DNA of 35,696 nt from Leptospiraceae bacterium (lineage in GTDB: Bacteria; Spirochaetota; Leptospiria; Leptospirales; Leptospiraceae): assembly GCA_025360185.1 (NCBI GenBank), contig JANYCR010000337.1:1-35696 (forward strand), given 5' to 3'. The notes under the pieces were generated by a model. It saw nothing but the letters and a program-made list of their open reading frames with translations. It did no database searches and was not told the origin of the DNA. The position numbers and the translations under genes are program-made. This document shows, one piece after another, positions 1-35,696 of the stretch. Position 1 is the first letter of the stretch; every line of letters begins with the position of its first letter.

Positions 1-896
1 GGATTTTGGTCTTTTTTTATTTTTTTCTAAATCCGACCAATAGATGTTAGTGACATAATTAATACGGCTATGAAATTATGTAAAGTATTTTTTTATTTTT
101 TACAAAATATTTTTTACTTCTGTAAAGAATATCGCAACAAAATACCAATTCCATTAATATTAATTATGAAATTTATTTCATAGAAGCATTTAAAAAAAAT
201 ATTTCAACTAAAAAAAAATTTTAGAGGGATAAATCATGTTTATTCGCTCCAAGATACATTTAGTAGGAAGGATTTTTGTTTTTTAAAACCTAAAATCATC
301 TCATACATTACTTTTTTAAACGCGATGAATTAAAAACAAAGAGTTAAACAGCAGAATACGAGTTCGAATCATAGAAAAACTGGCTGCATACTTCAAAAAA
401 AGTATTAAAAATATTTTCATACAGTACAAATCATAAATTTAATCTAACTCATAATGAATTTTCTTTTCAGAACACTTTTACAAACAGAATTATTTTGCAT
501 CGCCATCTAATTTGTTGTAAAAAAGATACAATGCAAAATAAAAATCATTCTTTACAGCGAGTTGAAAGTAAAAAATCAATCTAACATTCTTTCTGTATGA
601 ATCAGAAATAGATTTGTATCGTACTAAAATGATATTTTACTGTTTAACGATTGAATTTTACTTTTCACATTCTCGATTTATTCTTTTGTTCTATGAATCT
701 TTTTTTTTAATCAGAAAAATTTTATTAGAATAAAAATTTCTTTGGAAAAAAATCTCTGGGTTATGAAAAGATTACCTTAATCAGAGTTTGTAATGCAGAA
801 ATCTGTTTTCGCAAGCTTGTATTGATACGTTTTGCAATTTAATTTCTCATATCAATTTTAATCAATAAAATACAGGCTGAAATTATAGTATTAATT
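1..896. other. AT-rich intergenic stretch, no convincing gene
   Basis: No open frame of useful length or recognisable protein is visible on either strand, and no tRNA or rRNA is apparent. The stretch is very AT-rich, with many A and T runs. The only gene-like signal is a 16-codon frame at 235-285 (plus) preceded by AGAGGG at a normal ribosome-binding distance; its product (MFIRSKIHLVGRIFVF) resembles nothing I know. No clear terminator hairpin is seen next to the end of the barrel-protein gene at 897. The left edge is the window boundary, so a gene lying further left may use this as its upstream region. Confidence 0.5.
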
Positions 897-2342
897 TTAA
901 AAACTATGATTCAAGTTCATAAAAAACTGTTTATCTTCACGAGATACAGCATAGTCGAGAGAGATTACAGTCGATTGATTCCAAATAATTCGAAAAAGAA
1001 TTCCATGCGAATATTTATAACCTTGTAAGTTGATTGAATAAATAGAATCCCAAACTCTACCGAGAGCAAAAGAAGGTCCGATTTGAAATGTAAAGTATTC
1101 ATCACCCAATCTGAAAGAAGCAAACCGATATCTAGCTTCCGCATTTCCAAATCCCATTACATTACCAACAAATCTATCTTGTTTGTATCCTTGCAGAGTA
1201 GTCCCGCCACCTAAACCATAGATTGGAGTATCAATGCTCCAGATATGCCGGTATTCATAAAAGGGGATAGTTCCCGTTACACGCGTAAGAGCGACTCTTC
1301 CTGCCAAAATTAACTCTGAAAATACTTTTGGTAAGACTAAATAGAAAAATTTTCCGTGAATGAATCCTCTTTGGAAATCAAAATCGGATCCCCAAGCTCT
1401 AGATGACTTTATAAAATTGATTTCTGCAAAAATTCCTTTGCGTGGATTAGGTTCAAAGTCTCTTGAGTCATAGGCAATTCCTGTTTTGAGATAATTTGTA
1501 TAACCACCAGTGTATCCGTTTATCTTTTCTGCTTCTTTATCTTCTGTAAGTTTTGTTTTTGCATTCGGTGTAGGAAGAATTACATTGATAGAAGAAAAAT
1601 CTGTTTCCCCGAAGTACGGATCTTTCGCTTTCATAATTTTTCCATCATACACTCTTACAATCATTCGCGAAACATCAGCTCCTAAAGCAAAACGAAATGC
1701 CCCCCAAAAAGTTCTATCTACATTCAAAGTAAAGCCAGAATTCTCTGCATCGTATTCATTGTATCTTTGATCGGTAACGTAATCACTTCCAAGTGTAGAC
1801 CGCGTTGGTCTTCGATAAGAAAGTGCTTCTTCTCGTTTATCAAATTCTGCATTTGTAGTAAGAGGTTGCGAAGCATCATTTCTAGGGTGATAAGAAAGTG
1901 GTTTTAGTGTTGATTCGCCTACTCCAAAGTACTGTCCCCGCAAATTTCTATCATAAAAACCGTATAAATTGATTCTATAAGGCGTATCTCGAAAGAAAGG
2001 CAAGTCAATGCCTGCTCCATAGTATTTCGCTCCTACGGAGGATTGGTAATAGTCTACAGAGACTCTATATACATAAGGCGAATACGCGAATAGTGGGTTT
2101 AATTTTTTTCCGTTTTCAATATAATATCCACTTCCTCCATACCAAATTCCGGTTACAGGATCGGAGCTAATAGAAGGTAGCCCCGTAATAAATGAGCCTT
2201 CTCGCTTTGATTTTAATTCTTCTACATCAATTTTTCTAGATTCGTCTAAGTGAAATGGTAATTTTGTTTTTGTATCAGGATGAATTTCTTCAGTATAAAC
2301 AGAAAAAGAATGTAATAGAAGAAGTAAAACTACATATATCAC
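897..2342 (-). CDS. Omp85/BamA-like outer-membrane beta-barrel protein without POTRA domains
   Basis: Predicted outer-membrane protein of 481 residues. Residues 1-17 form a signal peptide. The rest is rich in alternating aromatic and polar strands and ends in ...NLNHSF, the terminal-Phe signature recognised by the BAM machinery. Around residues 375-385 the sequence GLGGGTTLQGY followed by a GNAEARYRF strand matches the conserved Omp85-superfamily region (the VRGF/Y-type motif and the following strand). Full BamA/TamA proteins carry N-terminal POTRA domains; there is no room for them here, so this is a barrel-only relative. The start is GTG. An in-frame stop lies nine codons upstream, and no ATG occurs in between. 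It follows the ferredoxin gene by 37 bp and is probably the last gene of the galK-STAS-ferredoxin operon. Substrate unknown. Confidence 0.75.
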   Translation of the reverse strand: MIYVVLLLLLHSFSVYTEEIHPDTKTKLPFHLDESRKIDVEELKSKREGSFITGLPSISSDPVTGIWYGGSGYYIENGKKLNPLFAYSPYVYRVSVDYYQSSVGAKYYGAGIDLPFFRDTPYRINLYGFYDRNLRGQYFGVGESTLKPLSYHPRNDASQPLTTNAEFDKREEALSYRRPTRSTLGSDYVTDQRYNEYDAENSGFTLNVDRTFWGAFRFALGADVSRMIVRVYDGKIMKAKDPYFGETDFSSINVILPTPNAKTKLTEDKEAEKINGYTGGYTNYLKTGIAYDSRDFEPNPRKGIFAEINFIKSSRAWGSDFDFQRGFIHGKFFYLVLPKVFSELILAGRVALTRVTGTIPFYEYRHIWSIDTPIYGLGGGTTLQGYKQDRFVGNVMGFGNAEARYRFASFRLGDEYFTFQIGPSFALGRVWDSIYSINLQGYKYSHGILFRIIWNQSTVISLDYAVSREDKQFFMNLNHSF

Positions 2343-2379
2343 AGAGCAAACGTAAATGAGAAGGATTTATGAGAAAGAA

Positions 2380-3033
2380 CTATTTAACCACTATCGCTTT
2401 CGGAAAAGTAGGACAAGCCTGAATGCAAATCCCACAACCAGTGCAATCTATAGAAATGCGCGGGTGGAAATTTTTATCATAAGAAACAACATTTTCAACG
2501 GGGCAAGAAGTGCGGCAAGCATTACAGGTATCCTTTTCTGTTTTAGTATTAATACAATATTCTTGAATTGGCTTTGCTTGCCCTAACTTTAGAGTTTCCT
2601 TTTTCTTCAGAGGCTTAAGCGCATCTACCTCACAAGCATTGATGCACGGATAGTCAAAACACATCATACAGGCATTCATATTAGGATCAAGGTAAGGAAT
2701 ATTTTTTTCGAGTTTTGAATCAAACACTGGAAAAATAGTATTATACGGACAGGCTTGAACACAATCTCCGCAACCAGTACATTTCTTTAAAAATCTAATT
2801 CTATCTTTTAAAGCACCAGGAGGAAATTTTAGATTGCGATTAATCTTCTTTGACTTAGAAATTCCCACTAAAACAGGAGCATAATCCTGATTATCCGGTA
2901 TTTGAGAAATATCAGTATCTTGATTTTTCCCTACTACAGATTCATGAATAACGTCATAAACTTCTTCTGTAGTTTCTACTGCCTTCTTTAAAGCTTTAAA
3001 TATTCCTTTTTTAAAGAAATCTCTTCGTTGCAT
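2380..3033 (-). CDS. NapF-like ferredoxin with four Cys-rich iron-sulfur motifs
   Basis: A 217-residue electron-transfer protein. Four cysteine motifs are visible in order: CTGCGDCVQACP near residue 85, CMMCFDYPCINAC near 122, CNACRTSCP near 171 and CTGCGICIQACP near 197. This is the 4Fe-4S arrangement of NapF/NapG/MauN-type ferredoxins. The N-terminus MQRRDFFKKG resembles a twin-arginine motif but is not followed by a hydrophobic segment, so a cytoplasmic location is more likely. It sits 14 bp after the STAS gene and 37 bp before the barrel-protein gene. No redox enzyme partner is encoded nearby, so its electron donor and acceptor are unknown. No strong Shine-Dalgarno precedes the ATG. Confidence 0.8.
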   Translation of the reverse strand: MQRRDFFKKGIFKALKKAVETTEEVYDVIHESVVGKNQDTDISQIPDNQDYAPVLVGISKSKKINRNLKFPPGALKDRIRFLKKCTGCGDCVQACPYNTIFPVFDSKLEKNIPYLDPNMNACMMCFDYPCINACEVDALKPLKKKETLKLGQAKPIQEYCINTKTEKDTCNACRTSCPVENVVSYDKNFHPRISIDCTGCGICIQACPTFPKAIVVK

Positions 3034-3047
3034 TTTATGAATAAAGA

Positions 3048-3455
3048 TTAGCTGCTTTTTAAAGCGTCAGCTAAATTTAAATTTACCTTTAGCATTGTTT
3101 TCAGTTTCGTAAGTTCGAGAACAGCAAGAACTTGTTTAGTAGGACAGCATATTTTTATATAACCATTCATTTTCATTAATTTAGATTGTATCGCTAGGAA
3201 GGCACCTAAACCGGAAGAATCAATATAGTGAAGGTTTTCAACGTTAACAAAAATTTTAATTTTTCCTACCTCCACTAAGTTTGAAAGGATTTGTTTTAAA
3301 GCCGGAGTCGAGTATAAATTTAGATCACCTGTAATATCAAGTATAATACCGTCGATGGGTTGATTCAACTCGGGTTTAACGCGAGTGTTAATCTGCAATT
3401 CCGTTCCTTGGTGATTGAAATTTGAATTTGTAAAATCAGTTCCTTGGTTAGTCAT
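3048..3455 (-). CDS. STAS-domain anti-sigma factor antagonist
   Basis: A 135-residue protein with a single STAS domain (about residues 25-130) after a polar N-terminal tail. The motif YIDSSGLGAF contains the serine that anti-sigma kinases phosphorylate in SpoIIAA/RsbV proteins. Dephosphorylated members of the family bind the anti-sigma kinase and free the sigma factor. AGGAA lies nine bases before the ATG. It lies 11 bp after galK and 14 bp before the ferredoxin gene. The PP2C-type phosphatase encoded at 7525-9519 is the kind of enzyme that reactivates STAS proteins, but a link between the two is only inferred. No anti-sigma kinase gene is in the window. Confidence 0.88.
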   Translation of the reverse strand: MTNQGTDFTNSNFNHQGTELQINTRVKPELNQPIDGIILDITGDLNLYSTPALKQILSNLVEVGKIKIFVNVENLHYIDSSGLGAFLAIQSKLMKMNGYIKICCPTKQVLAVLELTKLKTMLKVNLNLADALKSS

Positions 3456-3466
3456 AAATTTATTTC

Positions 3467-4615
3467 CTATTGTAATTTTGAAACTCCATCCGAAATTTGG
3501 AAACCATAAAATGTAGCATTTAAATTAAATTTTTCTTTGTAGCTTTTCTTTATTTCTTCTTCTATATTTTGTCGATTACCAATCTTATCTAGAACGAGAA
3601 TGCTTCCCCCAAAGCCACCGCCAATCATTCGAGCACCACTTGCGTTCTTCTCTTTTAACATACCAACTAGAAAATCTGTTTCATCACAAGAAACTTCAAA
3701 TAGTCTTGATAATGAGTCATGTGTTTCATAAAGACATTTCCCGGCAGTAAAAACATCTCCACTTGCAAATGATTTTAGCAAAATATTAGTTCGATCTTTC
3801 TCGCCCATTACATGCTGAACTCTTTTTATCTCGACACCTGAAAAAGAAAATGAGTTAAGATTTGTATCAATTGGCAAATCATAAAGATTTTTTATTCTTG
3901 GTAAATTAGTTTTCACTTTTTTCAAAGCACTCTCGCATTCGCCTCTTCGATTATTATATTCGCTGTCCTGTAGAGAATGTTTTACATTAGAATTAATCAA
4001 ATAGAATTCGTGATCCTTTAAATCTAGATTGTGATACGTTTTTTCTAAAGTGTCCGTATTTAATAGAATACATTGATTTTTCTTTCCATTTGCGACTATG
4101 TATTGATCCATAATTCCGCATTTCATGCCGACAAAATTATTCTCTGCTGCTTGACCAATTAAAGCGATTTTCTCTCTCGATATTTCAAATTGAAATAGAC
4201 TGGCAAGCGCAAAACATGTGACTACCTCTAAAGCGGCTGACGAGGATAAACCTGCACCCTGCGGAATATTTCCGTCGATAGCCATATCAAATCCGCCTAT
4301 TTCAAAACCATTCTTAATTAGTTCTTCTACTACACCATATACATAGTTTGCCCATAGATGCGATTTATCATAGATGGGCTTATCGGTAGTAGCCACTTCC
4401 TTATATTGCTCAGAATAAAGCTGGATTTTTCCGATAGAATTTTTACGAGCACTAACGCATACCTGAAAGTCAATGGCAGCCGGTAAAACATAGCCTCCAA
4501 GATAATCGACATGCTCTCCAATCACATTAATTCTTGCAGGAGCCCTGAATGATTGAATTGGCTCACCACTTGTTCCAAAATTTTCTAGAAGAAGGTTTTT
4601 TATGTTTAAAATCAT
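3467..4615 (-). CDS. galK: Galactokinase
   Basis: Phosphorylates alpha-D-galactose at C1 with ATP, the first committed step of the Leloir pathway, in the cytoplasm. The 382-residue length is typical. Three GHMP-kinase motifs are present: the galactokinase signature RINVIGEHVDYLGG at 28-41, the phosphate-binding loop PQGAGLSSSAALE at 118-130, and GARMIGGGFGGS near 330-343. The GIMDQ segment near 167-171 holds the catalytic Asp. It diverges from pgi across a 96-bp gap and leads the minus-strand group STAS-ferredoxin-barrel. No galT or galE is nearby. The ATG lacks a clear Shine-Dalgarno, so the start is not certain. Confidence 0.95.
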   Translation of the reverse strand: MILNIKNLLLENFGTSGEPIQSFRAPARINVIGEHVDYLGGYVLPAAIDFQVCVSARKNSIGKIQLYSEQYKEVATTDKPIYDKSHLWANYVYGVVEELIKNGFEIGGFDMAIDGNIPQGAGLSSSAALEVVTCFALASLFQFEISREKIALIGQAAENNFVGMKCGIMDQYIVANGKKNQCILLNTDTLEKTYHNLDLKDHEFYLINSNVKHSLQDSEYNNRRGECESALKKVKTNLPRIKNLYDLPIDTNLNSFSFSGVEIKRVQHVMGEKDRTNILLKSFASGDVFTAGKCLYETHDSLSRLFEVSCDETDFLVGMLKEKNASGARMIGGGFGGSILVLDKIGNRQNIEEEIKKSYKEKFNLNATFYGFQISDGVSKLQ

Positions 4616-4634
4616 AAGATTAATTATTCATATA

Positions 4635-4663
4635 TTGAAAAAAACATTTACGATGTCTAGATA
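4635..4663 (+). promoter_or_regulatory. Weak candidate sigma70-type promoter for pgi
   Basis: In the galK/pgi divergent gap, TTGAAA (4635-4640) is followed after 17 bases by TAGATA (4658-4663). The -35 box matches the consensus at five of six positions, the -10 box at only three. Position and spacing suit transcription of pgi, but in such AT-rich DNA a match of this quality could be chance. Confidence 0.25.
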
Positions 4664-4698
4664 AATTTATTTTGTGGAAGATGTTATTTAAGATATAT

Positions 4699-4703
4699 GG
4701 GAG
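4699..4703 (+). promoter_or_regulatory. Shine-Dalgarno that sets the pgi start
   Basis: GGGAG ends eight bases before the ATG at 4712. The earlier in-frame ATG at 4697 overlaps this ribosome-binding site and has none of its own, so translation most likely begins at 4712 (MNIKIDSKF). Confidence 0.6.
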
Positions 4704-4711
4704 TTTTTGTA

Positions 4712-6067
4712 ATGAATATAAAAATTGATTCTAAGTTTTTAAAATCTTTTTTTCCAGAAAATACGCTAACCAAAAATCTGGAAAAATCTATTTCCAAAAG
4801 AGAACTATTACACAATAAAAAAGGAGCTGGCTCTGAGTTCCTTGGCTGGGTAGATTTGCCTTCCCAGATAAAAGATTCTGACTTAAAAAATATTCAAGAG
4901 ACAGCAGACGAAATAAATTCAAATTCAGAATATTTAGTTGTTATAGGAATCGGCGGTTCTTATTTAGGAGCTCGCGCAATGATAGAAGCCAATGTAAACA
5001 GCTTTCATATGGTTGAAAATCACAAAAATAAAAAAACGAAAATCTTATATGCAGGTCATCATCTTGACCCTGATTATCATAACGACTTGCTAGATTTTTT
5101 ACAAGACAAAGAGTTTTCTGTAAATGTAATTTCTAAATCTGGAACTACAACAGAACCAGCTCTCGCGTTTAGAAGTCTCTTAGCTCTTACAGAAAAGAAA
5201 TACGGGAAAGAGAATTTAAAGAAACGGATTTTTTCTACGACAGATGCAAAGAAAGGAGCTCTCAAGAAACTTTCCGATGAATATGAGCTAAAAACATTTG
5301 TAATCCCAGACGATGTAGGAGGCAGATACTCAGTATTAACCCCTGTTGGTTTAATTCCGATCGCTGCTTCCGGAATTTCAATTTCAGAATTTGTAAAAGG
5401 TGCTAGGAATATGCAAAATTTTTTAGCCAATGAAAAAGATCCTATCAATAATCTGTCCTGTTATTATGCAGCTCTTCGAAATACACTTTATGATTCAGGT
5501 CGAAAGATTGAAATCATGGTAAATTATAATCCGAAAATGCATTATTTTACTGAATGGTGGAAGCAACTTTTTGGAGAAAGTGAGGGTAAGGACAAACGTG
5601 GCATTTTTCCGGCTGGAGTTGATTTTACAAGCGACTTGCATTCAATGGGTCAATACATTCAAGACGGAGAGCGTCAAATATTCGAAACTGTTTTGAATAT
5701 TACAGCGCCAAATCGTGATAGCATCATACAAGAATTTGCCGGTGACCCAGACGGACTAAATTATATTGCAGGAAAAAAACTTTCCTACATTGGAGAACAA
5801 GCAATTAAAGGAACAAAGCTTGCGCATTATGAAGGTGGCGTTCCAAATATTGAAATTTCAATTCCAAAAATTTCTCCCGAGGTTTGCGGAGAGCTAGTCT
5901 ATTTTTATGAATATGCTTGCGGAATTTCCGGCTATATGCTTGGCGTAAATCCATTTGACCAACCTGGCGTTGAGGATTACAAGAATAATATGTTCGCACT
6001 CCTTGGAAAAAAAGGCTACGAAGAAATGAAAGTCAAAGTAGAAGGAAAATTAAAGGGATTAATTTAA
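4712..6067 (+). CDS. pgi: Glucose-6-phosphate isomerase
   Basis: Interconverts glucose 6-phosphate and fructose 6-phosphate (glycolysis, gluconeogenesis) in the cytoplasm. At about 451 residues it belongs to the short form typical of Gram-positive bacteria and spirochaetes. From the N-terminus it shows GIGGSYLGAR, the sugar-phosphate loop SKSGTTTEPA, GGRYSVLTPVG, GESEGKDKRG with the catalytic-region Glu, and near the C-terminus the PGI signature NPFDQPGVEDYK. Coding could begin 15 bases earlier at 4697, but the GGGAG at 4699-4703 favours 4712. It diverges from galK, and the thioesterase gene lies downstream beyond a palindromic element. Motifs are intact. Confidence 0.96.
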   Translation: MNIKIDSKFLKSFFPENTLTKNLEKSISKRELLHNKKGAGSEFLGWVDLPSQIKDSDLKNIQETADEINSNSEYLVVIGIGGSYLGARAMIEANVNSFHMVENHKNKKTKILYAGHHLDPDYHNDLLDFLQDKEFSVNVISKSGTTTEPALAFRSLLALTEKKYGKENLKKRIFSTTDAKKGALKKLSDEYELKTFVIPDDVGGRYSVLTPVGLIPIAASGISISEFVKGARNMQNFLANEKDPINNLSCYYAALRNTLYDSGRKIEIMVNYNPKMHYFTEWWKQLFGESEGKDKRGIFPAGVDFTSDLHSMGQYIQDGERQIFETVLNITAPNRDSIIQEFAGDPDGLNYIAGKKLSYIGEQAIKGTKLAHYEGGVPNIEISIPKISPEVCGELVYFYEYACGISGYMLGVNPFDQPGVEDYKNNMFALLGKKGYEEMKVKVEGKLKGLI

Positions 6068-6234
6068 GAATACCACCGATGGGCACCGATAAAATAACGA
6101 TAAAAGATACGATGGATTTATTTTGTTTATGGAATTAAATAATATGCAAAACGAAAGATGCAATAAATTGAATAGGAATATCGTAATTCAAAAACCATCG
6201 TTCCGTTTTCGGTGTTCATCGGTGGTAATCTTTA
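6064..6234. repeat. Long imperfect inverted repeat (MITE-like or palindromic intergenic element)
   Basis: Left arm 6064-6090 and right arm 6206-6234 are near-perfect inverted copies: TACCACCGATG is shared exactly, followed by GGCACCGAT on one arm and AACACCGAA on the other. The complementarity continues inward in a looser form: ACGATGGATTTAT on the left against ACGATGGTTTTTG, read from the opposite strand, on the right. The whole element, about 170 bp, fills the gap between pgi (the left arm covers its stop codon) and the thioesterase gene. There is no room for a transposase. It could be a non-autonomous mobile element or a REP-like palindrome that folds in RNA. No second copy was noticed in this window. 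Confidence 0.6.
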
Positions 6235-6262
6235 AGAACTTCGCTTAAAGTAAGGGTACACG

Positions 6263-6691
6263 ATGAATAAAGAATTAACAAAACCAGATTTCAAATTTTT
6301 TACAACAATTCGAGTTAGGTATGCGGAAGTTGATTTACAGGGAATCGTTTTCAATGCCCACTATTTAACTTACATTGATACGGCAATCACAGAATATTTT
6401 CGAGCAATCGGTTATACCTATTTAGATTTTGTTAAAAAATATTCTATGGATTTTCATGTTATCCGCTCGGTGATAGAATATAAATCGCCAGCGCGTTTTG
6501 ATGATGAGTTAGATGTTTGCTTAAATCCAGAATATGAAGGAGTAAAAATATTTTGGAAATTTGCAATTTTTCGTGGAAATGAAATTTTATCTTACGGAGA
6601 ATTGGTATACGCAGGAATCGATTCTGATACTAAGCGTTTAAAAAAACTAGACTCAAGGGTTGTGAATACTTTGCAGTTGATTGGAAATTAA
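6263..6691 (+). CDS. Hot-dog fold acyl-CoA thioesterase (YbgC/4-hydroxybenzoyl-CoA thioesterase family)
   Basis: A 142-residue single hot-dog domain protein that probably hydrolyses an acyl-CoA in the cytoplasm. The family motif is visible at residues 18-38: RVRYAEVDLQGIVFNAHYL, with the Asp of VDLQG in the position of the catalytic Asp of YbgC-type enzymes and the following Asn-His-Tyr typical of the substrate helix. Length matches the family. It stands alone, convergent with the RNase T2 gene, after the palindromic element that follows pgi. The acyl substrate cannot be told from sequence. Confidence 0.85.
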   Translation: MNKELTKPDFKFFTTIRVRYAEVDLQGIVFNAHYLTYIDTAITEYFRAIGYTYLDFVKKYSMDFHVIRSVIEYKSPARFDDELDVCLNPEYEGVKIFWKFAIFRGNEILSYGELVYAGIDSDTKRLKKLDSRVVNTLQLIGN

Positions 6692-6739
6692 TTTAGTATC
6701 TTGCCTGCTTGATTATTGTAGATAGATTTTTTTTGTATC

Positions 6740-7459
6740 CTACTCACTTGGCGAACTTGGAAAGAAAAATATCTTTGGACAATTTCCAAATCCATTCTGT
6801 CCGCCCTTAGTCTTAATCGGATTACCGGGCGGATTACCCCATTCGTATAAAACATAGACAGAAGAAACGTTATTCCCTTTACAGGAAAGTCGGATAGCTC
6901 CAGTAAGCTTTGGAAGTTTTTTTTCAACGATTGCGTTTACTTCTTCTTTGCCAACGTTCTTGTCCGCAAGAGAATCGAAAGCTTTGGAAATATCACGGGC
7001 ATTTTCGAGTGCCCATTTAAAATAAGCAACTGGCTCGAGCGGAGAGCATATTCCATGTTTAACCCACTCATGACGCTCTAAGCATTTCTCTTTTCCTGCC
7101 ATGAAGTCACTAAGTGATTTCCATTCATGCGAAGTATAAAGATCTTTCGGTTCTGGGTATTTGCAAAATTTTCCCAATTTCTCACTTTGATTTTTACATT
7201 CACTTGGATCGCAATTACCTTCCGGAAATCCTTTCGTATAATTAGGCCAAAGCCCATGAAGTTGTAAAATTGATTTCTTTGGAAAAGTTTTACAGCTAGG
7301 GTCATTACCTTGCTTTTTACAAAAAGTAGCAGGGACGGTTAAATCAAGTCGATATAATTTTTCCTTACCTGAATCAAGACTACAACTAGGTTCAGCTATT
7401 AGTGAAGTAACTTGAAAAGTTATATAGAATAAAATTAAATTAAATATATTTTTAAACAA
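6740..7459 (-). CDS. Secreted RNase T2-family ribonuclease
   Basis: Endoribonuclease that would cleave RNA through a 2',3'-cyclic phosphate intermediate, probably in the periplasm or outside the cell. It has 239 residues with a signal peptide at about 1-22. Both catalytic sites are intact: CAS I, HGLWP, at 68-72 (His68) and CAS II, HEWVKHGIC, at 130-138 (Glu131, His135). Several cysteines (26, 47, 56, 83, 87, 99, 126, 138) suggest the disulfides usual for the family. The start is TTG at 7459, supported by AGGAG six bases upstream; no ATG start would keep the signal peptide. It is convergent with the thioesterase gene and lies downstream of the SpoIIE-phosphatase gene on the same strand. Confidence 0.9.
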   Translation of the reverse strand: MFKNIFNLILFYITFQVTSLIAEPSCSLDSGKEKLYRLDLTVPATFCKKQGNDPSCKTFPKKSILQLHGLWPNYTKGFPEGNCDPSECKNQSEKLGKFCKYPEPKDLYTSHEWKSLSDFMAGKEKCLERHEWVKHGICSPLEPVAYFKWALENARDISKAFDSLADKNVGKEEVNAIVEKKLPKLTGAIRLSCKGNNVSSVYVLYEWGNPPGNPIKTKGGQNGFGNCPKIFFFPSSPSE

Positions 7460-7465
7460 AGGTTT

Positions 7466-7470
7466 CTCCT
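7466..7470 (-). promoter_or_regulatory. Shine-Dalgarno supporting the TTG start of the RNase T2 gene
   Basis: On the minus strand AGGAG lies six bases before the TTG at 7459. It is a strong site for a weak start codon and the main reason for accepting the TTG. Confidence 0.6.
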
Positions 7471-7524
7471 ATTTCATTTCTTTATTATTTAATTGGTATC
7501 TAACGATAGGTTCGCTGCTGCTGG

Positions 7525-9519
7525 CTAAAGAATTTTCAATGCAATTACTGTTCTATCATCTTCCTGAGAAACATTAACTGAAAAATCATCGAGTTCTTCT
7601 AATAGTTTAAGACAAATAATTTCCATTGATTCTGATTGGTATTTTTGAATTGAATCTTTTATATTATTAAATTCAAAGAAAACTCCGGACTCATTTCGCT
7701 GCTCAAAAATACCATCTGTTACATAAAGAAGAATATCACCCTTCCTTAATTCTGTCTTGAACAGATTATAACGAGTATCCGCCCATATTCCAAAAGCCTT
7801 TCCGCCTGAAGGAAGAGCAGTGAAATTATTATCTCGTAAAAGGAGAGGAGGTTCATGACCTGCATTCACAGTGTACGCATAATAGTGATTACCTTCTTTC
7901 TTAATAAAAGCACAACCCGCCGTAATAAAAAAGCCAGGAGTGTTTCCTTTATTAGCTCCAATCAAATGATATAACTGAGAATTAAAATCCGTAGCAAGTT
8001 CATCCAATGATTCACAGAGACCCTGCATTTGATCAAGAAGAGATACAGATGCAGTCATTATCAAAGAACTACCAACACCCTTACCAGAAACATCACCAAT
8101 AAAAAGCCATAACTCGTCTTTTGATGATTCGTAAATTCTAAAAAAATCTCCACCCAGTTCTTTAGAAGGAAAACTAGTAGCATACACTTCATACCAGTCC
8201 GATCGACTATTAAAAGGCAACAAAAATATTCCTTGCACCTTTTGACCCATCTCTAGTTCTTTTTGCATACTTTTATTTTTGATTTCCAATTCTCTTTTCT
8301 GTCTTGCAAGTTCATAGGTTTGCTCATAAACTTTCTCTTGCAGATTCTTACTGTAATCCTCAAGGCTACGGTTTTTTTCAGCAAGATTTTCTGTCATTGC
8401 ATTAAAAGAAGCGGCGAGCCTTCCAATTTCATTTCTTGTTTGCGTAGTATAACGTAGATTTAATTCCCCAGCACTAATTCTCTCCGCCATATCGGTAAGA
8501 CCGACAATTGGCTTAGTAATTTTTCTTGAGTAAATTAAAAATACGAAGAATGCAATCAATACAATTAAAATAGTAGAGCCTATCGTAACTGTGCGGATAA
8601 TTAATAGTGGCTGCATCATTTTCTCGTAAGGAACTGCGTAAACTACAATGATTGACTCATGCATAGACAAACGTTCGTACCCGAAAAAAGTTAACTCCCC
8701 TTTAGTATCGTTAGCAATAACGATTTCAGGTTTATCTTTCAAATTTTCAATATGCTTTTTCATTTCCGGAGAAATTACACCATCAGCAGAGTTTCCAATT
8801 TCGGAAAAGTCCATGCTAATTTTAATTGTCATTGACTCTTTTGCGACTAACCACGTTCTTCCGCCATCATCGTCGTTAGAAAAAAATGAATCAACAAAGT
8901 CAGTCAATCGAACGCCTACCCCGGCAACGCCAATCCTATTTTGATTATCCTTTATAATTGTATTTATATAGGCGTAAGTATTTTTTTCATCCGATTTATT
9001 AATATTAACCTCATAGTCTTTTCCTGAATTCCAAAACCGGAAAAACCATGTATCCTCTGTGGAAGTTTCTAAAATTCTTTTCGTTTCAATTTTGATTTTT
9101 CCTGGTAGCATTTGATCTTTTTCATAAAAATAATATCCGTTCGTTGAAACGTTAGATGCAAAGATACGTGTATAATCCAAACGATTCGCGATATTTATCA
9201 TTTTAGTTTTAATTGAATTTTCTAATTTGGAATTTATTTCCCTCGACCTAAACCACTCAATTAATTCTGGGTCGGATGAAAAAATCTCGGAAACTTTTAG
9301 TGCTTTATCCAATTCACTTTCAATCTTTACTGCTTTAAGCCCCAAAAGAATCGGTAAGTCTTTGTGCTTCAATTTCTCTTCAATTACATTCTTTGCACGT
9401 TGATAGCTCAGAAGCCCCACAAGTGCTCCTGTAAAGGCGATGGACACAGCCGATAAGGTCAAAAACTGAACATTGATAGACTTCCGAAAAAGATTAATTG
9501 GATTCATACGAAGAGGCAT
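7525..9519 (-). CDS. Membrane sensor with HAMP and SpoIIE-type PP2C phosphatase domain
   Basis: A 664-residue signalling protein. The order is: membrane segment at about 17-38, an extracytoplasmic sensor region of about 265 residues (probably Cache-like), a second membrane segment at about 306-330, a HAMP domain at about 330-385 (KITKPIVGLTDMAERIS), a coiled coil, then a SpoIIE/RsbU-type PP2C Ser/Thr phosphatase from about 440 to the end. The phosphatase motifs GGDFF, GDVSGKGVGSSL, NAGHEPPLLL and LLYVTDGIFEQRN are present with their metal-binding Asp residues. Such enzymes dephosphorylate STAS proteins in partner-switching control of sigma factors. A STAS gene lies about 4 kb away at 3048-3455. 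Start at 9519 or 9507; neither has a clear Shine-Dalgarno. Confidence 0.92.
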   Translation of the reverse strand: MPLRMNPINLFRKSINVQFLTLSAVSIAFTGALVGLLSYQRAKNVIEEKLKHKDLPILLGLKAVKIESELDKALKVSEIFSSDPELIEWFRSREINSKLENSIKTKMINIANRLDYTRIFASNVSTNGYYFYEKDQMLPGKIKIETKRILETSTEDTWFFRFWNSGKDYEVNINKSDEKNTYAYINTIIKDNQNRIGVAGVGVRLTDFVDSFFSNDDDGGRTWLVAKESMTIKISMDFSEIGNSADGVISPEMKKHIENLKDKPEIVIANDTKGELTFFGYERLSMHESIIVVYAVPYEKMMQPLLIIRTVTIGSTILIVLIAFFVFLIYSRKITKPIVGLTDMAERISAGELNLRYTTQTRNEIGRLAASFNAMTENLAEKNRSLEDYSKNLQEKVYEQTYELARQKRELEIKNKSMQKELEMGQKVQGIFLLPFNSRSDWYEVYATSFPSKELGGDFFRIYESSKDELWLFIGDVSGKGVGSSLIMTASVSLLDQMQGLCESLDELATDFNSQLYHLIGANKGNTPGFFITAGCAFIKKEGNHYYAYTVNAGHEPPLLLRDNNFTALPSGGKAFGIWADTRYNLFKTELRKGDILLYVTDGIFEQRNESGVFFEFNNIKDSIQKYQSESMEIICLKLLEELDDFSVNVSQEDDRTVIALKIL

Positions 9520-9681
9520 TTTGAACTATGCTTGAATAAATTGCAAGATTATTCTAAACGTTCAAAATAAAACAAGCAAAGTCCTATCTTTATTTCGCTT
9601 ACAATGAATCGCTACAATCAGATTAGATTTTTATTTCTTTGCTTCACTTGACTTTTTACTAGAGAGACTGAAACTAAGTTT

Positions 9682-10233
9682 ATGGAAGATTTTTCGTTAA
9701 ACGATAGTGGGGAATTATTCATTCGATGGAACGTTAGTTCAAGTTATGCAAAGTTACAATTCAATGAATTAATTGCATCTTTGATTCATGAGTTTAAGCA
9801 TACCGGCGGGGTATATGAGGCGTTTGTGCAAAATGACGGCAAATTAATTGGTAACGAGAAAATTGTAATCATTCGCAATATGCGCGATATAATTCAAATT
9901 TCAGTTACTCTAAGAAATTTTCTCGAAACTAAATATGTAAAAAAACCAATTCCCTCTGAAAAACTTACTCTCAAATTTATAGACGAGTATTCGTTTCAAC
10001 TCTCCTATAAATATTCAAAGGAAGAAATTCAAAACATTAAGTCGGTAAAGTTTTGGTATGAAAATTATTTCAAAATTGAAATTTTAAATTTTACAGAAGA
10101 ATTAAAAAAAGCTCTGGAAGATAAAGTTATCACCGAAGAAGAAGCATCAGGACTCATTAACATTTTAGACCAAATGATTCTAGGAGCCGCGATCCTGTAT
10201 GAGAAACTATCTCATGAAAATTTAACGAATTAA
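9682..10233 (+). CDS. Hypothetical protein, cytoplasmic
   Basis: A 183-residue protein that I do not recognise. It has no signal peptide or membrane segment. The N-terminal half looks mixed alpha/beta (RWNVSSSYAKLQFNELIASL, then strands near VVIIRNMRDIIQISV-like residues 70-90). The C-terminal third is helical and acidic, with a hydrophobic last helix (SGLINILDQMILGAAILYEKL). It is divergent from the phosphatase gene across 162 bp and followed by the OmpA-family gene after 85 bp. The frame is clean and codon use resembles its neighbours, so it is probably a real gene. Confidence 0.7.
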   Translation: MEDFSLNDSGELFIRWNVSSSYAKLQFNELIASLIHEFKHTGGVYEAFVQNDGKLIGNEKIVIIRNMRDIIQISVTLRNFLETKYVKKPIPSEKLTLKFIDEYSFQLSYKYSKEEIQNIKSVKFWYENYFKIEILNFTEELKKALEDKVITEEEASGLINILDQMILGAAILYEKLSHENLTN

Positions 10234-10302
10234 TTTATTGACTTGTTAATCTATTTTTTTCCTTTCCGATACATGAATTAATCTCAACTTAATAACTATC
10301 AC

Positions 10303-10308
10303 AAGGAG
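10303..10308 (+). promoter_or_regulatory. Strong Shine-Dalgarno of the OmpA/PD40 gene
   Basis: AAGGAG ends ten bases before the ATG at 10319. It is among the best ribosome-binding sites in the window and fits an abundant envelope protein. Confidence 0.6.
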
Positions 10309-10318
10309 ATTTTAATTT

Positions 10319-11716
10319 ATGTCTTGTAAGAAACTTTCGATTGTCTTTATAATTATTTTTTCTTTTAGTTTATTTGCCATACCCGAAGTAAAAGTAATTC
10401 CAATTCCTGGAAACATTAATACGGATATGCAAGAGTTTGCCCCATCGTTAACAGCCGATGGCAAGACGATGTATTTTTATTCCAAGAGAAATAATTCCAA
10501 ATATACTGATCTTTATAAATCAACACTTGTAAATGGGAAATGGACAAATCCTGTCGAATTACGCGCGTTAAACTCTCCGTATGACGACCAAAGTCCGTTC
10601 GTTTCCGACGATGAAAAATTTATAGTATTCTCTTCCAACCGAGATGGCTCTATCGAATTTAGATTAACAAACGGCAAATTAGGAGTATCCAGAGATTTAT
10701 ACTACGCAGAGCAGATTGGCGGCAAATGGGCAAAAGCCTCTAGCCTCTCTGATAAAATCAATACAGAAGAAATGGAAGAAAATCCTTTTTTACACGAGAA
10801 TGATTTTTACTTTACGCGATATCCATTTGGAAATCCTGCGGAGGCAAAAATTTGGAGAGCAAAAATAATCGGGAACCAACTTCAGGAGCCAGAGGAACTT
10901 CCATCTCCCATTAACATGGAGGGAACTTCTAATATTGCTGCAGTAATCTCTAAAGACGGCAAATACATATACTTCGCATCCAACCGACCAGGTGGTTATG
11001 GAGGCTATGACATCTATCGTTCCAAGATTGAAAAAGATGGAAGTTATTCTGAACCGGAGAACCTAGGATCGGAGATAAATACGAAAGGCGATGAAGCTTA
11101 TATGATAATTGATAAAGCAAATAACGCATTTTATTTTTGTAGGAAAAATATAAATGAGAATTACGATATATATACCGCTCTTATTTTAAAAGATGATGAT
11201 GAATCCAAAGTAGCAATCAAAGAAAGCCCAGTAAGGGATAAACCGATCGAAGAGGCTAAAGTAAATCAGCCTCAAAAAGACATTGAAATTCCAAATGTAG
11301 TTGAACTTCCCAAAAAAGAAATTCCGAAGAAAGATATCGTAACTAAAGACGAAATAACACAAACTCTAAAAGATAAAAAGAAACTAACTCTTAATAGTGT
11401 TCATTTCGACACAAATTCTAGCGAATTACTTTCTGATTCATTTCCTGTCTTAAATCAAATTGCAGATTTCCTCCGTGACAATCCAGAAAGTAAAATCAGA
11501 ATCACAGGTCACACAGATCTAACAGGTGATGTTTCGCTTAACAAGATATTATCCCTTGAGCGAGCTGAATCAGTTAGAGCTTATTTACACTCAAAAGGCA
11601 TTGATAGGAAGAGAATGAATGCAGATGGAAAAGGATCAACTCAACCAGTAATTAATAATCTAGATCCAGAATCAAGCCGTCTAAATCGACGCACTGAGTT
11701 TCAAGTCATTGATTAG
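10319..11716 (+). CDS. OmpA-family protein with N-terminal PD40 beta-propeller repeats
   Basis: A 465-residue envelope protein. A signal peptide occupies about residues 1-20. Residues 30-290 carry PD40/WD40-like repeats of the TolB type, recognisable as SLTADGKTMYFYSKR, FVSDDEKFIVFSSNRDG and VISKDGKYIYFASNRPGG. A charged Lys/Pro-rich linker (about 290-355) leads to an OmpA C-terminal domain at about 358-465. That domain has the peptidoglycan-binding features TGHTDLTGD, LSLERAESVRAYL and LNRRTEFQV. It should therefore anchor to peptidoglycan and display a propeller in the periplasm. It may be monocistronic. Confidence 0.92.
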   Translation: MSCKKLSIVFIIIFSFSLFAIPEVKVIPIPGNINTDMQEFAPSLTADGKTMYFYSKRNNSKYTDLYKSTLVNGKWTNPVELRALNSPYDDQSPFVSDDEKFIVFSSNRDGSIEFRLTNGKLGVSRDLYYAEQIGGKWAKASSLSDKINTEEMEENPFLHENDFYFTRYPFGNPAEAKIWRAKIIGNQLQEPEELPSPINMEGTSNIAAVISKDGKYIYFASNRPGGYGGYDIYRSKIEKDGSYSEPENLGSEINTKGDEAYMIIDKANNAFYFCRKNINENYDIYTALILKDDDESKVAIKESPVRDKPIEEAKVNQPQKDIEIPNVVELPKKEIPKKDIVTKDEITQTLKDKKKLTLNSVHFDTNSSELLSDSFPVLNQIADFLRDNPESKIRITGHTDLTGDVSLNKILSLERAESVRAYLHSKGIDRKRMNADGKGSTQPVINNLDPESSRLNRRTEFQVID

Positions 11717-11780
11717 AAATTATTTACTTTTGAATATTTGAGATAAGAATAAAATAAACCCTTCTTTGGATGATTTTGGT

Positions 11781-12206
11781 TTAAAGTTTTTTAAATTTCA
11801 ATTCTAGAGTCGCACCCACAAATACTTTCGCTGACTCTTCATCATCCAAACGCGCAAAATCGCAAGTAATCACATTTTCATTTACAATCACAGTAAGTCT
11901 TTTCCTGAAATAATCAATTACTTCCTCTTCAGGCATTCCATTTTGTAGAACACCTAAACTAGTATACATAGGAAATATCATTTTAATTTGTTTATCTTTT
12001 CCATGATTGAAGAATGTGTAACTGATTTTCATTTCATATTTATCATACAATAGAAAAATACGAATATGCTCATCTTTCATCTGAATTTGATTTTCTTGTG
12101 TAGGAATCGGCTTCGAATCAGCCATATTAAAATATGGCATCCAATTAGCGAAAATGCTAGTTTGAAAAAGAAAAAATATAAACAAGATAAGAAAACGTTT
12201 CTTCAT
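11781..12206 (-). CDS. Small secreted protein, possibly a shortened DUF4424-like protein
   Basis: A 141-residue protein with a signal peptide (about 1-20, ending IFA). The mature N-terminus (MADSKPIPTQENQIQMKDE, then strands in IRIFLLYDKYEMKISYTFFNHG and KMIFPMYTSLG) resembles the start of DUF4424 proteins, in which an exported domain begins with a conserved strand and a V/I-x-Y-x-F-x-N pattern followed by a FP motif. Those proteins are usually much longer. Here the frame stops after about 120 mature residues and there is no continuation in other frames before the OmpA gene, so it may be truncated. The family match is tentative. Confidence 0.55.
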   Translation of the reverse strand: MKKRFLILFIFFLFQTSIFANWMPYFNMADSKPIPTQENQIQMKDEHIRIFLLYDKYEMKISYTFFNHGKDKQIKMIFPMYTSLGVLQNGMPEEEVIDYFRKRLTVIVNENVITCDFARLDDEESAKVFVGATLELKFKKL

Positions 12207-12292
12207 TAGAAGTTATTTATTTAGAGCGTTTTCCAAAGCGAATTTCTTCTTCAACAAAAAGATTAATAGCTCCAAGGTTCTGGGACAGGTTC

Positions 12293-12856
12293 TTATAAAA
12301 ATTCTTTCAAATCTAAAAGAATTTCCGGTTGAAAAAGAGGATGAATGGTGTCCTCCGCAGTTAGGATTGTGGCTAACTGATATTTGTCGTTTGATGGGTT
12401 TTGAAACACTTCGAGAGTTTTATTTTGTAAATTAAAAATCCAGTATTCAGGAATTTTAGCAGAGGCATATATGTCTGCTTTATCTCTATCCAATGCGAGG
12501 GAAGAAAGGGAAATTTCAATTACTAAGTGCGCATAACTAGGGTGTGCCCCTGCATAAAAGTCCTCCCTAAAATCTACAATCGCCAAATCGGGCTCCGGCT
12601 CGGAATATTTTAGTGTCAATGGATTTTCACTAGAGATACTATGTTTAGAAGAAATAGATTTTTGAAAAAATTGAATGAGCTTACGAACTAAAGCAGAATG
12701 AATAGGGGACTTAGGCATTTTTTTTATAATAACTCCTTCAATTAATTCAGCCTTTTCGGAGATTAGGTTCTTTTCGGCTAAGTAATGATACGCCTCAACG
12801 CTAATAGGAACAAAATTTTCTCGAAGGAATTCTTTTTGTAAAACACTCGAAGCCAT
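12293..12856 (-). CDS. Uma2-family protein (DUF820, PD-(D/E)XK nuclease fold)
   Basis: A 187-residue protein of the widespread Uma2 family. Characteristic pieces are the opening VSVEAYHYLAEKNLISEKAELIEG-type helix-strand (residues 18-42), PEPDLAIVD near 100 with the first catalytic Asp, and HLVIEISLSSLALDRDKADIYA followed by IPEYWI (about 120-150), which supplies the E-x-S and Lys positions of the nuclease core. The family fold is that of restriction endonucleases; its biological role is unclear and copies are often numerous and mobile. It lies 54 bp downstream of the ABC ATPase gene and may be read with that operon. Clear as a family call, uncertain as to function. Confidence 0.85.
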   Translation of the reverse strand: MASSVLQKEFLRENFVPISVEAYHYLAEKNLISEKAELIEGVIIKKMPKSPIHSALVRKLIQFFQKSISSKHSISSENPLTLKYSEPEPDLAIVDFREDFYAGAHPSYAHLVIEISLSSLALDRDKADIYASAKIPEYWIFNLQNKTLEVFQNPSNDKYQLATILTAEDTIHPLFQPEILLDLKEFL

Positions 12857-12910
12857 AACTTAGATTTGAATTATTTTGAGAATCTGTCAAGACTTTTCTG
12901 GTAATTCACT

Positions 12911-13858
12911 TTAACTAAAATGACAAGCCGAAGTATGTGTTTTAGAAAGAACTTTTATGGGCGGAGTTTCTCTTTTACAAATGTCTTGCGCAACAGGGCA
13001 ACGGGTATGGAAGTAACAACCGGCTGGCTTATTTAACACACCAGGAATTTCACCGGATAAAATGACTCTTTTCTTTTTGCGGTTTTCTAATTCGAAAGTG
13101 GAGGCAAATAAGGATCTTGTGTAAGGGTGAGAAGGCTTTTCTACGATTTCTTTTTTGCTTCCGACTTCGACAACTTTTCCCAAATACATAATGGCAATGT
13201 CATCAGAGATATGCGTGATGATATTTAGGTCGTGGGAAATAAAAAGTAGAGAAAGATTTTTGGCTTTCTTGTAGTCAGCAAGTAAGTTGATTACCTGTGC
13301 TTGGTTCGAGACATCGAGGGCAGAAACAATTTCATCGCATACAATAAATTCCGGATTTAAAATCAGCGCGCGGGCAATAGCGATTCGCTGTCTTTGTCCA
13401 CCAGAAAATTCATGCGGATAACGACTAAGTATGTCCGACTTGAGACTCATTTTTTCTAAAATGTCAACTGCTAGGTCTTGGGATTCTTTACGAGAAAATT
13501 TTTGATGAATAGTAAGTCCTTCAGTGATGATTTCAAAAATCGTAAGCCTTGGATTTAAAGATGAATAAGGATCCTGAAAAATAATTTGTAGTTTTTTTCG
13601 ATAAGGCAATAATTCTTTTTGTGAAAGTTTTGTTAAATCAACCCCATTGTATAGAATGCTTCCCGAATCAAAAGATTGTAAACGCAAAATTGTTCTGCCT
13701 AATGATGATTTACCACAGCCGGATTCTCCGACTAATCCAAGGGTATGATTATCTGGAATAGAAATCGACACATCTTCAACAGCTCGAATGATATTCTTTT
13801 TAAAAAACTCTTTAGAGCTTATGATATAACTAGAAGAAATATTCTTTACTTCGATCAT
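12911..13858 (-). CDS. Oligopeptide/dipeptide-type ABC transporter ATPase (OppF/DppF-like)
   Basis: ATP-hydrolysing subunit of a peptide-type ABC transporter, on the cytoplasmic face. It has Walker A GESGCGKSS near residue 40, the Q-loop in IFQDPYSSLNPRLT, ABC signature SGGQRQRIAIARAL, Walker B FIVCDEIVSALD, and the C-terminal oligopeptide-family motif with HTRCPVAQDICKRETPP. Walker B has CDEIVSALD instead of the usual DEPTSALD, a modest variation. The frame is open to an ATG at 13891, but the ATG at 13858 forms an ATGA overlap with the upstream ATPase gene, as at most other junctions of the operon, and is preferred (315 residues). It pairs with the ATPase encoded at 13855-14901. Confidence 0.93.
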   Translation of the reverse strand: MIEVKNISSSYIISSKEFFKKNIIRAVEDVSISIPDNHTLGLVGESGCGKSSLGRTILRLQSFDSGSILYNGVDLTKLSQKELLPYRKKLQIIFQDPYSSLNPRLTIFEIITEGLTIHQKFSRKESQDLAVDILEKMSLKSDILSRYPHEFSGGQRQRIAIARALILNPEFIVCDEIVSALDVSNQAQVINLLADYKKAKNLSLLFISHDLNIITHISDDIAIMYLGKVVEVGSKKEIVEKPSHPYTRSLFASTFELENRKKKRVILSGEIPGVLNKPAGCYFHTRCPVAQDICKRETPPIKVLSKTHTSACHFS

Positions 13859-14897
13859 TTTTTCTTCTCTCTTAAAAAACAAGCAGAGCACCTATTCTTG
13901 ATTAGCTCATAAAGTGGGGGTTTTTCGATTTTACATCTCTCCATTACTTCTGGGCATCGGCTGGAGAAATGACAACCTACTGGATAATCAGCAGGTGAGG
14001 GGACAATTCCATCAATTACTGCCAATCTTTGATGGGATTTAACTCCACTTGGAATAGAGCGCAGCAATGCCTCTGTATAGGGATGCGTTGGTCTATCTAT
14101 CAATGCATCAGTTTCTCCAATCTCAACTATTTGACCGGCATACATTACCGCGATTCGATTTGCTAGAGATGCGACAAGCGAAATATCATGCGAAATAAAC
14201 AAGATAGACATTTGATTTTCTTCTTTAATCTTAAGTAGTAAATCTACAAGTTGAGATTGAATCGTTACATCAAGCGCACTTGTCGGTTCATCAGCAATTA
14301 AAAGTTTTGGATCACACATGAGAGCAGAAGCAATACAGATTCGTTGCAACATCCCTCCACTCATTTGACCAGGATAGGAATTAAGGCGTTCGTCTAATTC
14401 AGTAAGACCTACTTTATTTAGCAGATACTTTGCCTTATCCACTGCTTCTCTTTCATTTTCGGAAATGTGAATTCGGTACGACTCAATGATTTGATCTTTT
14501 ATCTTCTTCAAGGGGTTGAGGGAAGTAAATGGATCTTGAAAAATATACGCGATTTCTTTTCCGCGAATGCCTCGTAGTTTTTCATCATCGACATGTAGTA
14601 TATTGGTTCCGTTAAAAATAATAGATCCAGTCGTATATTCAAAATGTTTTACTGGTAAAAGTTTTGTAATAGAAAGGGCTGTTAGAGATTTACCGCTACC
14701 CGATTCGCCAACTAGAGCAAGAATTTCTCCTTCTTTCATAGAAAAAGAAATATTTTGCAATACCGGCAAAACAGGCTTAGCCTGAATCGTTACAGATAGG
14801 TTTTGAATAGATAAAATTTCAGGCTTTATAATTTCAACTTTTACTTTCGTGGGCTTTGTTTTTGGCGCCTTGGCTTTAGATATTGGGTTTATTTTTT

Positions 14898-14901
<4 letters not shown>
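13855..14901 (-). CDS. Oligopeptide/dipeptide-type ABC transporter ATPase (OppD/DppD-like)
   Basis: First of two ATPase subunits of the Yej-like transporter, 348 residues. A 25-residue Lys/Pro-rich N-terminal extension precedes the domain. Walker [15 protein letters not shown]-loop [12 protein letters not shown], signature [14 protein letters not shown], Walker [13 protein letters not shown] and the C-terminal [14 protein letters not shown] motif of peptide transporters are intact. In E. coli the YejF subunit is one polypeptide carrying both ATPase halves; here the two halves are separate genes. The start overlaps the permease stop by four bases (ATGA) and the stop overlaps the next ATPase start in the same way, which indicates translational coupling. 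Confidence 0.93.
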
Positions 14902-15937
<1,036 letters not shown>

Positions 15938-15941
<4 letters not shown>

Positions 15942-16948
15942 TCGAACTTTATCCTTGGATCAATTAATACGTAACAAAAATCAGAAAGGATATTTCCAGC
16001 GAGGGAAAGAATGCTTTGGACTAAAAGTAATCCCATCATCAAATCAGTATCTCTTTCTCTCACAGCATTGAAACTTAGTAAGCCCATTCCATCGATACTA
16101 AAAACTAATTCGATGATGAGTGAGCCAGCAAACAGCAAACCAAGATTACTACCAAAGCCTGTTGCAATTGGAATTAAAGAATTTCTAAATGCATGTTTAA
16201 AAACTGCATCTCTAAAGGTCATACCTTTTGCAACTGCGGTTCTTAAATAGTCTTTGCTAATTTCTTCTAGAAGAGAGTTTTTCATAAGAATAGTTTGCAC
16301 GGCAAAGGAATGGAAAATATAACAAAGAACAGGCAGAAACATATGGTGGAGTCTATCTAGTATTTGCCCCCAAGTGTCATATGATTCGTAGTTATCGGAG
16401 ACTTCATGCCCAAGTGGAAAAATCGAAAAGAATTCTCCTGAAGCAAGAAAGTATAAAAGTAAAAGTGCAAGCGCAAAAATAGGAATCGAGTAGGTGAAAA
16501 AAATAATAAAACTCGTAGCCATATCGAAAACTTCTCCGTGATGGAGAGCCTTGTAAATACCAAGCGGAATGCAAATAAGGTAAGAAATAAAAAATCCACT
16601 TAACCCGAATGTCAACGAAATTGGCATTTTCTCAAAGATTAAATCACTTACCTTTTTATAATTAATTCTTGATTCACCTAAATCAAATTGAACAATATTC
16701 TTAAGCCAATAAAGATAAGCAATTGGTGCGGGTTTATCCAAGTGTAGCCGCTCTTTTAGAAGTTGAATTTCTTCGGCAGAAATTTGTTTTTGACTTCCAC
16801 CACTTTCACTGGCAGTTCCCCGCCATTTCGCAAGCTCTGACTCAAAGGGACCTCCAGGCGCCATATGTGAAATAATAAATACAACGAAGGTAATTCCAAG
16901 CACAGTTGGAAATAAAAGTAAGAAGCGTTTGATAAAGTATTTTTTCAT
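15938..16948 (-). CDS. yejB: YejB-like ABC transporter permease
   Basis: Inner-membrane permease of 336 residues, partner of the YejE-like subunit. The N-terminal span ([18 protein letters not shown]) runs into HMAPGGPFE, the conserved start of the OppB/YejB periplasmic loop, and then [17 protein letters not shown]. The EAA-type loop is [20 protein letters not shown]. The C-terminus [17 protein letters not shown] matches the YejB end. Together with the next gene it should form the membrane channel. It overlaps the glycosyltransferase stop upstream by ATGA and the YejE start downstream in the same way. No YejA-type binding protein is in the operon. Confidence 0.88.
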
Positions 16949-18012
16949 AAATTAAAATGTTTTATTGCATAACCAATGATACTTGTATAATTCCCTTGTT
17001 GAAAACGACTCAGTCTATTTCGTTGGGTCTCAAGAATTTTCTCTCTAAAATCTTTATCGGAAAAAATTTTTAGAATGCATTCACAAATAGTTGGAAAGTC
17101 TTTTTCCTTAAAAAGAATGCCAGCACCATCAAGAGTATCTTTTACTGCACCGGCATCATATGCAAGAATCGGAACATCGTAGTACATAGATTCAAGAAGG
17201 GGGACACAAAAGCCCTCATGCTCACTCATACAAAGAAACAAATCAGCCTGTTGATAATATTCCGCTAAACTCTCGTCATCTATAAAGTCAGAGAACATAA
17301 CGTAACACTCCAAACCGAAAAAATGAATTAATGCATTGAGTTCTTCCTTGTATAATTCTAACTCACGAGAGCAATATCCGACAAGATGAATTTTAAAGTC
17401 TGATAAAAAATAATCTTTCAATACCTTTGCCAGTTTTATTATATCGTCTTGCTTTTTATTAGGAGCAATCCTACCTACAAAAATAATATTTTTACTTTGC
17501 GTTTTAGCTGGAGTTTCTTTTTTTTTTAATCTTCCAAAGTCATAGATAATCGGAAGAACTTGAACAGATGAAAATCCTAAGTCTAAAAGTTCTTGGCGAT
17601 TGAACTTGGAGTCCGCAAAATACAGTTGGAATTTTCCCTTTAGGTCTTTTAATTCTTCTCTACCCTTTCTTAAATAATGACTTAGCTTCAAATCATAAGG
17701 CTCAAAAAAATAACTTGGAGTAACGTTATGATAAATTAACGCTTTCGGGCAAGATATATTCAATAAGAATTCAAATATCGCTGAGTGAATAGAATGGTGA
17801 TAAATAATAAAATCCCCTTCTTTTCTTCTATAGGATTTGAATTTATTTGCGAGTCCTTTTGCATCTTTACCAATATTTTCAGAAAAGATTTCTCCCTGAA
17901 ATCCAATTTCTAGAAAATAAGATTTGAGAATTAACATTTCATTACTGATAGCATCTCCCGGGTTGAAGCCTGCGGAGAATTGCACAATTCTTTTTATTCT
18001 AATTGGAGTCAT
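16945..18012 (-). CDS. GT4-family glycosyltransferase (second of a pair)
   Basis: A 355-residue GT-B fold glycosyltransferase, predicted to move a sugar from a nucleotide donor to a surface glycan. The N-terminus has the [17 protein letters not shown] segment seen in polysaccharide GT4 enzymes. The C-terminal donor domain starts at [20 protein letters not shown] near residue 193 and carries the E-x7-E motif in [14 protein letters not shown] near 263-277. It is a clear paralogue of the next upstream gene (both have GRxAPNKK, SEHEGF and DAGILFxxKDFP/KNFP blocks). It is translationally coupled to yejB by a four-base overlap, an unusual partnership. 56 bp separate it from its paralogue, the only real gap in the operon. 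Confidence 0.9.
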
Positions 18013-18068
18013 CTTGCATGCTTAGATTCTAAACTAGGAATAAATTGTCATCCGCAAATTAGCAACAA

Positions 18069-19124
18069 TCAAGAACGTAAAATTTGTGAAAGTTTTTGTT
18101 CGAAAGGAAAATCATTATATTGTTGAATGCGTTGCAATTGGGATTTACGAATTAGGTCTTGTAAGTTGGACGATAGAAGAATTTTATGAATTAATTCTGA
18201 TAGCAGAGGAAAATTTTTTTTAGTAAAAAGAATTCCAGCATCCCGAACGGTTTCAAGAACAGCACTTGAGGCAAATGCAAGAACCGGAACTCGAAGTCCC
18301 ATCGCTTCTAAAATTGGAATTCCAAAACCTTCATGTTCACTCATGGAAAGATATAAATCAAGATGCGAAAGTTCTCTCGCAATTTCTTGGTCATCTAAAT
18401 TTTCATGAATTTCCACTGAATCAGTGATGTCTAATTCTTCCATAAGGCTAGACAATTTATTATTATAGATTTGAAAAACAGAATTTCTCTTTCCCAATAA
18501 TACTAGTTTGTATTTGGGATTAATTTTTTTTAAAAAGAAAATAGTAAAAAGTAAATCCTCAATTTTTTTGTTTGGTGCCCATCGACCGATGAAACCAATC
18601 CGCAAATCACAGTCACTTTTATTATTGGCGTGAGGATAATTACGAATTACCGGCATAACGGTCATTGAGTTTTCATTTCTTTCACCTACTATCTTTAAAT
18701 ATTGCTTCTCATTAAAAATAGAATCACTCAGGATGTGATGAATTGACTTGTTTAAGGAATAGAGCTCCAAATAAGATCGTATTTCGTTTCGCTCAAAAGT
18801 TTTATATATATCTTCGTTCATAAAGTCTTTGAAAAAAAAAACAGGGGTCATGTTATGAAATCTTAAAATTTTCTTTCCCGGAATTTCTGTAAAAAGTTCA
18901 AGTGGGTAACCGACTCCGCCATAATGTAAAATGTGGACATCGTCAGAAAAAAACTTCGGTGGCTTAGTAGATGAATAAACTTCCTGTTCATGACGCGAAT
19001 TATTAATTCTAGTGATTATAGAATTAGACAATCCCATCTTTTCAAAAATGACTTGGAGCCCATGAATATCATTGCCTATTCCATCACGATCATTGAGCTC
19101 ATCTACATGCTGATAAATTCTCAT
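18069..19124 (-). CDS. GT4-family glycosyltransferase (first of a pair)
   Basis: A 351-residue GT-B glycosyltransferase of family 4. The N-terminal domain begins RIYQHVDELNDRDGIGNDI, equivalent to the GDAIxN segment of its relative. The donor domain begins at LRIGFIGRWAPNKKIEDLL and contains SEHEGFGIPILEAM with the E-x7-E catalytic pattern. The nucleotide-sugar donor and acceptor cannot be inferred. The start overlaps the stop of the methyltransferase-like gene by ATGA, so the two proteins are probably made in step. The neighbours point to synthesis of an extracellular or lipid-linked glycan. Confidence 0.9.
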   Translation of the reverse strand: MRIYQHVDELNDRDGIGNDIHGLQVIFEKMGLSNSIITRINNSRHEQEVYSSTKPPKFFSDDVHILHYGGVGYPLELFTEIPGKKILRFHNMTPVFFFKDFMNEDIYKTFERNEIRSYLELYSLNKSIHHILSDSIFNEKQYLKIVGERNENSMTVMPVIRNYPHANNKSDCDLRIGFIGRWAPNKKIEDLLFTIFFLKKINPKYKLVLLGKRNSVFQIYNNKLSSLMEELDITDSVEIHENLDDQEIARELSHLDLYLSMSEHEGFGIPILEAMGLRVPVLAFASSAVLETVRDAGILFTKKNFPLLSELIHKILLSSNLQDLIRKSQLQRIQQYNDFPFEQKLSQILRS

Positions 19125-20155
19125 GGAAGAGTAAACGTAACTAGCTCCATTTCATCAGTGCCAGCTTCATGCAAAATAATATTTTTAAACCCAAGGTCTT
19201 TCAAATACGAATGGATTTTGTTCAGATCAATTCGAGTTTGAAAGTTTTCTTGAAAAGGAGAATAATTTGTTAGTGCAAAATTAGAAAATCGCAAAAAGAA
19301 ATGAGTGTTACTGCTAGCATTTACCTTTAGATTAAGAATTACTTCTTCCAATACCCAAGCAGGGAGACGGCAAGCATTACAGTGTAAAATTATATTAGAA
19401 TAACTTTTATATTCTTTGAATTTGTTAATAGGCTCTACAATAAAAACTTCATTTGAAATTTTTTCAGAAATATAATCGGCTTGACTTTTGTTTTGAACGA
19501 TTGCACGAAAGGGAATTCGATTCAATTTGAGTAGGCTTAAAAAATTTCCCCAGTCAGGAAGTAAAACGAGAGTAGCCTTATCTTTAATTAAAAGAGAAAG
19601 GATTCTTAAATCACTTTGATTGAAACTCTCGGATAAGGGCTTATCATTATCATAAAAATTATTTTGAAATAATTTAGTTTGGTGAGAAGTTCTTAGTTCT
19701 ACGACCTGAGCATAAAGTTCTGCTACTTTCAGTTCTAGCCTCCGATGCTTTGCTTTCAATAAAATTAATTCGTGCAAAACAGAATAAAAAGCTTTTATTC
19801 TGTTTTCTGAAAGTTTTTTATCTACCAAGGAATAGAACTCAGTAAATTTAATTATACTCCACTTCAAAGGTCCTTTAATAAACCAATACCTTGGATTAGA
19901 AAATTTAGGAGGAGCAATTCCCTTTTCAAATAGATTAGCAGTAAGAGAAGGATCAAACTCTCGATGTCCGGCAGGTGAGTCCGATGATAATTTTAATTTT
20001 ACAATTCTTTCAATTTCGCTTTTATCAATTGAACGCTCATTCAAACTAGATTCAATTTCTTCCATGATTTCTCGGACATTTATATCTGAGTTTTGTATTT
20101 CAAAAATTTCTGTGTTATTTTCTGTGTTATTCAAAAAGGCTTTAACCAAGTTCAA
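19121..20155 (-). CDS. Degenerate surface-glycan methyltransferase-like protein
   Basis: A 344-residue protein, first gene of the glycosyltransferase-Yej operon. Near the N-terminus NVREIMEEIESSL, then SNPRYWFIKGPLKWSIIKF leading into a coiled coil (about residues 100-155), resembles the leader module of O-antigen and capsule methyltransferases. The C-terminal part keeps a Rossmann-like rhythm (LVLLPDWGNFLSLL near 196, IILHCNACRLPAWVLEEVI near 255, LGFKNIILHEAG near 320). The glycine-rich SAM motif I is absent, so catalysis by the usual means is doubtful. The start is TTG at 20155; a stop lies three codons further upstream and the next ATG is at codon 31. The start is therefore weakly supported. 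Confidence 0.6.
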   Translation of the reverse strand: MNLVKAFLNNTENNTEIFEIQNSDINVREIMEEIESSLNERSIDKSEIERIVKLKLSSDSPAGHREFDPSLTANLFEKGIAPPKFSNPRYWFIKGPLKWSIIKFTEFYSLVDKKLSENRIKAFYSVLHELILLKAKHRRLELKVAELYAQVVELRTSHQTKLFQNNFYDNDKPLSESFNQSDLRILSLLIKDKATLVLLPDWGNFLSLLKLNRIPFRAIVQNKSQADYISEKISNEVFIVEPINKFKEYKSYSNIILHCNACRLPAWVLEEVILNLKVNASSNTHFFLRFSNFALTNYSPFQENFQTRIDLNKIHSYLKDLGFKNIILHEAGTDEMELVTFTLP

Positions 20156-20340
20156 TACATATTAAATTTTTTTACTTACCCAATTCTTTCAATTAAAATA
20201 AAGAAACCTAATCCGAAATCTTTCATTTTTACTTTTATTATGTCAGATAATATTCATCATGAGGAAATCTGAAATGATTTGTTTTTGTAGTTTACATCGA
20301 AGTTTGAGCTTATTAGGCTACTTTAATTCTTACTGCATAT

Positions 20341-21288
20341 ATGAAATCAGAAATTCTATATTCTTTATTTTACATTTATCTATTTTTACAGGTTTTATTT
20401 TTAGGACCTGTTCTCGTCTTAATTATAAATGTTTTCTTTAAAAAGTTCTTAGTAATCAAAATGCAATCGACCGGGATACTATTTCCTTTTTTCATTTTCT
20501 ACGCTAGAGACCTCGAACTTAAAACGAGCGGATTTAACAAAACAGATATTGTAAAATTAAAAGTGAAACGAATCTTTTTTTGGATTAACCCAGTACTTTT
20601 ATTAATTGGAAAAATTAGAATTTATAATTTTCAAATGATTAATCTTGAAATGAAATATGTGAACAGGATTCCTTCCATTCAGAAAATGAAGTATATGCCA
20701 TCCGCTGGAAAAATTACAATCAAGTCAGGGATAATTAAGAATGGAAATATTGATATTGAAGATAGAACTGTATTTCCTCTTTATAAAGTTGTTATAGAGA
20801 ATATTGACATTGAAAATTCACAAATTGATTTCGGAATTCCACTTCGACTTATTTTCGATTCTGAGTATGCTTATTGTAAAATCGATTCAGGAGATATTCT
20901 ATCTAGCTGCGAAAATGGAGAAGGTAGTCTTCAAGTGCAGGGAGTTACTTGGGGGAAATTAGTCAACTTAGATATACTACCCATTGGTTTTCTAAAAAAC
21001 ACTATAGACCTAGATGTCTCTTTTGTTCATTCGAAAAATGCAACGACTTTCGAAGGCACACTAGGACAAATCAATAGGAATCCAATGAAGCAGGAAATCG
21101 CTATTGAAGCTAAAAAATTAGATTATAAATTTCAAATTAATTGGTCTGATTATCAGATGCCTTTCGACCTTGGAATGAAAAAAATGATCTATCAACTTCT
21201 AGTCGGCGTGAATTACGGCGGCGCATTTACCCTCACAATAAATCTTATTGCAGAAAGTGTAGCGAAGATTCTGAATAAGAAAAAATAA
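20341..21288 (+). CDS. AsmA-like membrane-anchored envelope protein
   Basis: A 315-residue protein with an N-terminal membrane segment (about 8-35) and a long beta-rich exported part. Features of the AsmA/TamB-related group are the KIRIYNFQMINLEMKYVN stretch (residues 91-108), where a hydrophobic strand precedes a ligand-like groove repeat, the IENIDIENSQIDF repeat, and a C-terminal block on a GTLGQINRNP-type turn. Family members bridge the inner and outer membranes and influence lipid transport or barrel assembly. The call is by overall character, not a signature. It diverges from the methyltransferase-like gene and is convergent with the YD-repeat gene. No Shine-Dalgarno is evident at 20341. 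Confidence 0.5.
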   Translation: MKSEILYSLFYIYLFLQVLFLGPVLVLIINVFFKKFLVIKMQSTGILFPFFIFYARDLELKTSGFNKTDIVKLKVKRIFFWINPVLLLIGKIRIYNFQMINLEMKYVNRIPSIQKMKYMPSAGKITIKSGIIKNGNIDIEDRTVFPLYKVVIENIDIENSQIDFGIPLRLIFDSEYAYCKIDSGDILSSCENGEGSLQVQGVTWGKLVNLDILPIGFLKNTIDLDVSFVHSKNATTFEGTLGQINRNPMKQEIAIEAKKLDYKFQINWSDYQMPFDLGMKKMIYQLLVGVNYGGAFTLTINLIAESVAKILNKKK

Positions 21289-21316
21289 TCAACTCATTCA
21301 CTTTGCTTGTATTGAA

Positions 21317-22048
21317 TTATTTGTAAGTAAGGTAATGAGTTTTTAGCAAAACCCAATTCTCATCTTGTTTCACGTGAAACGAAAAACTAATTAATCGTCC
21401 GGCCTCATCATAAGTCAAGACTTGCATTCTTTTAGAAGAACCCTGGATATTTTCTCTTTTTTCTAAGCGACCTTTCTTATCGAAATAGTATTTAATAAAA
21501 CCTATCGACTTTTTCTTTTCATCGAAAATTTCTTGAATTAAAACATTCTCATCCAGAATATCTTTCTTGGTAGAGAAGGATTCTTGCCCTCCGCCTTCTT
21601 CTTCCCATTTCGTTTCACACTCCATTACAAATGCTTCATTCATAGAAAAAATTCTATGGCGAAGTAATCCTTTGCCATTTCCCAAAACAACATTTATTTC
21701 TTTAAGTGATCCAGCCTGGGTATAAAGAAAGGTTTTCTTTTCTTGTGATGATTTATCGGGAGCGAAGAGCTCTTCTACTTTCAGTTTTCCATTTTCATAA
21801 GTATAAATAATTTCTCCATCTGCTTCACCTTTCATATTTACAAATTTTTCTTTCGCAAGCTTTCCCTCTTGGTCATATTCATAAGTAGCTGAATAAACAG
21901 TCTGTCCTGTCCTACCTTTTACAGTTTCAGAAATAGGACCAAATTTTTCTAGCCCCATCGTGAAGCGATCCAAGTAAGACCACTTTCCGGGAGTGTAAGC
22001 AGATAAAGTAGATGTTAGAATTAGGAAAAAGAAGATTAATGATTTCAT
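21317..22048 (-). CDS. Secreted protein with YD/RHS-like short repeats
   Basis: An exported protein of about 243 residues. A signal peptide (MKSLIFFFLILTSTLSA) follows the ATG at 22048. The frame extends to an ATG at 22072, but neither start has a ribosome-binding site; 22048 gives a normal charged signal-peptide start. The mature part has four short YD-like units: YEYDQEGKLAKEKF, YTYENGKLKVEEL, YYFDKKGRLEKREN and LTYDEAGRLISFSF. Such units build RHS-type beta sheets; this protein is too short to form an RHS shell. The last unit is encoded over a near-perfect parS palindrome (21366-21381). It lies immediately downstream of the ECF-sigma group on the same strand. Confidence 0.65.
   Translation of the reverse strand: MKSLIFFFLILTSTLSAYTPGKWSYLDRFTMGLEKFGPISETVKGRTGQTVYSATYEYDQEGKLAKEKFVNMKGEADGEIIYTYENGKLKVEELFAPDKSSQEKKTFLYTQAGSLKEINVVLGNGKGLLRHRIFSMNEAFVMECETKWEEEGGGQESFSTKKDILDENVLIQEIFDEKKKSIGFIKYYFDKKGRLEKRENIQGSSKRMQVLTYDEAGRLISFSFHVKQDENWVLLKTHYLTYK
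21366..21381. promoter_or_regulatory. Candidate parS centromere site
   Basis: TGTTTCACGTGAAACG matches the bacterial parS consensus TGTTTCACGTGAAACA at 15 of 16 positions and contains a perfect 14-bp palindrome (21367-21380). It lies inside the YD-repeat gene, about 3 kb before parA and parB. That is the expected distance range for a ParB loading site. A 14-bp palindrome of this exact sequence is very unlikely by chance. Confidence 0.85.
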
Positions 22049-22088
22049 CAATACTTGTATCGACGAAATCATAATTTAATTGAGCAGC

Positions 22089-22418
22089 TCATTTCACAAG
22101 AAAAGAGATTGGTTCTATTAGAGAAGATATTCCCTCTTCTTTGTATGCAGTTTCATAAAGGGGAGAAAATTCATCTGAAAATAATAAGTTAAAAATATCT
22201 AGATCAGCAAAATTAGAATTCAATAACGCATCCGGCGCAGAATAAGTGACAGTAGCAATAGCACCAAAAAAAATAAATGCTGAAGCAGTAAGAATAAAAC
22301 GGGTTCGCCTTTGCTTGTATTCATACTTCCTCGAAACATTTCTTGCGATATTCTGGCTCCATTGTTCACTCTCTAGTCTCGATTGAATTTCTTTAGATTG
22401 TATTTCTTCGTTATTCAT
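22089..22418 (-). CDS. One-span membrane protein, putative anti-sigma factor
   Basis: A 109-residue protein with a charged cytoplasmic N-terminal part (1-40), one membrane span (about 41-60, FILTASAFIFFGAIATVTYS) and a periplasmic tail of about 49 residues. Topology and position directly after an ECF sigma gene suggest an anti-sigma factor of the short CnrY type, although no zinc-binding (ZAS) motif is seen. The reading frame is open to 22535, but the ATG at 22418 has GGGAG six bases upstream (22425-22429) and overlaps the sigma gene by only 8 bp, so it is preferred. Function is inferred from context alone. Confidence 0.6.
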   Translation of the reverse strand: MNNEEIQSKEIQSRLESEQWSQNIARNVSRKYEYKQRRTRFILTASAFIFFGAIATVTYSAPDALLNSNFADLDIFNLLFSDEFSPLYETAYKEEGISSLIEPISFLVK

Positions 22419-22920
22419 TTTTATCTCCCATAAATGCAATTTTTCGCAAAATCTCTTTTCCTCGAAACGTACGCGATTTGACCGTGCCTTGTTTAATCGA
22501 AAGTTTCTCTGCAATTTCCTTTTCCGAAAATCCATCAGAGTAATACTGTAAAATTGTCTTATACTTCTCGGGAATTTGTTTCAGATACTGGATTAGTAAA
22601 TTCGGCTTTTCCTCTTGTGATAATTCTATCAAATTCTGTTGCTTTAACTTCATTGTCGCTTTCTCAATTTTTTTTTCTTCTCGCATAAGCTTTTCATTCA
22701 TTCGGTAAGATTCATTACGTGCGATGGTATAAAGCCAAGTAGATAGTTTTGATTCTTCGCGAAACTTTCCACTAACCAACGCTTTATATGCACGAAGATA
22801 AGTTTCTTGCACAACATCATCTATAGAATGAAAAAATCTCTCTGCGAGATTTTTTTCAATCGCAGAGAGAACTATAGACTTTGTTGAATTTACGATTTCA
22901 GTAAAATCAGAATTAGTCAT
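22411..22920 (-). CDS. ECF-family RNA polymerase sigma factor
   Basis: A 169-residue sigma70-family protein of the extracytoplasmic-function group. Region 2 (about 30-85) includes DDVVQETYLRAYKAL and STWLYTIARNESYRMNEK, which bind the -10 element and core enzyme. Region 4 (about 115-160) includes IPEKYKTILQYYSDGFSEKEIAEKLSIKQGTVKSR-type residues, the helix-turn-helix for the -35 box. Regions 1 and 3 are absent as expected. It has no Shine-Dalgarno and its start overlaps the upstream Spy-like gene by 8 bp, so translation is likely coupled. A perfect ECF promoter precedes the operon, which suggests autoregulation. Confidence 0.93.
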   Translation of the reverse strand: MTNSDFTEIVNSTKSIVLSAIEKNLAERFFHSIDDVVQETYLRAYKALVSGKFREESKLSTWLYTIARNESYRMNEKLMREEKKIEKATMKLKQQNLIELSQEEKPNLLIQYLKQIPEKYKTILQYYSDGFSEKEIAEKLSIKQGTVKSRTFRGKEILRKIAFMGDKNE

Positions 22921-23332
22921 GGCTGTGTTTTTTTAGTAACTCAGTTATCCTATCGGCTAATTTGTTTCTTTGCTCAGGCGTCAGAACAGCATGAAACTCC
23001 ATGAACTTTTTTGTCATAAAGACTCTCATTTGATCTCTTTTTGTGCCACTTGTTTCAAACGCCTTGTTTACTTTTGCTTCATCAATTTGAGGTTGGCGAA
23101 TCTGGTCAACTATCTCATCTGGAAACATTTTTACATCTAGCTCTTTTCGTTTATCTAAAATCTCTTTTTTAATTCGTTGCAATTCCGCTTTCTGCTTATC
23201 ATTTAGATCAAGCTCACTCGAAACTTTTTTTACAATCCAGTCTGCTCGATCAGCAAGTGAATGGTGACGGCAATTTATAATAGCAAGTAACGCTATTAAC
23301 GATAGGGAAAATACTTTAATAAGATGTTTCAT
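22913..23332 (-). CDS. Spy/CpxP/CnrX-like periplasmic sensor lipoprotein
   Basis: A 139-residue exported protein. Residues 1-20 are a signal sequence and Cys21 (AIINC) fits a relaxed spirochaetal lipobox. The rest is helical and ends in a LTPEQRNKLADRI segment (residues 117-129), the LTxxQ motif of Spy/CpxP/ZraP/CnrX proteins. Histidines 23-24, 114 and 136/138 could bind metal. In CnrX systems a periplasmic sensor of this family controls a membrane anti-sigma and an ECF sigma encoded alongside, which is the arrangement here. The start at 23332 has AAGGAGAT just upstream; the longer reading from 23368 would begin within the promoter and is rejected. Confidence 0.8.
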   Translation of the reverse strand: MKHLIKVFSLSLIALLAIINCRHHSLADRADWIVKKVSSELDLNDKQKAELQRIKKEILDKRKELDVKMFPDEIVDQIRQPQIDEAKVNKAFETSGTKRDQMRVFMTKKFMEFHAVLTPEQRNKLADRITELLKKHSHD

Positions 23333-23336
23333 TCTT

Positions 23337-23344
23337 ATCTCCTT
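23337..23344 (-). promoter_or_regulatory. Shine-Dalgarno that sets the start of the Spy-like lipoprotein
   Basis: AAGGAGAT on the minus strand lies four bases before the ATG at 23332 and immediately downstream of the ECF promoter. It fixes the start at 23332 instead of the in-frame ATG at 23368. Confidence 0.7.
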
Positions 23345-23354
23345 GTTTTGCAAG

Positions 23355-23382
23355 TAAGACCTACACACTCGGAGAAGGTTCC
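23355..23382 (-). promoter_or_regulatory. ECF-type promoter of the Spy-like/ECF-sigma operon
   Basis: On the minus strand GGAACC (23377-23382) is followed after exactly 16 bases by GTCTTA (23355-23360). This is the -35/-10 pattern of ECF sigma factors (GGAAC, about 16 bases, GTC/TCTNA, as for E. coli sigma E). Transcription would begin near 23347, giving a leader of about 15 bases. It is the only match of this kind I noticed in a gene-upstream position in the window. Confidence 0.8.
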
Positions 23383-23402
23383 AAAGATAATAAATAATTT
23401 AA

Positions 23403-23423
23403 GTAGTGGTAAATGGGCACTAC
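23403..23423. repeat. Small inverted repeat upstream of the ECF promoter
   Basis: GTAGTG (23403-23408) and CACTAC (23418-23423) are inverted copies around nine bases. Just beside it TGAC (23425-23428) and GTCA (23437-23440) form a second, shorter pair. Either could be an operator, but both are short. Confidence 0.3.
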
Positions 23424-23465
23424 CTGACCATACTTAGTCATCATTTAATGAGATTGTTTAATTTG

Positions 23466-23501
23466 ATTAATGCTGGGTGTAACACAAATTCAAGCATTAA
23501 T
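23466..23501. repeat. Inverted repeat between the ECF operon and rsmG
   Basis: ATTAATGCT (23466-23474) and AGCATTAAT (23493-23501) are perfect 9-bp inverted arms around an 18-base loop. No T-run follows on either strand, so it is not a standard terminator. It may be an operator or an RNA hairpin in the rsmG leader. Confidence 0.45.
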
Positions 23502-23603
23502 ACATAAAAAAAGCAATTAAAGATCAATTATAGCATAAATAAATTTTAAAAACATTCTTTTGAGAAATCAGGCAAAAATAAAGATGAATAAAAGTTTAAA
23601 TAC

Positions 23604-24344
23604 ATGAATAATAATTTAATTAAGAACAGATTGTACGAATTGTTTCCAGAATTAATAAATCAAATTGAAGAGAAGTTTAATTTTGAAAAATTAGAAGCTT
23701 ATTTACAGTTTTTGAAAGACTTCAACGAAATCGGGGGATTTTTTTCCAAGTCAGATTCAGAAAATATTCTAGATAGGCATATCATCGAATCTATTTTCCA
23801 TATTTACAAAATTATTCTAAACTATCCGGTTTCACATGAAACTTATTTGGCAGATATTGGAACAGGACCAGGACTACCTGGTTACGTTTTCTTCACTCTG
23901 AAAAATCCTCCGATGATAACACTTATCGATTCCCAAATAAGACGACTTGGAATTTTAGAAAAATTTCACAAAGAAAAATTTGCAGATGATAAGGTAAAAT
24001 TTATATACGGACGAGTCGAAGATTTGAAAGAAAAATTTGACCTTGTCATCATGCGCTCAACAGTAAAATATCCATGGTCGGCGGAAATGATTTACAGGCT
24101 TTTAAAAACGAATTCTTATTTCATTCCCTTTCTAGGAAAAAGAAACTACGATTTAGATTTCGAAAAGAAGATATTAGAAAATCTCGGATTAAAAATAGAA
24201 AAAGAAATCGACATTCCCGAATTAGAGTTTTTAGGAAACAGGCATATGAAATTATTGAAAAAGACGAGTGAATCAAAGAAAGGTTTTCCAAGAAATTGGG
24301 AAACTATAAGTAAAGAGATTAAGAGGACATCATGGGAAAAATAA
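23604..24344 (+). CDS. rsmG: 16S rRNA (guanine-527-N7)-methyltransferase
   Basis: A 246-residue class I SAM-dependent methyltransferase of the RsmG/GidB type, which makes m7G527 in 16S rRNA. The SAM-binding motif [12 protein letters not shown] lies at about 82-93. It is preceded by the family helix [11 protein letters not shown] (55-65) and followed by [17 protein letters not shown], where the acidic end of strand 2 binds the ribose. The motif is GTGPGLPG where most RsmG have GSGAGFPG. It overlaps parA by 13 bp. rsmG-parA-parB order is common near bacterial origins and supports the assignment. A weak parS-like sequence lies inside the gene (23828-23843). Confidence 0.88.
23828..23843. promoter_or_regulatory. 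Weak second parS-like site within rsmG
   Basis: GGTTTCACATGAAACT matches the parS consensus at 13 of 16 positions, with the arms GTTTCA and TGAAAC intact around a changed centre. It lies about 2.5 kb from the strong parS and could be a lower-affinity ParB site or chance. Confidence 0.4.
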
Positions 24345-25096
24345 TTTCTATTAGCAATCAGAAAGGAGGAGTTGGGAAAACTACAACATCAATCAACCTC
24401 AGTTCTTTTCTCGCCAGTAAAGGAAAAAAAGTTTTGCTAGTTGACATTGACCCACAAGGAAATGCTGGCTCAGGTTTAGGACTTGAAATAAACCAAATAG
24501 AAAATACTTCTTATGAAGTTTTAATCGGAGAAGCTTCTGCAACAGAGGCGATCCAAAAAACAGGAATCGAAAATCTTTCGATCATTCCCTCCAATATAAA
24601 TTTGAGTGGTGCCGAAATTGACTTAGTTTCCCAAGAGAGAAAGGAATTCAAATTGAAAGAAGCTCTTACTTCGATCCGTCCCAGGTTTGATTTTATTATC
24701 ATTGATTGCCCACCTTCCCTTGGAGTTCTAACCGTAAACGCACTTTGTGCTTCTGACAGTGTAATGATTACTCTACAGACCGAATATTTTGCGCTTGAGG
24801 GACTTACGCAGCTAATGAAGATTATCTCCTTAGTGCAGGAAAATCTAAACACTTCGCTTGAATTAGAAGGCGTAGTCTTGACCATGTATGATAAGAGAAC
24901 AAATCTCGCCAACCAAGTTGCTAATGACGTCCGCGAATACTTCAAAGAAAAAGTTTATAAAACGATGATACCTAGAAATATTAAACTCGGCGAAGCACCA
25001 TCTTTTGGAAAACCTATCAATTACTATGACCCGGATGGAATAGGTGCACAAAGTTATCGTGGACTCGCTGAAGAAGTAATCGCACAAAATGCGTAG
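24332..25096 (+). CDS. parA: Chromosome-partitioning ATPase ParA (Soj)
   Basis: A 254-residue ParA/MinD-type ATPase that cooperates with ParB-parS in chromosome segregation. The deviant Walker A motif KGGVGKTT is at residues 11-18 with the signature Lys, followed by [14 protein letters not shown] (switch I region) and Walker [12 protein letters not shown] near residue 120. The C-terminus (AEEVI) follows the usual pattern. There is no N-terminal HTH, so it is the short chromosomal (Soj) type and not a plasmid ParA. The start overlaps the end of rsmG by 13 bp, with AGAGG upstream. Confidence 0.96.
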
Positions 25097-25104
25097 GAGA
25101 AAAT

Positions 25105-25980
25105 ATGAAACCTAAAGTTCTGGGCAAAGGTCTTAGTAATCTAATCGGCGCAGCAGGCTCACGGAATACTGAGTCTGCGGATAATTCTAATAATTCACCT
25201 CTAAAGGAAATCAAGCTCTCTGAGATAAAACTAAATCCAAATCAGCCAAGAAAAACTTTCTCGGCTGATTCTATTTCAGAATTATCGGAAACAATTAAAC
25301 AACACGGGCTTATCCAACCAATCGTTGTTAATAGAACAACCGATGGCTACGAGCTAGTATCCGGTGAACGTAGATACCGAGCTTGTAAAGAAGCTGGATT
25401 TCACAAAATTCCAGCGATTGTCAGAAATTATTCAGAAAAAGAAACACTCGAAGTCTCCATCATTGAAAATATCCAAAGAGAGGACTTAAATCCGATCGAA
25501 GAAGCTATGGCTTATCAACAACTTACAGAAAAACTTTCCATGAAGATAACGGAAGTTGCTGCTCGAGTCGGAAAAAATCGTTCCACAGTTTCTAATATGA
25601 TTCGCCTGCTACAACTTCCTGATTCGGTTAAAGAATTAATTAAAACTGGAAAACTTTCGGAAGGTCATGCGCGCCCTCTTCTTTCAATTGGGGACAAACG
25701 CAAACTAGAAACATATGCCATTCAAATCGTTGAGAAATCTCTTACTGTTCGAGAGGTAGAAGAATATGTAGCAGGACTTTGGGAAACAAAAACTACTCTT
25801 AGCACAAAGCGTGATAATTCAGATCCATCTATAACTAATGTAGAATCTAAAATACGAAACAAGCTTTCAGCAAAGGTAAAAATTTCTCATAATTCTAAAA
25901 TCGGGAAGGGGAAAATCATTATTAGCTACAACAATATGGATGAGATGGAGCGCATACTTTCAAATATGCATATTAAATAG
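25105..25980 (+). CDS. parB: Chromosome-partitioning protein ParB (Spo0J)
   Basis: A 291-residue CTP-dependent parS-binding protein. It has a short KVLGKGLSNLIG start that would contact ParA, then the ParB N-terminal domain (about 37-110) with LNPNQPRKTF and the CTP-binding GERRYRA at 87-93, then ENIQREDLNPIEEA (121-134), then the HTH that reads parS, VAARVGKNRSTVSNMIRLL (about 151-169). A C-terminal dimerisation part follows. TAGGAG precedes its ATG, eight bases after the parA stop. The partner site is probably the 15/16 parS match at 21366-21381. Confidence 0.96.
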   Translation: MKPKVLGKGLSNLIGAAGSRNTESADNSNNSPLKEIKLSEIKLNPNQPRKTFSADSISELSETIKQHGLIQPIVVNRTTDGYELVSGERRYRACKEAGFHKIPAIVRNYSEKETLEVSIIENIQREDLNPIEEAMAYQQLTEKLSMKITEVAARVGKNRSTVSNMIRLLQLPDSVKELIKTGKLSEGHARPLLSIGDKRKLETYAIQIVEKSLTVREVEEYVAGLWETKTTLSTKRDNSDPSITNVESKIRNKLSAKVKISHNSKIGKGKIIISYNNMDEMERILSNMHIK

Positions 25981-25990
25981 AGTTAGAAAA

Positions 25991-26749
25991 TTAAAACCGA
26001 TACGTATAAGAAAGTTCTGCAATTCTATTTTGGGCAGCAGTATCGTGATAGCCTTCGAGACTTCTATAAATCCTTGGGAGTAGCAGGGCTGCAAGGACAA
26101 CGTCTCCATGTGGAGAAGCAAATATATATTTGCTAGGACCTTGCTTATTTAGCAAGTCGCCATAAATATTTTTATTTCCAGTCTTTGTATTGTTAATGTA
26201 AAATGCTGCTATTGCAATAATTACCATATCTATCATTGCATAAGTTCCCATTTTAATTACAGTATCGGATGTTGTATAGAAAGGAGAATTGTAAGAGTTA
26301 TAAAATACACTCGCAGCCGGTGTAATTAAATTTAATGTTTGGGAAACTATATGGTATTTAGGATTTAGGGCTTGTTCAAATTTATAATCTGCAGAATTTT
26401 TGTTTAACTCTACTTCAATAATTGTTTTTAATAGTTTTGCTTCTCCATTCTTTGTAGCTTCTATCCTTACAATCGAATCTTCTGACTTTTTTGTAAATCT
26501 TCCTACATAGACATTGAATCGGAAAGGACTTAGTATGCCACTTCGATACCGATAATTAAACCCTCCGGTTGACTCTAGTGATACAATGGAATTATCTGTT
26601 ATCTTATTTAGAAGCTTTACAATTTTTAAATTCGTATCTTCTATCGATGCTGAACTTTCAAAAGATTCCGAACTAGATAATTGGATTGTAAAAAGCATTA
26701 TCAGTAGATAAGTTAGAGTATGCGCAAATAGAAAATTAGTCTTTGTCAC
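25991..26749 (-). CDS. Hypothetical membrane-associated exported protein
   Basis: A 252-residue protein I do not recognise. A hydrophobic N-terminal stretch (about 8-25) probably acts as a signal peptide. The mature part has a beta-rich domain (residues 40-120), a conserved-looking block near 130-165 (IVSQTLNLITPAASVFYNSYNSPFYTTSD), a possible membrane helix (GTYAMIDMVIIAIAAFYI, near 166-184) and a C-terminus ending YTYRF. Its start overlaps the end of the upstream CPBP-protease gene by four bases, so the two are translationally coupled and may function together. Confidence 0.6.
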   Translation of the reverse strand: MTKTNFLFAHTLTYLLIMLFTIQLSSSESFESSASIEDTNLKIVKLLNKITDNSIVSLESTGGFNYRYRSGILSPFRFNVYVGRFTKKSEDSIVRIEATKNGEAKLLKTIIEVELNKNSADYKFEQALNPKYHIVSQTLNLITPAASVFYNSYNSPFYTTSDTVIKMGTYAMIDMVIIAIAAFYINNTKTGNKNIYGDLLNKQGPSKYIFASPHGDVVLAALLLPRIYRSLEGYHDTAAQNRIAELSYTYRF

Positions 26750-27654
26750 AAAAGTTTGTCCCCGATAAAGTAGGCAGCAATGAGTCCGAGAGAATTATAA
26801 GTAGCATGGGCACCAATTGCAATCCATATATTTTTAGACTGAAGATATATAGAACCAAATAGAAGTCCAACAAAAGTTAATATTACAGGAATAATCGGGG
26901 AGGCATCAAAAGAAAAATGCATCATACCAAAAATAAAAGAAGTAATAAAAAGACCCTCTCTAGCAAAGCCTTTGCTTGCAAAATGGGCTAAGAACAGTCC
27001 ACGAAATAAAAACTCCTCTAAAATTCCAGTAATCAAACCAACAGTATAGATTGACCATGCAAGTAAATAGTAGTTCCCTTTCAGATTCAGGAACAGTTTT
27101 GCTTGAAATTCATCTACTTTTGGTTTATAATTGAAAAGAGAAAAAGTCATCGATACTAAAAGCAAGATTAAAAAGACAAAACAGCCCGCAAGGATACCAC
27201 GATTAATCTGGCTAATTCCAAGCTCATCATTTAAGCTATTAATATCAACACGAACTAATTTTTTTAAAATAAAGTATGTAGGTAGGACAAAGAAAATGAG
27301 CCAGAGAATATTTTGTAGAAAAAGAAGACTAGGTGAAGTTTTCGTAACTGCTTCAAGATATTCTTCTTTGATCTTGTGAGGATTTTTTTCGAATAGAACT
27401 TCAAATTCTTTAATAGTCTTAGTTTGAACCTCCAATCGTTCCGCTTCGTTAAGCTCTAAAAAATTTTCTGGGAAGCGACTGAAACTTGCAACTTCTGCCA
27501 TAGTTATTTGAGAAAAGATACTCAGAAAAACAGTGCAAAAAATTATAATTGTTATATGAATGAGAGAAATTCTAAATATTTCAAAATTGTCTCTCGGGAT
27601 TTTTTCTTCGCTCATCTTTCCTTTACAATCTTTAGAACCTAATTCTCTTGTCAT
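26746..27654 (-). CDS. CPBP-family intramembrane metalloprotease (CAAX-prenyl-protease-like/Abi)
   Basis: A 302-residue polytopic membrane protein. The family's catalytic motifs are all present: EEFLFRG at 213-219, a His within the FGMMHFS segment at 246, and the late His in GAHATYN at 283. Roughly seven to eight hydrophobic segments surround them. CPBP enzymes cleave within or near membranes and range from CAAX processing to bacteriocin self-immunity; the substrate here is unknown. The ATG at 27654 has a TAGGA ribosome-binding site; a second Met at codon 14 is the alternative. The stop overlaps the next gene by four bases. Confidence 0.88.
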   Translation of the reverse strand: MTRELGSKDCKGKMSEEKIPRDNFEIFRISLIHITIIIFCTVFLSIFSQITMAEVASFSRFPENFLELNEAERLEVQTKTIKEFEVLFEKNPHKIKEEYLEAVTKTSPSLLFLQNILWLIFFVLPTYFILKKLVRVDINSLNDELGISQINRGILAGCFVFLILLLVSMTFSLFNYKPKVDEFQAKLFLNLKGNYYLLAWSIYTVGLITGILEEFLFRGLFLAHFASKGFAREGLFITSFIFGMMHFSFDASPIIPVILTFVGLLFGSIYLQSKNIWIAIGAHATYNSLGLIAAYFIGDKLL

Positions 27655-27709
27655 CGTTTTTTCCTACTATCTTAGTTGACAAAATAAAAATCTGTAAAAT
27701 TGTCATGGG

Positions 27710-28726
27710 ATGAAACGGTTTCTGATTTTAATTCCCCTTTTTCTTTTTTTCGTCAATTCTTCTCCCTCTAACGATATGGGAATTTCCTTAGAAACAAATT
27801 ATAGAAATTATAGACCGGGACAATCTATCAAAATCAATATTAAACTAAAACAAGCAGCTTATCTGTATTTGTTGACTTTACAAAGCGATGGAAATTTGAA
27901 CCTATTGTATCCAAATGAAGATGAGCAAGATAATATGATTTTTAACGAAGAAATTCGCATTCCTGACGATGCCAAGGATTATGAATTTTTAGCAGGGGAG
28001 GCAATTGGAAGAGACACGATCATTGCAATCGCATCAAGAAACAGAATAAAAAAATTACATAAAGCAAAATATTGGGTCAAGCCAGTTTACCGCGGAATGA
28101 ATCAAAATAGCTCTATCTGGCTAAAGAAAATAACTAAGAAACTTCCTCCAGAGCAATGGGTTAGTGCAGACGTGAATATTTTTATTAGTAAAGACGGCAC
28201 GACCGAGACAACGGCAACACAGACAAAAAAAGAATCCAAAATAATCACTGCTAATACTTCCGAAAATTCAGCCAAAGAAACAGAAAAGCCCAACGCTGAA
28301 TTTCTACAAAACGAAGTAATGCGAGGCTTTTTTAAATTACCAAATTCTGTGAGATCAGTCGGAAATAAACGAGGTTATTTTTCAATTCATAAAGATTTAG
28401 ATTTAAATACTTATAAACTTAAAATAACTCCATACATTACTAACCAAAATGACTTTTGCGAATACTCAGTTGTATCCTTTACTAATCCCAAAAAAGTATC
28501 AGCTACGTATGGAACTATTGAAGTGGTTCCAGGTGAATGTAATCTAAAAGAAGCAAGTGCAGACCAAAAAGAATTCTGGAAAAAGATTACTAACTTTTAC
28601 TTACAGTATCAATTTAAGAAATCCGGATCATTAAAAGGCAACGTCTGGTTAACCGGCGGTGACACGAAATACAATCAAAAAATGACTAAGCCAGAGGTAA
28701 AAGATGATTTTAAATTCTTAGAATAA
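27710..28726 (+). CDS. DUF4384-containing exported protein
   Basis: A 338-residue secreted protein with a signal peptide (about 1-18). Residues 25-118 match the DUF4384 pattern: YRPGQSIKINIKLKQAAYLYLL, then QSDGNLNLLYPNE, then IRIPDDAKDYEFL and IIAIASRNRI. DUF4384 is a small beta-sandwich often found in exported or kinase-associated proteins. A Thr/Lys-rich disordered linker (about 155-195) separates a second, unknown domain (200-338) with two Cys residues (Cys245, Cys273) that might pair. It is divergent from the CPBP gene across 55 bp and ends four bases before the ComF gene stop. Confidence 0.75.
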   Translation: MKRFLILIPLFLFFVNSSPSNDMGISLETNYRNYRPGQSIKINIKLKQAAYLYLLTLQSDGNLNLLYPNEDEQDNMIFNEEIRIPDDAKDYEFLAGEAIGRDTIIAIASRNRIKKLHKAKYWVKPVYRGMNQNSSIWLKKITKKLPPEQWVSADVNIFISKDGTTETTATQTKKESKIITANTSENSAKETEKPNAEFLQNEVMRGFFKLPNSVRSVGNKRGYFSIHKDLDLNTYKLKITPYITNQNDFCEYSVVSFTNPKKVSATYGTIEVVPGECNLKEASADQKEFWKKITNFYLQYQFKKSGSLKGNVWLTGGDTKYNQKMTKPEVKDDFKFLE

Positions 28727-28730
28727 CCGA

Positions 28731-29453
28731 TTATGCCTTACCCTTGACAAGAACAAGCACATCTACTTCTTTAGCACCGTTCATAAGTAATAACTTAGCT
28801 ATTTCATTGATGGTTGCGCCTGTAGTAAATACATCATCGACTAATAGATAATTACCGCTCAAATTATTTATGTGAGTTTTCATAATTGCAAATGCAGACT
28901 GTGCATGAAGAAATCTATCACGAAAACTTTTGCCTGATTGAAGCTCCTTTGACTTCTTCACAAAAGGGGTAATTATATTTAGCCGCAATTGTTTTTTAAG
29001 TAAATCGGTAACTGGTTTACAAACGGGAATTGGTCTATTGCGAATAGTCTTTCGATTGGAGGGTATATTTATAATAGCCGTATAATTTCTTTCTTTGAAA
29101 GTAGGTAGGAACTTGCGAAGTTTAAGCCGAAAATAATTACTCAAGTATGGAGATTTTCCAAATTTTACTTTTTGTATAATTTCTCTTTCAAAATCGCCTC
29201 GAATGCGAATATAATTTAGTTTTGAAAAGAATACATTTCGTGAATTACAATAATCACAATCTTCTTGTAATAATTCAGTTTTACATACTTCGCATTGTAA
29301 ATCCTGTAGGCTTAACATTTGCCCTTTGCCTCTACTTCGATAGCAAGTCTTACAAACGGATATCTTTGAAGAAAAAAAGTCAAATCGTCCACAAAAGCTA
29401 CACGGAAGAGGGAAAAGTAAATCTAGAAAATAAATGAATTTTCTTTTAATCAT
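28731..29453 (-). CDS. comF: ComF-family phosphoribosyltransferase-like protein
   Basis: A 240-residue protein of the ComF/GntX family. N-terminal cysteines in pairs (Cys18/21, 34/37, 54/57, 66/69) form a double zinc-ribbon. The C-terminal half is a PRT-fold domain with the PRPP-binding loop LLVDDVFTTGATINE (about residues 202-216). In naturally competent bacteria ComF helps in processing incoming single-stranded DNA; in others the role is unclear. The gene stands alone on the minus strand, nearly touching the DUF4384 gene. Family call is firm; a role in competence is not shown here. Confidence 0.9.
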   Translation of the reverse strand: MIKRKFIYFLDLLFPLPCSFCGRFDFFSSKISVCKTCYRSRGKGQMLSLQDLQCEVCKTELLQEDCDYCNSRNVFFSKLNYIRIRGDFEREIIQKVKFGKSPYLSNYFRLKLRKFLPTFKERNYTAIINIPSNRKTIRNRPIPVCKPVTDLLKKQLRLNIITPFVKKSKELQSGKSFRDRFLHAQSAFAIMKTHINNLSGNYLLVDDVFTTGATINEIAKLLLMNGAKEVDVLVLVKGKA

Positions 29454-29532
29454 ACCTATAATAGGTCACAAAATTGAAAGTATGTGCAGTAAATTAAAAA
29501 GTTTTTAAAAGGAAGAGAATTTATTTTAGAAG

Positions 29533-29560
29533 AGAGATGCACGATTGATCGTGCATCTCT
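29533..29560 (-). terminator. Strong hairpin downstream of the OmpL47-like gene, terminator-like
   Basis: AGAGATGCACGAT and its exact inverse ATCGTGCATCTCT flank just two bases, a 13-bp perfect stem 30 bp beyond the stop of the OmpL47-like gene. On the minus strand it is followed by a short mixed T/A stretch (TCTAAAATAAATT) and not by a long T-run, so it may terminate inefficiently or mainly protect the mRNA 3' end. Confidence 0.6.
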
Positions 29561-29590
29561 AGAGATTTGAATGAAGTTTGTTTAAAGAGT

Positions 29591-30685
29591 TTAGTTAGAT
29601 ACTGCTTTGATAACTGTGCTTGGAGCTTTGATATCATTAGAGAAAATAACTTTTTTGATATCACTTTCATTTCCAACATTATCAATAGCTTTTGCTTCGA
29701 TGATATGTTCCCCAGAAGTTCCGAATGTAAGTGGCTCAACGTAAGGAACGAAATCAGGAGCACCATCTGTTTTTACTAATACTTGTTTAATTCCACTTTG
29801 CCCATCAGCAGCAGTAATAGTAAATACTGTTTCTTTCTTAGCATAGACTTTATTATTAATTACAATATAAGGAATTGATTCTTTAATATCAACAGTTGGC
29901 TTAATTCCATCAATATTAACAATGTAACTATTTTCTTGACTAACATTGCCTGCATTGTCAATGGCGTAAAAGTTAATAACGTGAAACCCAGGTTTTTCTA
30001 ATTTAAGAGGCTCATTTTTATAATCTTGCTTAGGTTCATTATCAACAGAATATACAATTTGCTTAACACCAGAAGACTTGTCTTCTGCAAGCAATTGGTA
30101 TGTATTTTTAGGAGAGGAATACATCGTGTTACCATTTACAAAAGGTGGCTCAGAAGATTTAACAGAAACAGCAGGCGCTGTATTATCAACGATTAGGTTA
30201 ATAACTTTTGCGAGCTCTTTATTTCCAACCTTGTCTGTTGCCTTATAAGTGATAGTAGCAGGTCCTTCTTTGCTCAAAGATATAGGAACTGTATATCTAG
30301 AGTATTCACCATCATTAATTTTATATTCGATATAATCAACACCACTTAAATCATCCCCGGTTACTAATTCAAAAGCAGTCCTTGAATTGATATAAAGTGC
30401 AGGTGAATTTCCTACATTTGGATCAATGGATCTTGAACTTGTTACTGGTGGTTGTGCAGGAGTAGAGGAAGTTACTGCCGGCACCGTTGACGTTGTTGTC
30501 GTAGTTGTCGTGGTAGTTGTTTTAGACTCAGTTTTCATTTTGTCAACTGCAGTCGTAGGAATTGTGTCAATAGCTTTCTCGGTCTTATCCATTGTCCCGC
30601 CGTTTGGAAGAGGTTTAATACCGGACTGTGCAACCAATGCGATAGTAAAGCTAAGCATGAGAAAGAGTTTAATGATGTTTTTCAT
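29591..30685 (-). CDS. Secreted protein with OmpL47-like repeats and a poly-Thr linker
   Basis: A 364-residue exported protein. Signal peptide at about 1-20. After a charged stretch comes ten Thr in a row (56-65) inside a Ser/Thr/Pro-rich linker (52-88). Three repeats of about 85 residues follow (about 95-170, 171-258, 259-352), each with a DxxSGVxxIxYxxD segment, then a strand and an AxDxxGNxS turn. These match the repeats of Leptospira OmpL47-type proteins and some Ig-like adhesins. The Thr codons are mixed (ACA, ACT, ACC, ACG), so the tract is not a simple DNA repeat. TAGGAG precedes the ATG. Adhesion is possible but not shown. Confidence 0.75.
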   Translation of the reverse strand: MKNIIKLFLMLSFTIALVAQSGIKPLPNGGTMDKTEKAIDTIPTTAVDKMKTESKTTTTTTTTTTSTVPAVTSSTPAQPPVTSSRSIDPNVGNSPALYINSRTAFELVTGDDLSGVDYIEYKINDGEYSRYTVPISLSKEGPATITYKATDKVGNKELAKVINLIVDNTAPAVSVKSSEPPFVNGNTMYSSPKNTYQLLAEDKSSGVKQIVYSVDNEPKQDYKNEPLKLEKPGFHVINFYAIDNAGNVSQENSYIVNIDGIKPTVDIKESIPYIVINNKVYAKKETVFTITAADGQSGIKQVLVKTDGAPDFVPYVEPLTFGTSGEHIIEAKAIDNVGNESDIKKVIFSNDIKAPSTVIKAVSN

Positions 30686-30850
30686 CTAAAGTCTCCTAGT
30701 AAGGTGTAATTTAACTGTTTAATTTACCATATATTACAAGACAAGCATGTATGTCAAGGATTGACAGGTAAACGAGGAATATTCGATTTGAAAAAACACA
30801 TTTACTGTTGAAGTAAATCGTAAGTTAAACAACATTGATTTTTGGCTACT

Positions 30851-31501
30851 ATGCTACTTTCATTAATAAATAAATTTTGTATTCTCTTAACAATTCCTCT
30901 TCTCACAAATTCATTGTTCGCACAAGAAATAAAAAACTCAAATTTTAAAGAAAAAATCCTCTTAGAAGACTTCGAATCACTAAAAATAAATACCCTTTCA
31001 GTTCAGATTCCGGCAAATACTCGTTATCTACCAGAAATTCGTCTCAGTAAAAACCTAACGTCTCCCGATTTGCAATCCAACACAAGTCTCTTGGTTCGAA
31101 TTTCAGCGGATGGAACAGGAATCCCTTTTGACGTGAAATTTGCAAAGCCTTATGAACTAGGAGGCTATTCGATTGAACTGGAGTTCCATATTTACTCCAA
31201 TAATGCAAATGGTGAGTTATTTCTATATTTATTGGATAGCAAATTTCAGAAGCATAAAATTCGAATTGCGTCTTTAAACTATGATGGGTGGAAAAGCTTC
31301 AAAATCCCAATTGCTAAAGAAGTATTTCAATCTGATTTTATACTTGGGAAGCCAAGCTATATTGAGTTCGTGGGTATTCAAATTAACTCCGCAAAAAAAG
31401 AAACTAAGGATAAAGAAGACCTTATCGCAATTGATGATATATTCTTGACCAAAAGACCAAAATACCGATTGCCTTCTTCTGGACTTGAGGCATTTCATTA
31501 A
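30851..31501 (+). CDS. FlaA-like (flagellar filament outer layer) protein
   Basis: An exported protein of about 216 residues. Signal peptide through about residue 24 (SLFAQ). The mature start LEDFESLKINTL and the core (ELEFHIYSNNANGELFLYLLD, NYDGWKSFKIPI, IEFVGIQINS, AIDDIFLTKRP) have the jelly-roll look of spirochaetal FlaA sheath proteins, including the GWK and late DD positions. It is shorter than standard FlaA and has no flagellar gene beside it, so it may be a paralogue with a different role. A TTG at 30842 is in frame, but the ATG at 30851 is preferred. No ribosome-binding site is visible. Confidence 0.55.
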   Translation: MLLSLINKFCILLTIPLLTNSLFAQEIKNSNFKEKILLEDFESLKINTLSVQIPANTRYLPEIRLSKNLTSPDLQSNTSLLVRISADGTGIPFDVKFAKPYELGGYSIELEFHIYSNNANGELFLYLLDSKFQKHKIRIASLNYDGWKSFKIPIAKEVFQSDFILGKPSYIEFVGIQINSAKKETKDKEDLIAIDDIFLTKRPKYRLPSSGLEAFH

Positions 31502-31573
31502 TGTTTTTTTAATTGCCTTCCACTGTGCTTAATTTATTTAAGAGTAGCGAAAAAGAAAGAGGTTTGTGAATTA

Positions 31574-32176
31574 ATGAGTGATCCAATAAATGAGAAGGTA
31601 GAAGATTATCTAAAGCAATTAGCCGAAGTCGAAGGCTCATTTCATTTTCAAAATCTTTTACAGGAACTAAAAGAAAAGGCTTTAGAAGATGAAAAAGCTA
31701 TATGGTTTTTGTTTAAAAATATTGTCGGAGATTTAATTAAAGATAGCAATATTTGGAATGATAAAACAAACCTAGTTGTTGGAATATTTTATGTCCTAAT
31801 AGACATTGGAAATGAAAAAGCATACGCGATAATAAGATGGTATATCCAGAATCTGAAAGAGGATACGCCGAACGGTGCAATTGAACTTTTATCTACTTTA
31901 ATTCCAAGTTTTCCGAGCATTAAATCTGAAGAATATTTTGGCTATTTAAAATCCGATAACCAAGCTCTCTCAGCCTTAGGATTCCTTACCTTGTTTAATA
32001 TATCAATGGAAAGAAAATTGAGTCATGCAGAAGAAAAACATTTATATGAAATAGCCAAAACTTATACTAATGACAGATATTATACAGAACACATCGTGGA
32101 TATGATTTCGTTCCGATTCAAAAAAAGTGAGGACTCCGCACACGAATCAGAAAAAATAGATATTAACTTAGAATAG
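31574..32176 (+). CDS. Hypothetical helical protein
   Basis: A 200-residue protein without signal peptide or membrane segments that I cannot place in a family. It is almost wholly helical, with several amphipathic pairs (VEDYLKQLAEVEGSFHFQNL; NEKAYAIIRWYIQNL; NQALSALGFLTLFNI) that suggest a HEAT-like or TPR-like scaffold. The C-terminal tail is acidic. It begins with AAAGAGGT about nine bases upstream of ATG, a usable ribosome-binding site. It lies between the FlaA-like gene and the long 877-residue protein gene on the same strand. Confidence 0.6.
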   Translation: MSDPINEKVEDYLKQLAEVEGSFHFQNLLQELKEKALEDEKAIWFLFKNIVGDLIKDSNIWNDKTNLVVGIFYVLIDIGNEKAYAIIRWYIQNLKEDTPNGAIELLSTLIPSFPSIKSEEYFGYLKSDNQALSALGFLTLFNISMERKLSHAEEKHLYEIAKTYTNDRYYTEHIVDMISFRFKKSEDSAHESEKIDINLE

Positions 32177-32236
32177 GGCATCGAATGAAAAAAGATTAAC
32201 GACTAAAAAATTCTTCTTTAACTTGAGCTATAATTT

Positions 32237-34870
32237 ATGAAACCAAAATTGGCAATATTACTTTTTATTTTTTTAAGCAAAGCCCTCTTCTCAGCACCAT
32301 ACACAGGATGGGAAATTGGAAATAATCATTCGATCCTGTATTTAAATGATTTGAATAGTTTCGATACGCGGGATAACATTCGTTACCTGCCACAAAAATT
32401 AAATCCCGATCAAATAAATCAATATGCATTGTATGTATCTGAATATTACATTTCACGAGGAGATAAAGATGGGTTAACTAATCTTGTTAGCCTCCTCAAA
32501 AATGATAAAAATAATTATGAATTTGTAGCAAACCTAATTTTGGTTCTTTGGAAAATAGAAAAAGGGGAAGCAGCGGATGCTTCAGTAAAGCTTGATGATT
32601 TAATTTATCGAGAAGAAAATCCTCTGAATGTTTCAATTGCTAAAGTCCTAAAAAGTAATCTTAAAAAAACTGCACTGACAACAGAAAGCAAAGAAGTAAT
32701 AAAGAATCTTAATTGCAATCGAAATAAGCCTATGTATTCTTATTGCAGGCTAATGAAACTTTCAATATATCTTGAACAAATAGTGGAAGCTAGTGATTAT
32801 CCGCATCGCGATTTTTTAAATATTGATAGATTAATTGCTCCGTTTTTCGAAGAGGGGGAGTTGGCGCATATTCATTTTATTCAGTATTTTTCCAATGATT
32901 TACCAACAAAACTCGCTTACCTTGGGTTTGTCCATGAAGCAGTTAACTTTCAGAAAATGCTTGTTAGTATACAAAAATTAGGGGGGGAGTTTGATCCCGT
33001 TGATCATGAAAGGCTTTCTTATTATCAAATGCTTGCTGACGATTTAGCGGGTGCAGAGGAATCTCTTGTTTACCTCTCGAAACGAACTCCTGCACTTACA
33101 AATAAAAATCATCTATTTTTAAAACTTGGTGCGATTGCTTATTTACGAAAAGATTATAAACAATCTCTAACTTATTATCTAGATTTAAACTTAAAGGATT
33201 GGAGCAAATCAATGCGAAATCCTTTTTATGATGACTACATCTCAATTAATGGAGCGAGAAATTTAATTTCCTTATCTCTATGGAAATCAAAATCAGCAGT
33301 TAACGCCGTGCGTGCATTAAAGAGCCTAAACCCAGAAGGAAAGGTTACAGAAGATAGCTTATTTATCCGTTTACGTATTGCACAGATAATGATGTTTGAT
33401 AAACCAGAAGTCGCTGAAAAAATTTCTGAGGATATTCTATACATTGCGCAAAGTAAAGGATGGAAACGGGTAGAATATGCAGCAACACTGATGAATGGAT
33501 ATTGTTGCATTCTTAGCAAAAAATATAGAAAGGCTACTGTGCAATTTACAAAGAGTTATGGTATTATTGGCGGATCCGATCCCGTTTTCAGTTCAGAATG
33601 GATGCGTTCATCAGGAATTTTATTTGCAAGAGTGCAAGGGGGAGAGAGAGGAAATCATGCAGCATCCTTTCGTTCCCTGCTTCACGCCATGAGAAATGAA
33701 GAACCGTTAGACGACATCCTCGGAGTAAAAAACTTTCTAGATTCTAGATTCGATTCAGAAACATTTTTTAAAAATGCTGTCCAGTTTTTTATCAATACAA
33801 AGAACTATCAATCGTTGACAGAATTTTTATATTACTACCAGAAATTGAGAGTGAAGTCACCTAGTCTTTTCGGAAAAAGTATTTTGCAAATTCCAGATGT
33901 AGTAAAAAGAATAAAACAATACCGTGCATTTAAACCTGCAAACGATGCATACTATAGCAAAAGCGGATACTCAAAGTTACGCGATGCAGAGGCATCAAGG
34001 ATTATTTCGGAGACCGACTCCTTCGACCTAAATGCACTCAAAGATTTACGTGATCCATTTGTATCAGCATTTTCTTTTAATGAAAAAATCTATGTTATTT
34101 CCTATAATCCAGAAGCGAACCGAGACAAATGGAACTATAGCCAACATAACTCTATTGATTATAGAACGACAGCATATTATAATAAAATATTTGCTTCAAT
34201 CCCCTTTTTGGAAAGAGCAGGGAATGTTCAAATTTTTTTAAACCCTATAGGTATTGATTTATACCAGGCAATGAAAAAAAACAATGCGTTACTAAATGTA
34301 AGACTCTTTTATCGCTTTGGAAAATCTAATTCAAAGAAACCTGAGACTGATTTACAACCGGTTGCAGTCAGTTGCGAAAACGGCAATGAAGTAACTACTA
34401 GCGGCATACAATATTTACCCACTGAATATTTTGAAGGTATAAAAACTTTTACATCGGAAGACAGACTTCATATTTGGAACACTAGAGATTTAGCAAACCG
34501 CGATATGTCATCTATTGAAAATTTCGAATATAGATGTCAAAATAATTCCACGATTTCCTTTTTAAGAATGCAGCGTCGCGTAGATCTTAGAATGATTCCT
34601 TCTGCAATTCTTTTTTCTAATTCTATTTTTCCTAAGTCATCACTTGATTCAGTTTCTCTGGATTATTATTTCTGGGCAGATTTTTGGATGCGAAAAGGTG
34701 TTAATATCTTATATTATGTAGATAAGTTAGAGGGAGACAAATACCCATTTGCCGATCTCGTAAATGTTTTATCCAAGCAAATACAAACCTCGGATGATCT
34801 GGGAAAAGTTCAATCTATTCTAAAATCTGGAGATAAGGAAATTTTAATTTTATCGAGAGATATAAAGTAA
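32237..34870 (+). CDS. Large exported protein with TPR-like region and a possible degenerate CHAT-like C-terminus
   Basis: An 877-residue protein with a signal peptide (about 1-20). Most of the sequence (about 50-590) is helical, with TPR-like stretches (for example LGAIAYLRKDYKQSLTYYLDL). The last 270 residues look alpha/beta: DPFVSAFSFNEKIYVISYNPEA, NVQIFLNPIGIDLYQAM, DRLHIWNTRDLAN (His745 to Asn748) and SAILFSNSIFPKS (Asn795), then a WMRKGVNILYYVDKL segment. This order recalls CHAT peptidase domains after TPRs, but the catalytic His and Cys positions would be Asn. The CHAT comparison is my inference. No paralogue is in the window, and no Shine-Dalgarno is seen. Confidence 0.6.
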   Translation: MKPKLAILLFIFLSKALFSAPYTGWEIGNNHSILYLNDLNSFDTRDNIRYLPQKLNPDQINQYALYVSEYYISRGDKDGLTNLVSLLKNDKNNYEFVANLILVLWKIEKGEAADASVKLDDLIYREENPLNVSIAKVLKSNLKKTALTTESKEVIKNLNCNRNKPMYSYCRLMKLSIYLEQIVEASDYPHRDFLNIDRLIAPFFEEGELAHIHFIQYFSNDLPTKLAYLGFVHEAVNFQKMLVSIQKLGGEFDPVDHERLSYYQMLADDLAGAEESLVYLSKRTPALTNKNHLFLKLGAIAYLRKDYKQSLTYYLDLNLKDWSKSMRNPFYDDYISINGARNLISLSLWKSKSAVNAVRALKSLNPEGKVTEDSLFIRLRIAQIMMFDKPEVAEKISEDILYIAQSKGWKRVEYAATLMNGYCCILSKKYRKATVQFTKSYGIIGGSDPVFSSEWMRSSGILFARVQGGERGNHAASFRSLLHAMRNEEPLDDILGVKNFLDSRFDSETFFKNAVQFFINTKNYQSLTEFLYYYQKLRVKSPSLFGKSILQIPDVVKRIKQYRAFKPANDAYYSKSGYSKLRDAEASRIISETDSFDLNALKDLRDPFVSAFSFNEKIYVISYNPEANRDKWNYSQHNSIDYRTTAYYNKIFASIPFLERAGNVQIFLNPIGIDLYQAMKKNNALLNVRLFYRFGKSNSKKPETDLQPVAVSCENGNEVTTSGIQYLPTEYFEGIKTFTSEDRLHIWNTRDLANRDMSSIENFEYRCQNNSTISFLRMQRRVDLRMIPSAILFSNSIFPKSSLDSVSLDYYFWADFWMRKGVNILYYVDKLEGDKYPFADLVNVLSKQIQTSDDLGKVQSILKSGDKEILILSRDIK

Positions 34871-34915
34871 CCTTTTCAAACTCAAAGTAAACATTTAAAA
34901 ATAGGGAGAGTAAAT

Positions 34916-35458
34916 ATGAAAATATTTTTAGGAGTAGTTGCTGGATTTTTTTTGGTCTTAGCCATATTAACCGCTATTGCACCAAAGGAATTTAAACTTG
35001 AAAGTGAAATTATAATCAATAAGCCAAAGGCAGAAGTCTTTGGTCATTTAAAATTTTTAAAGAACCACGAACAGTGGAATGCTTGGTCCAAGAAAGATCC
35101 AGCAATGAAAAAAGAATTCAAGGGCACTGACGGAACTGTCGGATTTATTTCTGCCTGGGAAAGTGCTAACCAAGAAGTAGGAACTGCAGAGCAAGAAATT
35201 ACTAAAATTGTAGAAGGCGAAAGACTTGATACGATAATTCGATTCAAAAAACCATTTGAAGGAGCATTTGATTCTTATGTAACAACCAAGTCTGTAAATG
35301 AAGATCAAACAAAAGTTTTATTAGGTATGCATGATACAATGAGTTTTCCAATGACTGTAATTAGCTTTATTGTAAATGTATGTCTTGGTAACCAACAAAA
35401 AATCAAAGCAAACATGGATGAAAGTTTGACAAATTTTAAAACGCTTTTAGAAAGATAA
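34916..35458 (+). CDS. SRPBCC-family (START-like) protein, membrane-anchored
   Basis: A 180-residue protein. Residues 2-22 form a membrane anchor or uncleaved signal. The rest has the helix-grip shape of the SRPBCC/polyketide-cyclase-like family: SEIIINKPKAEVFGHLKFLKNHEQWNAWSKKDP near residues 29-60, then strands with GFISAWESANQEVGTAEQEITKIVEGERL, and the long C-terminal helix NQQKIKANMDESLTNFKTLLE. Members bind hydrophobic ligands; no catalytic motif is expected. AGGGAGAG precedes the ATG. It follows the 877-residue protein by 45 bp. Confidence 0.85.
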   Translation: MKIFLGVVAGFFLVLAILTAIAPKEFKLESEIIINKPKAEVFGHLKFLKNHEQWNAWSKKDPAMKKEFKGTDGTVGFISAWESANQEVGTAEQEITKIVEGERLDTIIRFKKPFEGAFDSYVTTKSVNEDQTKVLLGMHDTMSFPMTVISFIVNVCLGNQQKIKANMDESLTNFKTLLER

Positions 35459-35578
35459 AATGGAGATTTCTTTTTCTGAAATTCTTTTGTGGCTATACGT
35501 TGTCTTACGCTACTAGGTTGGTTGGCGGCGTTAAAAGTAATTTCGTTGGGATAAGGGTAATTTTTGTTTGACAATGAT

Positions 35579-35602
35579 TATATATATTTTAAAGTATATA
35601 TA
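35579..35602. promoter_or_regulatory. Palindrome at the start of the VapB-type antitoxin gene, candidate operator
   Basis: A 24-bp near-perfect palindrome centred on TTTAAA (35588-35593), with one mismatched pair, ends at the antitoxin start codon. TTGACA lies just before it (35568-35573). Antitoxins of this family usually repress their own promoter through such sites. The AT-only sequence makes a chance palindrome possible. Confidence 0.4.
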
Positions 35603-35696
35603 TGAACCGAGCAAAATTATTTAAAAATGGCGACAGCCAAGCTATCCGACTGCCTAAGGAATTTAGATTTAAAGGTAGGGAAGTTTATATTCGAAG
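35602..35696 (+). CDS. vapB: VapB/MazE-type antitoxin with AbrB-like DNA-binding domain, partial (cut by window end)
   Basis: The first 31 codons of a gene that runs off the right edge. The product begins [18 protein letters not shown] and continues [13 protein letters not shown], which is the standard N-terminus of VapB antitoxins of the SpoVT/AbrB fold ([15 protein letters not shown]). These proteins bind and neutralise a VapC (PIN-domain) RNase encoded directly downstream, so vapC is expected beyond 35696. The ATG lies next to an AT-rich palindrome. The family call is strong despite the short length, but the toxin cannot be seen. Confidence 0.85.

Follow-up and report, generated by a model that had tools for sequence, protein, structure and literature searches.

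Within the window, the whole stretch of 35,696 nucleotides that was analysed from the 5.8 Mb draft genome of a Leptospiraceae bacterium, three overlapping genes are found on the minus strand behind an ECF promoter. The features of the locus are as follows.

23357 to 23382, minus strand: ECF promoter, with the -35 element GGAAC at 23382-23378, a 16-nt spacer and the -10 element GGTC at 23361-23358, followed by T
22913 to 23332, minus strand: spy, encoding a lipoprotein of Spy/CpxP/CnrX fold (139 aa; ATG at 23332, stop at 22913)
22411 to 22920, minus strand: ecf, the ECF sigma factor gene (169 aa; Sigma70_r2 and Sigma70_r4_2)
22089 to 22418, minus strand: asf, the putative anti-sigma factor gene (109 aa; assigned by family alignment and topology)
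22039 to 22072, minus strand: 15-bp inverted repeat at the junction of the triad with the following gene, from a scan for terminator-like structures
21317 to 22072, minus strand: gene for a downstream secreted protein of 251 aa with weak YD/MORN-type repeats

The promoter upstream of spy reads GGAACCTTCTCCGAGTGTGTAGGTCT (23382-23357, minus strand). The open reading frame coordinates agree with the overlapping three-gene set behind an ECF promoter described in the initial annotation, with an 8-bp overlap at both the spy/ecf and the ecf/asf junction. The inverted repeat following asf (22072-22039) is kept in three congener sequences and, judging from its sequence and position, is probably a terminator or a leader hairpin. 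The downstream 251-aa gene probably starts within the 3' arm of the repeat, at 22048 (ATGAAATCA). We considered this gene (21317-22072) as a fourth member of the operon. No homologue was found beside other triads, the distance from asf varies (among four congener sequences, three have 17-21 bp and one has about 270 bp) and a conserved hairpin lies in between; its membership is thus doubtful and was rejected. Elsewhere in the window, the translation of 6740-7459 (minus strand) resembles, as judged by eye, a secreted RNase T2-type protein, which is unusual for a spirochaete.

Conservation of the triad and its promoter

The sigma factor matches the family models PF04542 (Sigma70_r2) and PF08281 (Sigma70_r4_2) above their cut-offs, as well as TIGR02937 (71.7 bits, cut-off 42.9), in agreement with its initial assignment. 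Its PDB matches are SigW, AlgU and RpoE, and it contains regions 2 and 4 only and lies behind an autoregulatory promoter of the GGAAC type, as for ECF sigma factors (group 4 of the sigma-70 family). ECF circuits form the third pillar of bacterial signalling. No member has been studied in 102 of 157 ECF groups (PMC8103513).

GTDB genomes were searched with the sigma factor alignment, yielding 80 loci, and the 71 nearest relatives were taken for a count of gene order. The ecf-asf pair was found in every one of these (71/71), and the complete order spy-ecf-asf in 67. The triad arrangement is therefore conserved far beyond chance, and the gene-order check that the initial annotation had named beforehand came out in favour of the circuit. 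Triads occur in Spirochaetota, Firestonebacteria, Myxococcota/Deltaproteobacteria and Cloacimonadota, and the ECF relatives form a distinct group in which nearly all members reside within triads. Homologues of the lipoprotein are present in 34 of 61 relatives, and the family of the 109-aa protein in 73 of 393 Spirochaetota genomes. One metagenome bin, which appears to be the same as genome G003 and is among the nearest relatives of the host, carries two triads (L039 and L040), which lie on separate contigs in neighbourhoods of identical gene order; a mixture of two strains or species is a more likely cause than a duplication.

Regions upstream of spy were searched for promoters de novo, with no motif assumed. 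The commonest bipartite word was GGAAC-N17-GGTC, and GGAAC followed by GGTC after 15-18 nt (consensus GGAAC-N16/17-GGTC) was present in 43 of 69 triad upstream regions, as compared with 0.5 in shuffled sequences. This family-wide test corroborates the ECF promoter that had been proposed for the window alone. The same promoter was found in 8 further loci, upstream of an additional Spy-like gene at the head of the operon (loci with such a gene include L051, L053, L056, L059, L065, L071 and L082). From these sequence patterns, the spy-ecf-asf operon is predicted to be autoregulated through the GGAAC-N16/17-GGTC promoter. In many triads outside the Leptospirales, the operon was seen to open with an extra secreted, Met/Gly-rich Spy-like protein behind the same promoter.

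The Spy-like sensor and its known counterparts

The spy product belongs to the LTXXQ/Spy/CpxP superfamily by both profile and helical fold. It matches the Pfam family LTXXQ (1.9e-14; 54.6 bits against a cut-off of 24.3) and Metal_resist (6.5e-8), and its AF2 model (pLDDT 93) was ranked by Foldseek with STV, Spy and CpxP (prob 1.00 to Spy), and also with CnrX. Superposition with Co-bound CnrX (2y3b) gave TM-scores of 0.66/0.70, and the Spy/CnrX-like fold first suggested for this protein is hence matched by structures from both sides. A signal peptide is followed by the lipobox LAIINC with Cys21, identifying a bacterial lipoprotein; N at position -1 is acceptable in spirochaete lipoboxes, and 40 of 45 close Spy relatives retain the Cys. 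Two LTxxQ-type motifs supply the invariant positions (L41, Q47, L117 and Q121), and His114, located before LTPEQR, is kept in 36 of the 45.

The initial annotation had likened the gene set to CnrX-CnrH-CnrY, the cobalt/nickel system encoded on pMOL28 of Cupriavidus metallidurans. This analogy holds for the architecture and for the sensor fold: CnrYXH likewise combines a periplasmic four-helix sensor with an ECF sigma factor and a short one-span anti-sigma factor, in an autoregulated operon with a pump as target. It fails for the gene order (Y-X-H, as opposed to sensor-sigma-anti here), for the metal ligands and for the anti-sigma factor, with no similarity of the 109-aa protein to CnrY detectable by hhalign (probability 0.4%, E 0.15). 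The sensor encoded here is moreover a lipoprotein, unlike CnrX, and a type VII ABC exporter (see below) is predicted as target in place of the CnrCBA RND pump. By the sequence features tested, the triad falls outside the Cnr family.

A metal-sensing circuit, in which a CnrX-type lipoprotein would bind metal and thereby bring about sigma factor release through the membrane protein, was weighed against these data. The proximity of the sensor fold to CnrX and the three-part architecture shared with cnrYXH speak for this reading. The residues we take to be the metal ligands of CnrX are H42, H46, E63 and H119. The additional Met123 and its role have been described elsewhere (PMC7689651). When aligned by hhalign (6% probability), CnrX H42, H46, E63, H119 and M123 correspond to V34, S38, K55, K109 and F113 of the lipoprotein; with all five positions occupied by other residues (0/5 kept), a CnrX-type metal site was rejected. 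As had been remarked at the outset, the ligands do not evidently align, and the low probability of the alignment makes this mismatch a moderate argument. The terminal His pairs, pointed out in the initial annotation, do not support a role in metal sensing. Among the 45 close Spy relatives, H23 is kept in 10, H24 in 4, H136 in 8 and H138 in 7; the pairs are genus-specific and were dismissed as a conserved metal site. In addition, no metal efflux genes adjoin the triad here, and the exporter predicted as target is of the YbbAP type rather than a metal pump.

Triad sensors of other phyla are often secreted or membrane-anchored proteins rather than lipoproteins, and many of those outside the Leptospirales have a Met/His-rich N terminus with a conserved Cys, a feature in favour of metal sensing. 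The signal may therefore differ from clade to clade. Also in its favour, the three-part SigAb-AabA-AabB system of Acinetobacter is copper-responsive: it likewise comprises an ECF sigma factor, a 107-aa one-span anti-sigma factor and a periplasmic protein encoded by overlapping genes, and has a small direct regulon that includes its own operon (PMC12153292). This likeness is one of layout, and SigAb-AabA-AabB differs from the triad in gene order and in its link to copper (PMC12153292). Taken together, we regard metal sensing as an unlikely function of the triad. As to the initial description of an envelope-stress or metal-sensing circuit, it is the envelope-stress half that fits the regulon evidence better, at the expense of the metal half.

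The CpxP-CpxA-CpxR system and Spy of Escherichia coli have a sensor of the same superfamily and fold. The triad differs from them in the lipid anchor of its sensor and in the ECF/anti-sigma pair that this sensor has for a partner. In E. coli, CpxP adjoins CpxRA, and some spirochaete Spy relatives are likewise found beside OmpR-type two-component genes: nine relatives of the same class adjoin genes for an OmpR-type response regulator/histidine kinase with no ECF sigma factor (L007, L010, L018, L020, L021, L024, L026, L028 and L029). Pfam confirmed both a response regulator and a histidine kinase at L007, and a response regulator only at L021. The two-component-linked homologues form two groups in the tree, interspersed with homologues linked to an ECF sigma factor. 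An independent origin of the two clades was not retained, as a single origin is permitted by the AU test (p 0.17). The triad resembles CnrYXH in layout and, by analogy, probably CpxP/RseB in logic.

The 109-residue membrane protein

The product of asf has no family match in Pfam or NCBIfam, and a PDB search with the profile of its family returned designed proteins and chance matches only. The protein has a cytoplasmic motif, RLxSxxWxxxIAxxV, a single transmembrane span at approximately residues 41-60 and a periplasmic tail of about 50 aa. An alignment of the family reveals a near-invariant Trp, which 72 of 74 members have approximately 21 residues ahead of the span. The span itself is predicted in all 74, and a positive-inside, N-in orientation in 73; the tail has a median length of 45 aa. 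This layout (one span, N-in, Trp motif) is that expected of a short membrane anti-sigma factor. In class II anti-sigma factors (CnrY-like), a short N-terminal helical domain wraps around sigma2 and sigma4; the 109-aa protein has a short N-in cytoplasmic segment and is a candidate for this class.

To model the ECF-anti-sigma pair, the homologous pair from locus L006 was treated as one chain, with a TGA stop read through under NCBI table 4. The fused model, made without a linker and from a shallow, mostly unpaired alignment, has good helices and a sigma2/sigma4 arrangement unlike that of known complexes (TM to target about 0.35 against 4cxf and 1or7). The lack of a recognisable complex in this linkerless model, along with that of any family match, would be compatible with asf encoding a small membrane protein of another kind, such as a positive co-factor. 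We consider this very improbable: asf lies directly 3' of the sigma factor gene in all 71 nearest relatives, which is the standard place of anti-sigma genes, and the cytoplasmic motif is conserved at a fixed distance from the span. The 109-aa protein is thus most likely an anti-sigma factor on sequence grounds. Of the one-span putative anti-sigma factor put forward in the initial annotation, the single span, the N-in topology and the place in the operon stand, and contact with the sigma factor is what we infer from them.

Predicted targets and mode of action

The host genome was scanned with the strict consensus GGAACYN15-16GGTC, which weaker sites would escape. The 17 matches are no more than in the control; 16 could be placed, and all but 2 of these are inside genes. 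The two intergenic matches precede the triad and a YbbA/YbbP-type operon, which overturned the notion of a regulon confined to the triad operon. The second operon encodes an ATPase of the LolD/YbbA type and a YbbP-like permease of 845 aa with duplicated FtsX (267 bits to YbbP, well below the 999-bit family cut-off), and the promoter ends approximately 40 bp upstream of the start codon. This strict promoter before ybbAP is new, and its -35 and -10 elements are unchanged in the triad-bearing congeners G002 and G003, where both the sequence and the length of the spacer (17 to 16 nt) have changed. In G004 it is degenerate (AGAAC). The promoter is absent from G001 and G005, in which ybbAP is present and the triad was also not found, and from G006, which has a divergent triad only. 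More remote ybbAP orthologs, from the order's other families, lack it as well, including cases with a triad, and the ybbAP target is therefore characteristic of the host's own clade. Within that clade, the triad appears from the promoter match to control a YbbAP-type (type VII) ABC exporter.

In other lineages, type VII pumps (MacA-MacB-TolC or Lol-like) directly follow the triad at L063, L068, L069, L089, L092 and L094, which belong to Firestonebacteria, Cloacimonadota and two other Spirochaetota. In L068 and L094, the pump region is immediately preceded by a second consensus promoter. As these loci represent about three independent lineages, the link between triad and pump is suggestive, not statistical.

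On balance, with moderate confidence, we favour a self-contained envelope-stress switch, in which a Spy-gated anti-sigma/sigma pair has its own operon and the YbbAP-type exporter as outputs. At rest, the 109-aa protein would hold the sigma factor at the inner membrane via its Trp-containing cytoplasmic helix, and the Spy/CpxP-like lipoprotein would bind its periplasmic tail and keep it in the inhibiting state. The mechanism is, by analogy, most likely akin to that of RseB and CpxP, with Spy keeping the anti-sigma factor inhibiting. Titration of Spy by misfolded or hydrophobic periplasmic material, or its reshaping by a ligand, would release the sigma factor. This would then act on its own operon, supplying more chaperone and more anti-sigma factor to reset the switch, and on the exporter, which would clear hydrophobic compounds from the inner membrane.

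Spy might instead be an output chaperone only, with the 109-aa protein sensing alone, for instance through RseA-like proteolysis of its tail. A few ECF/anti-sigma pairs are without a recognisable Spy gene alongside (L093 and L095), and the extra Spy-like genes under the same promoter are what would be seen for an output. However, the linkage of spy to ecf-asf at the operon head in 67 of 71 loci, the CpxP-like position of relatives adjoining two-component systems and the short tails of the 109-aa family render an output-only role for Spy less probable, albeit a more serious contender than metal sensing.

The triad could represent a widespread and previously undescribed ECF group with an anti-sigma family of its own. 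Its Spy/CpxP-type sensor would have been swapped between outputs of the sigma/anti-sigma and the two-component kind, and the group would control type VII ABC exporters (YbbAP, MacAB-TolC, Lol-like), chaperone-gated by hydrophobic or misfolded envelope cargo. We put this broader proposal forward tentatively, at somewhat short of even confidence. It would demonstrate that a single sensor family serves both two-component and sigma factor outputs. The circuit is directly testable, since the sensor, a putative anti-sigma family that profile libraries do not recognise, the promoter code and a concrete target are all in hand.

YbbAP-TesA, a type VII ABC system of E. coli, draws hydrophobic compounds out of the inner membrane (PMC12646458). 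It has a similar ATPase and permease with duplicated FtsX, whereas no TesA gene adjoins the operon here, and control of such an exporter by an ECF sigma factor is a new claim. It would supply a regulator and a physiological context for YbbAP-type exporters, the role of which is a recent finding. Just downstream of ybbAP (L243:1104-2951, minus strand) we also observed a gene for a secreted protein of 615 aa that has a VWA domain and, at its C-terminus, a weak CsgG-like match.
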